In this document: positions 1-64,000 of the stretch, piece by piece
Numbering within the stretch: the first letter of the stretch is position 1
Layout: the number at the start of each line of letters is the position of its first letter
Assembly (NCBI RefSeq): GCF_001310085.1
Contig: NZ_CP012643.1
Coordinates: forward strand, 2,077,001 to 2,141,000
DNA length: 64,000 nt
Source: Rufibacter tibetensis
GTDB taxonomy: Bacteria > Bacteroidota > Bacteroidia > Cytophagales > Hymenobacteraceae
Direction of reading: 5' to 3'
Program-made: the position numbers and the translations under genes
The notes under the pieces: generated by a model
What the model saw: only the letters and a program-made list of their open reading frames with translations
What the model was told of the DNA's origin: nothing
Database searches by the model: none

Positions 1-687
1 GCGCACCTGCTCATCGGCAGCGAGTTCTTCGGCGGTGCCTGACTTCAGGATTTTACCCTCAAACAGCAAATAAGCACGGTCTACGATAGAGAGCGTCTCG
101 TTCACGTTGTGGTCGGTGATGAGGATGCCGATGTTCTTGGTTTTGAGTTTGGCTACAATGGTCTGGATCTCCTCTACCGCAATAGGGTCTACCCCGGCAA
201 ATGGCTCATCCAGCAACACGAACGATGGGTCTACGGCTAGGGCACGGGCAATCTCGGTACGGCGACGTTCACCTCCGGAAAGCACTACCCCTTTGTTCTT
301 CCGCACGTGTGTGAGGGAGAACTCCTCCAGGAGTTCCTCTACCTTTTCACGACGGGCTTGCTTGCTGATGTTCGTCATTTCCAGCACCGACATGATGTTT
401 TCCTCCACTGTCAGGTCGCGGAACACAGATGCTTCCTGCGCCAGGTACCCTACGCCCTTTTTAGCGCGGCGGTACATGGGCAATTCTGTAATGTCTTCCT
501 GGTCCAGGAAAATACGCCCGGAGTTAGGTTTCACCAATCCTACAATCATGTAGAAGGAAGTGGTTTTCCCGGCACCGTTAGGCCCCAGAAGCCCTACAAT
601 CTCTCCTTGGTTTACCTCCACGCTCACATCGTTTACTACTGTGCGAGACTTGTATTTTTTGAACAGGTTTTCAGAACGTAAAATCAT
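1..687 (-). CDS. lptB: LPS export ABC transporter ATP-binding protein LptB (3' end outside window)
   Basis: ATPase of the LptB2FGC complex, which extracts lipopolysaccharide from the inner membrane and drives it to the outer membrane; it acts at the cytoplasmic face. The frame starts at ATG 687 and stays open to the window edge (229 codons; the family is about 240, so only the C-terminal end is missing). Walker [10 protein letters not shown] is at residues 35-43, signature LSGGE at 136-140, Walker B LLDEP at 158-162 and the H-loop histidine at 193. The [18 protein letters not shown] stretch is typical of LptB. The gene is divergent from the lysozyme gene; lptC lies separately at 13.8-14.4 kb. 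Identification is firm. Confidence 0.93.
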
Positions 688-845
688 CGCTTAAAATTAA
701 GGAATAAACCTTAGATGTGATACGTTAACGTGAAAGAGGGTCAGCTACGTACTTCATATTCTTAAGGTTTTGATCCTCAGTATAATTTATCAAATAAAGT
801 GATTGAGATATAGGGATAATGCTTGCAAAAGCTGTCATTTAGCTG

Positions 846-853
846 TACCTTTT
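846..853 (+). promoter_or_regulatory. Possible -7 element (TACCTTTT) for the lysozyme gene
   Basis: TACCTTTT resembles the Bacteroidota -7 consensus TAnnTTTG. Transcription would start near 860, which would rule out the upstream TTG at 803 and favour ATG 869 or 884. No good TTTG -33 element is visible, only TTGC about 20 bp upstream, so this is tentative. Confidence 0.3.
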
Positions 854-868
854 ACTACTCTTTACCAC

Positions 869-1633
869 ATGCACGTACACTCTATGTTTTCCATCTTCAG
901 GAAAGCTGCCCGCCGCTCGGGAGTGGCGGCGGCCCTATTTACTTTCTGCCTGACCCTGCTAAGTGCCGGTTCGGACCCCTCTGCCTATTTACATGGCATT
1001 GATGTGTCACGTTACCAGAAGGAAGTAGATTGGAAACATGTGAAAGAATCTAACATCAACTTTGCGTTCATCAAGGCCACCGAAGGTGATTTCTTAAAAG
1101 ATCCTTTTTTTGACCGTAACTGGGAACACAGCCGCCAACAAGGAATTAAACGCGGCGCTTACCACTATTATTTGCCGTGGGTAAACGTAGACCAGCAGAT
1201 AGAGCTTTTCAAAAACACCGTCACTCTTCAGCCTGGCGATTTAGCTCCTGTTCTGGACGTAGAAACCTTTGCCCAAGATGTATCTGATGCTCAAATGCGC
1301 AACGATGTCCGCCTGTGGCTTACTTCCATTGAAAAACACTACGGCGTGAAACCCATCATTTATACTTACCAGAAATTTTACGACCTCAAGTTGCGGGGTC
1401 ACTTCCCAGGCTATCATTTCTGGATTGCCCGTTACCAAAACGAAGAGCCTTCTACTCACCCAAAAGACAAGATGGCTTTCTGGCAGTATTCTGAAAAAGG
1501 CATCGTAAAAGGGATTGAGTCACCGGTAGACGTGAACTGGTTCTACGGCGATTTAGAAGACCTAAGTACTTTCTGCGTTCCTGCCCCGGCTGAACAGCCT
1601 GCACCGGCCACAGTAATTGCCCAAACCAAGTAG
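869..1633 (+). CDS. GH25 family lysozyme (secreted)
   Basis: Glycoside hydrolase family 25 muramidase that cleaves the MurNAc-GlcNAc bond of peptidoglycan. An N-terminal hydrophobic segment (RRSGVAAALFTFCLTLL) looks like a signal peptide or anchor, so it should act in the envelope or outside the cell. Family motifs are present: GIDVSRYQ (first catalytic Asp), FAFIKATEG, GAYHYYLPW and LDVE (second acid pair), ending with FWQYSEKG. The frame is open from a TTG at 803, but ATG 869 (or 884) places the start just before the signal peptide and downstream of the putative -7 box, so I use 869. It is a single-gene unit, convergent with the S9 peptidase and divergent from lptB. Confidence 0.85.
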   Translation: MHVHSMFSIFRKAARRSGVAAALFTFCLTLLSAGSDPSAYLHGIDVSRYQKEVDWKHVKESNINFAFIKATEGDFLKDPFFDRNWEHSRQQGIKRGAYHYYLPWVNVDQQIELFKNTVTLQPGDLAPVLDVETFAQDVSDAQMRNDVRLWLTSIEKHYGVKPIIYTYQKFYDLKLRGHFPGYHFWIARYQNEEPSTHPKDKMAFWQYSEKGIVKGIESPVDVNWFYGDLEDLSTFCVPAPAEQPAPATVIAQTK

Positions 1634-1644
1634 ATGGTATCATC

Positions 1645-1672
1645 CTTTTCAGAAATCAGGCTGAAAACGGGC
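1645..1672. repeat. Intergenic palindrome family, half-copy
   Basis: On the minus strand this reads GTTTTCAGCCTGATTTCTG followed by AAAAGG, matching the core of the dispersed palindrome family. It begins about 12 bp after the lysozyme stop codon. Outer arms are not evident, so it may be a decayed or half copy. Confidence 0.45.
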
Positions 1673-1800
1673 TCGTAGTTAATTCAGAATTCTCGCTTGT
1701 ATGCATTCTTCAACTGCTGACTTGTGGGCTCTACCAAGCTACTTCCTATGATTGGTTACTAGCCATCCCATCGCCAGTCCAAGAACTACTTTTAAAAGAT

Positions 1801-1835
1801 AAAAGCCCAGCCTCTGTGTAAGAAGCTGGGCTTTT
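1801..1835. terminator. Bidirectional terminator between lysozyme and S9 peptidase
   Basis: Perfect 11-bp stem AAAAGCCCAGC / GCTGGGCTTTT with a 13-nt loop and T-runs on both strands, placed between two convergent genes. Confidence 0.85.
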
Positions 1836-1840
1836 ATGGT

Positions 1841-1865
1841 GTTTTCAGAAAAGAGGCTTTAAACC
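1841..1865. repeat. Intergenic palindrome family, core copy
   Basis: GTTTTCAGAAAAGAGGCTTT then AAAC; the reverse complement matches the family core. It sits directly next to the terminator and ends one base before the S9 peptidase stop codon region at 1867. Confidence 0.5.
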
Positions 1866-1866
1866 T

Positions 1867-4800
1867 TTATCTGATTGTAGCCGGCGTGGCGGTTGTAGTA
1901 GTAGCAGGTTGTTGCCCCGGCGTTGGCGTTGCTGTGGCAGGCTCCTCAATCAGTTCCAACCCATATTCTTTGCCTTTGACCAAGGTTGGAACGCCTTTCT
2001 TCATCCAGGCGGGTTCTGGGGCTCCTTTCAGGTAATGGTCAAAGAACTGCGACATGCGCACGGAGAGGTCTTTGCGGTTCTTGCGCTGCATCAGGTTGTG
2101 GGCTTCGCCGTTGTACACTAAAAGCCACACCGGCTTGCTCAATCGGCGCATAGCCATGAACATCTCAATGCCCTGGTACCACGGAACGGCTCCGTCATTG
2201 TCGTTGGCCATCATCATGAGCGGCGTTTCTATTTTAGGCACATAGAACAGCGGCGAGTTCTCAATGTACTGCATGGGTTTCTCCCACAGGGTACCCCCAA
2301 TGCGGCTCTGGGTGCGCTCGTACTGAAACTGACGGCTCATACCACTCTCCCATCTGATTCCGCCATAGGCGCTGGTCATATTGCTTACGGGTGCTCCGGC
2401 CATGGCGGCTTTAAACATGTTGGTACGCGTCACCAGATACGCTACCTGGTAACCGCCCCAGCTTTGTCCCTGCAGGGCCATGTTCTTCTCATCCACGAAC
2501 CCTTTTGCTACCAGGCTTTGCACGCCCGGGATGATGCTGTGATAGGCGCTCTCACCGGGATAACCGTCTTTGTAGATAATGTCCGGCACAAACACCAAAT
2601 AACCCTGACTTACAAAAAGCGGGATGTTGATGGTAGAGGCACTGGGCGCAGGAGCACGGTAGTTGTGCAGGGTCTCCGCGTTACGCTCATAGAAATATAC
2701 CAGCATGGGGTATTTCTTCTTCGGATCAAAGTTCTCCGGCTTGAACAAGAGCCCTTCCAACGGAACCCCGTCATCTGAGCGCCAGTTTACCAGTTCCACG
2801 TTCCCCCACAAATACTCGCTTTGCTGCGGATTGGCATTGCTTACTTTTTGTGGCGCGTTGAAGTTGGTATTGGTTACCCACACATCTGAATACTCCCTGA
2901 AGCTGGCTCTCCGGAAGATAAGGCGATCGCTGTTTTTGGCTTTCCGTACGCTGCTGAAGCTATATGGCTCCATCATGACTTTCTGCGGGGCGCCGGACTT
3001 GGTTACATAATCTGTGTAGAAGCCGGCATCTTTGGTTTTGAGATTCAAGGTGCGCAACAGCAGTCTGTCTTCAGAAGAAATCACGCGCTGGCTAGGGTCT
3101 AAGCTCAGGTAACGGAACTGCAGGTTGTTCTGACGTCCGTACCCATCGGTAATGTTCACGGCTTGGGCTTTCCCGTCTGGGTCTAAGCGCCACAGGTCAT
3201 AACGGTCATTTACCAGTAGGTATTGGTCGTCTTTTGTCCAGCCAGTTAAGCCATAATCATCCGGAAGCGTAGGTACGTCGTTCTGCTCATCGTAGAAGGC
3301 TACTTTCAGCTTTTTAGTGAGGTTCACCGGCTTGGTTTCCTTCACATTCATTGCTTTCCAGGAACTGTCTGAGGGCTCGTACCAGTACAGGTATTTCCCG
3401 CCCGGTGAAAGACGTGGGGTGCCACGAGTGTCTTTTACGGCCAGTTTCCGGCTTCCATCCTTTAAGCTAATCAGCCAGGCATCTTGCCTAGAGGGTGAAT
3501 CAAACCCCACACTCAGCAGGTAGTTCACGTTGCTGCTGCCCACAGCCACATCGGCGGTACGCCCGGGGTTCAAAGAGACATCCGGAATCTCAGGAGTGGC
3601 CAACTGGACTATTTTCTTGCCTTTTACATCATACACGGCCAGGAACGAGCGTTTCTGCTCCCGTTCCAGTTGCTTTAACTGCATGGGTTGGATCAAAGGG
3701 TCACGGTAAGTCCAAACATCCAGGCTTACCTTCTCCTCTTCCAATTTGGTGGAATCCTTTTCGTACTGGATTGGTCTGGGGAATGTCCCGAAGAAGAGGC
3801 GGTCTCCTTTATCTGAGAACCCTAGTTGCGCGTGTTCGCTGACCATCCACTTGGCAGGCATGCCTTTGAACGTAGTATCTGCAATAACCCGTGCTCGGTT
3901 GTCTTTAGCAGCCCAGTGCAACAACTGAAAATACCGGATGTCTTTGCCCGTGCTGTCTTTACTGGAGACAAAGGCCAGTTGCTCCCCATCTTTGTCTGCC
4001 ACCAGGTTTTTGTAAGTAACACGGCCAGTGTCTATCGACATGGTTTTACGAGCCGAGGTATTAAAAGCGAACACGCCTCCTTTGTGAAAAGCATCCTTCT
4101 CTGCTTTCACAAAGAACAGCCGGTTGCCTTTGTCTGAGAACAGGAAATCTGTGACGCGGTCAAACTGATATTCCTGCCCAGTAGGAAGGTGCCGCAACAC
4201 CAGTTGAGTACCCTCTTCTTTTTTAGCTGCACCCGTGCCTGCGCCTTTTGCCGGAGCTTTGGCTGCTGCGGAAGTAGAAGAGGCCGCTTTGGTTTTACTC
4301 GTATCATTAACGGCTTTGGTAGCCAAGGGTGCCTCTAGATGGTAGGCCAGCCACTCGCCGTTCTGCTTGGGCAATTTGTAGGCTTTTACCCTAGCCACGT
4401 ACTGCGTAGTGCCTTTGGTTAGGTCCAAGATAGCCAAAGAGTCTTTCGGCATTTCCTCGGGCTTTTTCTTCTTCAGTTTGGCTTGGCGGGTAGAAGCAAA
4501 CGTAGGTTTTATTTGAAATATGGCAAACCGGCTGTCAGAAGTAAAGCCGCTGCGGTACCCTCTCGGGAAAACCTTGCTTGAGTTTTGGCTTAAATCTCTC
4601 AGGTGAAGGACCCCATCTCCTTCCTGTGGGTTGACGGCATAGAGCAGGTATTTCCCATCATTGGAGAGCGAGTCGGCCTCAACACTTTTCCAGGAGTCGT
4701 AGACATCGTGGGTTAAGACTTTCTTGGCTGGCGTTTGTGCTTGCGCCGTCAACGCACCTGCGCTCAGCAAGAGTCCCGCCAAAAGGAATTTGTGTTTCAT
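1867..4800 (-). CDS. S9 family prolyl oligopeptidase-like peptidase
   Basis: Secreted serine peptidase with an N-terminal beta-propeller-like region (about residues 30-640) and a C-terminal alpha/beta hydrolase domain. The catalytic triad is visible: Ser780 in GQSWGGYQ, Asp869 in NDNDGAVPW and His901 in GEAHNL. The start is taken at ATG 4800, because MKHKFLLAGLLLSAGALTAQ is a clear signal peptide; the frame is open 20 codons further but that part is not signal-like. Two unusual segments are a low-complexity Lys/Ala/Ser/Thr insert near residues 165-200 and a Pro/Thr-rich C-terminal tail after about residue 950. The length (977 aa) is longer than a typical DPP or acylaminoacyl peptidase (650-750 aa). 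It is a single-gene unit; the exact substrate is unknown. Confidence 0.88.
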   Translation of the reverse strand: MKHKFLLAGLLLSAGALTAQAQTPAKKVLTHDVYDSWKSVEADSLSNDGKYLLYAVNPQEGDGVLHLRDLSQNSSKVFPRGYRSGFTSDSRFAIFQIKPTFASTRQAKLKKKKPEEMPKDSLAILDLTKGTTQYVARVKAYKLPKQNGEWLAYHLEAPLATKAVNDTSKTKAASSTSAAAKAPAKGAGTGAAKKEEGTQLVLRHLPTGQEYQFDRVTDFLFSDKGNRLFFVKAEKDAFHKGGVFAFNTSARKTMSIDTGRVTYKNLVADKDGEQLAFVSSKDSTGKDIRYFQLLHWAAKDNRARVIADTTFKGMPAKWMVSEHAQLGFSDKGDRLFFGTFPRPIQYEKDSTKLEEEKVSLDVWTYRDPLIQPMQLKQLEREQKRSFLAVYDVKGKKIVQLATPEIPDVSLNPGRTADVAVGSSNVNYLLSVGFDSPSRQDAWLISLKDGSRKLAVKDTRGTPRLSPGGKYLYWYEPSDSSWKAMNVKETKPVNLTKKLKVAFYDEQNDVPTLPDDYGLTGWTKDDQYLLVNDRYDLWRLDPDGKAQAVNITDGYGRQNNLQFRYLSLDPSQRVISSEDRLLLRTLNLKTKDAGFYTDYVTKSGAPQKVMMEPYSFSSVRKAKNSDRLIFRRASFREYSDVWVTNTNFNAPQKVSNANPQQSEYLWGNVELVNWRSDDGVPLEGLLFKPENFDPKKKYPMLVYFYERNAETLHNYRAPAPSASTINIPLFVSQGYLVFVPDIIYKDGYPGESAYHSIIPGVQSLVAKGFVDEKNMALQGQSWGGYQVAYLVTRTNMFKAAMAGAPVSNMTSAYGGIRWESGMSRQFQYERTQSRIGGTLWEKPMQYIENSPLFYVPKIETPLMMMANDNDGAVPWYQGIEMFMAMRRLSKPVWLLVYNGEAHNLMQRKNRKDLSVRMSQFFDHYLKGAPEPAWMKKGVPTLVKGKEYGLELIEEPATATPTPGQQPATTTTATPATIR

Positions 4801-5130
4801 ATAAGAAAGAGGTTGTTTGTGTTTGGAAGTAAGCAGCTTAAAAATACAGCATCTACCCATCAGATGCGAACTTATCCACAGGTAAAACTTGAATTCAGCC
4901 TATTTTTAGAAAACAGCTAGTAATCAACAGAAACTAATCAGCTTTGCATAAGATGAGACAAGCACCTTTCCACAAGCAATCTGTATACAAGGCACTGAAA
5001 ATTAAATTCTTGTATTTAAGAATAGGCAAAGCTGGCTTCAAAGAAATATACTAGTTGAGCCGCTTATAGCGCATTTTTCAGGAAGTACATCAAAAGCAGT
5101 TATCCACAGAAGAAGCCTCAGGGATGCTGC
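4801..5130. other. Gene-free 330 bp upstream of the S9 peptidase, with two DnaA-box nonamers
   Basis: No ORF is credible here. Two exact TTATCCACA nonamers occur (4872-4880 and 5101-5109), with an AT-rich stretch between (about 4990-5020). A palindrome-family core fragment (TATTTTTAGAAAACAGC) lies at about 4901-4917. The S9 peptidase promoter must also lie here, but I cannot place it. Confidence 0.4.
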
Positions 5131-6840
5131 TTATTCCGCAAAGCGGATGTCTTTGATGCGTAGCTGCAATGTCACGTTTCCTCTGAAAACGTTCTCTTCA
5201 ATGCAGTAACACACATCAAATGGAATGCCTTTCTGAATGCGTGGATAATACTCGGCCATGCCAAAGGCGATGGCATCAAAGAAAGTTTCGCCGTCCTGGG
5301 TGAGGCGAAGTTTCAGGTGGGCATCTCCTACCACCCGTGCTGAACCGGTGTCATACACACAAGTGCTCATGAATACTGGTGCCATGTTGCCGGGGCCAAA
5401 CGGTTCCATCTGCTTCAGTATATTGAAAAACCCGGGTCTTATCTGGTGCAGTTCCAGTGGCATGTCAATCTCCACCATGGGTACCAGCTGTTCTTCCAGA
5501 ATGGTATTGGTCACGATTTGCTCAAAACGCTCCCTAAACGCTGGCACGTTTTCCACAGGCAAGGTAAGCCCGGCAGCATACATGTGCCCGCCAAACTGGT
5601 CCAGTAAATCTGAGCACGCCAGAATGGCCTGGTGCACGTCAAACCCATGCACCGAGCGGGCAGAACCCGTGGCTTTCCCGTTAGACTCTGTAAGGATGAT
5701 GGTAGGCCGGTAGTATTTCTCAATGCAGCGCGAAGCCACGATGCCTACCACTCCTTTGTGCCAGCTCTCTTTGAACAAGACGGTTGAGCGGGCACTGCGC
5801 AGGAAGTCATCGTCCTCAATCATCTGCAGTGCCTCTTTGGTGATGCTGGTGTCATGCCCGCGTCGCTCTGAATTGGAGACGTTGATCTTCTGCACCATGT
5901 CAAAGGCTTCTTCCTTCGTCTTGGCCAGGAGCATGGCCACGGAGCGTTTGGCATCGCCCATACGGCCAGCAGCATTGATACGCGGTGCAAACCCGAAGAC
6001 AATTTGGGTAATGTCTAGTTCACTGCGTAAATCGGCTAGTTCTTTCAGGGCTTGCAAACCGGGCCGTAGAACTCCGTTGTTTAGCCGTTGAAGTCCGTGG
6101 TAAGCCAGAATACGGTTTTCGCCGGTGATAGGCACAATATCGGCGGCAATACTCACCACCACCAGATCCAAAAGTTGGAAGAGTGGCTCTTCATCAAGAC
6201 CCATTTGCAGGCAGAACGCCTGCATGAATTTGAAACCTACCCCGCAACCTGCCAGTTCTTTGTACGGGTACGGACAATCGGCGCGTTTGGCATCCAGCAC
6301 GGCTATGGCTTGAGGCAGTTCGTCGTCAGGTAAGTGGTGGTCACAGATGATGAAATCAATGCCTTTGGTGTTGGCGTACGCTATCTTGTCGATAGACTTT
6401 ACGCCACAGTCCAAGGAGATAATCAGGCTGTATCCGTTTTCTTGGGCCCAGTCAATGCCTTGGAAAGAGATTCCATAGCCTTCGGAGTAGCGGTCTGGGA
6501 TGTAATATTCAATCCGATCCTCAAAATACGTTTGTAGAAAGCCGTAGACCAACGCTACCGAGGTGGTGCCGTCTACGTCATAGTCGCCGTAGATGAGAAT
6601 GCGTTCCTGCTGGTGGAGGGCTTCAATGAGCCGGTTCACCGCTTTGTCCATGTCCTTGAGCAGGAATGGGTCATGCAACTCCTGGAGCGAGGGTCTGAAA
6701 AAGGCTTTGGCCTCGTCAAACGTACAAATGTCGCGCTGGCAGAGAACAGACGCCAACGTGAGGCTCATGTTCAGGCTGGTGGCAATATGCTGTACTTTTG
6801 CGGCGTCCGGCGCTTCCTTTATTACCCATCGTTTCTGCAT
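5131..6840 (-). CDS. recJ: Single-stranded-DNA-specific exonuclease RecJ
   Basis: 5'-3' ssDNA exonuclease of the DHH phosphoesterase superfamily, acting in RecF-pathway recombination, mismatch repair and base excision repair in the cytoplasm. The DHH domain shows YGDYDVDG (Asp86, 88, 90; metal ligands), SLDCG (about 143) and CDHHLPDDE (DHH at 167-169). The DHHA1 domain has FGGHMYAAG (His at about 419), followed by the C-terminal OB fold. Length 569 aa is normal. Translation from ATG 6840 gives a standard N-terminus (MQKRWVI). A perfect TAnnTTTG box lies about 40 bp upstream. recF of the same pathway lies at 23.3 kb. Confidence 0.96.
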   Translation of the reverse strand: MQKRWVIKEAPDAAKVQHIATSLNMSLTLASVLCQRDICTFDEAKAFFRPSLQELHDPFLLKDMDKAVNRLIEALHQQERILIYGDYDVDGTTSVALVYGFLQTYFEDRIEYYIPDRYSEGYGISFQGIDWAQENGYSLIISLDCGVKSIDKIAYANTKGIDFIICDHHLPDDELPQAIAVLDAKRADCPYPYKELAGCGVGFKFMQAFCLQMGLDEEPLFQLLDLVVVSIAADIVPITGENRILAYHGLQRLNNGVLRPGLQALKELADLRSELDITQIVFGFAPRINAAGRMGDAKRSVAMLLAKTKEEAFDMVQKINVSNSERRGHDTSITKEALQMIEDDDFLRSARSTVLFKESWHKGVVGIVASRCIEKYYRPTIILTESNGKATGSARSVHGFDVHQAILACSDLLDQFGGHMYAAGLTLPVENVPAFRERFEQIVTNTILEEQLVPMVEIDMPLELHQIRPGFFNILKQMEPFGPGNMAPVFMSTCVYDTGSARVVGDAHLKLRLTQDGETFFDAIAFGMAEYYPRIQKGIPFDVCYCIEENVFRGNVTLQLRIKDIRFAE

Positions 6841-6877
6841 CGGTTGTTGCTGCGGCTTGTTCTGTGAAATGAGGTGA

Positions 6878-6885
6878 CAAAAATA
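6878..6885 (-). promoter_or_regulatory. Possible -7 element for recJ (TATTTTTG on minus strand)
   Basis: Reads TATTTTTG on the minus strand, a full match to TAnnTTTG, giving a leader of roughly 30 nt before ATG 6840. No convincing TTTG -33 element is seen at the expected distance. Confidence 0.4.
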
Positions 6886-6919
6886 CGAAATCTGAGAGAG
6901 AACCGGGCACTCCTTTCTG

Positions 6920-6927
6920 TACCTTGG
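6920..6927 (+). promoter_or_regulatory. Possible -7 element (TACCTTGG) for the 38-aa ORF
   Basis: TACCTTGG lies about 42 bp before the GTG start at 6969, back-to-back with the recJ -7 candidate, so 6841-6968 would be a divergent promoter region. Match to the consensus is partial. Confidence 0.3.
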
Positions 6928-6968
6928 TGTTTTTAAACGACAGATTCTGATTCTCTAGATATACTCAA

Positions 6969-7085
6969 GTGAAAAGATTAAAAGAGATTTACCACAAATA
7001 CAAAGACTACGGCCTGGTAGATGTGCTTATGTACCTGTCTTTCTTCTTGTTCCTCGCTATTCTGTTTATTTTCTTCCGGGATTAG
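6969..7085 (+). CDS. Small single-pass membrane protein (38 aa, GTG start)
   Basis: An ORF of 38 codons with a GTG start: a basic, Tyr-rich N-terminus (VKRLKEIYHKYKDYGLVDV) followed by one hydrophobic helix (MYLSFFLFLAILFIFF) and a short RD tail, consistent with a single-pass membrane protein. GTG 6969 is the only plausible start because a TGA lies in frame seven codons upstream (6948-6950) with no other start between. It is divergent from recJ and has its own TACCTTGG motif. I believe similar short KRLKEIY-type proteins occur in related bacteria, but cannot check. Function unknown. A palindrome-family element begins at its stop codon. Confidence 0.6.
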   Translation: MKRLKEIYHKYKDYGLVDVLMYLSFFLFLAILFIFFRD

Positions 7086-7120
7086 TTTTAGGGCTGCTTT
7101 GCGGAAATTGCTTTAAAACT
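7084..7120. repeat. Intergenic palindrome family, full copy
   Basis: Arms AGTTTTA / TAAAACT flank the core GGGCTGCTTTGCGGAAATTGC. The left arm overlaps the stop codon of the 38-aa ORF. Confidence 0.6.
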
Positions 7121-7183
7121 GGGCATAGCTGTTTACAGATAAGCGTCTTTGTTTTCCGTTGTAAGCTTATTGTACTTCTGTCT

Positions 7184-7502
7184 GTGTGCACGCCTTTTGC
7201 CGTTGCTGGCGTAGTGCCTGGTTGATGCGAGGCCCTTATACTTGACTGTTTCATTGCTGCCCTCCGTGCGCTCACGGCCGCGAGGCCCCGTCTTTCCCCC
7301 TCGCACTGCCCTTTCGACCTGAGAAGTTCATTTCTCTTAGTTAAAGTCTATCTATGGCCAAAAGCGAGGCGCTCGAGGGAAAGACTGGAATAGGGTGAAA
7401 GAAGTAGATGCTGTTTCTTTCTTTATACCTCTCCATGGTTCAAGTTTTCAACTTGGACCCACATTAATCTGAAGTTTGCAACTTCAGTGGGACGACACCC
7501 CA
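7184..7502 (+). repeat. 320-bp dispersed repeat, copy 1
   Basis: This segment matches the reverse complement of 30917-31240 along its length, with blocks of near identity (TTGCCGTTGCTGGCGTAG; GTGCGCTCACGGCCGCGAGG; CTATGGCCAAAAGCGAGGCG) separated by diverged stretches. Its 3' end carries three consecutive small palindromes: one at 7437-7459 (GGTTCAAG...CTTGGACC), CTGAAGTTTGCAACTTCAG at 7469-7487, and TGGGACGACACCCCA at 7488-7502. Paired palindromes of this kind are the hallmark of REP/REPIN sequences mobilised in trans by RAYT (IS200-like) transposases; no such gene is in the window. Short ORFs inside it are not conserved as proteins between the two copies. Confidence 0.8.
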
Positions 7503-7689
7503 AAGGTGTATTGGATTACAAAACCAGATCATCCGCCACAGCTGCAATACCGCCAACTCAAAATACCTCGTAGTTTCCGGAGGTCTTACGAGTGTCTACG
7601 CCAAACCAGTACACTAAAAATAAACAGCCTTGTAATTGATGCAGAGGAGCTAGATATCTAGTACCTTATAGTAAATTCTTTGCAAGGCT
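7503..7689. other. Short non-coding stretch before the PH-domain gene
   Basis: No credible gene. It holds a hairpin-capable CTCGTAG...CTTACGAG (about 7568-7593) and a TACCTTAT motif at 7662-7669 that could be the -7 element of the downstream gene. Confidence 0.35.
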
Positions 7690-8127
7690 ATGATTCCTGT
7701 TACGTTCTCTTCTTCTAAAAGCTGGGTGAGCACTTTAGGCATCTGGGGCACCACCGCACTGCTATTTTTTATGCTTGCGCAGGAAATACAAAGCCCCATG
7801 CCTCTGGCGGGAAAGATTGCTCTGGGACTTTTCTGCCTACTAATCTGTAGTTTGCTGCTTTGGATCTGGTTTGGCACCTACTATCGCATTGCGGGCGAAA
7901 CGCTTTATTTCAGATGTGGGCCGTTGCATGGCAGTATTCCTATTCAGAAAATAAGGGAAGTGAAGTTGAATCAGTATCTCTGGTCTGGGTTACGGCCAGC
8001 ACTGGGATTGCACGGTTTGGTAATCAACTATAACCGTTGGGATACCATATATTTCTCTCCGGCTGAGAAGGAACAGTTTCTGAATGCGCTTCGAGAAGTG
8101 AACCCAAACATTGAGCTAAAAGCGTAA
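7690..8127 (+). CDS. Bacterial PH domain membrane protein (bPH_4 type)
   Basis: 145 aa. Two hydrophobic segments (about residues 17-30 and 40-60) are followed by a soluble domain with the bPH_4 (formerly DUF1200) pattern: YYRIAGETLYFRCG, SIPIQKIREVKLNQY, LGLHGLVINYNRWDTIYFSP and KEQFLNALREVNP. Such proteins anchor a PH-like domain at the membrane; no biochemical role is established. It starts at ATG 7690, shortly after a TACCTTAT motif. It is a single-gene unit convergent with the TPR gene, from which it is separated by a strong palindrome. Confidence 0.75.
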   Translation: MIPVTFSSSKSWVSTLGIWGTTALLFFMLAQEIQSPMPLAGKIALGLFCLLICSLLLWIWFGTYYRIAGETLYFRCGPLHGSIPIQKIREVKLNQYLWSGLRPALGLHGLVINYNRWDTIYFSPAEKEQFLNALREVNPNIELKA

Positions 8128-8148
8128 GGAATTTACTTGTTCTTCTAT

Positions 8149-8209
8149 AAAGCTCTGCTCTGTTTTAAGGCTGATTTTTGGAAAACGCCTGAAAACTGAG
8201 CAGAGCTTT
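8149..8209. repeat. Intergenic palindrome family, best-armed copy; likely bidirectional terminator
   Basis: Perfect 12-bp outer arms AAAGCTCTGCTC / GAGCAGAGCTTT enclose the family core (TGTTTTAAGGCTGATTTTTG, then GAAAACGCCTGAAAACT). It lies between two convergent genes (stops at 8127 and 8213), so it could terminate both transcripts. Confidence 0.75.
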
Positions 8210-8212
8210 TGC

Positions 8213-10036
8213 CTATACCTTATCTCCTCTCAACTTTCTCAGTCGCTTTCTGGCTTCGGCTACAAACACACTCCCCGGATGTTTCACTAATAGGTTGTTG
8301 TAGAGTTCCTGGGCTTTCTCAGGCTGCTTCAGGTTTTCCTCATTCAATTTGGCTAAGAGGAACAGTGCGTCATCTGAGAGGATGTCGTATTTAGGATTGT
8401 CAATGATGAACTGCAGGTTTTTGGCAGCTTCTGGAAACTGCCCCGTTTGCTGCAAAAGCTCTGCTTTCTGGAAGTAGATTTCATCGGTGAGGCTGTGCCC
8501 GGGGTACTTGATGAGTAGTTTATCCAAAGCAGCCATTGCCTCGGGGTACTTGTGTTGGAACACCAGGAAGTCAATGGCGGCATACTCCTTCAGCGCAGCT
8601 GCTGAAGTATCCATACCGGTGTTGTCAATGATGAGCAGACTCAGGTCTAAGGCATCATTCGCGATCTCACGACTAGTAGCCAGTTTCAATATGTCCAGGT
8701 GGCTTTGAGCTAGTTCAAAATCTCCTTTGTAGTAACTGAGGCGAGCGTTGCGGAGCTTGGCTTCATACCCCAGTGGCTGTTCTTTGTGCGTTTTCTCTAC
8801 CTGGCTATACAACAATGTGCTTTCCCAAGGCTCTCCGCGTAGCAGGTACACATCGGCTAAAATTAGTTTGGCTTCTGCCACTACATTAGGCTGCGCCCGA
8901 GGCATAGCAATTACCTCCTGCAGGTTTTTCACAGCTTCTGGTTGAGCATCCAGGTAGAATGCCTGCAGTTCACCTAGTTCTTTGATCACTTCAGCGGTGC
9001 GGTCATTACGCCCAAGTTCTTGGAGAAGTGATTCATACTCCTGCGCCAAGAGTTTGATCTTCTCTTTGTCTAGCGGGAATGTGTTCTTTACCTGTTCTTC
9101 ACGGGCCTGGATAATGCGCTGCCGGGCAATAGGGTATAATTCGCCGGAACGGTACTGCTGCATTACGTAGGTGTAGCCCTCAATAGCTGTCGTATAGTCT
9201 TTGTTGCGCAAGCTGATATCAGCCATGGAAAGGACCCGGGTGCCACCGCCTTGGGTACGTCGGTCTAAGGCACGGGTCTGGAGCAGGGCTGGACCAAAGT
9301 CTTTCCGCTGCAACAAAGTCCAGATTAGCAGTTCCTGTACAGGTGTGGCATCAGGTTCTGCCTGAACAGCTGTCATGAGGCGCTGCTCCAACATGGTAAG
9401 AGATTCCTCGTCACGCAGAGTGTTCTGCAACAGGTTTTGCGCGTAAGTAAGGGGCACACTGTTGCTTTTGACTTGACGCAATACTTCGTCTACCAGCAAA
9501 TCTGTTTTGCGTTGAAAAGCATACAGTTGTAGCAATTGGGCAGCAAAAGTCTTTTCACTTCCGCTTAGCTGACGGGCTTTCAGGTACGCCTGCTCTGCCA
9601 AGGGCAACATATCTGCCTGTTGGAAAGCCGTAGCTACGCCGTACACATTTTCGGGAGTGGTGGTCTGCACTACCTGGGCCCACTTCTTCTCTGCCGCTGC
9701 GGTGTTACCAGAGGCTTGCATTACGCGTCCCTCATCTATGGAATAGGCCGGTACATCAGGGTATTTCTTCTGCGCTCGTTTTACCAGCTTCTCGGCTTCT
9801 TTGAAATTACGGAGGGCCAGCAGGGTTTTGAGGTAGTCCGGGTACACTAGTCCAAACTGAACGTCCTGTTCAATCAATTTACTGAACAGGCCTTCTGCTT
9901 TGGTGTATTCATTTTGCCGCAGGTACTCCTTGGCCAGTGCCATCTGCTCGGGAACCCCTTGCGCCCAACTCTGGGGGATAGCGAAACCCAAACTGCCTAT
10001 GACCAACAGCCACATCAACAATAACTTTCTCTTCAT
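8213..10036 (-). CDS. Tetratricopeptide-repeat protein (periplasmic)
   Basis: 607 aa, with a signal peptide (MKRKLLLMWLLVIGSLGFA...QSWAQ) followed by alpha-helical repeats throughout. TPR-like units are clear near residues 30-100 (KEYLRQNEYTKAEGLFSKLI; LLALRNFKEAEKLVKRAQ) and near the C-terminus (FQKAELLQQTGQFPEAAKNLQ; LLAKLNEENLKQPEKAQELYNNLL), the latter like the outer-membrane lipoprotein BamD/YbgF type of TPR. No lipobox cysteine is seen, so it is probably soluble in the periplasm, acting as a scaffold. It lies downstream of ppiD on the same strand, but a strong terminator at 10141-10180 separates them, so it is probably transcribed separately. Confidence 0.8.
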   Translation of the reverse strand: MKRKLLLMWLLVIGSLGFAIPQSWAQGVPEQMALAKEYLRQNEYTKAEGLFSKLIEQDVQFGLVYPDYLKTLLALRNFKEAEKLVKRAQKKYPDVPAYSIDEGRVMQASGNTAAAEKKWAQVVQTTTPENVYGVATAFQQADMLPLAEQAYLKARQLSGSEKTFAAQLLQLYAFQRKTDLLVDEVLRQVKSNSVPLTYAQNLLQNTLRDEESLTMLEQRLMTAVQAEPDATPVQELLIWTLLQRKDFGPALLQTRALDRRTQGGGTRVLSMADISLRNKDYTTAIEGYTYVMQQYRSGELYPIARQRIIQAREEQVKNTFPLDKEKIKLLAQEYESLLQELGRNDRTAEVIKELGELQAFYLDAQPEAVKNLQEVIAMPRAQPNVVAEAKLILADVYLLRGEPWESTLLYSQVEKTHKEQPLGYEAKLRNARLSYYKGDFELAQSHLDILKLATSREIANDALDLSLLIIDNTGMDTSAAALKEYAAIDFLVFQHKYPEAMAALDKLLIKYPGHSLTDEIYFQKAELLQQTGQFPEAAKNLQFIIDNPKYDILSDDALFLLAKLNEENLKQPEKAQELYNNLLVKHPGSVFVAEARKRLRKLRGDKV

Positions 10037-10094
10037 GGTATTCTCCAGCTAAGCTATTCTCCCTTAACGTATTCTACAGGTATTCAATATACTG

Positions 10095-10127
10095 TTTTAG
10101 GCTCGTTTTTGAAAAACTGCTTTAAAA
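10095..10127. repeat. Intergenic palindrome family, core copy
   Basis: TTTTAGGCTCGTTTTTGAAA then AACTGCTTTAAAA; arms are short (TTTTA / TAAAA). Located just beyond the ppiD terminator. Confidence 0.55.
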
Positions 10128-10140
10128 TGGATTTGTATAA

Positions 10141-10180
10141 AAACAGAAGAGCCGCGCTGGGTGGCGCGGCTCTTCTGTTT
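10141..10180 (-). terminator. Strong terminator after ppiD
   Basis: Perfect 17-bp stem AAACAGAAGAGCCGCGC / GCGCGGCTCTTCTGTTT with loop TGGGTG, 17 bp after the ppiD stop codon. It probably ends the long cluster that starts near 19.4 kb. Confidence 0.9.
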
Positions 10181-10197
10181 TCTTGATCCGGTTTCTC

Positions 10198-12303
10198 TTA
10201 GAAGAAGCGAACCCGGTTATCTTTAATGTCTGCGTTTTTACGAACGGCTTCATACAAGGCGCCTTGTACACGTCCGGCGCGGGTGCCTTGCAGCTGTTGC
10301 TTTACAGAGGCTACATCAGCTACCGGAGTGGCCGGGGTGATGCTGGTCAATTCCACAATCACTACTCCGCCTTCCCCATCAATAGGGCCTGTACGCTGTC
10401 CTGGTTTCAGACCGAACGCTTTGCCTACGGCTACTGGCTCAAATCCTAAACCTGGTACGTTAGCAGCTCCCAACGTCACATCATTGGCTGGACGAACCAA
10501 CGCATCTGGACCATATTTAGCGGCAATCTGGTCTAACGGGCCAGAAAGAGAAGCTAATTTCTCTTTGATTTTCTTCGCTTTCAGTTCATTACGAACAAGA
10601 GCAGTTAACTCATCACGTACGTCCTCTACTTTGGCAATTCCTTTTTCACGTTTCCCGGTTAACACCGCTACTACGTACTGGTCATCCATGGTGATTACCG
10701 GAGAAACATCGCCTTTTTTGGTGTCTTCAGAGAAAGCCCAACGTACCAGTTCACGAGCATTCTGCAGGTTGTTAATGGCACGGTCAGAAGCACTGAAGTT
10801 TTTAGCTTCAGCTTTCATTACGCCTTTCTCATTGGCAACGGCCTTGTTGAAAGACTCTAAATCTGTGCTGCTAGAGGCAATAACACCAGCGCGGCTGAAG
10901 GCATTCTCACGAGAGTTGTCGCTTGGCGTCAAGGCGCGGGTTACCTGGGCTACCTGATAGGTTTTGGTAGTTTTAGGCTCCGTGATCTTAACAATGTGGT
11001 ATCCATAGTCAGTCTCTACCAGGTTTGGCAACAGACCTGCACCCGGAGCGCTAAATACTGCTTTCTCAAAAGCTGGTACCATGCGGCCTTCGGTGAACCA
11101 ACCTAAGTCACCACCTTGTGAGGCTGTTCCGTCAGTTCCGTGCTGCGCAGCTAGCTGAGCGAAATTAGCACCACCTTTAATTTGGTTTAACAAGTCTTGC
11201 GCTTTTGCTTTGGCAGCGGCTTTGGCTTCTGGAGTTGTATTTTCTGGCTTGATCAGGATGTGGCTGGCACGTACAGAGGCTTTCCCGCCTTCCTTCACGT
11301 CCATGATCTTGTATAAGCTGAAGTTTCCGTTCTGGGCGAAAGGACCATACATTTTGCCTTTCTCCAACGTTTGGGTTTTCAGTTCTTCCGGCAACTCATT
11401 GGCGGGCAAGTAAGCGCTGTTGAAAGGAGTGTCAGATTCTGCTTTTACAAACAGAGAGTCATTCTCAGTAGTAGCGAAACGAGCTGCTAACTCTTGGGTC
11501 TCTGTGCTGTAGGCTGAGCTATCTTCTTTAGAAGCGGATACCGGTACGGTCACATAGGTGATTGAACGGCCTTCTTCTACTTCAAATTTCTTTTTGTTAT
11601 TGTTCAGGTACTCGCTCAGTTGGTCATCGGTTACTTTGATGGTTGAATCAGCAATGCTGAAATAAGGAACAAACAAAGAGTTGATGCTGGCGCGGGTGTT
11701 TTGCTCTGCGTTGAAACGCTTAGCTTCTTCAGTGGTCACGTAGTTAGAGAACGTGAACAGGTTGTAGTATTTGTTACGAAGACGGTCAGTGGCTAAGTCT
11801 GCTTCGTATTTACGCCAGGCAGCTTGCTGCTCTGGAGGCATGCTGCCCAGGTTACGAAGGGTTTGCTTAACCTGCTCTACGCTAAACTGCCCGGTTTGTG
11901 GATCCGTGAACATTTGCTTTAAAGCCGGGTGCACGTTACGTCCTTGTACCATGTCTACCTGCTCTTCAGCAGAGATGCCTAAGCCTACTTTTTCAAATTC
12001 CTCTTCAAAGGCATACTTGAATACTAACTGGTTCCAGGTCTGCTCACGCAATGAAGCAAGTTCTGCTTCAGAAGGCTGGCGGCCGTATTGGTTGGCGTAG
12101 TTGTTTTTGGCCTCCTCAAACATGCCTTCAAATTCCTGCACAGACACTTCATGTCCGGCAACCTCCCCTACTGTTGTATTGCTTCCGAACAACCGGGAAT
12201 TTGGCCCCAGCAGGTCTCCCAACACAATGAAAATGAGCAAGCCTATAGCAATTGCGCCAATGGCGAAGCCTGACTTCTCCCGAATCTTGTTAATTAATGC
12301 CAT
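10198..12303 (-). CDS. ppiD: Peptidylprolyl isomerase, PpiD/SurA type
   Basis: Membrane-anchored periplasmic folding factor. One transmembrane helix (residues about 12-32, FAIGAIAIGLLIFIVLGDLL) follows a short cytoplasmic tail. A SurA_N_3-like chaperone region follows (about 40-230). A parvulin domain runs from about 343 to 447 (VRASHILIKPE, GANFAQLAAQHG, QGGDLGWFTEG, MVPAFEKAVF, TDYGYHIVKI). A second, degenerate rotamase-like region is possible up to the C-terminus, which ends in RVRFF. The 701-aa length fits Bacteroidota PpiD. It is probably the last gene of the cluster from dksA, 83 bp after gldE, followed by a strong terminator. Its role should be outer-membrane protein biogenesis, in keeping with its OMP and lptC neighbours. 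Confidence 0.88.
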   Translation of the reverse strand: MALINKIREKSGFAIGAIAIGLLIFIVLGDLLGPNSRLFGSNTTVGEVAGHEVSVQEFEGMFEEAKNNYANQYGRQPSEAELASLREQTWNQLVFKYAFEEEFEKVGLGISAEEQVDMVQGRNVHPALKQMFTDPQTGQFSVEQVKQTLRNLGSMPPEQQAAWRKYEADLATDRLRNKYYNLFTFSNYVTTEEAKRFNAEQNTRASINSLFVPYFSIADSTIKVTDDQLSEYLNNNKKKFEVEEGRSITYVTVPVSASKEDSSAYSTETQELAARFATTENDSLFVKAESDTPFNSAYLPANELPEELKTQTLEKGKMYGPFAQNGNFSLYKIMDVKEGGKASVRASHILIKPENTTPEAKAAAKAKAQDLLNQIKGGANFAQLAAQHGTDGTASQGGDLGWFTEGRMVPAFEKAVFSAPGAGLLPNLVETDYGYHIVKITEPKTTKTYQVAQVTRALTPSDNSRENAFSRAGVIASSSTDLESFNKAVANEKGVMKAEAKNFSASDRAINNLQNARELVRWAFSEDTKKGDVSPVITMDDQYVVAVLTGKREKGIAKVEDVRDELTALVRNELKAKKIKEKLASLSGPLDQIAAKYGPDALVRPANDVTLGAANVPGLGFEPVAVGKAFGLKPGQRTGPIDGEGGVVIVELTSITPATPVADVASVKQQLQGTRAGRVQGALYEAVRKNADIKDNRVRFF

Positions 12304-12386
12304 GTAAGTATTAGACGTATTTTAAGCGTTATGCAAAATAATCGCAATATGTGATAAAATCAAAATATAAGTGCCTATCGGGCAGG

Positions 12387-13652
12387 TTATTCTTCTGTGG
12401 GGGCCAACCTTACGGACAAATGTACCGTATTGATGCGATGCTCATCCATAGACAGGATCCTGATCTCAAAGGGAGGAACTACTACCACGTCGCCTGCGGT
12501 GGGTATTTCTTGCAATACAGACAAGATAAAACCGCCTAAAGTTTCATAGTCGCCTTCAGGTAAGTTCAGGGAATATTTTTCGTTGAGGTAATCTATTTCC
12601 TGCCGGGCACTGAAAAGAAAGGTATTGGGTTCTGGTAAAGCCTGCTCCAGCAGGTCTTCCTCATCATATTCATCGTTGATATCACCCAGAATCTCTTCCA
12701 TCACATCTTCCAGGGTCACTATTCCTGAGGTTCCGCCAAACTCATCCAGCACCAGTACAATGCTGCGGTGCTCGGTAATGAATTTCACGAACAGCTCCCG
12801 AGCCAGCATATTCTCCGGTACAGCCTCAATGGGCGTCAGGATTTCTTCTAATGTAGCTGGATTTTTGAAAAGGGAGAATTGGTGACAATACCCTAAGATG
12901 TGGTCCAGGGAATCCTGGTAAATCAGGATTTTGGAATGGCCGGTATCAATCAAAGCTTGTCGAAGCACCTCTACGCCTTCTTCCAACTCTATGGCGTCAA
13001 TCTCAGTGCGGGGCACCATGCATTCGCGCACTTTCACATTTTTAAATTCCAGGGCGTTGTGGAAGATTTTACTGTCTACCTCGCTGCTGGGCGTAAGCAC
13101 AATCTCTTCCGGAGAATGTAGTCTTACCGCAAACGGCTGAAAAGCTACCGCATTGGCCAGGATTTCAGTTTCGGCTTCGTCGTCTTTTTCAGAAAACAGC
13201 CCAAAAACGGAGTTAATAAGAAACGTAAAGGGGTAAAATAGTACCAGAAAGAAAGCCACTACTCCGGCCACCATTTTCAATTGACGGGCTGGTGCAGTCA
13301 AGCTGGCTAATGTCCCGAGTCCTAGAAATAAAAGCCAGCCAATCAGAACTGTCAGCAAGCCAGCCACCAGGAGGGCTACCTGGGCTTGGAGGTACTGCTG
13401 CAGCAAATAGGTAAGGCTGCCAAAGGCTCCCACCCCAAACAAGAGTAAGCTCAGGCCTAATCCCAGATGAATAGTCAGTATGGTTTGCCGCTCACGGCGC
13501 AATAAGAAACCTAAAGAGGACTGTGGGTCCTCTGCAACCTGTAACCGGGTGTAAGCCCGTCCGGTCTGGCGCATGGCCACCTCTGCCAAGCTAAACAGCA
13601 ATAACAGCAGAAGCCCTGCCGTAGCAGCTATATACAAGAAGACAAGGTCCAT
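12387..13652 (-). CDS. gldE: GldE-type HlyC/CorC family CBS-domain membrane protein
   Basis: 421 aa. A membrane domain of about four hydrophobic segments (DUF21/CNNM-like, residues up to about 165) is followed by a tandem CBS pair (about 200-330, including the signature DEFGGTSGIVTLEDVMEEILGDI broken here as DEFGGTSGIV / LEDVMEEILGDI) and a CorC_HlyC domain (about 340-420). CNNM/CorC proteins are implicated in Mg2+ or Co2+ export; the Bacteroidota subgroup is named GldE after gliding motility in Flavobacterium, though many carriers do not glide. ATG 13652 is used; a TTG at 13667 that overlaps the upstream stop as TTGA is an alternative that would favour translational coupling. Part of the lptC-ORF52-gldE-ppiD run. 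Confidence 0.83.
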   Translation of the reverse strand: MDLVFLYIAATAGLLLLLLFSLAEVAMRQTGRAYTRLQVAEDPQSSLGFLLRRERQTILTIHLGLGLSLLLFGVGAFGSLTYLLQQYLQAQVALLVAGLLTVLIGWLLFLGLGTLASLTAPARQLKMVAGVVAFFLVLFYPFTFLINSVFGLFSEKDDEAETEILANAVAFQPFAVRLHSPEEIVLTPSSEVDSKIFHNALEFKNVKVRECMVPRTEIDAIELEEGVEVLRQALIDTGHSKILIYQDSLDHILGYCHQFSLFKNPATLEEILTPIEAVPENMLARELFVKFITEHRSIVLVLDEFGGTSGIVTLEDVMEEILGDINDEYDEEDLLEQALPEPNTFLFSARQEIDYLNEKYSLNLPEGDYETLGGFILSVLQEIPTAGDVVVVPPFEIRILSMDEHRINTVHLSVRLAPTEE

Positions 13653-13663
13653 GGGAGAGGAAA

Positions 13664-13822
13664 TCAACGCTTTGCTTTATCCATACGGAAAAGCATAAGA
13701 AAGATAATAGATAACATGATGATCCAATAACTTTCCAGTACGCCTACCACAATGGATTGATGCACGCCAATCACCAGGAAAGCGACGGCCAGCGCCATGT
13801 AGATCGTTTGTTTTAAGGTCAT
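13664..13822 (-). CDS. Small two-helix membrane protein (52 aa) overlapping lptC
   Basis: A 52-codon ORF tightly packed between lptC and gldE. Its ATG overlaps the lptC stop as ATGA (13819-13822) and its TGA lies just before the gldE start, so translation of all three is probably coupled. The product is mostly hydrophobic: helix 1 about residues 8-27 (YMALAVAFLVIGVHQSIVVG), helix 2 about 30-46 (ESYWIIMLSIIFLMLF), then RMDKAKR, a basic tail suggesting a cytoplasmic C-terminus. No known family is recognised. The packing is the main evidence that it is real. A role in LPS export or in regulating GldE is speculation from position. Confidence 0.7.
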   Translation of the reverse strand: MTLKQTIYMALAVAFLVIGVHQSIVVGVLESYWIIMLSIIFLMLFRMDKAKR

Positions 13823-14385
13823 TGTTTCAACACGAAAGAGCCAGAGAATTGCTTTAATGTGTAGTCAGAGAAATCTTGCTTAGCCGTTAAGCCTACTCCT
13901 GTCACTACTTCATCCACACTGGTGATACGCACAAATTTATCAGTGAAAATAGTTTGCTTCTGCCGCTCCCAGAACAACTCCTCAGTGTTCAATTGTTCTT
14001 TTTTGACAATGTTTTTTACCACCACGTCATTTCTAGCAAAGTACTGGTCTTTGGCTTTGTCGTAACGCCCATACTTGGCAGTGATGATGGTGGTGGGAGT
14101 TCCGTCCTCGTAGAAAGTGATGTACATGCCTTTGGTATAGACAATGTCACCGTTCTGCAATTGCTGTTCTACTGGGGCGCTCAGCTTCAGTTTCATTTGC
14201 GCTGAGTCACTGTAGATGGTCACTTGGTTGTAGGTTTCAGAAGCAGGTCCTTTGTACTCAATGGGCTTGATGTTCTCATCTGCGTTCTGGCAACTCCAGC
14301 TTAAAGCCCCTAAAGCAAACACGAGGAGGAGTTGAGTTCCAGAGAACCAGCTTTTTGTCAGCAGAAGTTGAAATAGATTACTCAT
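13819..14385 (-). CDS. lptC: LPS export ABC transporter periplasmic protein LptC
   Basis: 188 aa. LptC bridges the LptBFG exporter and the LptA/LptD path for lipopolysaccharide. An N-terminal hydrophobic segment is followed by LSWSC near residue 33, a possible but non-ideal lipobox, so it may be a lipoprotein rather than a helix-anchored protein. The body is the all-beta OstA/LptC fold: YSDSAQMKLKLSAP, GDIVYTKGMYITFYEDG, TTIITAKYGRYDKAKDQYFARNDV (here in shortened form) and FTDKFVRITSVDEVVTGVG. The start is ATG 14385; the frame is open to a TTG at 14415. It lies 101 bp after the OMP gene and overlaps the following 52-aa ORF. lptB is elsewhere in the window (1-687). Confidence 0.87.
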   Translation of the reverse strand: MSNLFQLLLTKSWFSGTQLLLVFALGALSWSCQNADENIKPIEYKGPASETYNQVTIYSDSAQMKLKLSAPVEQQLQNGDIVYTKGMYITFYEDGTPTTIITAKYGRYDKAKDQYFARNDVVVKNIVKKEQLNTEELFWERQKQTIFTDKFVRITSVDEVVTGVGLTAKQDFSDYTLKQFSGSFVLKQ

Positions 14386-14486
14386 TCCTTTAAACGGTTC
14401 AGATACCAGACCCAAAAATCAGCAATGGATTGAGGGGCCTGGTATCTGTTATTCTTGTGCTGAAATTGTATAGAGAATTTGGGTGC

Positions 14487-15827
14487 TTAGTCAAACTTAC
14501 GTTTCACAAACCATCTGTTATTGAAGGTAACCCCCACGTTAAACCGGAAGTATTGTTCTTTCAACCCGGTGTTCTTGGCTTGGAGCTGCCCTACGGTAAA
14601 GCTGGTGTTCAGCAATGCCTGGGTATAATCTGGAGGCCGCACGCCTCTGCCCAATGGCAGGGAGAAACCCCAGGTAAGTGCCATGTCTTTAAGGTCATGA
14701 ACTGTTGCGGCGTTGCTACCTTGTGCAATGGCATTAATGGCTGAGTTTCCGTAATAACCCCCAAAGCGGTACGTCACTCGTCTCAGGTAAGAGCTTACAG
14801 ACCCGGCATCGGGCGTGATTTCGGTACCTACTCCTATTCTGTAGCCGTCGCCTAATTCCTGGCGGCCTTCATTTTTGTTTAAGCTGAACCCTCTGAAATC
14901 AGAACCTGTTACGCGGGTATAATCAGCGCCTACAGACCAGTTCTTGTTATTGTCAAATGTCAAACCTACCTGTAGCACCTGCGGAACAGTGGTGTAGCCT
15001 TCTACGCTATCCGTCACCAGGCTGGAAATCACAGATTCATCTAAAAACCTACGTTCCTGGGCTACCTGGCGGTCTGTCTCAATGTTGGCTTTACCGGCAT
15101 AAGTAGCCCCAAAACCTAAGCTAGCCTTGTCACTTACCTTTTTGCGATAGTGCAAGCCTCCTTTGAACATCAACCCTGAATATTTGGAGGTAGTGTGGAT
15201 TAAGGTTTTCTGTAAAGCGCTGGTTGAATCTTCAGTGTCTACCAGAACGGTTGATTCCTGCCGGTCAATAGTCCCGAAAAGATAAGAACCAGAAACACCC
15301 GCCGTCAACCCATTGGCTATTCTCACGCCATGCGCAAAATACACTTCGTTCAAACCACCAGAGCCGTTGTACTCACTAAAAGCCGTAACCGTGTTTTCTG
15401 CCCCTACTACTGGCTGGCTGGCAACCGTCACATAATTTACTCTGCTGTAAGGCCGTAATCCAAAAGCGGAAGTCCACCGGCGGGAAAGAGGAATAGCTAA
15501 GGACAGGTAACCTAAGTTGCCCGTACCATCTATCTGGGAAGTGTTCTTATCAGAAATCCGTTTTAATTCAGAAGCCACGGCGGCCTCAAAGGTCACGGAA
15601 CTGTTGTAGTAAAGCAAGGCAGGGTTCTGGTCATTGATAAGAGCGGCGCTACCGTTGGCTACCCCTATCTGTCCCATCGCAGCACTACGGATGGAACCTG
15701 TGCCATGCACCATGTCTCCTATCCCGAAGCGTGAATAAGGGGAGTTAGAGAGCTGTTGCGCCTGAAGTTGTTGTGATCCAATTGCTAGACCAGAAATCAA
15801 TAACAGTGCGCGGAAAGGCTTATACAT
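14487..15827 (-). CDS. Outer-membrane beta-barrel protein of the NSPYSRFG type
   Basis: 446 aa, with a signal peptide (MYKPFRALLLISGLAIGSQQ...QAQ) and a barrel-like alternation of aromatic and polar residues, ending in an aromatic-rich strand (FRFNVGVTFNNRWFV). The N-terminal SNSPYSRFGIGDM and the AAMGQIGVANGS / INDQNPAL region resemble the FadL/OmpP1-like plug seen in a Bacteroidota family usually annotated only as hypothetical OMP. ATG 15827 overlaps the coaX stop by 8 bp; an upstream TTG at 15836 is less likely. The constant pairing with lptC and ppiD suggests a general envelope role, but no substrate is known. Confidence 0.75.
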   Translation of the reverse strand: MYKPFRALLLISGLAIGSQQLQAQQLSNSPYSRFGIGDMVHGTGSIRSAAMGQIGVANGSAALINDQNPALLYYNSSVTFEAAVASELKRISDKNTSQIDGTGNLGYLSLAIPLSRRWTSAFGLRPYSRVNYVTVASQPVVGAENTVTAFSEYNGSGGLNEVYFAHGVRIANGLTAGVSGSYLFGTIDRQESTVLVDTEDSTSALQKTLIHTTSKYSGLMFKGGLHYRKKVSDKASLGFGATYAGKANIETDRQVAQERRFLDESVISSLVTDSVEGYTTVPQVLQVGLTFDNNKNWSVGADYTRVTGSDFRGFSLNKNEGRQELGDGYRIGVGTEITPDAGSVSSYLRRVTYRFGGYYGNSAINAIAQGSNAATVHDLKDMALTWGFSLPLGRGVRPPDYTQALLNTSFTVGQLQAKNTGLKEQYFRFNVGVTFNNRWFVKRKFD

Positions 15828-16536
15828 TATACTCAAGTATTCGGTTTAACCCGATTAAAACCAATTCGGGAATGACAAAGATGCGTGCTTTTACTGTACT
15901 TTCAAAAAACTGGGCGTCACCGCCGCACAGAATAACCGTCAATGGTTTGTATTGACGTTCATAATGTTGAATCATACCTTCTGCCTCTACCATAGCGCCA
16001 AACAAGATTCCACCTTTGATAGCCTCAGCTGTTGTTTTACCGGGTATGGGTGGTACCTCATATCCCTCCAAGAGCGGCAGTTTTCCGGTGAAGGAATGAA
16101 CTGCCTGGTACCGCATGGTAATGCCCGGTGAGATACTTCCGCCCTGGAATGTGCCATCGGCTTCCAGTACGTCATAGGTAATGCATGTACCTGCGTCTAT
16201 GATCAGGCAATGCCGGTCTTTCAACAGGTACTGTGCCCCTACGGCCGCTGCCAACCGGTCTACTCCCAAAGTGTGGGGCGTTCCGTAGTTGTTCTGCACC
16301 GGAACCGGTGTCTGAGCATTGAACAGAATTCGTTGCCCCAACACCGGGATGTGCTGTACCAACTCGGCAGATTCCTGGCTTACAGAAGACATGATGGCGT
16401 TTTGCAGGGTAACTCCCGCCAGTTCTTTCCCCAAAGCGGGAAAGTCTGGACAGGTGTATTGTTGCACCAAAAGCCCGTCTTTAAAAAGACCGGCTTTGAT
16501 GCGGGTGTTACCCCGGTCTATCGCCAGATTCAGCAT
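15820..16536 (-). CDS. coaX: Type III pantothenate kinase
   Basis: Phosphorylates pantothenate, the first step of coenzyme A synthesis; the type III enzyme uses the ASKHA fold, is insensitive to CoA feedback and needs a monovalent cation. Motifs: phosphate-1 loop LAIDRGNTRIKAG (residues 4-16; Asp7), GVDRLAA (about 95), phosphate-2 DAGTCITYD (about 115-123) and GGSISPG (about 132-138). Length 238 aa is typical. It starts at ATG 16536, 15 bp after the rluB stop, and its 3' end overlaps the OMP gene by 8 bp, so it is in the middle of the long minus-strand cluster. Confidence 0.94.
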   Translation of the reverse strand: MLNLAIDRGNTRIKAGLFKDGLLVQQYTCPDFPALGKELAGVTLQNAIMSSVSQESAELVQHIPVLGQRILFNAQTPVPVQNNYGTPHTLGVDRLAAAVGAQYLLKDRHCLIIDAGTCITYDVLEADGTFQGGSISPGITMRYQAVHSFTGKLPLLEGYEVPPIPGKTTAEAIKGGILFGAMVEAEGMIQHYERQYKPLTVILCGGDAQFFESTVKARIFVIPELVLIGLNRILEYNV

Positions 16537-16551
16537 CTAATGAACGACAGA

Positions 16552-18387
16552 TTACATGAAGTATTTCAGGCGCACTACTTCTTTTTCTGTTAAGAAACGC
16601 CAGTTGCCTCTTGGTAAGTCTTTTTTGGTAAGGCCGGCATATTGCACACGGTCTAGGGTTACTACTTCATACCCCAGGTGTTCAAAAATGCGACGCACAA
16701 TGCGGTTACGGCCAATGTGGATCTCAATGCCTAAGAACTTGTTGCTTTCTCCTAACAAGGCTACATCATCCACTTCAGCTTTGCCATCTTCCAGTTCCAA
16801 GCCAGCCTGAATCTGCTTCACATGCTCTTGCGTGATAGGCTTATCCAGTTCTACCTGATAAATCTTAGATATTTTGTTAGACGGGTGCGTCAGTTTCTGA
16901 GCCAGTTCCCCGTCATTGGTGAAAAGAAGCAAACCAGTGGTGTTTCTGTCCAGACGGCCTACCGGGAACAAACGCTCTTTAGAGGCATTCTTCACTAGGT
17001 CCATCACGGTCTTGCGGCCTTCCGGGTCATCAGTGGTAGTCAGGAAGTCTTTTGGTTTGTTCAACAGCACGTACACTGTTTTCTCGCGGCTCAAGGTTTT
17101 ACGGCCGTACTGTACGGTATCTGTAGGCGCTACTTTATAGCCCATCTCCGTCACTACTTGTCCGTTTACCTTGATCTCGCCCGCGGCGATGAGTTCGTCA
17201 GCTTCACGGCGTGAGCAAATACCAGCGTTGGCGATATAGCGGTTTAAGCGTAAGTCTTCGTTTCCGTAAGACTCATCTCTCTTCTTCCGGCGCTCTTCAT
17301 AGCGTTTCAGGTTGTAAAAAGGTGCTTCCTGGGTTTCTTCTTCTGAGCGACCAAAACGGCCTTCTTTAAAGCCTTTGCCTTCTCCTCTGGCCGGACGGTC
17401 ATTGCGGTCTGGGCGGGTAGAGCCTCGCTCTGGGCGAGCCCCATCCCTTTTCGGGAAAGAAGAGGAACGGTCATCACGGCCTCGGTTTTCACGTGGAGCA
17501 TTGCGGTCAAAGGGTCTGTCACCTTCTCTGCGGGCCGGGCGCTCAGAACGGTTTTCATCGCGATTTCCGGAAAACGGCCTGTTTTCACGGGGAGCATCAC
17601 TGCGTCTGTCATCACGGTTGAAGCCTCTGTCCTCGCGGCGGTCACCGCCACGCTCTTCTCTATTCCCGCTTCTTTCTCTGCGGTCATCGCTGCCGCGATT
17701 GAACCCACCGTTGCGATCAGAGGAGAAGCCGCCTGGTTTCTGAAAACCACCTTCACGGCGGTCTCCCCCACGGGCTGGGCGGTTATCATCTCTGCCTGCG
17801 CCAAAAGATGGGCGGTCTGTACCACGGCGTTCGCCACCACGGTCTCCACGGTTTCCGAAAGAACGACGCTCTCCGCCTCTTTCTTCATCACCCCGGGCTG
17901 GGCCTCTGCTTCCTTCACGACGGTCCTGGAAAGAACCACCCCCTCTTGAGTCTCTGCCTTCAGGACGGTTGAACCCACCTTCTCTGGCTGGTCTACGGTC
18001 AGAGCGGTCGTTTTCACCACGAGGTCTCTCGTCACGACGATCGTTGCCTCTGTCTGGTCTTTCAAACCCACGCGCCGGACGGAAATCGCCGCCTCTGCGT
18101 TCGTTTTCTCTTCTTGGCGCGCGTTCTCTGTTCTCGCGGTTGGTATTTATGTCTCCCTCACGGTTATCTTCGCGGCGCGGTCTTTCTGAACGGCCGCGGT
18201 CACCAGAAGAGGGTCTATCTGAATTGTCTGCGTTTCTGTCTCGGTTGCGGAAACCTCCTTCACGGTCTCCACCAGCAGGGCGGTCAAAGCGGGTGCCTCT
18301 GCCAAATACTTTCTTGTTTTCGTTCCAGGAGTTATTGTTCCGTGGACGATCGTTGCCTTCTTGAGGCGTATCTTCGTTTATAGCCAT
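16552..18387 (-). CDS. rluB: 23S rRNA pseudouridine synthase (RluB/RsuA family) with a 370-aa disordered N-terminus
   Basis: The C-terminal 235 residues form a complete RluB/RsuA enzyme: an S4 RNA-binding domain (RLNRYIANAGICSRREADELI, split here as RLNRYIANAG / CSRREADELI, about 377-435), catalytic GRLDRNTTGL (Asp480), and the C-terminal HLGYEVVTLDRVQYAG region. RluB modifies U2605 of 23S rRNA in E. coli. Residues 1-370 are low complexity, made almost only of Arg, Gly, Asp, Glu, Asn, Pro, Ser and Phe, with many RGG/RDN-like units; such tails are known on Bacteroidota RluB-like proteins and are presumably disordered and RNA-binding. Repetitive codons open long spurious ORFs in other frames. 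It starts at ATG 18387, 54 bp after scpB. Confidence 0.9.
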   Translation of the reverse strand: MAINEDTPQEGNDRPRNNNSWNENKKVFGRGTRFDRPAGGDREGGFRNRDRNADNSDRPSSGDRGRSERPRREDNREGDINTNRENRERAPRRENERRGGDFRPARGFERPDRGNDRRDERPRGENDRSDRRPAREGGFNRPEGRDSRGGGSFQDRREGSRGPARGDEERGGERRSFGNRGDRGGERRGTDRPSFGAGRDDNRPARGGDRREGGFQKPGGFSSDRNGGFNRGSDDRRERSGNREERGGDRREDRGFNRDDRRSDAPRENRPFSGNRDENRSERPARREGDRPFDRNAPRENRGRDDRSSSFPKRDGARPERGSTRPDRNDRPARGEGKGFKEGRFGRSEEETQEAPFYNLKRYEERRKKRDESYGNEDLRLNRYIANAGICSRREADELIAAGEIKVNGQVVTEMGYKVAPTDTVQYGRKTLSREKTVYVLLNKPKDFLTTTDDPEGRKTVMDLVKNASKERLFPVGRLDRNTTGLLLFTNDGELAQKLTHPSNKISKIYQVELDKPITQEHVKQIQAGLELEDGKAEVDDVALLGESNKFLGIEIHIGRNRIVRRIFEHLGYEVVTLDRVQYAGLTKKDLPRGNWRFLTEKEVVRLKYFM

Positions 18388-18441
18388 GTTCTTGTGAAAA
18401 ATTGCAGTATCTCTACTGTATAAAAAGGATGTGATTCTGAA

Positions 18442-19005
18442 TTAAAGCGCAGCGGCTTCGCCGATGGTGTTCTCTTCCGGTGCCAGGTCTCTGAGCTGTG
18501 GAAGGTCTTTGAGGTGGTTGATGCCAAAATATTCCATGAACTTCTGGCTGGTGCCAAACAGGACGGGGCGCCCAATGGTGTTTGCTTTGCCTTTGATCTC
18601 CAAAAGGCCTTTCTCCAGCAGACGCTGGATGGCGTAATCACAGCTTACGCCTCTGATTTGCTCTATTTGTGAACGGGTAATGGGTTGTTTGTAGGCAATA
18701 ATGGCCAACGTCTCCAAAGCTGAAGCGGAGAGCTTCTTCTTTGATTTATGCTTCAATAAAATACTTACCGAGTCTTGGTAAGCAGGTTTGGTCAAAAACT
18801 GGTACCCGCCTCCAATTGCGTAAATCTGAAAGGCGAAGGCATCGGTAGAGAATTGAGCATTTAATTGCTCAATTCCCTCCAATACATCACTTACGCTCAC
18901 CTCTGTCACCAATGCTTCAGAAAGGCATTTCTGCAATTCCTCAATAGACACAGGAGAGGTGGCGCAGAATATTAGCGCCTGAAGATGATTCAGTAACAGG
19001 TTCAA
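18442..19005 (-). CDS. scpB: Segregation and condensation protein B
   Basis: Winged-helix kleisin-associated subunit of the SMC-ScpAB condensin used in chromosome segregation. 187 aa with the family pattern LLNHLQALIFCATSPVS at the N-terminus, ALETLAIIAYKQPITRSQIEQIRG (split as LETLAIIAYKQPITR / QIEQIRG) and GRPVLFGTSQKFMEYFGI. The start is a TTG at 19005: an in-frame TAA lies two codons upstream and this start gives the usual ScpB N-terminus. Located 16 bp after the dksA-like gene. scpA and smc are not in the window. Confidence 0.92.
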   Translation of the reverse strand: MNLLLNHLQALIFCATSPVSIEELQKCLSEALVTEVSVSDVLEGIEQLNAQFSTDAFAFQIYAIGGGYQFLTKPAYQDSVSILLKHKSKKKLSASALETLAIIAYKQPITRSQIEQIRGVSCDYAIQRLLEKGLLEIKGKANTIGRPVLFGTSQKFMEYFGINHLKDLPQLRDLAPEENTIGEAAAL

Positions 19006-19021
19006 ATTTTATGCGGTTTAA

Positions 19022-19405
19022 TTAGTCGTTGCGGCTCATTTTAGCCTCAATGGTGTGCTGCGTATGCGGCACAGCTTTTAAACGCTCTTTTGGTATCAAT
19101 TTACCCGATTTTATACAAACGCCATAGCTTCCGTTTCTAATGCGGATAAGGGCATTTTCCAACTGCTGGATAAACTTTAACTGCCGAGACGCTAACTGGT
19201 TCAAACTTTCCTTTTCCTGAGTATCTGCTCCATCTTCCAATACTTTAGAAGTAGAAGCGGTATTGTCAGTTCCAGCATCGTTCCGTCTGCTCAAGGTTTC
19301 CTTAATGAAGGCTACCTCTTTGCGGGCGTTATTTAATTTCTCAATGATGATTTCCTGAAATTCGTTCAATTCCTCTTGGGAATACCGCTGTTTTTCTTCA
19401 CTCAT
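19022..19405 (-). CDS. TraR/DksA family protein lacking the zinc cysteines
   Basis: 127 aa. A coiled-coil N-terminal half (about residues 8-85, EELNEFQEIIIEKLNNARKE in part) is followed by a zinc-finger-like region GSYGVCIKSGKLIPKERLKAVPH in which only one Cys of the usual four remains, so metal binding is probably lost. The family binds the RNA polymerase secondary channel and modulates initiation with ppGpp; in Bacteroidota these proteins are called TraR/DksA but their effect is little studied. It is probably the first gene of the cluster down to ppiD, with a TACCTTGA -7-like box about 43 bp upstream. Confidence 0.85.
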   Translation of the reverse strand: MSEEKQRYSQEELNEFQEIIIEKLNNARKEVAFIKETLSRRNDAGTDNTASTSKVLEDGADTQEKESLNQLASRQLKFIQQLENALIRIRNGSYGVCIKSGKLIPKERLKAVPHTQHTIEAKMSRND

Positions 19406-19447
19406 GGCTTTTTTGTTCGTAACGGTTAGGCTATAGTTTGTTTTTAT

Positions 19448-19455
19448 TCAAGGTA
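19448..19455 (-). promoter_or_regulatory. Possible -7 element of the dksA-scpB-rluB-coaX cluster
   Basis: Reads TACCTTGA on the minus strand, 43 bp before the ATG at 19405, implying a leader of about 35 nt. A poor -33 match only. Confidence 0.35.
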
Positions 19456-19460
19456 AAATA

Positions 19461-19537
19461 GTCGGCCTTAACAGTAGTATTTCCTGCGAAGAGTACGTAG
19501 AATTTATACTATCTCCTGTTTTCTCAATAAGGCCGGC
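19461..19537. repeat. Inverted repeat GTCGGCCTTA / TAAGGCCGGC
   Basis: Arms at 19461-19470 and 19528-19537 match 9 of 10 bases and are about 57 bp apart, upstream of the dksA-like gene. Could be a regulatory fold or a decayed mobile fragment. Confidence 0.3.
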
Positions 19538-19996
19538 CGCTTTTTTTTCCGCAAAAATACAGTTATTATTTCGGAAAACTAAGCAGAGCAACAAATTGAT
19601 AGATGAATTCTACTATTTCTTACTTTTGCTTTCTTATTCTCCTTTTAAAAAGGATAGGTTTAGATACGTTATTTCTGAAAGTAAAGCTTTTGCAGCATGC
19701 TGAATTTCAAGCAGGAGCAACTTCTCTCCTTCATTTCACAAGCATTTTCCTGTCCCTACTCAAGCAGCATGCCTCCCGCTGCACGTAAACGTAGGTAAGC
19801 TATCACTAGCTCATTTTACGAAAACCAAGCTCAAAATAGTACTTCTTACTATCCATGCTTAAAACTGCTACCTCCTCCAGAGGGTAGCATGTCTGGCTTA
19901 TTTCCTGATATCTGATTTATTCTATATAAAAATGCTGTGGCGTAGGGGTACCCTTGGGTTTACTGGTCTTACCATCTCAAAACCTAAACCCTTGAA

Positions 19997-20539
19997 ATGA
20001 AAAAGATCTTTTTTATCGCTCTGATCTGCAGCTTTGCTTTTATGAGCAAACCTGTGCAAGCCCAAAACAACTTAGTGAAAGCTAACTTACTGGCCCCATT
20101 GGTTGCCACTGGCTCATTCTATTATGAGCGTGTGCTCAATGATAGCAGAAGTGTTCAGTTAGGACTATTCTTTACCAAGTATGAAGAGCTTTCAGGCTAT
20201 GGAGTAACACCAGAGTATAGATTCTACCTTTCTGAAACTCCAGCCCCAAATGGTTTCTATGTGGCACCCTTTCTTTCCTTTATGCGCTTTACCATTGAAG
20301 GAGAAGACGACCTCTTTGATGGTGAGAGATACAAAGGAACTACTACAAACTTTGGAGGCGGATTAGTTGCCGGAAGACAGTGGATTTTCAAAGACAGGGT
20401 CTCTTTTGATATTTTCCTGGGACCCGAGTACACCGGGGGCACGGCTGCAGTAGAAATCGGGAATGAGGACCAAATCAAAGATTCTGGTCTCAATGGATTC
20501 ATTGGCCGGGCTGGAATCAGCTTAGGTCTTAAATTCTAG
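19997..20539 (+). CDS. Outer-membrane beta-barrel protein (DUF3575-like)
   Basis: 180 aa: signal peptide MKKIFFIALICSFAFMSKPV ending at AQA/Q, then an eight-strand-like barrel pattern: NNLVKANLLAPLVATGSFYYE (shortened: KANLLAPLV..SFYYERVL), SVQLGLFFTKY, YGVTPEYRFYL, GFYVAPFLSFMRF, GGGLVAGRQWIF and the terminal aromatic strand GISLGLKF. This is the DUF3575 architecture common in Bacteroidota; function unknown, presumably structural in the outer membrane. Monocistronic, with a strong shared terminator downstream. Confidence 0.8.
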   Translation: MKKIFFIALICSFAFMSKPVQAQNNLVKANLLAPLVATGSFYYERVLNDSRSVQLGLFFTKYEELSGYGVTPEYRFYLSETPAPNGFYVAPFLSFMRFTIEGEDDLFDGERYKGTTTNFGGGLVAGRQWIFKDRVSFDIFLGPEYTGGTAAVEIGNEDQIKDSGLNGFIGRAGISLGLKF

Positions 20540-20558
20540 TAGCATCGTAACTGCATCA

Positions 20559-20602
20559 AAAACAGGAAAGCCCTCTGCTCATGCAAAGGGCTTTCCTGTT
20601 TT
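20559..20602. terminator. Bidirectional terminator between DUF3575 gene and ribH
   Basis: Perfect 16-bp stem AAAACAGGAAAGCCCT / AGGGCTTTCCTGTTTT with a 12-nt loop, between convergent genes. Confidence 0.9.
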
Positions 20603-20623
20603 AGAAGAAACGTATCTTCTCAA

Positions 20624-21106
20624 TTAATTTACCCAGTTCAGCATCTGGATGGCTGTAGCGGCAGCTTCTACGCCTTTATTACCGTGTTTACCACCAGCAC
20701 GGTCCCAAGCCTGTTGCTCGTCGTTGGTAGTAACTAAACCAAAGATCACGGGTTTGTTGAATTTGAGGCCTACCTGGGTGAGCCCCTGGGCTACCGCGTG
20801 GCAGATGTAGTCATCATGTTTGGTTTCACCTTTGATCACCACACCTAAAGCAATAACCACATCAATTTCATTGCTTTGCGCCAGAAACTGAGCACCAAGG
20901 GTAAGTTCAAAAGAACCCGGTACGGTATTGCGGTAGATGTTCTCGGGCTTTGCGCCGTGCTGCAGCAAAGTGTCATATGCTCCTTTACAGAGGGTATCTG
21001 TAATTTCTTTGTTCCATTCTGCCACCACCAGGCCAAACTTCTTGCCGGAGATATCTGGGAGGTTATCTGAATTGTAAGAGCTAAGATTCTTAAGGGCGCT
21101 TGCCAT
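20624..21106 (-). CDS. ribH: 6,7-dimethyl-8-ribityllumazine synthase
   Basis: Condenses 5-amino-6-ribitylaminouracil with 3,4-dihydroxybutanone 4-phosphate in riboflavin synthesis; forms cytoplasmic icosahedral or pentameric shells. 160 aa. Motifs: VVAEWNKEIT (Trp31 stacks on substrate), TVPGSFELTLGAQ (61-73), ALGVVIKGETKHDDYICHAV (86-105; His97 is the likely catalytic His), FGLVTTNDEQQA and AGGKHGNKGVEAAATAI. Monocistronic; other rib genes are absent from the window. No FMN riboswitch is visible upstream. Confidence 0.96.
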   Translation of the reverse strand: MASALKNLSSYNSDNLPDISGKKFGLVVAEWNKEITDTLCKGAYDTLLQHGAKPENIYRNTVPGSFELTLGAQFLAQSNEIDVVIALGVVIKGETKHDDYICHAVAQGLTQVGLKFNKPVIFGLVTTNDEQQAWDRAGGKHGNKGVEAAATAIQMLNWVN

Positions 21107-21210
21107 TTTCTAAGGACGTTTAAAGGAGACGTTTATCTCTGGAACCTGCATTTAGAGCACAATTTGCTTAAACCAGTCCGGAAACGGTTGTACGCAAAAT
21201 TGCATAAAAA

Positions 21211-21253
21211 AACAGAGCGGCCGCTGAATTTTATTTTCAGCGGCCGCTCTGTT
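21211..21253 (-). terminator. Terminator after the YfgM-like TPR gene
   Basis: Perfect 18-bp stem AACAGAGCGGCCGCTGAA / TTCAGCGGCCGCTCTGTT with a 7-nt loop and a T-run, 20 bp after the stop codon at 21274. Confidence 0.9.
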
Positions 21254-21273
21254 ACTCTGGTCTCTAGAGAGAC

Positions 21274-21981
21274 TTATTTCTTAGCTAATCCTTCGGCACG
21301 AGCCTTGTATTTCTTGGCGTCGTTTACCTCTGGGCTTAGCGGGTAATCAGTGATTACACGGTCATAGACCTCAATGGCTTCTGTGTACTGGTTAGCAGCT
21401 TCATACGCTACTGCAGCTTTCATCAGGTACTGTGGTGAAAAGAAGTCGTTGGCTTTGTGCTCAGCAGCTTTCTTGTAAAGGGAAGCCGCTTCTTCTTTCT
21501 TGCCTAGCTCCAGGTTTGCATCGCCTTGCAGGCTGTACGCACGGGCTTGCAACAGAAGGTCATCAGACTTGAATTCTTCCAGGTAGTTCAGGGCCTCCTG
21601 GTATTTGCCTTGCTTCAGGGAAACCACGCCAGCGTAGAAATTGGCAAGTTTACCAGCTTTTGTGCTGCCGTACTCTTCTGCAACAGCTTTAAAACCTTCG
21701 TTTTGGCCATCACCGTTCAAGGCTTTGCTCAGGGAATCAGCTTCTAAATAGTATTCGGCTTGGAACATCGCAGCCAGGGCCTCTTCATTCTTCGTCTGTT
21801 GGTTCTGGTAATACAGGAACCCTCCTACTACAGCGGCGGCAATGGCTACAAAAATACCAATCAGCAAGTTTTTATGGCGGGCCACAAAATCTTCGGACCC
21901 TCCTACAAGGCGATCAGCCAGGGCATCTGGGTTTTCCACTAGCTCGAATTCGCTCTCTCGCTTCATTGTGTTATTTGACAT
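21274..21981 (-). CDS. YfgM-like membrane-anchored TPR protein
   Basis: 235 aa. A cytoplasmic segment (MSNNTMKRESEFELVENPDA) is followed by one transmembrane helix (about 43-63, LLIGIFVAIAAAVVGGFLYY) and a periplasmic TPR_21-type helical domain (AAMFQAEYYLEADSLSKALNG, broken as AEYYLEADS / SKALNGDG; GVVSLKQGKYQEALNYLEEF; SLQGDANLELGKKEEAASLY; AVAYEAANQYTEAIEVYDRV). This topology matches YfgM, a SecYEG-associated chaperone partner of PpiD in enterics; the ppiD homologue is at 10.2-12.3 kb. ATG 21981 is chosen; the open frame to 22065 runs back through the pdhA terminator. Confidence 0.78.
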   Translation of the reverse strand: MSNNTMKRESEFELVENPDALADRLVGGSEDFVARHKNLLIGIFVAIAAAVVGGFLYYQNQQTKNEEALAAMFQAEYYLEADSLSKALNGDGQNEGFKAVAEEYGSTKAGKLANFYAGVVSLKQGKYQEALNYLEEFKSDDLLLQARAYSLQGDANLELGKKEEAASLYKKAAEHKANDFFSPQYLMKAAVAYEAANQYTEAIEVYDRVITDYPLSPEVNDAKKYKARAEGLAKK

Positions 21982-22028
21982 CAGAAAGTATAATATAAGA
22001 TTTAGATGCTGTTCTTGAGAAAAAGCCT

Positions 22029-22071
22029 TGCCCGTTGAACCCCAATTTGTTAAGCTGGGTTCCAACGGGCA
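22029..22071 (-). terminator. Terminator after pdhA
   Basis: Stem GCCCGTTGAACCC / GGGTTCCAACGGGC with one bulge, 8 bp after the pdhA stop codon, followed on the minus strand by a T-rich run. Confidence 0.75.
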
Positions 22072-22078
22072 CGGTTTT

Positions 22079-23125
22079 TTAGTCCATCACGTACGGATAG
22101 TCTTTCTCTACGTAGATATCGGTGTATAATTCTTCCGGAGCTGGGTACGGAGACTTCTCGGCAAAATCTACAGACTCTAGAACCTGTTCTTTGATTTTGT
22201 TGTCAATTTCCTCTAGTTCCTGCTCAGTAGCGTAGTTGTTCTCCAAGATGGTGAAACGCACGCTTTCAATTGGGTCCTGGTTACGGTAAGTCTCCAATTC
22301 TTCTTTGGTCCGGTACTTAGCTGGGTCAGACATAGAGTGACCTTTGTAGCGGTACGTACGGAACTCCAGGAAAGTAGGACCTTCACCGGCGCGGGCACGT
22401 TCAGCGGCACGGGCTACGGCTTCGTGCACATCTTCGCAACGCATGGCGTTTACCGGCTCAGACGGCATGTCATAAGATAAGCCTAGTTTATACAGTTCGG
22501 TCACGTTAGACGTACGCTGTACAGAGGTACCCATGGCGTAACCATTGTTCTCTACCACAAAAATTACTGGCAACTTCCATAGCATGGCCATGTTGAACGC
22601 TTCGTGCAAAGCACCCTGGCGGACGGCACCGTCACCCATGTAACAGATACACAGGTTACCGGTCTTGTTATATTTCTCAGCGAAAGCCAGACCAGCACCA
22701 AGTGGAACCTGGGCACCTACAATACCGTGGCCACCTACGAAATTCACTTCTTTGTCGAAAATGTGCATGGAACCACCTTTGCCTTTTGAGCAACCAGTGG
22801 CTTTGGCATATAACTCAGCCATTACCGCGTTAGGAGAAGTTCCTAATCCTAGCGGGTGGGCGTGGTCACGATACGCGGTGATCCATTTATCATCTTTGGT
22901 AAGCGCGGTGATAGCACCGGCCGCGCAGGCTTCCTGCCCAATGTATAAGTGACAGAAACCTTTGATCTTCTGCTGGCCGTACAACTGACCGGCTTTCTCT
23001 TCAAATTTGCGCATGAGCTGCATCATCTCATACCAGCGCATATAGGTCTCTTTTGAAAATGCTGGGGCAGCGTTTACCTTTGCCTTTTTCGCATCATTCG
23101 TCTTCGCTGCTTTCGTCTCTGCCAT
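22079..23125 (-). CDS. pdhA: Pyruvate dehydrogenase E1 component, alpha subunit
   Basis: 348 aa. Thiamine-diphosphate-dependent decarboxylating subunit of the pyruvate dehydrogenase complex, pairing with PdhB. The ThDP/Mg2+ motif runs from GDGAVRQG (164-171) to VVENN (190-194). Also present: FCHLYIGQEA (58-67), YRDHAHPLG (86-93), KGKGGSMHIF and the conserved loop YRYKGHSMSDPAKYR. The first 25 residues are a Lys/Ala-rich extension. Length fits PDH E1-alpha better than branched-chain E1. pdhB is not adjacent, as is common in Bacteroidota. Divergent from recF across 138 bp that must hold both promoters. Confidence 0.93.
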   Translation of the reverse strand: MAETKAAKTNDAKKAKVNAAPAFSKETYMRWYEMMQLMRKFEEKAGQLYGQQKIKGFCHLYIGQEACAAGAITALTKDDKWITAYRDHAHPLGLGTSPNAVMAELYAKATGCSKGKGGSMHIFDKEVNFVGGHGIVGAQVPLGAGLAFAEKYNKTGNLCICYMGDGAVRQGALHEAFNMAMLWKLPVIFVVENNGYAMGTSVQRTSNVTELYKLGLSYDMPSEPVNAMRCEDVHEAVARAAERARAGEGPTFLEFRTYRYKGHSMSDPAKYRTKEELETYRNQDPIESVRFTILENNYATEQELEEIDNKIKEQVLESVDFAEKSPYPAPEELYTDIYVEKDYPYVMD

Positions 23126-23263
23126 ACTGTATGTTTGTTCGTAAGGGTTAAGTCAAAAATTTCAGAGCTTGCCAACCGGCTTTTTCAGAGTAGATTTAGC
23201 CTGTGCTCAGTTCTGTAAGGTATTATAACATGCGAAATTAAGTAAAAATCTGTAAACAAGTTC

Positions 23264-24379
23264 ATGCTCCTCGAAAATCTACACGTCCTGCACTTCAAGA
23301 ATTACGAGGAAGCCACCTTGCCTTTTTCTCCGCACATCAATTGTTTCATTGGTGACAACGGCAGCGGCAAAACCAATTTGCTGGATGCTATCCATTATCT
23401 CTCGCTTACCAAAAGTGCTTTTACCTCCTCAGACCTGCAGAATATCAAGGAAGGAGAAGATTATTTTATTGTACGAGGCCGATTTAAAACTGACGAAAAA
23501 GTAAGTGCCGTTCAGTGTTATTTAAAAACGGGGCAGAAAAAGATTATCACCTTAAACAAAGCCCCTTATGACCGGGTAAGCGAGCACGTGGGCAAGTTTC
23601 CGGTGGTCTTGATCTCACCCTATGACACAGATTTGATTAGGGAAGGCAGCGAGGAACGCCGAAAGTTCTTTGACAGCCTCATGGCCCAACTGGACCACTC
23701 CTACCTGGATCTGCTCATTCAATACACCTATGTTCTGAAACAACGGAACTCGCTTTTAAAGCAGTTCTATGAAAAGAACTATGTAGACAAAGAGTACCTG
23801 CAAATCTTGGACGAGCAGCTGATGCCACTTGGAACAGAGCTGAGCATTAGGCGGGCAGCCTTTCTGGAAACCTTTGAACCCGTGTTCCAGCGCCATTACC
23901 GCCACCTCTCAGATTCACATGAAGTGGTGACGCTGGCCTATCAGAGCCAATTGACCAGGCAGAACTACGCCTACTTGCTGGACCAAAGCCAACGCAAAGA
24001 CCTGCTGCTGCAACGCACCACCGTAGGCCCGCATAAAGACGATTTCGTGTTTTTAATGGACGGAAAAAGCGTGAAGAACTTCGGGTCACAAGGTCAGCAG
24101 AAGAGCTATGTTATTGCTTTGAAGTTGGCACAGTTTGAGGTGCTTTCTGCCACAAACGGCCAGAAACCGTTGCTGCTCTTAGATGATATTTTTGACCGAC
24201 TGGACCAAAAGCGCATTGAGCAACTCATGCAACTGGTCGCCAACAATACGTTCGGCCAGATCTTCCTTACCGATACGCACCTGGAGCGCACCGACAAAAT
24301 CTTAAAACCACTTTCTAATAACATCCGCCGGTTCAGAATCTCTGAAGGCACCGCAGAGACAATTGAAGAGGACGAGTAG
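23264..24379 (+). CDS. recF: DNA replication/repair protein RecF
   Basis: SMC-like ATPase that helps load RecA at ssDNA gaps with RecO and RecR. 371 aa. N-terminal LHVLHFKNYEEATLPF, Walker A GDNGSGKTNLL (30-40), a RecF signature GQQKSYVIALKLAQ (split as GSQGQQKSY / IALKLAQFE, about 275-290) and Walker B PLLLLDDIFDRLD (about 300-312). Translation starts at ATG 23264. It is followed by the DciA-like gene, but a 381-bp gap with a GC-rich inverted repeat separates them. dnaA, dnaN and gyrB are not near. Confidence 0.95.
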   Translation: MLLENLHVLHFKNYEEATLPFSPHINCFIGDNGSGKTNLLDAIHYLSLTKSAFTSSDLQNIKEGEDYFIVRGRFKTDEKVSAVQCYLKTGQKKIITLNKAPYDRVSEHVGKFPVVLISPYDTDLIREGSEERRKFFDSLMAQLDHSYLDLLIQYTYVLKQRNSLLKQFYEKNYVDKEYLQILDEQLMPLGTELSIRRAAFLETFEPVFQRHYRHLSDSHEVVTLAYQSQLTRQNYAYLLDQSQRKDLLLQRTTVGPHKDDFVFLMDGKSVKNFGSQGQQKSYVIALKLAQFEVLSATNGQKPLLLLDDIFDRLDQKRIEQLMQLVANNTFGQIFLTDTHLERTDKILKPLSNNIRRFRISEGTAETIEEDE

Positions 24380-24413
24380 TTATTGATTCAAACTGTTCCT
24401 CTTAGTTGTGCTG

Positions 24414-24520
24414 CTGGCGCGAGCGTCCCGCTCGTGTCCACACGTATTCCTGATACATCTTGCAAGGTGAACAACAATAGTAATTCTAATGTGCGGACAC
24501 GAGCGGGACGCTCGCGCCAG
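24414..24520. repeat. GC-rich 26-bp inverted repeat element (REPIN/MITE-like)
   Basis: A perfect 26-bp inverted repeat: the left arm (24414-24439) starts CTGGCGCGAGCGTCCCG, the right arm (24495-24520) ends CGGGACGCTCGCGCCAG, with about 55 bp between; pairing continues with one mismatch to 24443/24491. Each arm itself contains GAGCGTCCCGCTC, a smaller palindrome. Its composition is far more GC-rich than the flanks. This two-REP arrangement is that of a REPIN, mobilised elsewhere by a RAYT transposase. It lies between recF and dciA. Confidence 0.8.
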
Positions 24521-24603
24521 CGGATTAATGTTCCTTCCTGCTAAATAAATTTCCTTTACTGCCGTAAAAAGCAGAGAAGTTTCGTATTAGTAGGAGGTGC
24601 TTT

Positions 24604-24633
24604 GGGCTAGGTTTCTGTAAAACAGCCTGTAAA
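24604..24633. repeat. Intergenic palindrome family, core copy
   Basis: GGGCTAGGTTTCTGTAAAAC then AGCCTGTAAA matches the core without clear outer arms; in the recF-dciA gap. Confidence 0.4.
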
Positions 24634-24722
24634 TAGCAGGTGCATAACTGAAGCAACATTGGGGATAACCTGGTGGGTAAATTCATCTGCCTGAAATCTC
24701 ACCAAAGCGTGTACAATTGCAG

Positions 24723-24730
24723 TACCTTAG
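24723..24730 (+). promoter_or_regulatory. Possible -7 element (TACCTTAG) for dciA
   Basis: TACCTTAG lies 31 bp before ATG 24761, a plausible short leader. No clear -33 element. Confidence 0.3.
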
Positions 24731-24760
24731 CGCCGTAGCATCACCTAAAAAGAGCCTCCT

Positions 24761-25087
24761 ATGTCCCTGCGTCCGCTTAATCCTAGAAATCCGTTCATGC
24801 GCAAAGCCGATACTATCTCCTTGAAAGACAGTATTGATGCTATGCTGAAAGCCTATAAACTGAACGGAAAATTAAGCGAGGTGAAGCTGGTGAGCTCCTG
24901 GGAAAAGATCATGGGCAAAGCTATCTCCATGAAAACGCAGGAGGTATTTGTGCGCAATCGTAAGTTGTACGTGCGCCTAACCTCGGCCCCGCTCAAACAC
25001 GAACTAAATATGGCCCGGGGCAAAGTTATGGCCTTGATCAACATTGAAATGGGCGAGCAAGTGGTAGATGATGTGATCTTCCTGTAA
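24761..25087 (+). CDS. dciA: DciA-like DUF721 protein
   Basis: 108 aa. DUF721 proteins (DciA) load the replicative helicase DnaB in bacteria without DnaC. The conserved N-terminal KH-like domain is visible: SLKDSIDAMLKAYKLNGKL, VKLVSSWEKIMGKAISMKT, RKLYVRLTSAPLKHELNMAR and a C-terminal hydrophobic strand VVDDVIFL. Assignment of helicase loading comes from the family and is not shown for Bacteroidota. Its position after recF is frequent in this phylum. ATG 24761 gives the full domain. Confidence 0.8.
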   Translation: MSLRPLNPRNPFMRKADTISLKDSIDAMLKAYKLNGKLSEVKLVSSWEKIMGKAISMKTQEVFVRNRKLYVRLTSAPLKHELNMARGKVMALINIEMGEQVVDDVIFL

Positions 25088-25128
25088 ACAAGACTCCAAT
25101 CTGATACCATAACCAAAGGCGACTTATA

Positions 25129-25464
25129 ATGGATTCAAAGATCAGGTGGACACTTGTTCTTACTTTATTGATGCCATTATTCATGATCATCGCAGTCTTT
25201 ATGGCAGGCGGAGGACACGGTTGGTATGGTCCAGCATTTCTTCTGTTCCCATGGGCATCCCTGCCCATGGTTTTATCTAAGAATCCAGAGTCCCTCCAAT
25301 TCCTTCTTATTAGTTTGGCCTTTCTGCAATGGCCACTCTACGGATTCTTGCTTGACCTAACGAAAGAAACAACACGCTTCAAAAATACCGTATTGAGCTT
25401 GGTTCTTTCGCACATTTTTTTCTTTGTGCTAACCCTGTTCTATGTTAAAGAACCATTCAATTAA
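25129..25464 (+). CDS. Hypothetical membrane protein, three to four helices
   Basis: 111 aa with hydrophobic segments at about residues 7-26 (WTLVLTLLMPLFMIIAVFMA), 35-48, 57-73 (LQFLLISLAFLQWPLYGF) and 87-105. I do not recognise a family. It starts at ATG 25129, 41 bp after dciA on the same strand, but codon choice is somewhat more AT-rich than in its neighbours, so it may be an accessory gene. A palindrome-family element follows. Confidence 0.6.
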   Translation: MDSKIRWTLVLTLLMPLFMIIAVFMAGGGHGWYGPAFLLFPWASLPMVLSKNPESLQFLLISLAFLQWPLYGFLLDLTKETTRFKNTVLSLVLSHIFFFVLTLFYVKEPFN

Positions 25465-25540
25465 GCCAAAGAAAAGCTTCCCTTACTAATAACCGTATCT
25501 TTACTTCTTAGGGGAAGCTCCAAGACAGCAAGTGATTCTT

Positions 25541-25579
25541 CCGTTTTAGACACTTTTTCCAAAAAGCGCGTAAAAACGG
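25541..25579. repeat. Intergenic palindrome family, full copy
   Basis: Arms CCGTTTT (25541-25547) / AAAACGG (25573-25579) enclose AGACACTTTTTCCAAAAAGC. It ends three bases before the ATG of the thioesterase gene, so it would sit over its ribosome-binding region. Confidence 0.65.
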
Positions 25580-25581
25580 CC

Positions 25582-26157
25582 ATGCAGCAACCCAGACTTG
25601 AACCAGATTTATTCCGTCCGGTTTCCTACTCCCGTACTACGCTCACTGAGCTGATGATTCCCAGTTACGCCAACTTCGGTGGCAAGATACATGGGGGCAT
25701 ATTGCTCTCGCTCATGGACAAAGTAGCCTATGCCTGCGCGGCCAAACATGCCGGCAACTACTGTGTGACCGTAACGGTGGATGGCGTCCATTTTTTACAA
25801 CCAGTTGAGGTGGGTGAGTTGGTCAGCTTGATGGCTTCTATTAACTACGTTGGCAAGACCTCTCTTATGGTGGGCATCAAGGTAGTGGCCGAAAACGTGA
25901 AATCAGGGTTTGTGAAGCATACCAACACCTCCTATTTCACCATGGTGGCCAAAGGCGAAGACGACAAGCCCGCTAAAGTTCCTGGCCTGCTCCTAGAAAC
26001 CCCTGAAGATGCCCGCCGTTTCATTGAAGCCATCCAACGGAAAGAAATAAAAGTACGGTCTGAGCAGGAGTTCAAAGAAATAAAGACCAATCTGGAGCTT
26101 CGGCAGAACATCTCTACGCTGGTAGGCCAGCGATGTCAGTTGGGCTTTGACCTATAA
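25582..26157 (+). CDS. Acyl-CoA thioesterase, hotdog fold (YciA/BFIT type)
   Basis: 191 aa. Hydrolyses acyl-CoA thioesters in the cytoplasm. The 4HBT hotdog domain fills residues about 12-130: ELMIPSYANFGGKIHGGILLS (given in part: SYANFGGKIHGG, Asn/Gly-rich loop), MDKVAYACAAKHAG, CVTVTVDGVHFLQPVEVGE, KTSLMVGIKVVAEN and VKHTNTSYFTMVA. The C-terminal 50 residues form a helical extension of acidic and basic residues. The start at ATG 25582 abuts the palindrome at 25541-25579. Monocistronic; convergent with the cls remnant. Confidence 0.85.
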   Translation: MQQPRLEPDLFRPVSYSRTTLTELMIPSYANFGGKIHGGILLSLMDKVAYACAAKHAGNYCVTVTVDGVHFLQPVEVGELVSLMASINYVGKTSLMVGIKVVAENVKSGFVKHTNTSYFTMVAKGEDDKPAKVPGLLLETPEDARRFIEAIQRKEIKVRSEQEFKEIKTNLELRQNISTLVGQRCQLGFDL

Positions 26158-26189
26158 TCTGTTTCAGAGCTTCTTTGAGTAAACCAGGC

Positions 26190-26801
26190 CTAAAGCAGCG
26201 GTGAAAGCAGGCGAGCCAGTTTCTCAAAAAATTGTTTCACGTGTGACCGTTCGCGCCAGGCTTCAGGGTTGATCTTATCTGAGTATTTGAGGTCTTGGTA
26301 AAACATTTCGCGGAGTTGCTGTGAAGTGGTCACGTCATAAATCACAGCGTTCTCTTCAAAATTCAGCTCGAAACTGCGGTTGTCCATGTTGGCGGTGCCC
26401 ACCATACTTACGGCTCCGTCAATGACCATGGTCTTAGAATGAATGAAGCCTTTCTGATACAAGTAAATCTCCACTCCAGCAAGGAGCATATCATCATAAT
26501 ATGACCAGGTCGCGGCATTCACCAGCGCCGAGTCTGAGATGCCCGGCACCAACAGCTTCACCTTCACGCCTCCTAGTGCCGCTACCGTAAGTGCCTGCAA
26601 AATTCCCTCGCCCGGAATAAAGTAAGGGGTGGTAATGAGTACTTCTTCCTGGGCCAGGTAAATGGCCAGCAGCAGGTAGGCCAGTGTTTTTGAGGTGGAA
26701 CCGGTGTCATAGATAATGCGCAGGCACACCAGCACCAGCACCGTCAAATAAACGATGTTCCAGATAAGCAGCCAGTCTACGCTATTGAGCAGGTACGTCA
26801 C
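26190..26801 (-). pseudogene. cls: Cardiolipin synthase with internal in-frame deletion (first PLD domain lost)
   Basis: The 203-aa product starts like a complete cardiolipin synthase (two N-terminal helices, NSVDWLLIWNIVYLTVLVLV and TLAYLLLAI) and then jumps directly to the second half (QEEVLITTPYFIPGEGIL, VKVKLLVPGISDS, HSKTMVIDGAVSMVGTANMD, RSFELNFE, final C-terminal ...LLSPLL). Full-length Cls is about 480 aa with two HxKxxxxD motifs; only the second is present (His121, Lys123, Asp128). The junction is near residues 46-51 (26655-26672), where LLLAI and YLAQEE join. The reading frame is intact. Two HKD motifs normally build one active site, so activity is doubtful unless it dimerises. Start is GTG 26801. 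Confidence 0.75.
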
Positions 26802-26832
26802 AGGTTCTATCTTTTCAGAATAGTTGCAGGTT

Positions 26833-26858
26833 CATTTTAGAAAAACAGCCTCAAAATG
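26833..26858. repeat. Intergenic palindrome family, short copy
   Basis: CATTTT / AAAATG arms around AGAAAAACAGCCTC; between the cls remnant and the DUF457 gene, 47 bp after the latter's stop codon. Confidence 0.45.
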
Positions 26859-26904
26859 CCCCGTCACCATCAACCCAGAAAGAAGCTGCTTTACATAGAA
26901 TATA

Positions 26905-27954
26905 TTATTTCTCAGTGGTTACCCTTGGTGTTTTCTCAGGCACCATAAAAATTGTTCGGAACATATATTGCAGCGTTTCCTGGTTCCAGCCCTTCAGGCG
27001 TCCCCGCTGCATCACCAGTTTGTTGTCTACTCCCGGCGGATTTAGGAAATAATGGAACGTGAACCGGCCTTGGGGGCTTTGCCAGCCCAGCATCTGGCCG
27101 TACCTGAGCACATTAAACACCAGAGTATCATTCCAACGCTCTACGGTGTAAAAGCCATCGGCAAAGCGTTTCAGTTCCTGCACTTCTGCTGGGTTAGTAG
27201 CCGAGGTCAAAAGTTCTTCTTTTCTGGGGAAAAAGGTAAAGTTGGTTTGGGTTTCTTCAGGAGCAAAGACAGAACGATGGCCTACGTAATAGCCATTCTC
27301 ACTAAAAGCCACCGCGTACCAGAGCCAGGTTGTAAACGGATTAGGGGTCAGCAATACTTCTGTATAGGGCAATTGCTGTTTTGCCAAAGAGGCTTCTATC
27401 TGTGACTTTACCTGAGATTTATTGGAAACGGCATATAACAAGTACAAGCCTGCTGGCACCAGCCCTATCAAAGCCCAACGGGTCCGATAAGATTTGTCTA
27501 TCTTCAGAAACAGCAGCGCCAGCAAACCAAGACACGGCCACAGCGTGAAAAGCGGGTCTGCCACGTACAGCAGATGAAAGGAAAAACGCTCCTGGCTAAA
27601 CGGCTCCAGCAAACCAGTACCATAGGCATTGCAGGTATCCAGTAAATCATGAATAAAGAGCTGCACCACAAAAAACATGAAAAACGTGCTCCAGGGAATC
27701 TGCCGCTTTTTATGCCACCTACCAGCCACTAAAGCCAACACTGCCGCTGCTATGAAAGCAAACAGAAAAGAGTGGGTGCCTCCGCGGTGTACCAACAGAT
27801 TTTCTGAAGGATGCAGCCAAAGAGCCGCTACTACATCAATGTCTGGCAGATTCTGGGCTACCGCTCCCCAAAGCAAGGCCCGCTTCCCCAGCTTCTTGGA
27901 AAGCATGATCTCGCCAAGACAGGCTCCTAAGGCAGCGTGCGTGAGTAAATCCAT
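26905..27954 (-). CDS. Membrane-bound metal-dependent hydrolase (DUF457/YdjM family)
   Basis: 349 aa. N-terminal MDLLTHAALGACLGE, NLPDIDVVAALW, HRGGTHSFLFAF and FIHDLLDTCNAYGTGLLEPF carry the His/Asp residues of the LexA-binding, inner-membrane-associated hydrolase family (YdjM-like). About five hydrophobic segments occur in the first 185 residues; the remaining half is a soluble domain (residues 190-349). The reaction is unknown; induction by DNA damage is known for E. coli YdjM only. ATG 27954 is the natural start. Downstream of it lies the cls remnant on the same strand. Confidence 0.78.
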   Translation of the reverse strand: MDLLTHAALGACLGEIMLSKKLGKRALLWGAVAQNLPDIDVVAALWLHPSENLLVHRGGTHSFLFAFIAAAVLALVAGRWHKKRQIPWSTFFMFFVVQLFIHDLLDTCNAYGTGLLEPFSQERFSFHLLYVADPLFTLWPCLGLLALLFLKIDKSYRTRWALIGLVPAGLYLLYAVSNKSQVKSQIEASLAKQQLPYTEVLLTPNPFTTWLWYAVAFSENGYYVGHRSVFAPEETQTNFTFFPRKEELLTSATNPAEVQELKRFADGFYTVERWNDTLVFNVLRYGQMLGWQSPQGRFTFHYFLNPPGVDNKLVMQRGRLKGWNQETLQYMFRTIFMVPEKTPRVTTEK

Positions 27955-28301
27955 GTGATTTTTGTGAGTTTCTCTTTACACACAAGAACCTCAGGACGTT
28001 TACGAGCCGTTTTCCTTAAAAGAACAATGGAAGGATCAATGGTAAAAATAAAAAGCGAGGGAATTCCATGCATGAATAGACTAATTCTAGCATAGCTTTT
28101 CCTCGCCTTGAGCTTAAAAGTATAGAATGTTAAATAGGGTAAAGAATATATTATAGGATAGATTATTAAGGTTGGCCTACTGCTGAGTAAATCTTGGTAG
28201 GTTTTTAAAAGGTTTAGCTTAAACTGCTTAGAAATATAAAATATTTAACTTAATAATAGAAATTATCAATCAATTTTCAAACAAATAGTAAACTTAAACA
28301 A
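27955..28301. other. 347-bp AT-rich intergenic region
   Basis: No gene. It holds a palindrome-family fragment near 27995-28022, a long-range inverted GCGAGG / CCTCGC pair (28055-28060 and 28101-28106), another fragment near 28198-28230, and a very AT-rich stretch from 28120 to 28300, the most AT-rich in the window. Confidence 0.4.
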
Positions 28302-28994
28302 CTAAACTGTAAAATAACTCTCAAGTTGCTGAAGCGTGGTTTCATCAGTTTGCATGTCTTCAATTACCTGGCCTTTCTCCAGCAGCACAATGCGGTCACA
28401 CACCTCAATCACGTGACTAAGGTCGTGGCTGGAGATAAGCAGGGTCATGCCCTGGCGCTTCAGGTCTTTCAATAAGCTCTTGAGCCGGATCTGGGAGCTA
28501 GGGTCCAGGTTGGCGAAGGGCTCATCTAGGATCAACAACTCAGGATCTGACATAACGCCGGCCGCTACTCCTACTTTCTTCTGGTTTCCTTTAGAGAAGT
28601 CCCGGATGTACTTGCGTTGCTCCAGAATCTCGCCGTTGAAAAAGTCTCTGAACCGGTCTAAGAAGGCTTGCACATCGCCAGGAGTTAACCCGTTCAGTTT
28701 GCCAATGAAATTGAAGTATTCCTCTGGTGTCAGGAAATCGATCAGGAAGCCTTCGTCCAGGTGCGAGCCGGTGTACTGTTTCCAGTCTTCGGTAGAGCGC
28801 ACGTTTTCGCCTTTGCTGAACACCTGGCCATGGGTGGGCCTGATCAGGTCCAGGATCATCCGGAAGAACGTGGTCTTGCCTGCTCCGTTGTTGCCTACCA
28901 GCCCAATGGTTTCGCCTTTCTGCACGGTCACACCCGGTATGTTCACCACCGTTACGCCGTTGTAGTTCTTTTGGAGGTCGCGTACTTCTATCAT
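28302..28994 (-). CDS. ABC transporter ATP-binding protein (partner of DUF5687 permease)
   Basis: 230 aa from ATG 28994 (MIEVRDLQKNYNG); the open frame extends upstream into the intergenic palindrome and permease stop and is unlikely to be translated. Walker A GNNGAGKTT (34-42), Q-loop region replaced by GSHLDEG, signature FSKGNQKK (a common variant of LSGGQ), Walker B LLILDEPFANLDP and H-loop SSHDLSH are present, so it should be active. It follows the DUF5687 gene by 37 bp and probably forms an export or antibiotic-type ABC complex with it. Substrate unknown. Confidence 0.9.
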   Translation of the reverse strand: MIEVRDLQKNYNGVTVVNIPGVTVQKGETIGLVGNNGAGKTTFFRMILDLIRPTHGQVFSKGENVRSTEDWKQYTGSHLDEGFLIDFLTPEEYFNFIGKLNGLTPGDVQAFLDRFRDFFNGEILEQRKYIRDFSKGNQKKVGVAAGVMSDPELLILDEPFANLDPSSQIRLKSLLKDLKRQGMTLLISSHDLSHVIEVCDRIVLLEKGQVIEDMQTDETTLQQLESYFTV

Positions 28995-28996
28995 AT

Positions 28997-29036
28997 CGTT
29001 TAAGGCTATTTTTCTGAAAACAAGGGGTAAACTACG
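28997..29036. repeat. Intergenic palindrome family copy filling a 37-bp intergene
   Basis: CGTTTAAGGCTATTTTTCTG followed by AAAACAAGGGGTAAACTACG. It occupies essentially the whole gap between the permease stop codon (29032-29034, overlapped) and the ABC ATPase start (28994), within a probable two-gene operon. Confidence 0.6.
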
Positions 29037-30519
29037 CTTGGCGGAACCCGGCGGCGATGGCATATTTCTCCTGCTGGAAGCGCTTCACCACCACACCTAG
29101 CAACTGCTTATGGAAGATGAACCCTAACACGCCTACTAACCCCATGGCCGCAATTCCCCACCAGGGATTTCCCATCAGCCCGAAGGGCAGGTAGATCAAA
29201 ATAGGCAGCAACAAGGCGGGCAGCATCATGATGAACTGCGAGGCACCCACCCCCTGCCAATTAAAGGAAGCACTCTTGCTCAGGTCAATGCGCTTCTTGT
29301 TGTACGTACTCAGATAGAGCACCACAAACGTGTTCACGCCAATGTTGTAGAGGAAGCAGGCCGTGTTGATCAACATGATCTTTCCACCAATGCCGGGCAT
29401 GAACCCATACAAAAGGGTAATGAGATAGGCCGCAGTACAACCTGGTACAAACATCCAGAATTTAGCCAGGTAGAAGGTATAAGGACTAAGGCGTTTAGTG
29501 AGCAGGGCATCAAAATGGGCACTTTGCCAGCCCGGCACAAACTGTCCGTAACTCAGCATCATGAAACCGGTCATGAAAACACCCGGGAAAATGAGCATTG
29601 CAAACCCGTTGGTGTACCCTTTACTGGTATAAAACATAAACCCATACGCCAGAAATAAGATGGACATCATGGTGGTGGACTTCGGACGTTTGTGGCGCAG
29701 AATCAGTTTCAGTTCCAAGCCAATGAGTGTGCCTAGTTCACCAAAGCGTTGCAGGAAACCAATCTCAGCAGAGTCGCCCACTTTAGATTGCTTCCGGATG
29801 CGCATCTCCTCTGGGTAAGTATGCGCAATCAGGAACCGGTAGTTCACCAGGTAAATTCCCACCAGCAAGGCTACTGGCACCAGCACCCAAATCGGGTTAT
29901 TCCCCAAGGCGTTGAAGAAGACGCCGGAGGCTTTGCCTAGAGAAATATAATCTAAGTAATCAAGCATGGCTAACGCTACCATGGCCAGCAGGAACCCCAG
30001 CGTAGCCAATGGTTTTTCTACCAGTTGCCGCTTGAAGTAAAGGGTTAGAAAGTTGTTGACCAGAGTAAGCAGGAAAAGGCCTATCACCCACAACCAGGCT
30101 CCGCCCATTTCATAAACATCGGGCAGCACTTTAAGTGCGAAGGGAATAAACAGCAGCAAAGGCAAGAAATTAAACAGACTGGTAATGGACTTCCAAAGCA
30201 CGAAATGTACTAATTTGCCTTTGCCCACGGGCAAGTGCAGGTAGGGCTGAATGCCCAGCACCGGCAGTTCCTGCATGAAAAACCGCAAGGCTAAGTCTAC
30301 CAGAAAATAATAGAGCAGTACCCCATTGATTACCTCCACTGGATCTCTGTCTGGCAATAGTTCGGTAATGATTTTGTCCATGAAAAGACTGAGCACCACC
30401 ACATAGAGCAGCATAAACAGCATGAAGAAGCCCAAGACGAGATTGATTGCCAGGTTCTTCTGCCACACACTAGAACGGGTAGCCTCTTTCCATTGGTGAG
30501 AAAGCAATAATCTTATCAT
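29032..30519 (-). CDS. DUF5687 family ABC permease-like membrane protein
   Basis: 495 aa with about a dozen hydrophobic segments and the DUF5687 pattern: LLLSHQWKEATRSSVWQKN at the N-terminus, QPYLHLPVGKGKLVHFVLWK, ELKLILRHKRPKSTTMMSI, FVPGWQSAHFDALLTKRLS and SKSASFNWQGVGASQF. This family is specific to Bacteroidota and is regularly followed by an ABC ATPase, as here, so it is inferred to be the transmembrane half of an exporter. It starts at ATG 30519. Substrate unknown. Confidence 0.85.
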   Translation of the reverse strand: MIRLLLSHQWKEATRSSVWQKNLAINLVLGFFMLFMLLYVVVLSLFMDKIITELLPDRDPVEVINGVLLYYFLVDLALRFFMQELPVLGIQPYLHLPVGKGKLVHFVLWKSITSLFNFLPLLLFIPFALKVLPDVYEMGGAWLWVIGLFLLTLVNNFLTLYFKRQLVEKPLATLGFLLAMVALAMLDYLDYISLGKASGVFFNALGNNPIWVLVPVALLVGIYLVNYRFLIAHTYPEEMRIRKQSKVGDSAEIGFLQRFGELGTLIGLELKLILRHKRPKSTTMMSILFLAYGFMFYTSKGYTNGFAMLIFPGVFMTGFMMLSYGQFVPGWQSAHFDALLTKRLSPYTFYLAKFWMFVPGCTAAYLITLLYGFMPGIGGKIMLINTACFLYNIGVNTFVVLYLSTYNKKRIDLSKSASFNWQGVGASQFIMMLPALLLPILIYLPFGLMGNPWWGIAAMGLVGVLGFIFHKQLLGVVVKRFQQEKYAIAAGFRQA

Positions 30520-30606
30520 AAAGGTAGGACTGTTAAGGAGCCTTGCTTTGCCATTAGTCTGCAGAACTTCCTAAATATTACAGCACTATCCTTCCTATTT
30601 CTCTTT

Positions 30607-30640
30607 TTTGGCTCAGTTTTCTGAAAGCAGGCTTAAAGCG
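30607..30640. repeat. Intergenic palindrome family, core copy
   Basis: TTTGGCTCAGTTTTCTGAAA then GCAGGCTTAAAGCG; clear core, weak arms; upstream of the DUF5687 gene. Confidence 0.5.
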
Positions 30641-30916
30641 CCCATGTCTTAGAGAATAGGATTAAAGGAAATTTCATCGTTAATACTGATGAGGAGTATT
30701 CATGCTCTTAAAGGGAGCATGCTTTAGAAGAGGTTTGCGAAATACAGGCTCAAAATAGAGGTAGTGTCTTGCTGTAGAACTCTGAGGTTAAACTTAGACT
30801 TGAGAGTAGGTTAAGACGAGTAATCTACTAGTGTAAACTTGCCCCTTTCAACGGAGGGATTCAGCTAGAAAATTGTTTACTTCCGTCGACTGGATGTATT
30901 TCCCAGCATCTATTTT
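30641..30916. other. Non-coding stretch between two repeats
   Basis: No gene seen. Contains a hairpin CATGCTC...GAGCATG (about 30701-30721) and a further palindrome-family fragment near 30735-30756. Confidence 0.35.
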
Positions 30917-31240
30917 GGGGCTATCGCCCCACTGAAGTTACAAACTTCAGATCAAGGTAGGTCCAAGTCACAGACTTGAACCATGTAAAGAGAAGCAAGA
31001 AGATTAAGTGAAAAAGGTATTGCTACTTTCCCCAGTTCTAGTCTTCCCGTCGAGCGCCTCGCTTTTGGCCATAGATAGGCAGAAGCTAAGTAGAGCAGAC
31101 ATCTCAGGCCGAAAGGGCAGTGCGAGAGGGGAAGACGGGGCCTCGCGGCCGTGAGCGCACGAAGGGCAGCTATGCAAAGACCAAGCAAAGGGCCTCGAGA
31201 CAAGCAGCAGCTACGCCAGCAACGGCAAACTACACGCCCT
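30917..31240 (-). repeat. 320-bp dispersed repeat, copy 2 (inverted relative to copy 1)
   Basis: Reverse-complement counterpart of 7184-7502. On the plus strand it begins with three palindromes: GGGGCTATCGCCCC (30917-30930), CTGAAGTTACAAACTTCAG (30932-30950) and one at 30960-30982 (GGTCCAAG...CTTGAACC). The loops differ from copy 1 while the stems are kept, which argues for selection on, or mobilisation through, the hairpins. The conserved interior (GCCTCGCGGCCGTGAGCGCA; CGAGCGCCTCGCTTTTGGCC) follows. Short ORFs here are not conserved. Confidence 0.8.
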
Positions 31241-31247
31241 TAACAAG

Positions 31248-31293
31248 AAAGCGTTTTAAGTCTCCTTGTAGAAAAATCGACCTAAAACGCTTT
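31248..31293. repeat. Intergenic palindrome family, full copy
   Basis: Perfect 11-bp arms AAAGCGTTTTA / TAAAACGCTTT around AGTCTCCTTGTAGAAAAATC; 36 bp after the stop codon of the membrane protein gene at 31329, directly next to the 320-bp repeat. Confidence 0.7.
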
Positions 31294-31328
31294 ACTATAT
31301 TTAAGAGGATAAAGCAAAAACCAAGTAG

Positions 31329-31970
31329 TTACGCCGCTGCTACTTCCAAACTCTCCAACTCACAATAGGCTTCTTTCAGCGACTTCGACTGGTCGCCAAA
31401 CATTTTCTTGATGTACCACTTCAGGAAGAAATACCCTAGCACCGCCCCTATCACAAAACCGATGATCAACCGCAAATACATTTGCTCCCAAGGCAGGTTA
31501 GAGATACTGATGCCTTTGGCGAGCTTCAGATAAGCCAACTGCCCGGCGGCCAGACCAATGGGTGCCAAAAGCATGTTCGTCCAAAAATAGAGCTTGGTAA
31601 GGCCGGTGAGCATTTCTATCAGGTTGCCTAAGGTGGCCCGCAGGTTAGCGGTAGTTACGTTCAGACCCTTCATATAAGATAGTCGGGCCCAGAAGTAGCC
31701 CAGAAACGGCAGACATACCACCATTACCACTACACATAGCGCCTGAAATGCCGGGTCTTCCTTAAAGAAAATCGCCCCTGCGCCCGCCACCAGAATAGTA
31801 GAAACCTGCACCGCCAATTCAAAGTAGATGTTCCGCTTGAGGGTGGTGACGGCATTTTCTGTACGGGCTTTTAGCAGGCCTGCAATCTCGTGCTCGGTCA
31901 CCTGGTGGGCGGCAGCGGCTTGGGCAGCATACAGCTTCCAGGTGTCTTTGAGGCTATCTAATTTCATCAT
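31329..31970 (-). CDS. Membrane protein co-encoded with an ECF sigma factor (possible anti-sigma or partner)
   Basis: 213 aa. A soluble N-terminus (MMKLDSLKDTWKLYAAQAAA, then HQVTEHEIAGLLKAR) precedes about four transmembrane helices (50-68, 75-93, 125-150, 165-185) and a basic tail. It overlaps the sigma gene by 17 bp, so the two are co-translated. Position suggests an anti-sigma or regulatory partner, but the classical zinc anti-sigma motif (HxxxCxxC) is absent. I recognise no family. ATG 31970 or 31967 could be the start. Confidence 0.7.
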   Translation of the reverse strand: MMKLDSLKDTWKLYAAQAAAAHQVTEHEIAGLLKARTENAVTTLKRNIYFELAVQVSTILVAGAGAIFFKEDPAFQALCVVVMVVCLPFLGYFWARLSYMKGLNVTTANLRATLGNLIEMLTGLTKLYFWTNMLLAPIGLAAGQLAYLKLAKGISISNLPWEQMYLRLIIGFVIGAVLGYFFLKWYIKKMFGDQSKSLKEAYCELESLEVAAA

Positions 31971-32472
31971 ACACGGGTGTTAACAACTTCTCTAATTTCG
32001 CTTTGATGCGGTTCAACTTCACGCCTACGTTTGATTTGGTGATTCCAATGATCTCGGCCATTTCATCGTAGCTTCGGTCTTCTAAGTACAGCATCACAAT
32101 GGCCTTCTCTACCTGAGAGAGCTGGTCAATAGCGGCGTAGAGGTATTTGATTTTCAATTCATACTCAGCAGAGGTATCTGGCGCGGACGGAATCTGCAGG
32201 TCCATGTCTGAGAGAGAACCGTAGTGGGGGCGGCGAATATCTTTCCGGAAACTGGAGACAGCGGTGTTCAGCGCTACCCGGTACATCCAAGTACTTACCT
32301 TAGACTCGTGCTTAAACGTAGGATAGGACCTCCAGAGTTGCAGCACTATGTCCTGAAACAAATCTTTCCGCTCCTCGGGGTCTCGGCAGTACATGCTGCA
32401 CACCTTATGGATCAGGGCCTGATCCTGGGCAATGAGCTTCACAAATTCTGCGCGTAAGGCCGGATTCTCCAA
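31954..32472 (-). CDS. ECF-type RNA polymerase sigma factor
   Basis: 172 aa. Region 2 (about 10-80) includes CSMYCRDPEERKDLFQDIVL, QLWRSYPTFKHESKVSTWMY and RVALNTAVSSFRK; region 4 (about 110-165) includes QLSQVEKAIVMLYLEDRSYD and EMAEIIGITKSNVGVKLNRIK as the helix-turn-helix. It directs core polymerase to specific promoters. Translation starts at TTG 32472: an in-frame TAA lies upstream with no ATG between. Overlapping membrane partner gene downstream. Target genes unknown. Confidence 0.88.
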   Translation of the reverse strand: MENPALRAEFVKLIAQDQALIHKVCSMYCRDPEERKDLFQDIVLQLWRSYPTFKHESKVSTWMYRVALNTAVSSFRKDIRRPHYGSLSDMDLQIPSAPDTSAEYELKIKYLYAAIDQLSQVEKAIVMLYLEDRSYDEMAEIIGITKSNVGVKLNRIKAKLEKLLTPVYDEIR

Positions 32473-32561
32473 CGTAGTACGTAAAGGTTTGAAGTATTAG
32501 TAGCTAAGCCTACAGGTAAATTACACTACTCCCCTGAAAAACGAAACAGCAGCTTAAAAAG

Positions 32562-32608
32562 AACCCCGTTTGAGTTCTGTTTTTCAAAAACAGAACTCAA
32601 ACGGGGTT
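32562..32608 (-). terminator. 23-bp perfect palindromic terminator after gdhA
   Basis: Left arm begins AACCCCGTTTGAGTTCTG and right arm ends CAGAACTCAAACGGGGTT, 23 bp each with a single central C. It lies 36 bp after the gdhA stop. A palindrome-family fragment (AAACAGCAGCTTAAAAAG) adjoins at 32544-32561. Confidence 0.9.
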
Positions 32609-32644
32609 GGAAAGGGAATGATATATAGGCCGTAGCCCCTGCCC

Positions 32645-34069
32645 TTACGGAAAGATACCCAAGGACTGGTAGCTCACGCCTATTTTCTCAATAGCGGCAT
32701 AAAAACCGGCCGTACGCAAGTCTGTAATGGCTTTGATTTGGTGTGTTACCTCGCGCATTTCCTGGTAGGCCGTGATCATGGTGTCTTCCAAACCAGAATA
32801 CACTAGGTCTTTCTCATCGGCACCGTGAATGATCAATGTCTTTTCTTCTGCGCTAAGGCTCTTGCCAGTAGTTTGCTCAATGGTGTTCACCAAGCGTTTC
32901 AGACTGGCTTCCTCAGCACGTTTTCCCATCCGCCCGAAGCGCACGTTTGACAAGTTCTTAAGCCACTCAAAATAGGAGACAGTTACCCCACCGGCGTTCA
33001 GGTACAAGTCTGGCAGAATCACTACCCCTTTGGCATGCAGGATACGTTCTGCTTCCTGGGTGATAGGGCCGTTGGCACCTTCGGCAATGATTTTGGCTTT
33101 GACGCGCTCTGCGTTACCAATGTGAATCTGGTTTTCCAGGGCTGCCGGTAACAGCACATCGCAGTCGTACTCCAGCATTTCTACGGAGTTGTTAATGAAC
33201 GTACCGCCCGGGTAACCCTGAAAGGTGGCGTTGTCTTTCCGGTAATGAAAGATGCTGTCAATGTCCAAACCATCTGGATTGAAAATACCGCCTTCGCGCT
33301 CGGCTACGCCAATGATAATGGCACCGTCTTGCTGCAGGAATTTACCGGCGTGGTAGCCCACGTTTCCTATCCCCTGGATGATGATGCGCTTGCCCGCTAC
33401 CCCACTGCTGAGGTTTAAAGGCTGAAGAACGGCGCTGTCATGCAAAGCTTCCCGCAGGCCGAAGAAGATACCTAACCCGGTCGCTTCGTTCCGGCCCCTG
33501 ATTCCGCCCTGGCCCACCGGTTTACCGGTTACGCAGCCCAGCGCATTGGTTTCACCAAATTTGAAAGCATGGTAGGTATCAGCGATCCAGGCCATTTCAC
33601 GGCCACTGGTTCCGTAATCTGGCGCAGGCACGTCAACGGCCGGACCAATAAGATTTTTCTTTATAAGTTCTGAGGCAAAACGGCGGGTAACCCGCTCCAG
33701 TGTTTCCACAGAGGACGTTCTGGGGTTAATTTTCACACCGCCTTTGGCACCGCCAAACGGTACGTCAACCACGGCGCATTTAAAGGTCATAAGGGTAGCC
33801 AGGGCTACTACCTCGTCTTCATCTACGTGCATACTGTACCTGATCCCGCCTTTGGTAGGCAGCTTATGCTGGCTATGCTGGGCCCGTATTCCTTCAAATA
33901 CCTGTATCTGTCCGTCTACCTCTACCGGGAAGTTTACTTTATAGACACTGTTACAGATCTTAATCTGCGAGATTATACCAGGATGTAGTTTAGAATGCTG
34001 GGCAGCCTGGTCAAAGTAATAATGGACGCTGTCCAGAAATTCTTTGCCGGGTGAAACGGTTTGGCTCAT
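32645..34069 (-). CDS. gdhA: Glutamate dehydrogenase (Glu/Leu/Phe/Val dehydrogenase family)
   Basis: Reversible oxidative deamination of glutamate to 2-oxoglutarate. 474 aa. Motifs: HKLPTKGGIRY (substrate Lys), ALMTFKCAVVDVPFGGAKGG in part (LMTFKCAVVDVPFGGAKGG; catalytic Lys in the glycine-rich segment), DVPAPDYGTSGREMAWI, GQGGIRGRNEATG, the nucleotide fold IIIQGIGNVGYHAG (about 240-253) and AEGANGPIT. Close to the NAD-preferring Glu/Leu dehydrogenases of Cytophagales (NAD preference inferred, not visible). Monocistronic with a strong terminator; divergent from the M28 peptidase. Confidence 0.92.
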   Translation of the reverse strand: MSQTVSPGKEFLDSVHYYFDQAAQHSKLHPGIISQIKICNSVYKVNFPVEVDGQIQVFEGIRAQHSQHKLPTKGGIRYSMHVDEDEVVALATLMTFKCAVVDVPFGGAKGGVKINPRTSSVETLERVTRRFASELIKKNLIGPAVDVPAPDYGTSGREMAWIADTYHAFKFGETNALGCVTGKPVGQGGIRGRNEATGLGIFFGLREALHDSAVLQPLNLSSGVAGKRIIIQGIGNVGYHAGKFLQQDGAIIIGVAEREGGIFNPDGLDIDSIFHYRKDNATFQGYPGGTFINNSVEMLEYDCDVLLPAALENQIHIGNAERVKAKIIAEGANGPITQEAERILHAKGVVILPDLYLNAGGVTVSYFEWLKNLSNVRFGRMGKRAEEASLKRLVNTIEQTTGKSLSAEEKTLIIHGADEKDLVYSGLEDTMITAYQEMREVTHQIKAITDLRTAGFYAAIEKIGVSYQSLGIFP

Positions 34070-34165
34070 ATTTTCTGCAATTGGTGGTTCTGTCTAAAAC
34101 GTACTAACGCTAGCTCACGTTGCTTACCTCTAAAAATGTTCCACGGAGAACAATTTGCCCTCCCT

Positions 34166-34199
34166 CTTTAAGCGTGCTTTCCGTAAAACGGGCCTAAAG
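34166..34199. repeat. Intergenic palindrome family, core copy (divergent promoter region)
   Basis: CTTTAAGCGTGCTTTCCGTA then AAACGGGCCTAAAG. One of the few copies not 3' of any gene: it lies between the divergent gdhA and M28 starts. Confidence 0.45.
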
Positions 34200-34298
34200 C
34201 GGTTTTGCCCTCCTTAAGAAGGTCATTTTTATTGGTTTCTGCGGAATATTACGGAAATTACGGGACAGAACACACCTACAAGCAAACAACACATTATT

Positions 34299-35675
34299 AT
34301 GTTTCTTTCTTTTCCTTCTTTTGCCCGCGCAGGTGCCGCTGCGATGGGTTTACTTTTTTTTTCCAACGTTACCTCGGCGCAAGCCATCGTGAAGACCGAT
34401 CCGGTGATCAAAACCATGACCGAGCAGGTGTCTGCCCAAGAACTGGAGCGCCTGGTACGTGGCTTGGTGAGCTTTGAAACCCGCCACTCACTCAGCACCG
34501 TCAAAGACAAGAAAAAGGGCATTGGCGCCGCCCGCAACTGGGCTGAGGCCGAAATGCAGAAAGCCGCTGCCACCTCCGGTGGTCGCATGACCGTGACCCA
34601 GGACAAATACATCGTGAAAGCCGATGGTCGCCGCATCAAAGAAGATGTGGAAATGGCCAACGTAATGGCTACCCTCAAAGGCACCGACCCGAATGACGAC
34701 CGGGTGTTCATTGTCAGCGGCCACATAGATTCCCGCAACACCGATGTGATGGACGCGAAAGGTAAAGCCCCGGGAGCGAATGATGACGGGTCCGGCACTG
34801 CCGCCGTAATTGAACTGGCCCGCGTCATGGCCAAACAGCAGTTCCCGGCTACTATCATTTTTGTGTGCGTGCAGGGCGAAGAGCAAGGCCTCTACGGAGC
34901 CAGACACCTGGCTGATCGCGCCAAGAAAGAGAACTGGAACCTGGTAGCCATGCTCAACAATGACATGATTGGCAACTCCTTCTCAGACGAAACCAACCTT
35001 AAAGACAACACCCGCGTGCGGATCTTCTCTGAAGGCGTACCGGCATTTGAAACCCCAGAAATGACAGCCATGCGCAAAAGCACCGGTGGCGAGAACGACA
35101 GCCGTAGCCGCCAACTGGCCCGTTACATGAAAGAAATGACAGCCCGCTACGTGCCCCAGCTGGAAGTAGTCCTGAACTACCGCACTGACCGTTTCCTACG
35201 TGGCGGCGACCATACCCCTTTCAGCCAGGCAGGTTTCACGGCCATCAGGGTGTGTGAAATGAACGAGAACTACCGCTACCAGCACCAAAACGTGCGCACT
35301 GAGAATGGCATCAACTACGGTGACTTCCCGGAGCACGTAGATTATGAATACGTGCGCAAGAATACGGCTATGAACCTGGCTACCCTGGCGAATCTGGCCC
35401 TGGCACCTGCCTCACCAGAAGAAGTGGGCGTGGTGACCAGCAACCTGACCAACCAGACTGAACTGCGCTGGAAAGCCCCAACCAAAGGGGAAAGACCAAC
35501 TGGTTACTACATTTTAATGCGGGAAACCTCAGCGCCTATGTGGGAGAAGAAAATCTACGTGGAAGGCACTACTACTACCCTGCCTTACTCTAAAGACAAC
35601 TACTTCTTCGCGGTACAGGCGGTAGATGCCGAGGGCCACGAGAGTTTACCCGTGATGCCGAAACCTATCAGATAA
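34299..35675 (+). CDS. M28 family zinc aminopeptidase with C-terminal fibronectin-like domain
   Basis: 458 aa, secreted (hydrophobic RAGAAAMGLLFFSNVTSAQA at the N-terminus). The two-zinc site is complete: His142 (SGHIDSR), Asp162/163 (ANDDGSG), Glu194-Glu195 (QGEEQG; general base and ligand), Asp222 (NNDMIGN) and His305 (GGDHTPF). Residues 370-458 form a beta-rich domain (TELRWKAPTKGERPTGYYIL) like fibronectin type III. It should trim extracellular or periplasmic peptides. Codon usage is more GC-rich than the average of the window. A hairpin terminator follows. Confidence 0.9.
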   Translation: MFLSFPSFARAGAAAMGLLFFSNVTSAQAIVKTDPVIKTMTEQVSAQELERLVRGLVSFETRHSLSTVKDKKKGIGAARNWAEAEMQKAAATSGGRMTVTQDKYIVKADGRRIKEDVEMANVMATLKGTDPNDDRVFIVSGHIDSRNTDVMDAKGKAPGANDDGSGTAAVIELARVMAKQQFPATIIFVCVQGEEQGLYGARHLADRAKKENWNLVAMLNNDMIGNSFSDETNLKDNTRVRIFSEGVPAFETPEMTAMRKSTGGENDSRSRQLARYMKEMTARYVPQLEVVLNYRTDRFLRGGDHTPFSQAGFTAIRVCEMNENYRYQHQNVRTENGINYGDFPEHVDYEYVRKNTAMNLATLANLALAPASPEEVGVVTSNLTNQTELRWKAPTKGERPTGYYILMRETSAPMWEKKIYVEGTTTTLPYSKDNYFFAVQAVDAEGHESLPVMPKPIR

Positions 35676-35691
35676 GAACCAGTATTAGGCC

Positions 35692-35747
35692 CATTTTCAG
35701 AAAATCCTCAAGAAACAGGCTCAGCGGTATTTACCACTGAGCTTGTT
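35692..35747 (+). terminator. Terminator after M28 gene combined with a palindrome-family core
   Basis: CCATTTTCAGAAAATCCTC (family core) runs directly into a stem AACAGGCTCAG (35714-35724) / CTGAGCTTGTT (35737-35747) with one mismatch. Confidence 0.6.
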
Positions 35748-35840
35748 CTCTTTCATAAGTACCTGTTCCAAATTCTTCAAAAAGCTGCGTAGGGTGAAAA
35801 TTTGGTTTACCTGTTTAAGACTAAACTTGTAATATTACAT

Positions 35841-37202
35841 ATGCACTCTGCTACAACTGCTCCAACTCCAAAACCCTCCCTTCTAACGTGGCTCCGGCAA
35901 CCGGTAGACAATGCGCCGCTGGTGGTATTCAGGTGGTTATTTGGGCTGCTTTTGTTTCTGGAAACGGCAGGGGCTATCGCTACCGGCTGGGTGAAGAAGA
36001 ACATGATAGAGCCTACGGTGTTCTTTCCCTTTATTGGGTTTGAATGGCTGAAGCCGCTCCCGGGCAATGGCATGTATTTTTATTACGGAGCCATGGCGCT
36101 GCTTGGACTGCTGGTAATGGTGGGGCTGTATTACAGGGCCAGTATTACTGCTTTTACCTTGTTGTGGTGGGGCTGCTACCTCATGCAGAAAACCAGTTAC
36201 AACAACCATTATTACCTGCTGCTGGTGCTGTGCTTTTTGATGATGCTGCTTCCCGCGCACAGGTATGCGTCTCTGGATGTGAAACGCAAGCCCTCTCTAC
36301 AGTCGCTTTCCTGCCCGCGCTGGTGCCTGTTGATCTTTGTGGCCCAGATGGGGATTGTCTATACCTATGCCGCCATTGCCAAGATAAATGTAGATTGGTT
36401 GGCTGGCGCTCCTATCAAAGTGTGGTTCGCAGCCAAAAGCCACTTTTGGCTCATTGGCGGACTTCTGCAGCAGGCGTGGTTTCAAAAACTGGTGGTTTAC
36501 GGCGGCATTTTCTTTGACTTGTTGATTGTACCGCTGTTGCTCTGGCGCCGCACTCGTATTTGGGCGTTTTTCATAGCTATCTTCTTCCATGGGTTTAATT
36601 CAGCGGTGTTCCACATTGGCATCTTCCCATATCTGGCATTAGCCTTGTGCCTCTTCTTCTTTCCGCCTGAAACGATCAGGAGAAGGTTCCTGCGTCGGAA
36701 ACCAGTACTTTCTACACAGGCATCTTCTGTCCCGGTTTTAGGTACAGGAGAAAAAGCGTTGTTTCTGCTTTTAGGCCTTCATCTTTTAATACAGGTGGTG
36801 CTGCCCCTCCGGCAATTCTGGTTTCCGGGAAACACCAACTGGACCGAAGAAGGTCACCGGATGTCCTGGCACATGATGCTGCGTTCCAAATCTGGGTATG
36901 CGCAGTATAAAGTGGTGGCTGACGGCAAGGTCTTTTGGGAAAACCCCGGTGAGCACCTTACACCAAAGCAGAGCCGTGTTGTGGCAACCCGCCCAGACCT
37001 GCTTTGGCAATATAGTCAGTTTCTGGCCCGTAAATACAAAAACATGGGCTTTTCAGAGGTGGAGGTATTTGCGCATACCAGCGTCAGCCTCAATCAACGC
37101 CCTTCTCAATTACTGGTAGACTCTACTGTCAATTTAGCGGCAGTGCCGTGGCAACCACACACCCCCTCTCCCTGGGTGGTACCTCTGCAGGAGAATAAAT
37201 AA
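35841..37202 (+). CDS. HTTM protein, vitamin K-dependent gamma-carboxylase-like
   Basis: 453 aa. Multi-pass membrane domain (about seven helices, residues 25-330), then a soluble beta-rich C-terminus. Motifs of the HTTM/VKGC family: NAPLVVFRWLFGLLLFLETA in part, KTSYNNHYYLLLVLCFLMML in part, and AAIAKINVDWLAG, where Lys181 aligns with the catalytic base lysine of human gamma-glutamyl carboxylase (VKKLDADW). Bacterial members have been proposed to be carboxylases or epoxidases acting with quinones; the substrate here is unknown. ATG 35841 is used rather than TTG 35802, which gives an atypical N-terminus. Monocistronic. Confidence 0.75.
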   Translation: MHSATTAPTPKPSLLTWLRQPVDNAPLVVFRWLFGLLLFLETAGAIATGWVKKNMIEPTVFFPFIGFEWLKPLPGNGMYFYYGAMALLGLLVMVGLYYRASITAFTLLWWGCYLMQKTSYNNHYYLLLVLCFLMMLLPAHRYASLDVKRKPSLQSLSCPRWCLLIFVAQMGIVYTYAAIAKINVDWLAGAPIKVWFAAKSHFWLIGGLLQQAWFQKLVVYGGIFFDLLIVPLLLWRRTRIWAFFIAIFFHGFNSAVFHIGIFPYLALALCLFFFPPETIRRRFLRRKPVLSTQASSVPVLGTGEKALFLLLGLHLLIQVVLPLRQFWFPGNTNWTEEGHRMSWHMMLRSKSGYAQYKVVADGKVFWENPGEHLTPKQSRVVATRPDLLWQYSQFLARKYKNMGFSEVEVFAHTSVSLNQRPSQLLVDSTVNLAAVPWQPHTPSPWVVPLQENK

Positions 37203-37503
37203 TTCTATAATAACTAACCCAACACTGAACCTGCCTGTGAAAAAGCATAGCACCAACTAGTTTCAGCGGTTCTTTGTAGAAAATGGGAAAGAAACACCGA
37301 ATTCTTCTAATCCATCTGTGAAACAGGAGACGTAAGAACAACTTTTCTAACCTATTTAAGTAAGTGCACGTAAGCGGCTTTGCTTATGATTTTAAAGCCT
37401 TAATTAGTGTTACCTTTCCAAAGTAGTAACACAAAATCACTGTTTGGCTCAAGGCTACAGAGCAAACGCAATCCGTCTATTTACCTTCATTCTAATTTTT
37501 TAT
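37203..37503. other. 301-bp leader region of the patatin gene
   Basis: No gene. A degenerate palindrome (GTTTC...GAAAC, about 37259-37295) fits the dispersed family loosely. TACCTTTC at 37411-37418 could be the -7 element of the patatin gene, giving a leader of about 80 nt. Confidence 0.35.
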
Positions 37504-39819
37504 ATGCCTACACTCTTATCTCACTTAAGGGTTCTATTAGTTTTTCTATTGCTGCTTTCTGTAGAGACCTCTGCGCAGAAAGTAGGAGTTGTATTGAGCG
37601 GCGGTGGCGCCAAAGGCCTGGCCCACGTGGGGGTTCTGAAAGTTCTGGAGAAAAACAAAATCCCCATAGACTACATTGTGGGCACCAGCATGGGCGCCGT
37701 GGTGGGCTCTTTGTATTCGGCAGGCTTTTCACCCCAGGACATAGAAGACCTGGTCTTATCGCCCAAGTTCCAGTACTGGGTTTCTGGCCGGCAACTGGAA
37801 GACCGTGCCTTTAACTACTTCAGCTTAGACCCTTCTCCTGCCGCTTTGCGGTTGCCCCTTACACTACAGTCAAGCCTGAAAGTACAGACCACCGGGGGTC
37901 TCATCAGTGATGTGAACCTCAACTACGCACTGGCTTCTACCTTGGCTGCGGGGAGTGCCATTGCAAAATATGATTTCAATAAGCTTTTCGTGCCCTTCAG
38001 GGCGCTTACCGCCGAAATCTTCACCCGGCAGCAGATTGTGCAACGCAAGGGATCTCTCGCAGATGCCGTCCGGAACTCCATGGCGGTTCCGCTGGCGTTT
38101 AGGCCTATTCGGCAGTCAGATGGCCGCTATCTGTTTGATGGAGGCCTTTTCAACAACTTCCCTACCGATGTCATGCGCTCAGAGTTTAAGCCCGATGTTA
38201 TCATTGGTGTTAACGTGGGCGATGTTTCTTTTAAGAAATACCCCACAGACAAAGATGATGAGTTGCTGGGCAGTTCGCTTATTTTCCTGAGTTTTGATGT
38301 AGCTGATACACTCGCCGTAGGTCCTAATGGCATTTTGATTCAGCCTGATCTGGAGGGCTACGGCACCACAGACTTCGCGAAGGTGAAAGACCTTATTGAC
38401 ATTGGCGTAAAGTCTACCGAAGCTAAATTACCACAACTGAAACAACGGATTAAACGGGAAGAAGACTCTGTGCAATTAGCGCATAGAAGGGCAGCTTTCC
38501 AGAAACAAGCTCCTCCACCCCAGTTCGCCAGAGTTCAGGTGCAGGGCCTCAAAGAAAACCAAAACAAGTATGTAAGCAGGTTCTTTCTGCGCAGAGGTGA
38601 TGAGTACACCATAGATGAAATTGAAGAAGGCTATTACCGCTTAGCCGCCAATGACTTCTTCAGGGGCATTTACCCACGTATTCAATATGACAGTACCGCC
38701 AGGGGCTATGTGCTCAGCATTGACGCCCAGCAGAGCAACAATGCCACAGCGGAGGTTGGTGCTGTGTTCAGTACTCGTCCTGTTGATAACCTCTACGTGG
38801 GCCTGGAGTACCGCTACTTAAACCGTCTGTTATACACAGTGGGGCTTAATGCCAACTTAGGCAGGTTCTATTCAGCAGGCCAGTTTGGCATACGCCTGAA
38901 TGTGCCCGCGCGCGTGCCTTTCTACATAGAACCTTCAGTCATGTACAGCAGTGTTAATTACCAGGGAACCAAAACTTTCCTGGATAGAGATGCCGCCAGC
39001 ACCCAGGTGCGCCAACGCGATTTCAAGTTAGGACTGCAGACGGGTTTTAGCCATAACTTCAGAAGCAGGTTTGTCATTGATGGAGCTTATTTCTCCAATG
39101 AAGACGAGTACGCCAATGTGGAAAACGTTTCTTCTGATGATAAATTAGACGAGACCGACTTTGTGGGATTGACCAGTGCCTTCCGGTTTGAACGCAACTC
39201 CCTGAACCGTAAAATGTATTCCACCCGTGGGCACCGGGCAGTGCTGGGAGTACGCGCAGTAATGGGAGAAGAAGCCTATAAACCAGGTTCCACGTCTCTG
39301 ATGACCGAAGGTAGAACAGAAGACCACAAGTGGCTGCAGTTTTCGGCTACCTATGAGGGCTACTATCCTTTCAACAATGATAGAAGCAGCTGGGGATACT
39401 TCTTTGAAGGGGTAATCAGCACGCAGGATCTATTCTCTAACTACCGGTCATCGCTTACCTCTTCCCCGGTTTTTAACCCACTGCCAGACTCCCGCACGTT
39501 GTTTCTGGATACGTACCGTTCTTCCCGTTATGCTGCGGCAGGCTTGCGTTATTCACAGAATTTGTTCGCCAAATTTGAATGGCGGACCGAGGCCTTCACG
39601 CACCTTATCCACAGACCCCTGGAAGAAGGAATCATGCAACAAGCCATCAGGGCCAAAGGTTTTGACCGGCCCAGGCTAACTGCTAGTACTGGCATCATCA
39701 TGCAATTACCCATTGGTCCGGCTGCCCTGCATTTCATCCATTATGACGATAATGAAAACCGATGGAGTGTCTTCGGGCACGTAGGCTTCCTGTTATTTAG
39801 AGGCCGAACCCTCCAATAA
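37504..39819 (+). CDS. Patatin-like phospholipase fused to an outer-membrane beta-barrel
   Basis: 771 aa. Signal peptide (MPTLLSHLRVLLVFLLLLSV), then a patatin domain (about 25-300): oxyanion loop GGGAKGLAHVG, nucleophile Ser62 in GTSMG and catalytic Asp212 in DGGLFNN. A POTRA-like segment (VQVQGLKENQNKYVSRFFLR region, about 330-410) is followed by an Omp85/surface-antigen barrel ending in VFGHVGFLLFRGRTLQ. This is the type Vd (PlpD-like) layout, in which the barrel places a lipase at or beyond the outer membrane, though here the phospholipase precedes a BamA-like barrel as in many Bacteroidota. ATG 37504 is chosen; the open frame from TTG 37444 adds a non-signal segment. Confidence 0.9.
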   Translation: MPTLLSHLRVLLVFLLLLSVETSAQKVGVVLSGGGAKGLAHVGVLKVLEKNKIPIDYIVGTSMGAVVGSLYSAGFSPQDIEDLVLSPKFQYWVSGRQLEDRAFNYFSLDPSPAALRLPLTLQSSLKVQTTGGLISDVNLNYALASTLAAGSAIAKYDFNKLFVPFRALTAEIFTRQQIVQRKGSLADAVRNSMAVPLAFRPIRQSDGRYLFDGGLFNNFPTDVMRSEFKPDVIIGVNVGDVSFKKYPTDKDDELLGSSLIFLSFDVADTLAVGPNGILIQPDLEGYGTTDFAKVKDLIDIGVKSTEAKLPQLKQRIKREEDSVQLAHRRAAFQKQAPPPQFARVQVQGLKENQNKYVSRFFLRRGDEYTIDEIEEGYYRLAANDFFRGIYPRIQYDSTARGYVLSIDAQQSNNATAEVGAVFSTRPVDNLYVGLEYRYLNRLLYTVGLNANLGRFYSAGQFGIRLNVPARVPFYIEPSVMYSSVNYQGTKTFLDRDAASTQVRQRDFKLGLQTGFSHNFRSRFVIDGAYFSNEDEYANVENVSSDDKLDETDFVGLTSAFRFERNSLNRKMYSTRGHRAVLGVRAVMGEEAYKPGSTSLMTEGRTEDHKWLQFSATYEGYYPFNNDRSSWGYFFEGVISTQDLFSNYRSSLTSSPVFNPLPDSRTLFLDTYRSSRYAAAGLRYSQNLFAKFEWRTEAFTHLIHRPLEEGIMQQAIRAKGFDRPRLTASTGIIMQLPIGPAALHFIHYDDNENRWSVFGHVGFLLFRGRTLQ

Positions 39820-39847
39820 TATCTGCTTTCAGAAAAACCATCAAGGG

Positions 39848-39891
39848 TTCTGTTTAGGGGCTACCTTCTAAAAAGTAGCCCCTAAACAGAA
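39848..39891. terminator. Bidirectional terminator between patatin and DUF2807 genes
   Basis: Perfect 17-bp stem TTCTGTTTAGGGGCTAC / GTAGCCCCTAAACAGAA with a 10-nt loop, between convergent genes. A palindrome-family half core (GCTTTCAGAAAAACC) precedes at 39826-39840. Confidence 0.9.
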
Positions 39892-39907
39892 TTTGGTCTC
39901 AACTCTG

Positions 39908-40633
39908 CTAGCTGCGTTTTTTCACAGAGCCACTACCACTCACCCGGCTATCTACGCTTGGGCTACCTTCATAGGATACTTTGCCGCTTCCACTGATGCT
40001 GGACCTCAACGAAGTGGTAGCGTTGATCTCACAAGAACCTGAACCGCTAATGCTTACTTTGGCATCATTGGTTTTAAATGCATATCCTTTCATAGAGCCG
40101 GAGCCACTTACCGAGATGGTGCTTTGCTTGCCTGTGCCTTGCAACTCAATACTTCCAGAACCTGAGATGCGGCTAGAAAGGTTGTCTACGTTCGCGTTTA
40201 ACTGGATATTTCCAGATCCGCTTACTGCCAAATCCATAGAGGCGCTTTTGAAGGTACCTTCCCCTTTGATCTTGCCAGAACCACTCACAGACAAAGCCTC
40301 TATCTGCGGAACGGTGATGTAGATGGTCACTCGCTTCTTGCCTGAAGACCAGTTGTTATTGTTGTCATGGTCTTTTCTCCTGATGTTGAGTTTACCGTTT
40401 TGCACCTCGGTTACCAGTTGTATTAACTGTTCTGCATCTCCTTCTACCTTCACACTGTGGGTACTGCCTTGGCGCAGGATCACATTTGCGGGGTACGCTA
40501 GCCCTATTTTCTGGAAAGGACCTACATTTCGGGTTTGCTCATCGGCAACCATGCGCACGCTTACTTTGAAAGAAGACAAAGAAGCAAATAGGGCTAACAC
40601 AGCCAGTAAAGAAAAGAAGGTAGTTTTTTTCAT
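39908..40633 (-). CDS. DUF2807 (head GIN domain) secreted protein
   Basis: 241 aa with a signal peptide (MKKTTFFSLLAVLALFASLS). The remainder is a right-handed beta-helix-like GIN domain: FQKIGLAYPANVILRQG, VTIYITVPQIEALSVSGSG, and eight or more turns each carrying SGSG (SVSGSGKIKG, AVSGSGNIQL, RISGSGSIEL, SVSGSGSMKG, SISGSGSCEI, SISGSGKVSY, RVSGSGSV). Family members are putative auto-transporter adhesin heads; a cell-surface or periplasmic role is inferred only. Monocistronic. Confidence 0.85.
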   Translation of the reverse strand: MKKTTFFSLLAVLALFASLSSFKVSVRMVADEQTRNVGPFQKIGLAYPANVILRQGSTHSVKVEGDAEQLIQLVTEVQNGKLNIRRKDHDNNNNWSSGKKRVTIYITVPQIEALSVSGSGKIKGEGTFKSASMDLAVSGSGNIQLNANVDNLSSRISGSGSIELQGTGKQSTISVSGSGSMKGYAFKTNDAKVSISGSGSCEINATTSLRSSISGSGKVSYEGSPSVDSRVSGSGSVKKRS

Positions 40634-41000
40634 GGAAGTAGCATTAATTTCAATCTAAAGATGGACTGGCACTACTAATGGTTGCTTTTATAGGTGCATT
40701 TTTTTGTCTATTTGAAGATGCAGCAGTTTTACTGAGTAGCTCGTTCCTTACTTCTTTACCCACTAGGAAGTAGTTCAACTGTCATAAAAATAGAAATGCT
40801 CCCCTTTGATCGCGGGGTTTGAGTTTTCCAAGGTGCTTTTCAAAATGAAGTACTATATGAGCAGACTGCTTGATGTGTCACCAGCGAATGCACCCAGAAA
40901 CTTCAGCAACGGAGAGCCATTGGGTACTTCCTGACTTCGGCAGTTTCAGTGGTTGAACGCAAAGTAGAAGCGAAGTACATCTGGTCAGTTCCAGTTTCTA

Positions 41001-41048
41001 GCTCGAGTTTTAGGGCTGATTTCCAGAGAACTGCTCTAAAACTCGGGC
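41001..41048. repeat. Intergenic palindrome family, full copy
   Basis: Arms CGAGTTTTAG (41004-41013) / CTAAAACTCG (41036-41045), extendable to 13 bp with one wobble, around GGCTGATTTCCAGAGAACTG. Just beyond the fasciclin gene terminator. Confidence 0.7.
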
Positions 41049-41067
41049 TATCTTTTACAAAGCAAAA

Positions 41068-41099
41068 AGAAAGGGCCACCTGTATGGGTGGCCCTTTCT
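41068..41099 (-). terminator. Terminator after fasciclin gene
   Basis: 13-bp stem AGAAAGGGCCACC / GGTGGCCCTTTCT, loop TGTATG, 23 bp after the stop codon at 41122; T-rich on the minus strand side. Confidence 0.85.
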
Positions 41100-41121
41100 C
41101 ACATTCACAGATGTATATATC

Positions 41122-41631
41122 TTAAAAGGTACTTTTGCTAGCTTGAAAGGATCCGTTTAATTGATGCCATACGCCATTTAAGTAGCGTTGATCTGATTTC
41201 GCTAGTTTTACCCCGCTCACTAGTAACTCACCTTTCTTACGGCAGATGCGCAGGCTGTTTCCGTTGATGGTCTTCAGGTCAGCGCCATCTTTCAGGTCTT
41301 CTGTGGTGAGGCTACCTTTCACGATATGCTGCTCCAGATACGTTTTGAGTTGATCAGGCGAATCATTTTGGTGATGGGTTAGCGCACTGGCAGAGGGGGC
41401 AAAAAGGGTGTATTCCTCCCCGTTTGACAAAATCGGCATTAAACCGGCTTTGGTCACCATATCCAGAAGCAGTTGGTTCTTTTGTGCAATTCCCTCGCCC
41501 AGACTCTGGTTGGTAATGCTGGCGGTTGCCGCCAGTTTAGCCGTTAAAGACTGTGCATCGGTTCTTAGCTGCCCCCACAGGCACAAACATAGCACCAGAC
41601 AAACCTTCGCATAATTTAAGAACCTTTCCAT
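41122..41631 (-). CDS. Fasciclin (FAS1) domain protein, secreted
   Basis: 169 aa with a signal peptide (YAKVCLVLCLCLWGQLRTDA). One FAS1 domain: LLDMVTKAGLMPILSNGEEY, TLFAPSASAL (box H1), LKTYLEQHIVKGSLTTEDL, LKTINGNSLRI and SDQRYLNGVWHQLN (box H2 region, degenerate). FAS1 domains mediate adhesion or protein contacts at cell surfaces. ATG 41631 is the start. The four residues FQAS near the end replace the usual IDxVLxP strand end, so the domain is slightly shortened. Confidence 0.8.
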   Translation of the reverse strand: MERFLNYAKVCLVLCLCLWGQLRTDAQSLTAKLAATASITNQSLGEGIAQKNQLLLDMVTKAGLMPILSNGEEYTLFAPSASALTHHQNDSPDQLKTYLEQHIVKGSLTTEDLKDGADLKTINGNSLRICRKKGELLVSGVKLAKSDQRYLNGVWHQLNGSFQASKSTF

Positions 41632-41724
41632 CTTCCCTCCATCTAAAAGCGCTGTACTACAATAGTATACGAGCTTTCTTAAATAAGGGATGTAGGAAGA
41701 CTTCTACCAGAAGTGCAAAACGCT

Positions 41725-42345
41725 TTACCCAATGATATCAGAAATAAAGTTCTGGATTTGGCCCGGCACCAGAATTATACTTACCAGAAACCCGAAAGCA
41801 GCTCCGTAAAAGTGGGCGCTGTGGTTGATGCCGTCGTTGCCTTTCTTACTTAGGTAATACGAGTAGAACAAATACAGTGCTCCAAAGATATATCCTTTGA
41901 TAGGAAGAGGAATAGGGAAAATGATAAGCTCTGTCAGAGGGTTGAAATAGATACTGGCGAAGATAACAGCCGCCACTCCACCAGATGCCCCTAAGGAATA
42001 GTACCGGCTGTCATTTTTATGCTTAAAGAAGGTGGGCAGATCTGACACAATAATGGCCACCAGATACAATACCACATACAAAGCTGCTCCCGTCGCAAAC
42101 CCGAATACGCCCATGAATTGCTGCTCTACCACTCCCCCAAAGATGTACAAAGAGAACATGTTGAAGAAAAGGTGCATGAAATCTGCGTGCAAAAAGCCCG
42201 AGGTCAGCAAGCGCCACCATTCATTATGTTGCGCCACCGTCTGCGGATGGTGCACCCAGTTCTCCATCAGGCTCTGGCTGCGCCAGGCGAAAAGAGAGAT
42301 TAAAACTGTGATAGCAATGATGATAAAGGTGATACTGATGGGCAT
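41725..42345 (-). CDS. Rhomboid family intramembrane serine protease
   Basis: 206 aa, about six transmembrane helices. The catalytic dyad is Ser121 in LGASGGVAAVIF and His178 in NHSAHFYGAAFG; FLHADFMHLFFNMFSLYIFG supplies the oxyanion His and Asn (split: FLHADFMHLFFNM / SLYIFGG). Rhomboids cleave single-pass membrane proteins within the bilayer. The L1-loop WR motif is replaced by WRLLTSG before helix 2. Substrate unknown. Starts at ATG 42345. Confidence 0.9.
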   Translation of the reverse strand: MPISITFIIIAITVLISLFAWRSQSLMENWVHHPQTVAQHNEWWRLLTSGFLHADFMHLFFNMFSLYIFGGVVEQQFMGVFGFATGAALYVVLYLVAIIVSDLPTFFKHKNDSRYYSLGASGGVAAVIFASIYFNPLTELIIFPIPLPIKGYIFGALYLFYSYYLSKKGNDGINHSAHFYGAAFGFLVSIILVPGQIQNFISDIIG

Positions 42346-42366
42346 GGTCTGGAAAATGAGAATGGA

Positions 42367-42408
42367 ATAGCTTAAAGGCTCTTTTTAGGAAAACATGCTC
42401 AAAGCTAT
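42367..42408. repeat. Intergenic palindrome family, full copy
   Basis: Arms ATAGCTT / AAGCTAT around the core AAAGGCTCTTTTTAGGAAAA; 96 bp after the prenyl synthase stop codon, just upstream of the rhomboid gene. Confidence 0.6.
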
Positions 42409-42504
42409 GTGTAGTGTTCGTGTGATGGTAGCTCAAGGTCACAGAAGCGGAAAAACAGCTAAACTGGAGAATTGCCCTATACATAAATTAAAGGAAGTTA
42501 ATTC

Positions 42505-43479
42505 CTAACTGTCCCGCTCAATCAATTGAATAGCCAACTGCCGAAGAAGTTCTTTTTTGCTGTTCAAGGCATTCACTTCATTTAAGTGGTGCAGGCCTTT
42601 CTGGAAGTAATGGTTAATCTGGTTTTGAGTAATATTCTGGATGTTTAATCCGTCATAGATTTCTTTTACCGCCTTTACCTTCTGCTGCTCTTTCTGGGGG
42701 CTGTTCTGGTCCTGCCATTTTTCTAGTTCTTTGCGCTGAGTGGCCGATGAACGTTCCAAGGCAGTAAGAAGCAGATAAGTCTTTTTGTCTGAGAGAATGT
42801 CGCCGCCTACGCGTTTGCCAAATTTGGCCTGGTCACCGTACACGTCCAGCAGGTCATCTCTCAACTGGAAGGCAATACCCATATTGATCCCGAACTCTTT
42901 CAGATGACGGGCATCTTCGGCAGCGGCATTATTGATGAGCGCCCCTAGTTCTAAACTGAAGCCCAGCAAGACAGCAGTCTTCAGCCGAATCATGTGCAGG
43001 TATTCTTCAATCTGCACATCCTTTCGGGCTTCGAAATTCATGTCCAATTGCTGGCCTTCGCAGACCTGGGCGGCGCAGGTACTGAAGAGTTGAAGGGCCG
43101 TAGGAAGTTTCTTAGGCTCAATCCCGAAAAAGAATTCATAGGCGCGCACCAACATGACATCACCGCTCAAAATGGCGGTACTGGTATTCCATTTCTCATG
43201 CACAGTGGCCTTGCCTCTCCTCAACGGAGCGTTGTCCATGATGTCATCATGCATGAGCGTAAAGTTGTGGAAAACCTCCACCCCAATGGCGGGCATAATA
43301 GCCTTGTCCACATCATCATGGAAGAGATAAGCGCCCAGTACTGTCAACAACGGACGCACCCGTTTCCCCCCCAGTTCCATCATATAGCGGATTGGCGCGT
43401 ACAACTCTTCAGGCGTCTGCCCATATTGGAGGGTGGACAGCGTCTGGTCTATGCGTTCCGAGAATTGAGAGATATCCAC
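42505..43479 (-). CDS. Polyprenyl diphosphate synthase (trans-type)
   Basis: 324 aa. Condenses isopentenyl diphosphate with allylic primers. First aspartate motif LMHDDIMDNAPLRRGK (Asp78, 79, 82), second QLRDDLLDVYGD (Asp208, 209, 212); GGKRVRPLL (37-45) is the diphosphate-binding site. The first motif is DDxxD without the two-residue insertion of bacterial farnesyl synthases, and Phe73 lies five residues before it, which favours a C15-C20 product, but chain length cannot be fixed by eye. Could supply carotenoid, quinone or archaeal-type lipid precursors. Starts at ATG 43479. Confidence 0.87.
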   Translation of the reverse strand: MDISQFSERIDQTLSTLQYGQTPEELYAPIRYMMELGGKRVRPLLTVLGAYLFHDDVDKAIMPAIGVEVFHNFTLMHDDIMDNAPLRRGKATVHEKWNTSTAILSGDVMLVRAYEFFFGIEPKKLPTALQLFSTCAAQVCEGQQLDMNFEARKDVQIEEYLHMIRLKTAVLLGFSLELGALINNAAAEDARHLKEFGINMGIAFQLRDDLLDVYGDQAKFGKRVGGDILSDKKTYLLLTALERSSATQRKELEKWQDQNSPQKEQQKVKAVKEIYDGLNIQNITQNQINHYFQKGLHHLNEVNALNSKKELLRQLAIQLIERDS

Positions 43480-43602
43480 AGATATAATATTGAATGAAGC
43501 GTAATAAAAAAGTGTACTTTATAGATAGAAAACGGCTTCTTTACCTACCATCAAAGCTACGGTAAAATAAAGAAACGGCGTTTAGTTTTTAAAATATGTA
43601 AA

Positions 43603-43650
43603 AAAAGCGTTTCCAGCTTCTTTTTGTAAAAGAGACTGAAAAACGCTTTT
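43603..43650. repeat. Intergenic palindrome family, full copy; probable rnr terminator
   Basis: Arms AAAAGCGTTT / AAACGCTTTT around CCAGCTTCTTTTTGTAAAAG; 15 bp after the RNase R stop codon (43666). Confidence 0.7.
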
Positions 43651-43665
43651 CGGTTATTCATGACC

Positions 43666-46011
43666 TTACTTCTTTACTGTATCAATAAGGATAAGGTCAA
43701 TGGTTCTTTCTAAAATGTTGGCGGCTTTCACCTCTACAATCACCTCATCACCGAAGGAGATGATGCGTTTGTTGTTCTGCCCAATGATGCGGTAGTTAGC
43801 GGCATCCAGTTCGTAGAAGTCGTCTTGCAAGTCTGCCAGGCGAACCATGCCTTCGCATTTGTTCTCCTCAATCTCTACGTACATGCCCCAGTCTGTTAGA
43901 CCAGAGACAATACCCTTGAACTGCTGCCCAATAAAGCCACTGATAAACTCTACCTGCTTGAACTTGATAGATGCCCGCTCAGCATCGGCTGCGCGTTTCT
44001 CCATGTCTGAGGAGTGAAGGCTACGCTCTTCAAATTCCTCCTTCTCGGCGGTAAAGTCTTTCTCGCTGTACTGGTGAATCAACCGGTGCGCCATCATGTC
44101 TGGGTACCGTCTGATTGGAGAAGTAAAGTGCGAGTAGTGCGCGAACGCCAGACCAAAGTGGCCTTCTTCCTCAGTGCTGTACTTCGCTTTCGCCATTGTT
44201 CTGATCGCCAAACTCTGCAATACGCTTTGCTCTGGCTTACCATGTGTTTGGTCAGCTAATTTGTTCAGCTCCTTAGAAATGTCCTTGCCTTCCTCCAACT
44301 CAACTTTATAGCCGAACTTACGCGCAAATAACGAGAAGTTCATCAATTTCTCCGGGTCTGGGGCGCCGTGGGTACGGTACACCATGGTCAGTTTTTTATT
44401 GCCTTTTCGTTGTTTGTAGACGTGCTCGGCTACGTACTTGTTGGCCAGCAACATGAACTCTTCAATGAGCTTGTGTGCGTCTTTACGCTCTTTCACGTAC
44501 AGGTGCAACGGCTTGCCGTTCTCATCCAGCTTGAATTTCACCTCAATAGTCTCAAAGTTCACGGCTCCGTTCTGGAAGCGTTTGTTTTTAAACTTCTTAG
44601 CCAGTTCATTCAGCTTCAGGATTTCCTGTGCAAAGTCGCCTTCGCCGGTTTCAATGACCTCTTGGGCTTCTTCATAGGCAAAGCGGCGGTCTGAGTGGAT
44701 GATAGTGCGTCCAATCCAGTAATCGTGGATTTTGGCGTTGTCATCAATCTCAAACACTACTGAGAACGTGAGTTTGTCTTCATGAGGGCGCAAAGAACAC
44801 AGGCCGTTAGACAGGCGCTCTGGCAACATAGGAATGGTACGGTCTACCAGGTACACCGAGGTGGCGCGCCGGTAAGCCTCTTTCTCCAGTTTGCTGTCAG
44901 GCTTCACGTAATGGGTCACGTCTGCAATGTGCACGCCAATCTCCCAGTTGCCGTTCTCCAGTTGACGCACGCTGAGCGCATCATCAAAGTCTTTAGCATC
45001 TGCGGGGTCAATGGTGAACGTAGTGATGTCTCTGAAATCGCGGCGCTTGGCAATCTCTTCCTGGGTGATACCCTCCGGAATTGCCTCCGCCTCTTTTTCA
45101 ACCGATTCCGGAAATTCGAACGGTAAACCGAACTCCGCCATGATGGCGTGGATCTCAGCGTTGTGCTCCCCGGCCGGCCCGAAGACACGAATGATTTCAC
45201 CGGTAGGTTTCTTCTCAGGATCATCCGGCCACTCAGTGATTTTCACCAGCACCTTGTCGCCGTGGTTTGCATCGGCTAAGCCGCGCTCCCCCACAAAAAC
45301 GTCAAAGTACATGCGTTTCTGGTCGGGCACAATGAAGCCGTAGCCTTTGGACATTTCCAGACGGCCTACAATCTCCTCTCGCTGACGCTGAATCACTTCC
45401 ACCACTTCCCCTTCAGGGCGCTCATTGGCCCGGCGGCTGCGGCGCAGTTGTACGCGCACAACATCGCCATCCATAGCAAACATGAGTCGCTCTACCGGTA
45501 CCCGGATATCTTGCTCGCTTTCTTCACTCACCACGTAAGCATGACGGCCATTGGCCAGATCAACTTTGCCCACAATGGTAGGACCTCCTCTTCTGGAGAC
45601 TACGCCTCCGCGTTCTGCCTCTCTGCGGCTACCGCGCTCCGGACGGTCAAACGTTTTTTCCAGGCTTCCTCTGAACTCAGGATTCAGGATATAGGAGTCA
45701 TCCGGCAGGAAAATTAATTCGCCGCCTTTGCTCATCTTTTTCAGAAGGCCAGACACTTGTTCACGGCCTCCTTTGTCATCGATGCCCAACCTGCGGTGCA
45801 ACTGACGGTAGGTAAATACTTTTTTAGGCTCTTGCCCAAAGATATTCAGTAATACTTCTCTTGACACTTCACCGGCATTGGTACTGCCGTCACTGCGTCT
45901 TCCTGAAGAGCCATCTTTGCCCCTGCGTGGGGCGCCTTTGTCTTTTCTGCTATTCGTAGACCTAGGGGCAGAATCTCTTCCTGCGCCCGGACCTCTTCTT
46001 TTTCTTTCCAT
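43666..46011 (-). CDS. rnr: Ribonuclease R
   Basis: 781 aa 3'-5' exoribonuclease that degrades structured RNA and takes part in rRNA quality control. A basic, disordered tail (residues 1-48, ERKRRGPGAGRDSAPRSTNS in part) precedes a winged-helix region (about 50-110), cold-shock domains (about 145-310), the RNB catalytic domain (DPADAKDFDDALS at about 335-347; the four Asp residues bind metal) and a C-terminal S1 domain (FKGIVSGLTDWGMYVEI). SPIRRYPDMMAHR is the RNB end motif. Starts at ATG 46011. A palindrome-family element serves as its probable terminator. Confidence 0.95.
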   Translation of the reverse strand: MERKRRGPGAGRDSAPRSTNSRKDKGAPRRGKDGSSGRRSDGSTNAGEVSREVLLNIFGQEPKKVFTYRQLHRRLGIDDKGGREQVSGLLKKMSKGGELIFLPDDSYILNPEFRGSLEKTFDRPERGSRREAERGGVVSRRGGPTIVGKVDLANGRHAYVVSEESEQDIRVPVERLMFAMDGDVVRVQLRRSRRANERPEGEVVEVIQRQREEIVGRLEMSKGYGFIVPDQKRMYFDVFVGERGLADANHGDKVLVKITEWPDDPEKKPTGEIIRVFGPAGEHNAEIHAIMAEFGLPFEFPESVEKEAEAIPEGITQEEIAKRRDFRDITTFTIDPADAKDFDDALSVRQLENGNWEIGVHIADVTHYVKPDSKLEKEAYRRATSVYLVDRTIPMLPERLSNGLCSLRPHEDKLTFSVVFEIDDNAKIHDYWIGRTIIHSDRRFAYEEAQEVIETGEGDFAQEILKLNELAKKFKNKRFQNGAVNFETIEVKFKLDENGKPLHLYVKERKDAHKLIEEFMLLANKYVAEHVYKQRKGNKKLTMVYRTHGAPDPEKLMNFSLFARKFGYKVELEEGKDISKELNKLADQTHGKPEQSVLQSLAIRTMAKAKYSTEEEGHFGLAFAHYSHFTSPIRRYPDMMAHRLIHQYSEKDFTAEKEEFEERSLHSSDMEKRAADAERASIKFKQVEFISGFIGQQFKGIVSGLTDWGMYVEIEENKCEGMVRLADLQDDFYELDAANYRIIGQNNKRIISFGDEVIVEVKAANILERTIDLILIDTVKK

Positions 46012-46140
46012 TAATTCTTGTCAAGTGTTCATTGGTCTATTTTCTCAAGAGCAGAACCAATGCTGGCAACTTTCCTAAGCGCCATTTAATTTTTATTGCA
46101 TGCTTTCCTTCTACGAGGGAACGCATTTGTCATATGCTGT

Positions 46141-46174
46141 TCTAAGCCTGTTTTTAGGAAAATGAGGTATAAAC
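46141..46174. repeat. Intergenic palindrome family, core copy
   Basis: TCTAAGCCTGTTTTTAGGAA then AATGAGGTATAAAC; 33 bp after the stop codon of the OppDF gene. Confidence 0.5.
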
Positions 46175-46206
46175 GCTCGTGATAAGGAGATGTTTTGTAA
46201 ATATAC

Positions 46207-48030
46207 CTATTCGTCTATACTTGCTTTGTACGCTTTTCGTTTCTCCTGCGCCGACAAAATATCAGTAAGTTCCCCTGACGGAATTGCCTGTAGCAATGCC
46301 TGGGTATACGGATGCTGCGGAGAAGAAAAGATTTTTTGGGCATTACCCTGTTCCACAATCTGGCCCTGGTCCATCACCAACAGGCGATCAGACATGAACT
46401 TGGCCACAGAAAGGTCATGGGTAATGAAAAGGAATGTGAGGTTGAAATCTCGCTTCAAACGGTTCAGCAGATTAAGGACTTGCGCCTGTACTGATACGTC
46501 TAAAGATGATACTATCTCATCACAGATGATACACGTAGGTTCCAGTGCTAATGCCCGCGCAATAGAAATGCGTTGCAGTTGACCACCAGAAAATTCTTGG
46601 GGATAACGATGAAAATGTTCGGGAAGCAAGCCAACAGTCTCCAGTAATTCTAAAGTTCGCTGTTTTCTTTCCCGCTGAGTAGGTAACACCTTATGTACTT
46701 CCATGGGTTCCATAATGGCCTCTCCTATTTTCATGTAAGGGTTCATAGCCGAGAAAGGATCCTGGAAAATCATCTGGAAGTTTTTGCGGGCTCTCCTTAG
46801 CTCCTCTTTAGGTAAGTCAGCCCAGTTTTGACCGTTGAAAACTACTTTTCCACTTGTGGGTTCTATTAACCGTATTAAGGTACGACCAAGAGTTGTTTTT
46901 CCACAGCCAGATTCTCCTACAATGCCTAGGGTTTCTCCGGGGAAAACTTCAAAAGAAACACCTCTTAAAGCTTGTAAAAGCTCTTTCTTCTGCCAAACAA
47001 AGACCCTGTTACGCATGAATTCCACGTGGATATCCTGTACCTGCAGCAGGGGCTCAGTAGAGGAAGAGGTAGCTTGTAAATTAGTAGATATAGAAGATTT
47101 TTGTCCTCCGTTTTCCACTGAAGTACCCTGCTGCACTTGTACAGTAGTTCCGTTCGCATTAGTACTGTTAGCTTCCCCTGCCATGAAGTCTGAAATGGTA
47201 GGTAAGACCGCTTGCTGGGTAGTCATGGTAGGCCTGCAGGAAAGCAAAGCTTTGGTGTACGGATGTTGCGGATCACCAAAAATTTGAGATACAGTTCCCT
47301 CCTCTACTATCTTACCCTGGTACATCACCATAATACGATCTGCTACCTGAGCCACCACACTTAAGTCGTGTGAGATGAACAACATGGCCATCTCTTTTTT
47401 TACTCTCAGTTCGTTGAGCAGCTGCAGAATACTGGCTTGAACCGTTACATCCAGAGCAGTAGTTGGTTCATCAGCAATCAGGAGGGCTGGGTTACACGCC
47501 ATGGCCATGGCAATTATGATGCGTTGCTTCTGCCCCCCAGATAATTCATGTGGGTAACTCTTGAACATACGCTCTGGTTGTGGAAGCTTTACCAGTTCAA
47601 AAAGCTGAAGGGTGCGAGAATAAGCCTCTTTTTTAGAAATAGGAAAGTGGATTAAGAGTGCCTCTGCTACCTGTTTTCCACAGGACATGATAGGGTTCAG
47701 AGAAGACATTGGATCTTGATAGATCATTGACATTTCTCTTCCCCTCACTTTTTGCAACTGCTTCTCTCCTAGCTTATACAAATCAACGGAGTTTAGTTGT
47801 TCTGAAGAGAAGACTGCATGGCCAGATGATAGAACTGCTTGTTGTGGCAGAAGCTGCATCAAGGACAAAGCCGTTACTGTTTTACCAGAACCCGATTCAC
47901 CTACAATAGCTACGGCTTCCCCTTTTCTAATCTCAAAGGATATTTCCTTTACTGCCTGCACCTTTCCTTCTTTTGTATGGAAAGAAATGCTCAGATTTTG
48001 TACTTGCAATAAGGGAGTGGTAATATGCAT
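46207..48030 (-). CDS. ABC transporter ATP-binding protein, fused OppD-OppF (peptide/nickel type)
   Basis: 607 aa with two complete ATPase units. Unit 1: Walker A GESGSGKT (44-51), [12 protein letters not shown], signature LSGGQKQR, Walker [22 protein letters not shown]. Unit 2: Walker A GESGCGKT (about 372-379), [39 protein letters not shown]. Each unit ends with the oligopeptide-type HPYTKALL or [15 protein letters not shown] segment. Units are joined by a Ser/Thr/Gln-rich linker (about 275-325). It should energise import of peptides or similar solutes, but no permease or binding-protein genes are nearby. Starts at ATG 48030. Confidence 0.9.
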
Positions 48031-48265
48031 TAAGCGTTCTGTTACTCAGTATATGTAAAGGATAGATGAGATAAGCGCGCCCTACTATCTATTCCTGTAG
48101 CGATAATTGAAAATCTATGCTCTTCAAAATGCGTATAAACGCATTTCTACCCAAGAGATACCAAAAACTTAAAATTTATTTATAGACACAACTTAAATAA
48201 TTAAACCTAAGTATTAACTATAGAATTTACCCTATATATCCTTCTCCCTGATATTATACTCTTCT
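48031..48265. other. AT-rich divergent intergenic region
   Basis: Divergent between OppDF and the OMP gene. ATGCGTATAAACGCAT at about 48130-48145 is an incomplete small palindrome. Segments 48170-48240 are very AT-rich and presumably hold both promoters. Nothing else seen. Confidence 0.35.
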
Positions 48266-48880
48266 ATGAAACACGTCAACCACCTAAGGACCCTTCTCCT
48301 AAAGACAGCTTTTGTTGGATTCTTCTTTTTATTTGTACTTCAAGACGCTACTGCCCAGCACCGGTATCCTAACCACTTTAGAACAGGTGTAGGCTTTGCC
48401 TATATTTTAGATGATGATAATAGTGGGGCTTTGTTCTCTCAGCAATACACCCGTGAAATCACTGACCACTTACATTTCGCACTATCTGGAGAATACCTGA
48501 GTTCCTCCAGATATGATAAACAAAGTTCCATTTTCACCTCTAGAAAAGCTTTTGTGATGTTTGATGCATCTGTTTTCTATGATCTGGTGGAAACAAAAAA
48601 ATACACCATAAAATTGGGAGCCGGACCAGCCATAAGAAGACGATCAGAAGTGAATTTGACGAGAGGGGAAGTTCCTGAAGGTACTATTACTACTCCGGGT
48701 AGAAACTCTGATGAAGTATTCGTACACATCAGGGAAAAAGACTTTGGCGGAAAAGCTGTATTTGAAACAGATTTCTTCAATGACAACCGCCTGTTCTTCG
48801 GGATGCGTGCTGCAGGGTATTTTTATAAACAAGGAACCAATATTTTCGCTTTGGGTCTGAACATGGGCTACTCTTTTTAA
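48266..48880 (+). CDS. Outer-membrane beta-barrel protein
   Basis: 204 aa. Signal peptide (residues about 1-30, LLLKTAFVGFFFLFVLQDAT then AQ), followed by barrel-like strands: RTGVGFAYILDDDNSGALF, HLHFALSGEYLSSS, AFVMFDASVFYDL, YTIKLGAGPAI, LFFGMRAAGYFY and the terminal strand IFALGLNMGYSF, ending in an aromatic residue as OMPs do. No specific family is recognised; function unknown. More AT-rich than most neighbours. A hairpin terminator follows, shared with lspA. Confidence 0.7.
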   Translation: MKHVNHLRTLLLKTAFVGFFFLFVLQDATAQHRYPNHFRTGVGFAYILDDDNSGALFSQQYTREITDHLHFALSGEYLSSSRYDKQSSIFTSRKAFVMFDASVFYDLVETKKYTIKLGAGPAIRRRSEVNLTRGEVPEGTITTPGRNSDEVFVHIREKDFGGKAVFETDFFNDNRLFFGMRAAGYFYKQGTNIFALGLNMGYSF

Positions 48881-48903
48881 GCCGCTTTCCAAAATACATC
48901 CAT

Positions 48904-48943
48904 AAAAGAAGAGGGCTGTCTTTCCAGACAACCCTCTTCTTTT
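48904..48943. terminator. Bidirectional terminator between OMP gene and lspA
   Basis: 18-bp stem AAAAGAAGAGGGCTGTCT / AGACAACCCTCTTCTTTT with one mismatch and a 4-nt loop; its right edge touches the lspA stop codon at 48942. Confidence 0.85.
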
Positions 48944-49559
48944 ATGCCTCTACTATATTTATCTCGTGCTTCTCTTTGACGGGTGGCTGGTTCAGGAACC
49001 GGTTCTGATTGAAGATGATGATCAACACTCCTAGGAAGATAGCTGCATCTGCCACGTTGAAAATAGGCCACAAAGACATGGGCGTTCCACCAATGAAGGG
49101 AATCCAATGTGGCAGAATGCCCTCCCATATGTCAATGTAAAACATGTCTATTACTTGACCGTGTAACCAGGGAGTTGACACGCCATAAGGAGCATTGTCC
49201 AGGAGCACACCATAAAAAACACTGTCAATCAAATTACCGATGGCCCCACCTAAAATAAGGCCCACACACCATACCAACCCTGAATGGTAACGGTGCTTTA
49301 CGAGGTAGTACACCAAATACCCAATTGCTACCATAGCCACCATCCGGAAGACAGTCAGTATGATTTTGCCATAAGCTGAGCCTAACTCCACACCAAAGGC
49401 CATGCCTGGGTTCAAAGTGTAATGTAGCTTGAACCAATCTCCGAAGACAGGTATTTGTCCTGGCATGCCCATTTGCATGTTGTTGTGCACCAGCATTTTT
49501 ACAACCTGGTCAATGGCGATTACCAGCAGGGCAATCAGATAGTATTTTGTGTACTTCAT
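48942..49559 (-). CDS. lspA: Lipoprotein signal peptidase (signal peptidase II)
   Basis: 205 aa, four transmembrane helices. Aspartic protease that removes signal peptides of diacylated prolipoproteins. Catalytic Asp112 (GGAIGNLIDS) and Asp171 (IFNVADAAIF); Asp17 of IAIDQVVK and NPGMAFG (50-56) are also conserved. It is longer than enteric LspA (about 165 aa) because of a periplasmic loop (about 115-165) and a basic tail. It follows ileS on the same strand (98 bp gap), a widely conserved pairing; a palindrome-family element sits in the gap. Confidence 0.93.
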   Translation of the reverse strand: MKYTKYYLIALLVIAIDQVVKMLVHNNMQMGMPGQIPVFGDWFKLHYTLNPGMAFGVELGSAYGKIILTVFRMVAMVAIGYLVYYLVKHRYHSGLVWCVGLILGGAIGNLIDSVFYGVLLDNAPYGVSTPWLHGQVIDMFYIDIWEGILPHWIPFIGGTPMSLWPIFNVADAAIFLGVLIIIFNQNRFLNQPPVKEKHEINIVEA

Positions 49560-49572
49560 GAGTATGGTTTTA

Positions 49573-49620
49573 CCTGCTGTTTCAGGCTCCTTTTTCTAAA
49601 AAGCAGCTTAAAACAGCAGG
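49573..49620. repeat. Intergenic palindrome family, full copy, between ileS and lspA
   Basis: Perfect 10-bp arms CCTGCTGTTT (49573-49582) / AAACAGCAGG (49611-49620) around CAGGCTCCTTTTTCTAAAAA; 38 bp after the ileS stop codon. Confidence 0.75.
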
Positions 49621-49657
49621 CGTTCAATCTTCATTTTATTTCGTTTTTAGAAGAAGC

Positions 49658-52600
49658 TTACCGGGCCACTTCTAAACGTACTGGCAAACTAAAACCTTCC
49701 ATGTCCAGCACGGCGGCCTCTGTTTCAGTCAGAGATGGAACCAAGGTCAATTCTACCGCCTGTACCTCTTCAGAGATATAGCCTCCAAATGCCTGAACGG
49801 CGGCGGCCACTTCTTCATTGCCATCTTGCAGGAACACTCTTATTTTATCCTGTACATCCAAACCACTGTCTTTGCGGAGGTTTTGCAGACGATTTACTAA
49901 TTCACGGGCAATTCCTTCCAGACGAAGTTCATCTGTGATGGTGATATCCAGGGCTACCGTCAAGGCTCCTTCTGATGCAACCAGCCAGCCCGGGATATCT
50001 TCAGACATAATCTCCACGTCTTCGCGGCTCAGCACGGTAGTGTCATCTTCCACCGGAATCTCGAAGAATCCTTCACGCTCCATTTTGGCGATGTCTTCCT
50101 GGCTCATCTGCTGGATCTGCGCAGCTACCAACTTCAACTTCGGACCAAACACCTGGCCCAGACGCTTAAAGTTGGGTTTGATCTTCTTCACCAGTATTCC
50201 GGTGGTGTCTTCCAGATACTCCAGGCTCTTCACGTTCACTTCAGAGAGAATCAGATCTTCCACCGCTTGCAGCTGGGTCTTCATCTTCTCATCCAAAATC
50301 GGAATTAAGATGCGGCTCAGCGGCTGACGAACTTTGATCATGTGCTTCTTCCGGAGCGAGTGTACCAAGGAAGAAACACTTTGTGCCAACTGCATGCGTT
50401 GTTCCAAATCCACATCAATCAAATCTTCCTGCACTTGCGGGAACAGCTCCAGGTGGATAGACTCCGCGGTGCTGCGGCCACTTACACGGTTCAGATCAAG
50501 GAACAGACGGTCCATGTAGAACGGTGCAATTGGCGATGCCAACTTAGCCACCGTTTCAAGGCAGGTGTACAGCGTTTGGTAAGCCGCTTGCTTGTCCTGG
50601 TTCAGTTCGCCTTTCCAGAAACGTTTCCGGTTCAGGCGCACGTACCAGTTGCTCAGCTCATCGGCAACAAACTCCTGGATAGCACGAGCCGCTTTGGTTG
50701 GGTCGTAATCGTCAAAGTAGCCGGCTACTTCTTTCACCAAGGTATTCAGGCGAGAGATGATCCAACGGTCACTTTCGGTGCGCTGGGCTACCGGTACTTC
50801 TTCGCCTTCAAACGTGAAACCATCTAAGTTGGCGTACAGTGCGAAGAACGAGTACGTGTTCTGCAAGGTCCCGAAGAAACGACGCTGCACTTCAGTGATG
50901 CCGTCCAGGTTGAACTTGAGGTTATCCCAAGGTGGCGCGTTTACAATCATGTACCAGCGGGTGGCATCCGGTCCGAAGCGGCCGATGGTCTCAAACGGAT
51001 CTACGGCGTTGCCGAGACGCTTGCTCATCTTATTTCCGTTCTTGTCCAGTACCAGGCCGTTCGCGATTACGTTTTTGAACGCCACGCTGTCTTCCAACAT
51101 CACGGCCAGCGCGTGCAGGGTGAAGAACCAACCACGGGTCTGGTCCACACCTTCGGCGATGAAGTCAGCCGGGAAGTTGGCGTCAAATTTATCTTTGTTC
51201 TCAAATGGGTAGTGCCATTGAGCGTACGGCATGGCACCGGAGTCAAACCACACGTCAATAAGGTCGGTCTCGCGCTTCATGGGTTTGCCGCTCGGGCTCA
51301 CCAAGATGATGTTGTCTACGTACGGACGGTGCAAATCAAAGCCTTCGTAATTGAAATCGGTGATGCCGAGTTCAGAGCGAGGCTCCTCAGTACCGGTCGG
51401 GCTCAAGGCAAACTCGCCGGCAAATTCCAGCAGGGTGTTGGCTTGGTGTTCCTCCGGAGTTCCGGTTGGTTTCTCGGTTATCTTCTTAGCTTGGCGCAGT
51501 GGGTTCTCATTCATTACACCAGCCTTGATGCTGCGTTCAATCTCGCGGTCCAATTCAGCTACCGAGCCGATGCAGATTTCCTCGTCGCCTTCTTCGGTAC
51601 GCCAGATAGGCAGCGGTGTTCCCCAGTAGCGCGAGCGCGACAGGTTCCAGTCCACCAGGTTCTCCAACCAGTTTCCGAAACGGCCTGAGCCAGTTGACTC
51701 TGGTTTCCAGTTGATGGTTTTGTTCAGGTCAATCAATCGCTGCTTCACCGCAGTGGTCTTGATGAACCAGGCATCCAGCGGATAATAGAGAATTGGTTTA
51801 TCGGTGCGCCAAGAGTGCGGGTACGTGTGCTCGTACTTCTCAACCTTGAAGGCCTTGTTCTCCTCCTTCAGGATGATGGAGATGATGACATCCGTGGTCT
51901 TGTAATCCGGATGGCTTTCATCTTCATTCGTGTAATTTTTTACATAGAAGTCATCGGGCCCAAGTGGTTTATGGGTTTTGATGTTATATTTCGCAACACC
52001 TTCCTGCAGTCTTACCCCAATCTCGTCGATGAACTTTCCTCTCCGATCAACCGTGGGGAGTTCATTGCCCAATTCGTCTTTGATGGTCAGGGCTGGAATA
52101 CCATGTTGTTTGGCTACCCTAAAGTCATCAGCCCCGAAGGTTGGCGACGTATGCACCACGCCGGTACCGTCCTCGGTTGTCACGAAGTCTCCGGCCACCA
52201 CCTGGAACGCTTTGTCTGCATCGTAGAACGGCTGCAGATACGGCATCAGCTGCTCATACCGAAGGCCCACTAATTGCTTACCGGTAAACTCCTGTACAAT
52301 CTCAAAAGGGATGGCCTTGTCTCCGGGTTTGTAATCAGCAAGCTGTAGGTCTTTGTTCTTGTCTGAAAAATACTTTCCAACCAGCGCTTTGGCCAACACC
52401 ACACTCACAGGCTGGTGGGTATACGGGTTGAAGGTATTTATCTGTACATAGGTAATCTTGTCGCCAACAGCCAAAGAGGTGTTAGAAGGCAAGGTCCAAG
52501 GCGTGGTTGTCCAGGCCAGGATATAGACACCATCGTTAGACCCAGAGAAAAGAAAATCAGACTTGGAATCTTTGATGACTTTAAACTGCGCCACAATGGA

Positions 52601-53218
52601 CGTGTCCTTCACTTCTTTGTAGCAGCCCGGCTGGTTCAGCTCATGGGAGCTGAGTCCGGTTCCATCTGAAGGCGAGTACGGCTGAATGGTATAGCCTTTG
52701 TAGAGGTAGCCTTTGTCATAGAGTTTCCGGAGCAAGGCCCAGTTTGACTCTATGTATTGGTTGTCAAAGGTGATGTACGGTTTGTCCAGGTCTACCCAGT
52801 AGCCCATGCGCTCGGTGAGGTCATCCCACTGATGTTTGAAACGCATCACGGTCTCGCGGCAACGGGCATTGTAGTCCTCCACCGAGATGGTCTTCCCTAT
52901 GTCATCTTTGATAATGCCCAGTTCTTTCTCTACCTGCAATTCAATGGGCAAGCCGTGGGTATCCCATCCGCCTTTGCGCACTACCTGAAATCCTTGCAAG
53001 GTTTTGTAGCGGCAGAAAATATCTTTCACGGCGCGGGCCATCACGTGGTGAATACCCGGTGCCCCGTTAGCCGAGGGTGGTCCCTCATAAAACACGAATG
53101 TCGGCTGACCCGCCCGGGTCTCTACCGATTTCTCAAAGATGCGGTTCTCTTTCCAATAGGCTCTCACCTCTTCGGCCAGACCCGCATAGTCTAGTTGTTT
53201 ATACTCGTTGTACTTCAC
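49658..53218 (-). CDS. ileS: Isoleucyl-tRNA synthetase
   Basis: 1186 aa class I synthetase. HIGH motif variant GIHH (55-58, within PPSANGAPGIHH), KMSKR at about 727-731, WDTHGLPIE (85-93) and the editing-domain threonine-rich segment AWTTTPWTLPSNTSLA (in part). The length and sequence match the IleS2 (eukaryote-like) type, usually less sensitive to mupirocin; that is a family property, not shown here. A 35-residue segment about 590-630 (ITEKPTGTPEEHQANTLLEF, then AGEFALSP) looks like an insertion before DLHRPYVDNI. Starts at ATG 53218. Upstream of lspA. Confidence 0.96.
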   Translation of the reverse strand: MKYNEYKQLDYAGLAEEVRAYWKENRIFEKSVETRAGQPTFVFYEGPPSANGAPGIHHVMARAVKDIFCRYKTLQGFQVVRKGGWDTHGLPIELQVEKELGIIKDDIGKTISVEDYNARCRETVMRFKHQWDDLTERMGYWVDLDKPYITFDNQYIESNWALLRKLYDKGYLYKGYTIQPYSPSDGTGLSSHELNQPGCYKEVKDTSIVAQFKVIKDSKSDFLFSGSNDGVYILAWTTTPWTLPSNTSLAVGDKITYVQINTFNPYTHQPVSVVLAKALVGKYFSDKNKDLQLADYKPGDKAIPFEIVQEFTGKQLVGLRYEQLMPYLQPFYDADKAFQVVAGDFVTTEDGTGVVHTSPTFGADDFRVAKQHGIPALTIKDELGNELPTVDRRGKFIDEIGVRLQEGVAKYNIKTHKPLGPDDFYVKNYTNEDESHPDYKTTDVIISIILKEENKAFKVEKYEHTYPHSWRTDKPILYYPLDAWFIKTTAVKQRLIDLNKTINWKPESTGSGRFGNWLENLVDWNLSRSRYWGTPLPIWRTEEGDEEICIGSVAELDREIERSIKAGVMNENPLRQAKKITEKPTGTPEEHQANTLLEFAGEFALSPTGTEEPRSELGITDFNYEGFDLHRPYVDNIILVSPSGKPMKRETDLIDVWFDSGAMPYAQWHYPFENKDKFDANFPADFIAEGVDQTRGWFFTLHALAVMLEDSVAFKNVIANGLVLDKNGNKMSKRLGNAVDPFETIGRFGPDATRWYMIVNAPPWDNLKFNLDGITEVQRRFFGTLQNTYSFFALYANLDGFTFEGEEVPVAQRTESDRWIISRLNTLVKEVAGYFDDYDPTKAARAIQEFVADELSNWYVRLNRKRFWKGELNQDKQAAYQTLYTCLETVAKLASPIAPFYMDRLFLDLNRVSGRSTAESIHLELFPQVQEDLIDVDLEQRMQLAQSVSSLVHSLRKKHMIKVRQPLSRILIPILDEKMKTQLQAVEDLILSEVNVKSLEYLEDTTGILVKKIKPNFKRLGQVFGPKLKLVAAQIQQMSQEDIAKMEREGFFEIPVEDDTTVLSREDVEIMSEDIPGWLVASEGALTVALDITITDELRLEGIARELVNRLQNLRKDSGLDVQDKIRVFLQDGNEEVAAAVQAFGGYISEEVQAVELTLVPSLTETEAAVLDMEGFSLPVRLEVAR

Positions 53219-53408
53219 CTTTTTGTCTATAGGATGTGGTAGGTGTTATTCTATTGTGCTAGTATAAATTCTGAAGAAGGTTAATTCCTCAAAGCAGATA
53301 CTGGCTAAAGCTTTACGACATAGATTAAATAATATCTCTCCCGCAAGGCATAATTAAGCAAAGTTAAACAATAAATGACTTGTGTTTGGTTTCCAATGCT
53401 TTTTTCCG

Positions 53409-53442
53409 CTTTGAGGCTGCTTTTAAAAAATGGGCTGAGAAC
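53409..53442. repeat. Intergenic palindrome family, copy 1 of a close pair
   Basis: CTTTGAGGCTGCTTTTAAAA then AATGGGCTGAGAAC; good core, weak arms. Confidence 0.5.
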
Positions 53443-53502
53443 AGGTTTCCTCTTTTGTTACACAGTCAGAATCCTCTTCAGAAAAGTTGCCGTTGAAAAC
53501 TC

Positions 53503-53544
53503 CCTGTTTTGGCGACAATTTCCTGAAGTGAGGCTTAAAATAGG
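53503..53544. repeat. Intergenic palindrome family, copy 2 of a close pair
   Basis: Arms CCTGTTTT / AAAATAGG (7 of 8 pair) around a core ending GAAGTGAGGCTT; 60 bp from the previous copy. Confidence 0.5.
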
Positions 53545-53666
53545 AAAACTACTTGTACACAGCATAACTTTTAAAGATTCTTGCTTTCCTTATCCCAGAA
53601 GCAGGTTTCTTGTCTGCAACTTTTCCTTTCTTTGTTTCTTCACCATGCTATTTATAAACTAAACCT

Positions 53667-54755
53667 ATGGCTTCTACCCAAATCGTTTCTTTGAGTTATC
53701 AACCACTGAACTTGCCTCTGATTGAGCCCTTCGCTATTGCTACTGGCACACAGCACCAAGTAGAAAATGTAGTAGTGCAGATTCAACTGGAAGATGGCAC
53801 CATTGGTTTAGGTGAGGCGGCTCCGTTCCCGGCAGTGAGCGGCGAGACTCAGGAGAGCACGTTGGTAGTGCTGCAGGATTCGGAAAAACACCTCATCGGG
53901 AAAGACGTCAAAAACTGGCGTACCTTGGCCAAGGAATTAGATAAACTCGCACATGATGCACCCGCTGCCCGATGCGGGTTGGAGATGGCCATTCTGGATG
54001 CGCTCTGCAAACATTACCAGATGCCATTGTATGTTTTCTTCGGAGGAGTGCAGATGCAATTGGTGACGGACCTTACCATCACAGCCGGCGATGAGGCTCA
54101 CGCCGCGACTTCGGCCAAGTCCATCGTGGAACGAGGCTTCTCTATTATTAAGGTGAAGACTGAGGGAACCGATGTGGATTATGACTTCCGCCGGATTCAG
54201 GCAATCCACAACGCTGCTCCAGGAGCTAAACTCATTATAGACGGAAATTGCGGATATGATTTGACCCGGGCCCAAGCGTTTGTTCACAGAGCAAGTGAAG
54301 TTAAAATACCGGTTATTTTATTTGAACAGCCACTTCCAAGAGAATCTTGGGAGGACTTGGCCCTGTTGGCAACTACCTGTCCTTTCCTCATTGCCGCAGA
54401 TGAGTCTGCGCGTAGCGCCAGCGATGTAGCACGGTTGGCCCATGACCGAAGCGCCTCGGTTGTCAACATAAAATTGATGAAGTGCGGCGTACTGGAAGCT
54501 TTACAGATGGTAGCTTTGGCACAGGTGCATGGATTGGGCCTAATGATTGGGGGAATGGTAGAATCAATTTTGGCCATGACATTCTCCGCGCATTTCGCAG
54601 CCGGAATTGGTGGGTTCGACTACATAGATCTGGACACTCCTCTATTTATAGCGGAGCATCCCTTCAGCGGAGGCTTTGAACAAGCAGGTGAAGTACTGAG
54701 ATTGAATCCTGAAGTAGCCGGCCATGGAGTTACTCTTGCTTCTCCCCTATTCTGA
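53667..54755 (+). CDS. Dipeptide epimerase (L-Ala-D/L-Glu epimerase type, enolase superfamily)
   Basis: 362 aa. The capping domain (1-125) and TIM barrel carry the complete muconate-lactonizing subgroup site: Lys162 and Lys164 in IIKVKTEG, metal ligands Asp192 (IIDGNCG), Glu220 (FEQPLPRE) and Asp245 (AADES), Lys269 (NIKLMKCG) and the DxD at 321-323 (DLDTP) that marks dipeptide epimerases. It inverts the C-terminal residue of dipeptides, typically L-Ala-D-Glu from murein recycling; exact specificity cannot be read. ATG 53667. Monocistronic. Confidence 0.88.
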   Translation: MASTQIVSLSYQPLNLPLIEPFAIATGTQHQVENVVVQIQLEDGTIGLGEAAPFPAVSGETQESTLVVLQDSEKHLIGKDVKNWRTLAKELDKLAHDAPAARCGLEMAILDALCKHYQMPLYVFFGGVQMQLVTDLTITAGDEAHAATSAKSIVERGFSIIKVKTEGTDVDYDFRRIQAIHNAAPGAKLIIDGNCGYDLTRAQAFVHRASEVKIPVILFEQPLPRESWEDLALLATTCPFLIAADESARSASDVARLAHDRSASVVNIKLMKCGVLEALQMVALAQVHGLGLMIGGMVESILAMTFSAHFAAGIGGFDYIDLDTPLFIAEHPFSGGFEQAGEVLRLNPEVAGHGVTLASPLF

Positions 54756-54988
54756 AGTAATTTAAGTTTAGAAATCAAAAAGGAGTGGGGCCTACTTTGA
54801 CTAAAGCAAACTCCCAGTCCTTTTTGATTAGTCCGAAAAGAATGGAATTGGTAAAATCTGATTAGGCTGTACAAGTAGCCAGCTTCACATTTTTAAGAAA
54901 TCATGGTGAAGCCCTTGCCTAATAGCTACTATATCTCAACATTTTCTTTAGCAGGCACTCCTTTCACTAAACTGTCTCTGGTATTTTT

Positions 54989-55351
54989 CTAAACTGTAAT
55001 GGCAGCAAAAAGGCTTAGCAAAAATGACATTGCATAAAATCCTTTTTCACTCAAAAGCAATTCAGCATTCCAAAGCCCCACTGTCAGCAATACCACTGCC
55101 AGAATAGAAGAAAACCAACTAAGTCCATAATAGGTATTAGTAACTGGAATACCGTCTAGTTGGTCACGCACACTTTTTTGGAGAGAAATAGCTGAGAACA
55201 GTCCATACATGAGTACGGTGAAATAATAGCCCTTTTCGTTCAGCAACATTTCTGCATTCCACAGGCCAATCATGTATGCTGAGATGCCAGTAAGTAAAGT
55301 AGCCCAAGAGGCCGCTACAAATGCGTTTGATGGTTTGTGGTCCATTGTCAT
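54989..55351 (-). CDS. YiaA/YiaB-type two-domain membrane protein
   Basis: 120 aa with four hydrophobic segments arranged as a duplication: each half carries the yiaA/B signature, [17 protein letters not shown] (about 27-43) and [19 protein letters not shown] (about 92-110). In Enterobacteria YiaAB are inner-membrane proteins of unknown stress-related role. It starts at ATG 55351 (or 55345), 76 bp after the end of the broken Crp gene on the same strand. Codon use is AT-richer than average. Confidence 0.85.
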
Positions 55352-55426
55352 CTTTTGTTAAGTGATGGACCAAAGGTAAACCAGTACCTAACCCCTTCTT
55401 TTGACATTTGTCAAAAAGGAAGGGTA

Positions 55427-55990
55427 TCAAACGTGACTCCGTATTCTGCTCAGCGTCTCCTGGCTGATTCCAAGGTAGGAGGCAACTTGCCCCAGAGAGA
55501 TTCTTCGGAGAATATGTGGTGAGGTTTCCAAAAGTTGTTCATACCGCTCCCTAGCAGTTTTGAATTGCATGGCCATAAACCGCTCTTCCAGTCTAATGTA
55601 ATATTGCTCGTTTATGATCCGTACCAGGCGCTCAACATCTTTATGAGAATCAAACAACTGGTTTAAAGCCTCAAAACTGATACTGCATAAAGTAGAGTCT
55701 TCTAAAATCTGTATGTTTTCTATACTCGGTTTTCGGGAAATGAAGCTATAGAATGAGGTGATGAAGCTATTCTCAAAGCCGAACCAATAAGTAATTTCCT
55801 TTCCGTCTAAGTTATAGTATCCACGCAAACAACCTTTCTCAAGGAAATACAGATTATTTCACACCATCCCCTCTCGTATTAAGAAAGAATTCCTTGGAAC
55901 CTCTACCTGCGTTAATGCTTTGGAAAGAGCCTCCCATGCTTTTAAGGAGATGGAATGATATTGCGATATACAGTTATATAATGTGTTCAC
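55427..55990 (-). pseudogene. Crp/Fnr family regulator interrupted by an in-frame TGA
   Basis: Reading from GTG 55990 gives NTLYNCISQYHSISLKAWEA, then LSKALTQVEVPRNSFLIREGMV, a stop TGA at 55859-55861 (codon 44), and in the same frame NNLYFLEKGCLRGYYNLDGK through KPSIENIQILEDSTL to the helix-turn-helix end (ISLGQVASYLGISQETLSRI). The homologous sequence continues uninterrupted on both sides, so the only lesion is one codon. In relatives this position is often Cys (VC.N.YFIEKG), one base away from TGA. The downstream part (133 codons from TTG 55828) could be re-initiated but would lack half the cNMP fold. Cause: nonsense mutation or sequencing error. Confidence 0.8.
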
Positions 55991-56120
55991 TTTAATCCCT
56001 TTTTACTTTAGGTATACAATCAATCTATAAAATTTTTGGTGCTAATTCTCCTCATAAGCTAATGGTAACCCACGTGGAAAACTTATTGCTGCATAAATAT
56101 TTGTTTTTACCTTATCCACC

Positions 56121-56159
56121 ACAAAAAAGGCTTCTGCTAAGTGCAGAAGCCTTTTTTGT
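56121..56159 (-). terminator. Terminator after glyQS
   Basis: Perfect 17-bp stem ACAAAAAAGGCTTCTGC / GCAGAAGCCTTTTTTGT with a 5-nt loop; T-runs on both strands. Confidence 0.9.
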
Positions 56160-56167
56160 AGCTAATC

Positions 56168-56202
56168 GTTTTTAAGCTGTTTTTCAGAAAACAGACAAAA
56201 AT
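56168..56202. repeat. Intergenic palindrome family, core copy
   Basis: GTTTTTAAGCTGTTTTTCAG then AAAACAGACAAAAAT; immediately 3' of the glyQS stop codon (56210), before the hairpin terminator. Confidence 0.55.
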
Positions 56203-56209
56203 CCACAAG

Positions 56210-57706
56210 TTATATTTTCTCGAAGATGCGTTTGAAGCTGACAGCGTCGCCTATGTACTGGCGCAGTTCTGATATGTGCATGCGCTTCTGCTCGCGGCTG
56301 TCACGCTCACGCACGGTGACGGTGTCGTTCTCCAGAGTCTCGTAATCCACGGCAATACAGAACGGAGTTCCGATGAGGTCCTGGCGGGTGTAGCGTTTTC
56401 CTATGGCGTCGCGCTCTTCGTAGATCATGTTGAAATCGAATTTCAGATCATTAAAGATTTGCATGGCTTTCTCTGGTAACCCATCTTTCTTCACGAGCGG
56501 GAACACAGCGGCTTTCACCGGAGCAATGGCTGGGTGGAATTTCAGGAAGGTACGGGTCTTGGTGTTTTCGCCTTCAGTGATTTCCTCTTCCTGGTACGCG
56601 TTGCAGAGCGTCATCAGAAACAGACGGTCGGCGCCTACGGAGGTCTCTACCACGTAAGGCACGTAATTACCAAATGGTTTACCGTCTTCGTTCAGGTCAT
56701 TGTCAAAGTACTGCTGCTTTTTGCGGCTCAGGTTTTGGTGCTGCGTCAAGTCAAAGTCGGTGCGGGAGTGGATTCCTTCTACTTCTTTGAAACCGAACGG
56801 GAATTCAAACTCAATATCTACCGCGGCGTTGGCATAGTGGGCCAGTTTCTCATGGTCATGGAAGCGGAGCTTTTCGGTAGGCACTCCTAAAGCCTCGTGC
56901 CAGTTGCGGCGCATGGTTCTCCAGTGCTGGTACCATTCCATCTCGGTGCCAGGCCGTACGAAGAACTGCATCTCCATCTGCTCAAACTCGCGCATTCTAA
57001 AGATGAACTGTCGGGCCACGATCTCGTTCCGGAATGCTTTCCCGATCTGTGCAATCCCGAAAGGCACTTTCATACGACCCGATTTCTGCACGTTCAGGAA
57101 GTTCACGAAGATTCCTTGAGCGGTTTCAGGGCGTAGATAAATGGTGCTGGAGTCCTCGGCCACAGATCCTACCTGTGTGGAGAACATCAGGTTGAACTGG
57201 CGTACCTCGGTCCAGTTAGAAGTTCCTGAAATAGGGCATTTTATGTTTTCTGAGATAATCAATTGCTGTACGCCTTTGAGATCTTCGGCACCAAGCAAAC
57301 GGCCCATTTCCTGCAACAGAGATTGGGCTTTCTCCACATCGCCTTGCTTCTCGTACTCAGCGGCTTTTTCCTCAATTAAAACATCGGCGCGGTAGCGCTT
57401 CTTGGAATCGAGGTTATCAATCATGGGGTCGTTGAACGAGTCTACGTGGCCCGATGCCTTCCAGGTGTTGGGGTGCATGAAGATGGCGGCATCTATACCT
57501 ACTACATTCTGGTGCAGTTGGGTCATGCACTTCCACCAAAGCATTTTGAGGTTGTTCTTCAGTTCTACCCCATTCTGCCCGTAATCATACACAGCCTGAA
57601 GGCCGTCATAAATCTCACTGGAAGGAAAAACGAAGCCGTATTCCTTGGCGTGCGAGATGATATCTTTTAACTGTGCGTTTTCTGTGGGTTTCTCAGTTGT
57701 GCTCAT
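56210..57706 (-). CDS. glyQS: Glycyl-tRNA synthetase, single-chain (alpha2) type
   Basis: 498 aa class II synthetase. SHAKEYGFVFPSSEIYDGLQ and YDYGQNGVELKNN at the N-terminus; motif 2 region RPETAQGIFVNF, FGIAQIGKAFRNEI, MREFEQMEMQFF; motif 3 near VETSVGADRLFL; C-terminal anticodon-binding domain (VKAAVFPLVKKDGL to KRIFEKI). FQIC-type length is normal. Starts at ATG 57706. A perfect TAnnTTTG lies only six bases upstream, which would give an almost leaderless mRNA. A hairpin terminator follows. Confidence 0.95.
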   Translation of the reverse strand: MSTTEKPTENAQLKDIISHAKEYGFVFPSSEIYDGLQAVYDYGQNGVELKNNLKMLWWKCMTQLHQNVVGIDAAIFMHPNTWKASGHVDSFNDPMIDNLDSKKRYRADVLIEEKAAEYEKQGDVEKAQSLLQEMGRLLGAEDLKGVQQLIISENIKCPISGTSNWTEVRQFNLMFSTQVGSVAEDSSTIYLRPETAQGIFVNFLNVQKSGRMKVPFGIAQIGKAFRNEIVARQFIFRMREFEQMEMQFFVRPGTEMEWYQHWRTMRRNWHEALGVPTEKLRFHDHEKLAHYANAAVDIEFEFPFGFKEVEGIHSRTDFDLTQHQNLSRKKQQYFDNDLNEDGKPFGNYVPYVVETSVGADRLFLMTLCNAYQEEEITEGENTKTRTFLKFHPAIAPVKAAVFPLVKKDGLPEKAMQIFNDLKFDFNMIYEERDAIGKRYTRQDLIGTPFCIAVDYETLENDTVTVRERDSREQKRMHISELRQYIGDAVSFKRIFEKI

Positions 57707-57711
57707 GGGCG

Positions 57712-57719
57712 CAAATATA
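57712..57719 (-). promoter_or_regulatory. TATATTTG just before the glyQS start
   Basis: Reads TATATTTG on the minus strand, a full match to TAnnTTTG. If used, transcription would begin at or within a few bases of ATG 57706. No -33 element is evident, so chance is possible. Confidence 0.3.
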
Positions 57720-57914
57720 GAGGTTTCATCGGCACTTTTTCTAAAACACTGGTTTGGTTTGGTTAGAGAAATACCACACTTGCAAGGTAAATGTTCTGAG
57801 GAGAGTGATGATTATAAGTAGAGTCAAAGCTAGGTTCGTACTTTTGCGCAGTTTTTCTACTAGGGTTGAACCATTCCTTAACAATTCGATAACATTCAGA
57901 GGAAATTATTCTCT

Positions 57915-57922
57915 TACTTTTG
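57915..57922 (+). promoter_or_regulatory. Possible -7 element (TACTTTTG) for the Pit gene
   Basis: Full match to TAnnTTTG, 29 bp before ATG 57951; no -33 match seen. Confidence 0.4.
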
Positions 57923-57950
57923 GCACCTTTTTTCTCACCTATACTACATT

Positions 57951-59357
57951 ATGTTCGGATTAGAAACTGATCTACTGATCTTGCTGGTAATTTGCTTACT
58001 GGCCGCGTGTGCATTTGAATTTGTGAACGGTTTCCATGATACGGCCAATGCTGTGGCTACCGTTATTTACACCAACACTCTTCGCCCTTGGGCGGCTGTG
58101 GTGTGGTCTGGTTTCTGGAACTTCATTGGTGTTTTTGCCGGCGGTATTGGCGTGGCTATGGGGATTGTATACCTACTACCCATTGAAACCCTCATTGACC
58201 AGGACATTTGGCACGGCATTTCCATGATTGCGGCCTTATTGATAAGTGCCATTCTCTGGAATGTGGGTACCTGGTACTACGGTCTTCCTTCTTCCAGTTC
58301 CCACACATTGATTGGGTCAATCTTAGGACTAGGGATTGCCTTTTCTCTCCTTCCTTCTACCACCGAGGCTTCTTTTGCCTGGTCTGAAGCAACAAAAACA
58401 GGAATGTCCTTACTTGTTTCTCCGTTCCTGGGCTTCACCCTGACTGTGTTTTTGATGTTTCTTTTGAAACGGTTTGTGAAAAATAAGACCATTTTCAAAG
58501 AGCCACACAAACGCAAAGCTCCTCCTCTTTGGATCCGGATTATTTTGATCATCACCTGTACGCTGGTTTCATTCTTCCATGGTTCTAATGACGGCCAGAA
58601 AGGCGTGGGCTTGGTCATGCTGATCTTGATTGCGATTGTTCCTTCTTACTACGCCCTTGACATTGACAAAGACCCAGCTGGTTTGAGAAACTCTATCACC
58701 CAAGTGGAACAGGTATTAGCCAAAGTAGACAGCACGGTCCTTTCTGCGTCAGATTCAAAACAATTGACTTTGCTGAACAATGAAGTTAGGGAAATGCGAA
58801 ACGTGTTTACTTCTAACCCAGATATGGCCAGCCTTCCGAAAGATGCTCGTTTCCTGCTTCGCCGTGATATCCTGCTAATCACCAAAGGCACTGATAAGTT
58901 GATGGACAGCCAGGACATCACCATGAGCCAGCGTGACCGCGACCAGTTAAAGGCTGGTGTGACCGGCATGCGTTCCTACACTGACTACGCCCCTGATTGG
59001 GTAATCATGATGATTGCGCTTTCTCTGGGTATTGGAACCATGATTGGCTGGAAACGGATTGTGAAAACCATTGGTGAAAAGATTGGGAAAGAGCACTTGA
59101 CTTACGCTCAGGGAGCTTCGGCTGAGTTCATGGCGGCTAGTGTAATTGGTTTTTCTACGTTCGTGTTCAAATTGCCCGTAAGTACCACCCACATTCTTTC
59201 TTCTGGTATTGCGGGAAGTATGGTGGCTAACCGTGGGATTAAGAACCTGAATGCCGGCACCATCCGGAATATTGCCTTAGCTTGGGTTTTAACCTTGCCT
59301 GTTTCTATGTTCTTATCTGGAACACTGTTCCTGTTGTTCCGCTGGATGCTTTCTTAG
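57951..59357 (+). CDS. pit: Inorganic phosphate transporter, Pit family
   Basis: 468 aa. Proton- or cation-coupled low-affinity phosphate permease with about ten helices and the family's inverted repeat: EFVNGFHDTANAVATVIYTN in part (residues about 23-40), YGLPSSSSHTLIGSILG (first PSSSSH), FHGSNDGQKGVGL (about 208-220) and LPVSTTHILSSGIAGSM (second repeat). A soluble insert of about 100 residues (235-335) lies between the halves (SITQVEQVLAKVDSTVL, RDILLITKGTDKLMD), typical of longer bacterial Pit proteins. Next to a divergent Pit-like gene. No PhoU-like partner is seen. Confidence 0.92.
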   Translation: MFGLETDLLILLVICLLAACAFEFVNGFHDTANAVATVIYTNTLRPWAAVVWSGFWNFIGVFAGGIGVAMGIVYLLPIETLIDQDIWHGISMIAALLISAILWNVGTWYYGLPSSSSHTLIGSILGLGIAFSLLPSTTEASFAWSEATKTGMSLLVSPFLGFTLTVFLMFLLKRFVKNKTIFKEPHKRKAPPLWIRIILIITCTLVSFFHGSNDGQKGVGLVMLILIAIVPSYYALDIDKDPAGLRNSITQVEQVLAKVDSTVLSASDSKQLTLLNNEVREMRNVFTSNPDMASLPKDARFLLRRDILLITKGTDKLMDSQDITMSQRDRDQLKAGVTGMRSYTDYAPDWVIMMIALSLGIGTMIGWKRIVKTIGEKIGKEHLTYAQGASAEFMAASVIGFSTFVFKLPVSTTHILSSGIAGSMVANRGIKNLNAGTIRNIALAWVLTLPVSMFLSGTLFLLFRWMLS

Positions 59358-59374
59358 AATCTACTAAACGAAAA

Positions 59375-59410
59375 GAAAAGAGCCGCTTCAGAAATGAAGT
59401 GGCTCTTTTC
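59375..59410 (+). terminator. Terminator after the Pit gene
   Basis: 16-bp stem GAAAAGAGCCGCTTCA / TGAAGTGGCTCTTTTC (one wobble), loop GAAA, followed by a T-run. Nearly the same hairpin follows the next gene at 60781. Confidence 0.85.
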
Positions 59411-59621
59411 TTTTTAAGGCTTTTCGGCACGGTATTCCCCGTGAATCCTTTGATATTTTTTGTACAGGACACCGGCTCTTTAACAATTATTCTGCTCCCG
59501 CCTTGCTTTTGCCTACCCCAAAGCTACTTACACGTATGTAGCTACAATTGGTGATTTTATGAAGGAAGGCATGTACGTATGTCCTGTGATTTTGAGCTAA
59601 ATCTTACTAAAACATTATTGA

Positions 59622-60758
59622 ATGGCTAAAAAAAGAAGGGGAAAAGGGTCATTGGTACCCGCCCAGCCTTACAAATTCAGAAGAAGAGTTGGTGTTCTGG
59701 ACATTATTCTTCGAAAAGAGAAAACCTTCCTTTATTTCATTGCCTTTTCTCTTATTCTCTGCGGTGTAGTGTACCCGTACGCCTCTGTGGCCATGTGGGT
59801 GGGTTTCGCCTTTGCCGGCTACTCAGCTATTGCCAATGACAGCATCCAGACCATAGGTACGTTCATTGTTTCCAATGAAGACAAGAAGTGGTACTGGCAG
59901 TGGCTCTTCATGGGGGGCATTTTCCTGGCTACAGTGTGGTACAGTTGGTATATGTTCAACGGTGATGTCACCTACCAGCGCTTAGCCTCCAAAGGATTCA
60001 AAGACACTCCAGAGAGTTTTGTATTCTTACAGCTGGCCGCCCCTGTAATTCTGCTGCTGTTAACGCGCTTCCGGATTCCGGTTTCCACCACGTTCATGCT
60101 CTTGAGCGTGTTCACCATTGACTCTAGTGCAATTTTTAGCATGGTGAACAAGAGCCTCATGGGCTATGTGGCAGCCTTTGTACTGGCTCTGCTGATTTAT
60201 ATTCTGCTTTCTGGGATCATCAAACGGTTTATCAAAGGGGAAGCGCATGGTGCCTGGATTTGGGCCCAATGGATCATCAGTGGTTTTCTGTGGCATACCT
60301 GGCTGGCACAAGATCTGGCAAATATTGCCGTGTACCTGCCCCGCCAGCTGAACGTGGTGGAGTTTACCGCTTTTGCGAGTTTTATTTTCCTGGGATTAGC
60401 TTACATCTTCTACATGCGGGGTGAGAAGATCCAGGGAATCATCAATGAGAAATCTGAAGTACGTGATGTACGGAGTGCCACCATTATTGACCTGGTGTAC
60501 TCCATCATTCTGTATTACTTCAAAGAGGTAAACAATATTCCTATGAGTACTACATGGGTGTTTGTGGGCCTTCTGGCAGGACGGGAACTGGGAATGCGCA
60601 TCAGGGCCAAAGATCCTGGCGCTAAGTTCTCCAAGACCTTTATTTTAATAGGCAGAGACATCTTCTCTGTGACCATAGGTCTGCTTATATCAGTGATCCT
60701 AGCCATTGCCATCAACCCGGCCATTCAGCAAGAGATCAGGAATTTCTTTACTAAGTAA
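59622..60758 (+). CDS. Divergent Pit-like membrane protein
   Basis: 378 aa, about ten helices after a basic N-terminus (KKRRGKGSLVPAQPYKFRRR). Two half-motifs recall the Pit family: GYSAIANDSIQTIGTFI (about 67-83; compare GFHDTANAV) and RIPVSTTFMLLSVF (about 147-160), repeated as NNIPMSTTWVFVGLLAG (about 305-321), with WAQWIISGFLWHTWLAQDLAN (in part) between. This suggests an inverted-repeat fold in which the Asn-Asp pair and Ser-Thr-Thr loops persist. Immediately downstream of pit; I infer an anion or phosphate-related permease of unknown substrate. ATG 59622. Confidence 0.65.
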   Translation: MAKKRRGKGSLVPAQPYKFRRRVGVLDIILRKEKTFLYFIAFSLILCGVVYPYASVAMWVGFAFAGYSAIANDSIQTIGTFIVSNEDKKWYWQWLFMGGIFLATVWYSWYMFNGDVTYQRLASKGFKDTPESFVFLQLAAPVILLLLTRFRIPVSTTFMLLSVFTIDSSAIFSMVNKSLMGYVAAFVLALLIYILLSGIIKRFIKGEAHGAWIWAQWIISGFLWHTWLAQDLANIAVYLPRQLNVVEFTAFASFIFLGLAYIFYMRGEKIQGIINEKSEVRDVRSATIIDLVYSIILYYFKEVNNIPMSTTWVFVGLLAGRELGMRIRAKDPGAKFSKTFILIGRDIFSVTIGLLISVILAIAINPAIQQEIRNFFTK

Positions 60759-60780
60759 AAACGCTTTTCATCTATAAGGC

Positions 60781-60815
60781 AAAAAGAGCCGCTTCAGATA
60801 CGAGGTGGCTCTTTT
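60781..60815 (+). terminator. Terminator after the Pit-like gene
   Basis: Stem AAAAGAGCCGCTTC / GAGGTGGCTCTTTT with wobble pairs, then a T-rich end; sequence is close to the hairpin after pit. Confidence 0.75.
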
Positions 60816-61207
60816 GCTTTGTAGAGGTATGATTCTTACCTGATGCACTGTTGTGTCTTTTCTGTTGAACTGTTTCCTGATTGCTTTCTGCAAGGTATGG
60901 TCAAAACAATCAAGATTCGTCCTTTAACAAGCCATTTGATCTAATGCAAGCGGATTTAGAACAAGAACCGATCTGCAAAATGGCTTTTGATGAATACAGA
61001 CCTTTTAGAAGACTCTGGAATCGGTAGGCGATCAGAGCTCATTATTTGTCGCCCATTGGTTTGAAGGCTCTAAAAATGGCCTCTGTCAAGCTCTTCTGAT
61101 TAGCTGTTCCACGCAAATTTTCGTGGAACCTGTAAATTGAGCCACGTGAGAATTAAATATTTCAAGGTATACAGGGGACTAGACGGAAATACCGTAGTGA
61201 TTTGAGT

Positions 61208-61236
61208 CCCGTTTTTAGAAAATCGGCCTTAATCTG
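61208..61236. repeat. Intergenic palindrome family, core copy
   Basis: CCCGTTTTTAGAAAATCGGC then CTTAATCTGG; reduced copy beyond the acidic-protein terminator. Confidence 0.45.
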
Positions 61237-61251
61237 GTTTGTTTAAAGTGC

Positions 61252-61294
61252 CTAAAACAGAAAGAACCGCTTGTGGCGGTTCTTTCTGTTTTAG
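61252..61294 (-). terminator. Terminator after the acidic-protein gene
   Basis: Perfect 19-bp stem CTAAAACAGAAAGAACCGC / GCGGTTCTTTCTGTTTTAG with loop TTGTG, 31 bp after the stop codon at 61326. Confidence 0.92.
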
Positions 61295-61325
61295 AGAATA
61301 TGTAATCAGGGTATTCAATCACGGC

Positions 61326-61805
61326 TTAGCCTTCTTTTGGCCAAAGAACTTCCAGGTTGTCATCCATGTGTACACCAAAGTTTACGGCCAGAAGCTTGCC
61401 TTCTTCAAAGTAAAGGTCAATCATCTCGTGCTCGTAAGAAAGGCAAGTCACGTTGTTCTCAATCTTTTCCTTCTCTACGTTCTGTACGCCCTTCTCTTTG
61501 AACAGATCTTCTACTTCCTGCTGATTCATTTCAAAGATCTTCTTCCCGAACAGCGTCACGTTGGGGTTGGCAGTCTCTATGCAGCTCAAGCGATAATCAT
61601 CTTCTTTATCAAAGTAGAACGAAAAGCCGCTATCCCAGTAGTTCCAGGCCTTGTGCTCAAATTCGTCTTCCTCGTCTGACTCTTCCACTTCTTCCGGCTC
61701 GCCCATGATCTCCTCCACGTCGTCCATGCTTAGCCCGAAGCGTAAATCGCCTATTCCGTATCCTAGTTTTATCTCGTTGTCAAATTGTTCTCTGTCCTGT
61801 TCCAT
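61326..61805 (-). CDS. Acidic cytoplasmic protein of unknown function
   Basis: 159 aa, strongly acidic (EEVEESDEEDEFEHK at about 38-52), no signal or membrane segment. The start GYGIGDLRFGLSMDDVEEIM (about 15-34) followed by a Gly-Glu-Pro turn, then aromatic-rich strands (WNYWDSGFSFYFDKED) and IDLYFEEGKLLAVNFGV, suggests a two-lobed alpha/beta repeat as in many small immunity-like or SMI1-like proteins, but I cannot assign a family. No toxin gene is adjacent. ATG 61805. It ends in WPKEG. Confidence 0.75.
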   Translation of the reverse strand: MEQDREQFDNEIKLGYGIGDLRFGLSMDDVEEIMGEPEEVEESDEEDEFEHKAWNYWDSGFSFYFDKEDDYRLSCIETANPNVTLFGKKIFEMNQQEVEDLFKEKGVQNVEKEKIENNVTCLSYEHEMIDLYFEEGKLLAVNFGVHMDDNLEVLWPKEG

Positions 61806-62374
61806 AGTTTCTATTGGTTATATGGTTCCGTTTCCGGCTTTGTTTTTATAAAACTACTCAAAAATAGCGGCTCTTCCACATTTCGGGCTTTGGTGGGCGT
61901 CCTTTCAAAAAATCCGGCCGCGCCCCAGCTCCCCCTTCTCATTCCCGATCTGCGGGCTTTTCCCACTTTTCCACGGAGCCAACTTGATATCTATTATAAA
62001 ATGATTTTTTCTTAAAAAGAATCTTGTTCGTCATTAGGGCTGTGCAGAAGTGGATAAGATTTCTTGTCCCCACGTTTTCCCCGGCGTTCTGAAATATCCT
62101 CTCAGTAGTCCCACTTATTCTCCCAGCTTTGTGGATTCTTCTTTCGTCTCTGTCAAGCACTTACATGGTCTTTCCACTTCTTCACATAAAAAACGGTGGA
62201 AACTCTCTAACGTTTATACGCACGTGAATAACTTCTTAGAATTTCTGTTTTTATGAACGCCCACTCACATTTAGGTGTGTGAACGTAGAAATTCTGGTTT
62301 TGGGTTTTCCGTTTATCAGACTTGGCCTTACTTTATCCAGATTCTTGTCCACAGTTATCCACTCCGTTTCCACG
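61806..62374. other. 569-bp gene-free region with several DnaA-box-like nonamers
   Basis: No ORF of protein character. The plus strand is pyrimidine-rich. One-mismatch relatives of TTATCCACA occur: CTTATCCACT (minus, about 62050-62059), TTGTCCACA (about 62346-62354) and TTATCCACT (about 62356-62364), plus weaker TTTCCAC motifs (61970, 62176, 62368). An AT-rich stretch (ATTATAAAATGATTTTTTCT) lies at about 61992-62011. It may be an origin-like or protein-binding region, or simply a long leader; see findings. Confidence 0.35.
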
Positions 62375-63964
62375 CTAGAATTGGATGACTTGGGACTCTA
62401 TTTCCCAATTGGCCCTGATCTCCCAAACATCTTTAGGAAGGATCACGGGCTCAGGTAATCTGCGCTCTTTCAGGAGTCCATTGTCCCAAATACCGTTGCC
62501 ATTTTGGTCTACCAGAATCCGGATTTGGTAAGAGGCGGGTTCCAGGTCGTTCCATAAAATGGTTTTTAGGTTTTTTACTTCCTTCACAACTGCGTTCTGG
62601 CGGAGGAGCTGCACAATGAAATTTTTCTGGGTAGTGGCTAATTGCACCTTCAAGCTGCCTGCCTCTTCCTTGTCACTAATCAAGACTTTCTTAGTGGTAG
62701 CAGCATACGGATCTCCTATGAAAGGCATAACCTTGGTAGTGTCCATGGTGATAGAGATATCTTTTTTTGCAACTAAAGGCAGTTTGATCGTGATCTGGGT
62801 ACCGTCTGGAGACAGCTGCAGGTTCTTCGCTTCTTTGGTGGCAACGGTGTTAACTGAATCTAAAGCAAAGGTTAAGGCACCTACTGGGGAAACTATCTTG
62901 GTGGGTACTTCAAATTGAAGTCTGATCTCCTCCCCCGGTTTTACAGTGCTTCCATTCATCACTGTGAAACCGTTGTTTTTTCTTACTGCGGGCTTACCGG
63001 TTAACCGTACAGCCACTGTGTCTACCCTACGGTTATAGGCACTGTCCTGCACTTCTACCAACCAGCTTTTTTCTTCTGCATTGCCCGGATAAAGGCTCAA
63101 GGTCTTGCCGTTCTGGGAGAGCAGCCATTTTATGTTGGGGTTATTGTCCTGCGAAGTTACGGTAGCTTTGGCCAATCCTTCGTTATACTCTACTTCATAT
63201 ACATTAGAAAAACTTCTTCTGGAAACCACATTAGGCCTGGTCACATCTTGCCGGTGCAGTTTCATTTGAACGTTTTGTACGGCGGGCCTTACCTGAATTG
63301 AATCTGACGCATAACCGATCAATTCTGATTCACTGTCATACCGCAGGTTGTTGTTAGTTTCTGTTAAGGCGTAGATGTAGTAATTCCCTTCCTTGATGTT
63401 TCTGAAAGAGAAGTTACCGCTTGAGTCTGCGTTGGTCACATACAATGGCCGACCTTTGGTTACCTGGGAAGTGTCAGTAGTGGGGTACAGCAGTACACTT
63501 ACTTCTTTGGGTGGAGTGTTGCTGAACAGTAAACTGGTGGTGCCGCTCACCCTTCCAGAGTCTAACCAGGCGCCTGTACTGAAAGTGATGATGACATTTT
63601 TGGCTGGATTTTTTTCCGTTATGTCTGCAATACTGTTCCGGAAATTCAGGCTATAGGTGGTGTTATCTTCCCAAGGGTCTGTGAAGGTTAATTCTACTCT
63701 TCCGTCTTTGACTCTGCTTTTGTAGGTATTGTCTGTGAAAGGAGCAATGATGAGCTGCCGGGTTAAATCAATGGTCTGGATGGCTTCATCAAACGTGAGC
63801 ACGATTGTCTCAGGTTTCACGTTGGTTTGTCCGTCTTTGGGATTGCTCTCTACTAGTTTGGGAGCCGTAAGATCTCTTGCTCCCCCTTCTGGGCTACTGA
63901 TGCTGGCGCATCCATTCATGAACAGGGTTAAACCCGTTAGTGCGCTTAATAGCTGCTTTTTCAT
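62375..63964 (-). CDS. Big_5 Ig-like domain lipoprotein
   Basis: 529 aa. Lipobox LFMNGC near residue 19 (MKKQLLSALTGLTLFMNGCA) marks it as a lipoprotein. The N-terminal Ig-like Big_5 domain (LVESNPKDGQTNVKPETIVL, in part; FDEAI; SLNFRNSIADITE; IITFSTG) is followed by a carboxypeptidase-regulatory-like beta domain (SGNFSFRNIKEGNYYIYALTE in part), and further beta domains with DQNGNGIWDNG near the C-terminus, a short Asp-rich, Ca-binding-like turn. Proteins of this type are frequent in Bacteroidota as outer-membrane surface lipoproteins of unknown role. ATG 63964. Confidence 0.82.
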   Translation of the reverse strand: MKKQLLSALTGLTLFMNGCASISSPEGGARDLTAPKLVESNPKDGQTNVKPETIVLTFDEAIQTIDLTRQLIIAPFTDNTYKSRVKDGRVELTFTDPWEDNTTYSLNFRNSIADITEKNPAKNVIITFSTGAWLDSGRVSGTTSLLFSNTPPKEVSVLLYPTTDTSQVTKGRPLYVTNADSSGNFSFRNIKEGNYYIYALTETNNNLRYDSESELIGYASDSIQVRPAVQNVQMKLHRQDVTRPNVVSRRSFSNVYEVEYNEGLAKATVTSQDNNPNIKWLLSQNGKTLSLYPGNAEEKSWLVEVQDSAYNRRVDTVAVRLTGKPAVRKNNGFTVMNGSTVKPGEEIRLQFEVPTKIVSPVGALTFALDSVNTVATKEAKNLQLSPDGTQITIKLPLVAKKDISITMDTTKVMPFIGDPYAATTKKVLISDKEEAGSLKVQLATTQKNFIVQLLRQNAVVKEVKNLKTILWNDLEPASYQIRILVDQNGNGIWDNGLLKERRLPEPVILPKDVWEIRANWEIESQVIQF

Positions 63965-64000
63965 TTTTGGCTTTAAAATGGAAATGACCTTACAGTGTGA

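Follow-up and report, generated by a model that had tools for sequence, protein, structure and literature searches.

The 64,000 nt window analysed here (positions 2,077,001 to 2,141,000 of Rufibacter tibetensis contig NZ_CP012643.1) carries many copies of a dyad-symmetric sequence that is abundant throughout the genus. Alignment of the copies gave the pattern TTT-N8-TTT-N4-AAA-N8-AAA, a 32 bp dyad. Our leading explanation, held with a little less than even confidence, is that the dyad is a genus-specific recognition site on double-stranded DNA that has species dialects, lies mostly at the ends of transcription units and has sometimes been co-opted as a terminator, rather than an RNA structure.

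A hand-written consensus of the core was abandoned after it returned merely 14 matches on both strands, and a weight matrix was needed to recover the copies. At a threshold of at least 15 bits the matrix found 41 copies in the window; 214 were found in 464 kb of this genome (3 when the sequence was reversed), which extrapolates to approximately 2,500 copies per genome. When matches to the pattern with up to two mismatches were counted, overlapping registers included, the window contained 82 against 8.7 expected, and the complete 5.41 Mb genome contained 649 exact matches, compared with 14 when the pattern was reversed. In several genomes each side of the dyad is filled as CYGTTTT-NGGC-CTGTTTT. 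The dyad is 32-46 bp long, occurs at 0.27-0.68 copies per kb and has an information content of 24-55 bits, depending on the genome. The central dinucleotide is self-complementary less often than expected in the 15 genus genomes sampled (0.162 versus 0.298, z -9.6), and this avoidance is less marked in genomes G007 (18/47) and G013 (12/54). A scan of the window gave no Rfam match above the gathering score.

All 16 genomes of the genus that were searched were enriched for the dyad, with 206-1927 exact matches compared with 4-25 in controls. Among 21 genomes from other genera of the same family there was no enrichment in any (0-38 matches; controls 0-29). Judged by one protein encoded in the window, the closest named relative among the matches listed was Rufibacter ruber (88%). 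A 21.7 kb locus of R. ruber holds 14 copies at up to one mismatch, and nine loci from other genera hold between none and three. The search was extended to a sample of 213 genomes from the order that includes this one, with 31 of the 212 others overlapping the earlier genus and family set. Outside the genus, no genome in this sample with more than two matches went beyond 7-fold over its control. Genome G142, from another family of the order, had 97 matches against 17 in controls; several of those listed share a TTTTGGGCAAAA-like sequence and for this reason probably belong to a different repeat. We found no account of the element among the open-licence PMC papers listed for Rufibacter repeats, palindromes and uptake sequences, or for Bacteroidetes and Hymenobacteraceae; the paper listed for Bacteroidetes concerns archaea, and those listed for Hymenobacteraceae do not contain the family name. 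Neither Rufibacter nor Hymenobacter appears in the main text of a 2025 REP survey (PMC12306157).

The original prediction was that the arms of the palindrome differ between copies and pair perfectly within each copy, and seven copies were given in its support. All seven arms are present, each with its exact complement opposite; the GTTTT/AAAAC portion of these arms is family consensus and not a difference between copies. When compared with dinucleotide shuffles, the RNA folds of four copies (8149, 31248, 49573 and 41004) were clearly better (z -5.0 to -6.1; Table 1). The fold of 43603 was weaker, with 4 of 200 shuffles equally good, and those of 25541 and 42367 were not clearly above shuffles. 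Five further window copies were folded; one had z -2.0 and the other four did no better than shuffles. As a general rule the prediction fails. The seven copies were picked out of 41 in the window. With the axis of symmetry fixed, only 4 of the 41 formed at least 8 of the 10 possible outer pairs, and at least 6 of 8 inner pairs were formed in 2.

As a fixed axis misregisters hairpins with an odd centre, including 8149 itself, as well as the shifted copies of G005 (inner z -4.7), pairing was retested with a shifting axis. The null was built by recombining left and right halves between copies within a genome, which keeps the consensus palindrome and removes covariation within copies. Across 15 genomes, at least 16 of about 20 arm pairs were found in 129 of 890 copies, against 31.7 expected. 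Copies with fewer than 14 pairs averaged 9.93 pairs, compared with 10.11 in the null. The strongly paired class made up 10.3% of the 214 copies from this genome and 0.0% of its null, and G012 was the one genome that had no such excess (0.171 versus 0.164). With the axis fixed, 891 copies showed little excess pairing in the fillers (Stouffer 1.8, with G005 misregistered) and a clear excess in the flanking arms (5.8). The family is a mixture in which about 11% of copies are true hairpins and the remainder pair at the null level, and the proposal that a stem is maintained is supported for this minority only. Covariation over 20 orthologous loci was significant in sum (Stouffer z 3.0 for inner and 3.3 for outer pairs), driven mainly by a few loci that include those of 8149, 43603 and 49573. 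Mutual-information z scores were numerically meaningless for nearly invariant columns and were not used.

The strongly paired minority looks like intrinsic terminators, with a stem near a stop codon and often a T-rich arm end. Strongly paired copies (129, at least 16 pairs) were compared with weakly paired copies (679, fewer than 14 pairs), a set of 808 from which copies in the range of 14-15 pairs, and two more close to the ends of their stretches, were left out. At least six T in the ten positions at the arm end were present in 37% of the former and 1% of the latter; the count was made where the detected arm ends, and that point is closer to the core in weakly paired copies. The strongly paired copies also more often had their nearest stop codon at a distance of 20-70 nt (73% versus 44%) and were more often in convergent gaps (34% versus 19%); in this comparison the in-gene label also covers copies that are not in a gap bounded by two called genes. 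A stem followed by a T tract characterises part of the paired minority only, and not the family. Unlike intrinsic terminators, most copies have no stem beyond the consensus, and separate terminator-like hairpins coexist with them: among copy-bearing gaps of 60-600 nt, one was found in 49 of the 115 convergent gaps and in 75 of the 311 tandem ones. Two further terminator-like hairpins in the window, at 59371-59414 and 60782-60820, are 87% identical to one another over 39 nt. A different, GC-rich inverted repeat with 31 nt arms that are 97% complementary and 47 nt apart occupies 24413-24521.

It had also been suggested that the element inserts into, or extends from, pre-existing hairpins. Eleven gaps in which one or more copies are of the hairpin type were compared at orthologous positions (89 genome-gaps), where 28 had core and hairpin, 53 had the core alone and 8 were scored as lacking the core. 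In seven of these eight the longest perfect stem was 6-9 bp. The eighth, at 39848-39891 in the window, has a 17 bp stem and a decayed core, yet still reaches a family score of 32 bits. Hence, the hairpins come and go on a core that stands, which argues against insertion into existing hairpins; extension survives only with the roles swapped, the hairpin growing out of the core. At the 8149 locus, the orthologs in G004, G005, G002 and G014 have different arms that still form 16-18 pairs. The ortholog in G015, with 14 pairs, falls between these and the armless cores of G003 (9 pairs) and G010 (8 pairs).

Table 1. Dyad copies and associated hairpins in the window (z, RNA folding compared with dinucleotide shuffles; bits, score as a family member)
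Position	Feature	Strand	Evidence
1832-1863	Exact core adjoining terminator 1799-1837; gap copy at up to one mismatch in 9/9 genomes	.	
7087-7118	Exact core directly past stop of small ORF	.	24 bits
8149-8209	Core plus outer arms, a hairpin in a convergent gap; terminator-like on either strand	.	23 nt arms 91% complementary, z -6.0
8164-8195	Core of the 8149 locus, 32 bp dyad	.	Exact pattern match, 30 bits
10095-10127	Exact core, up to one mismatch in 11/11 genomes compared; separate terminator 10140-10181	.	
25545-25576	Copy from original prediction, hairpin not above chance	.	Exact match, 11 pairs, z -1.5
31248-31293	Hairpin-like, past stop of minus-strand gene 31329-31970	.	15 pairs, z -5.0
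32562-32608	Copy doubling as perfect hairpin with 23 nt arms	.	
34167-34198	Exact core, non-hairpin	.	z -0.5
39848-39891	Hairpin, core decayed	.	32 bits
40999-41050	Hairpin-type copy	.	17 pairs, z -6.1
42372-42403	Copy from original prediction, hairpin not above chance	.	11 pairs, z 0.2
43603-43651	Terminator-like, conserved outer arms AAAAGCG/CGCTTTT	.	12 pairs, z -2.6
46142-46173	Core with two mismatches, non-hairpin	.	z 0.1
49573-49620	Hairpin-type; position common to 10/10 sister genomes compared	.	16 pairs, z -5.6
56170-56201	Exact core adjoining separate terminator 56121-56159	.	

The copies are mostly intergenic, with a peak 20-60 nt past stop codons. With genes called by a crude hexamer caller, 118 of 891 copies fell inside called genes, though coding sequence makes up 67-82% of the sequence sampled. 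A copy was present in 147 of 194 convergent gaps, in 329 of 510 tandem gaps of at least 100 nt and 45 of 183 shorter ones, and in 70 of 188 divergent gaps (37%). In tandem gaps of at least 120 nt, 154 of 398 copies were centred 20-60 nt past the stop codon. When 30 gaps, with genes taken from an ORF list, were each compared in at least seven genomes, a copy at up to one mismatch was present in at least 70% of genomes in 13 gaps and in at most 20% in 10 gaps, with 7 falling between. A small ORF recognised by eye at about 6966-7085 (MKRLKEIYHKYKDYGLVDVLMYLSFFLFLAILFIFFRD) ends just before the element at 7087, and a similar ORF is found in G006. In the divergent gap 48031-48265, a block acacaacttaaataattaaacctaagtatt that is perhaps a promoter is conserved in most of 10 aligned genomes.

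Conservation is concentrated in the T and A tracts. Orthologous gaps from seven genomes (41 reference copies and 218 comparisons, gaps over 700 nt excluded) had an identity of 0.812 in the tracts, 0.465 in the fillers, 0.459 in the centre and 0.498 in the flanks. These comparisons replaced a first set that was biased because its copies had been chosen by having no more than two core mismatches. TTT and AAA triplets elsewhere in the same gaps had an identity of 0.492, so neither composition nor alignment in general explains the signal in the tracts. The fillers differ between species. The dialect of G012 is CCGTTTTcGGGCTCATTTCC, that of G013 and G007 is CCGTTTTTGGCCTGTTTTC, and in G005 the outer tract is shifted. 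In 8 of 12 gaps, the G012 copy and the orthologous position are no more than 12 nt apart; in the other 4 the positions disagree. Six of the eight position-matched copies are in the G012 dialect and two are not, and none of the orthologs in other genomes has that dialect. Copies in G000 behave like independent sites (standard deviation of pairwise identity 2.38, compared with 2.46 after column shuffling). Near-identical copies are in excess in G012, G013 and G001; in G012, 532 pairs match at 36 or more of 38 positions, against 27 expected. This excess is the chief indication of copying or homogenisation in the lineages of G012, G013 and G001.

The combination of near reverse-complement symmetry with the lack of pairing leads us to infer that the dyad is recognised as double-stranded DNA. 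A putative protein complex with matching symmetry would read four short T/A tracts. Each half-site has two of them, placed 11 bp apart, or about one helical turn, and a spacing of 7 bp separates the inner pair. The tracts are the constrained part and the 8 bp fillers carry the species dialect, which ranges between species from strong to nearly free, implying that the putative reader co-evolves with its sites. The most likely role of such sites would be in chromosome organisation or in marking the boundaries of transcription units. Because the site is palindromic, it could readily gain complementary flanks, and roughly one in nine copies may now also serve as an intrinsic terminator. When 415 tandem copies were oriented by transcription the two halves were nearly alike; 6 of 30 mirrored columns were unequal at P<0.05, uncorrected (smallest P 0.0032), and the differences were small. 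These unequal columns count against a double-stranded site, as do the near-identical copies in G012, G013 and G001, the covariation seen at some orthologs, the real hairpins and the presence of copies in over a third of divergent gaps. So does the information content, as by our own arithmetic about 11 bits would be enough to locate 2,500 sites in a genome of 5.4 Mb, and plain binding sites need less than the dyad holds.

Uptake signals offer an unlikely but serious alternative, in which a receptor would prefer DNA that carries the motif, recombination would drive sites to the dialect in place, and 3' intergenic positions would be tolerated, with some copies becoming terminators. According to PMC1852404, PMC3630211 and PMC2397512, the DUS and USS of Neisseria and Pasteurellaceae likewise have thousand-fold copies, dialects, an intergenic 3' location and co-option as terminators, the last described for Neisseria and Haemophilus (PMC1852404, PMC3630211). 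The dyad shares with them dialects between species, here at fixed positions, its density and the emergence of terminators on standing motifs, and these likenesses give the explanation its weight. Drive would also account for the high information content more easily. However, described uptake signals are words of about 9-11 nt (PMC1852404) and the repeated unit here is a long dyad of spaced T/A tracts; the copy number fits that of a short word with at least 1,000 copies, but the unit does not. In the open-licence PMC literature we found no paper on uptake sequences in Rufibacter.

A REP-like miniature mobile element that spread in the ancestor of the genus and again in some species, most of its copies having since decayed, is improbable. 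The dyad resembles REP sequences and their RAYT transposases in being extragenic, palindromic, abundant and restricted to one genus, and every genus genome searched exceeds the 100 extragenic copies expected of a REP family; the near-identical copies of G012, G013 and G001 would also fit recent spread. Y1 transposase genes (PF01797) occur in 15 of the 16 genus genomes, but also in 18 of the 21 same-family genomes where the dyad is missing, and G007, with its 994 exact copies, yielded none; the transposase is not a clean correlate of the element. At eight transposase loci in the genus, copies at up to one mismatch lay on both sides of four, on one side of two and on neither side of two, always at least 140 bp away, and such flanking copies could reflect ordinary density. 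Among lineage-specific copies, none of four gaps inspected contained a clean insertion; the dialects sit at fixed positions, and the tracts are kept while the fillers drift. Against the REP features given in PMC3733652 and PMC2817692, the dyad lacks preserved complementarity in most copies and has no consistent transposase partner. The GTAG/CGTC end tag is absent from the nearly symmetric consensus of 15 genomes, and stems are not preserved by compensating changes outside the strongly paired minority. As complementarity is not preserved and there is no tag, the dyad does not belong with REP sequences.

That the whole family functions as stem-loops of 3'-UTRs or terminators, with the palindrome kept for base pairing, is very improbable, as the terminator-like minority, the summed ortholog covariation and the location near stop codons are set against remaining copies that pair no better than recombined halves, fillers that evolve as fast as the flanks, oriented tandem copies with no T tract downstream, and four of five further window copies that fold no better than shuffles.

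Returning to the double-stranded DNA site, a more specific account is possible, though we consider it doubtful. A global DNA-binding protein would have arisen in one genus and would mark most ends of transcription units via a four-tract dyad; its drifting specificity would rewrite thousands of sites in place while their positions stay fixed, and the sites would act as a seedbed for new terminator hairpins. The hairpins found on standing cores suggest that a standing palindrome can give rise to a terminator, as opposed to an element entering a terminator. More generally, the family separates palindromes that are due to a hairpin from palindromes that are due to a two-fold DNA reader, and most copies here appear to be of the second kind. 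The site is common to at least 16 genomes, many of which have it at the same positions in different dialects, so co-evolution of site and reader, uptake drive and copying are directly testable in this genus.
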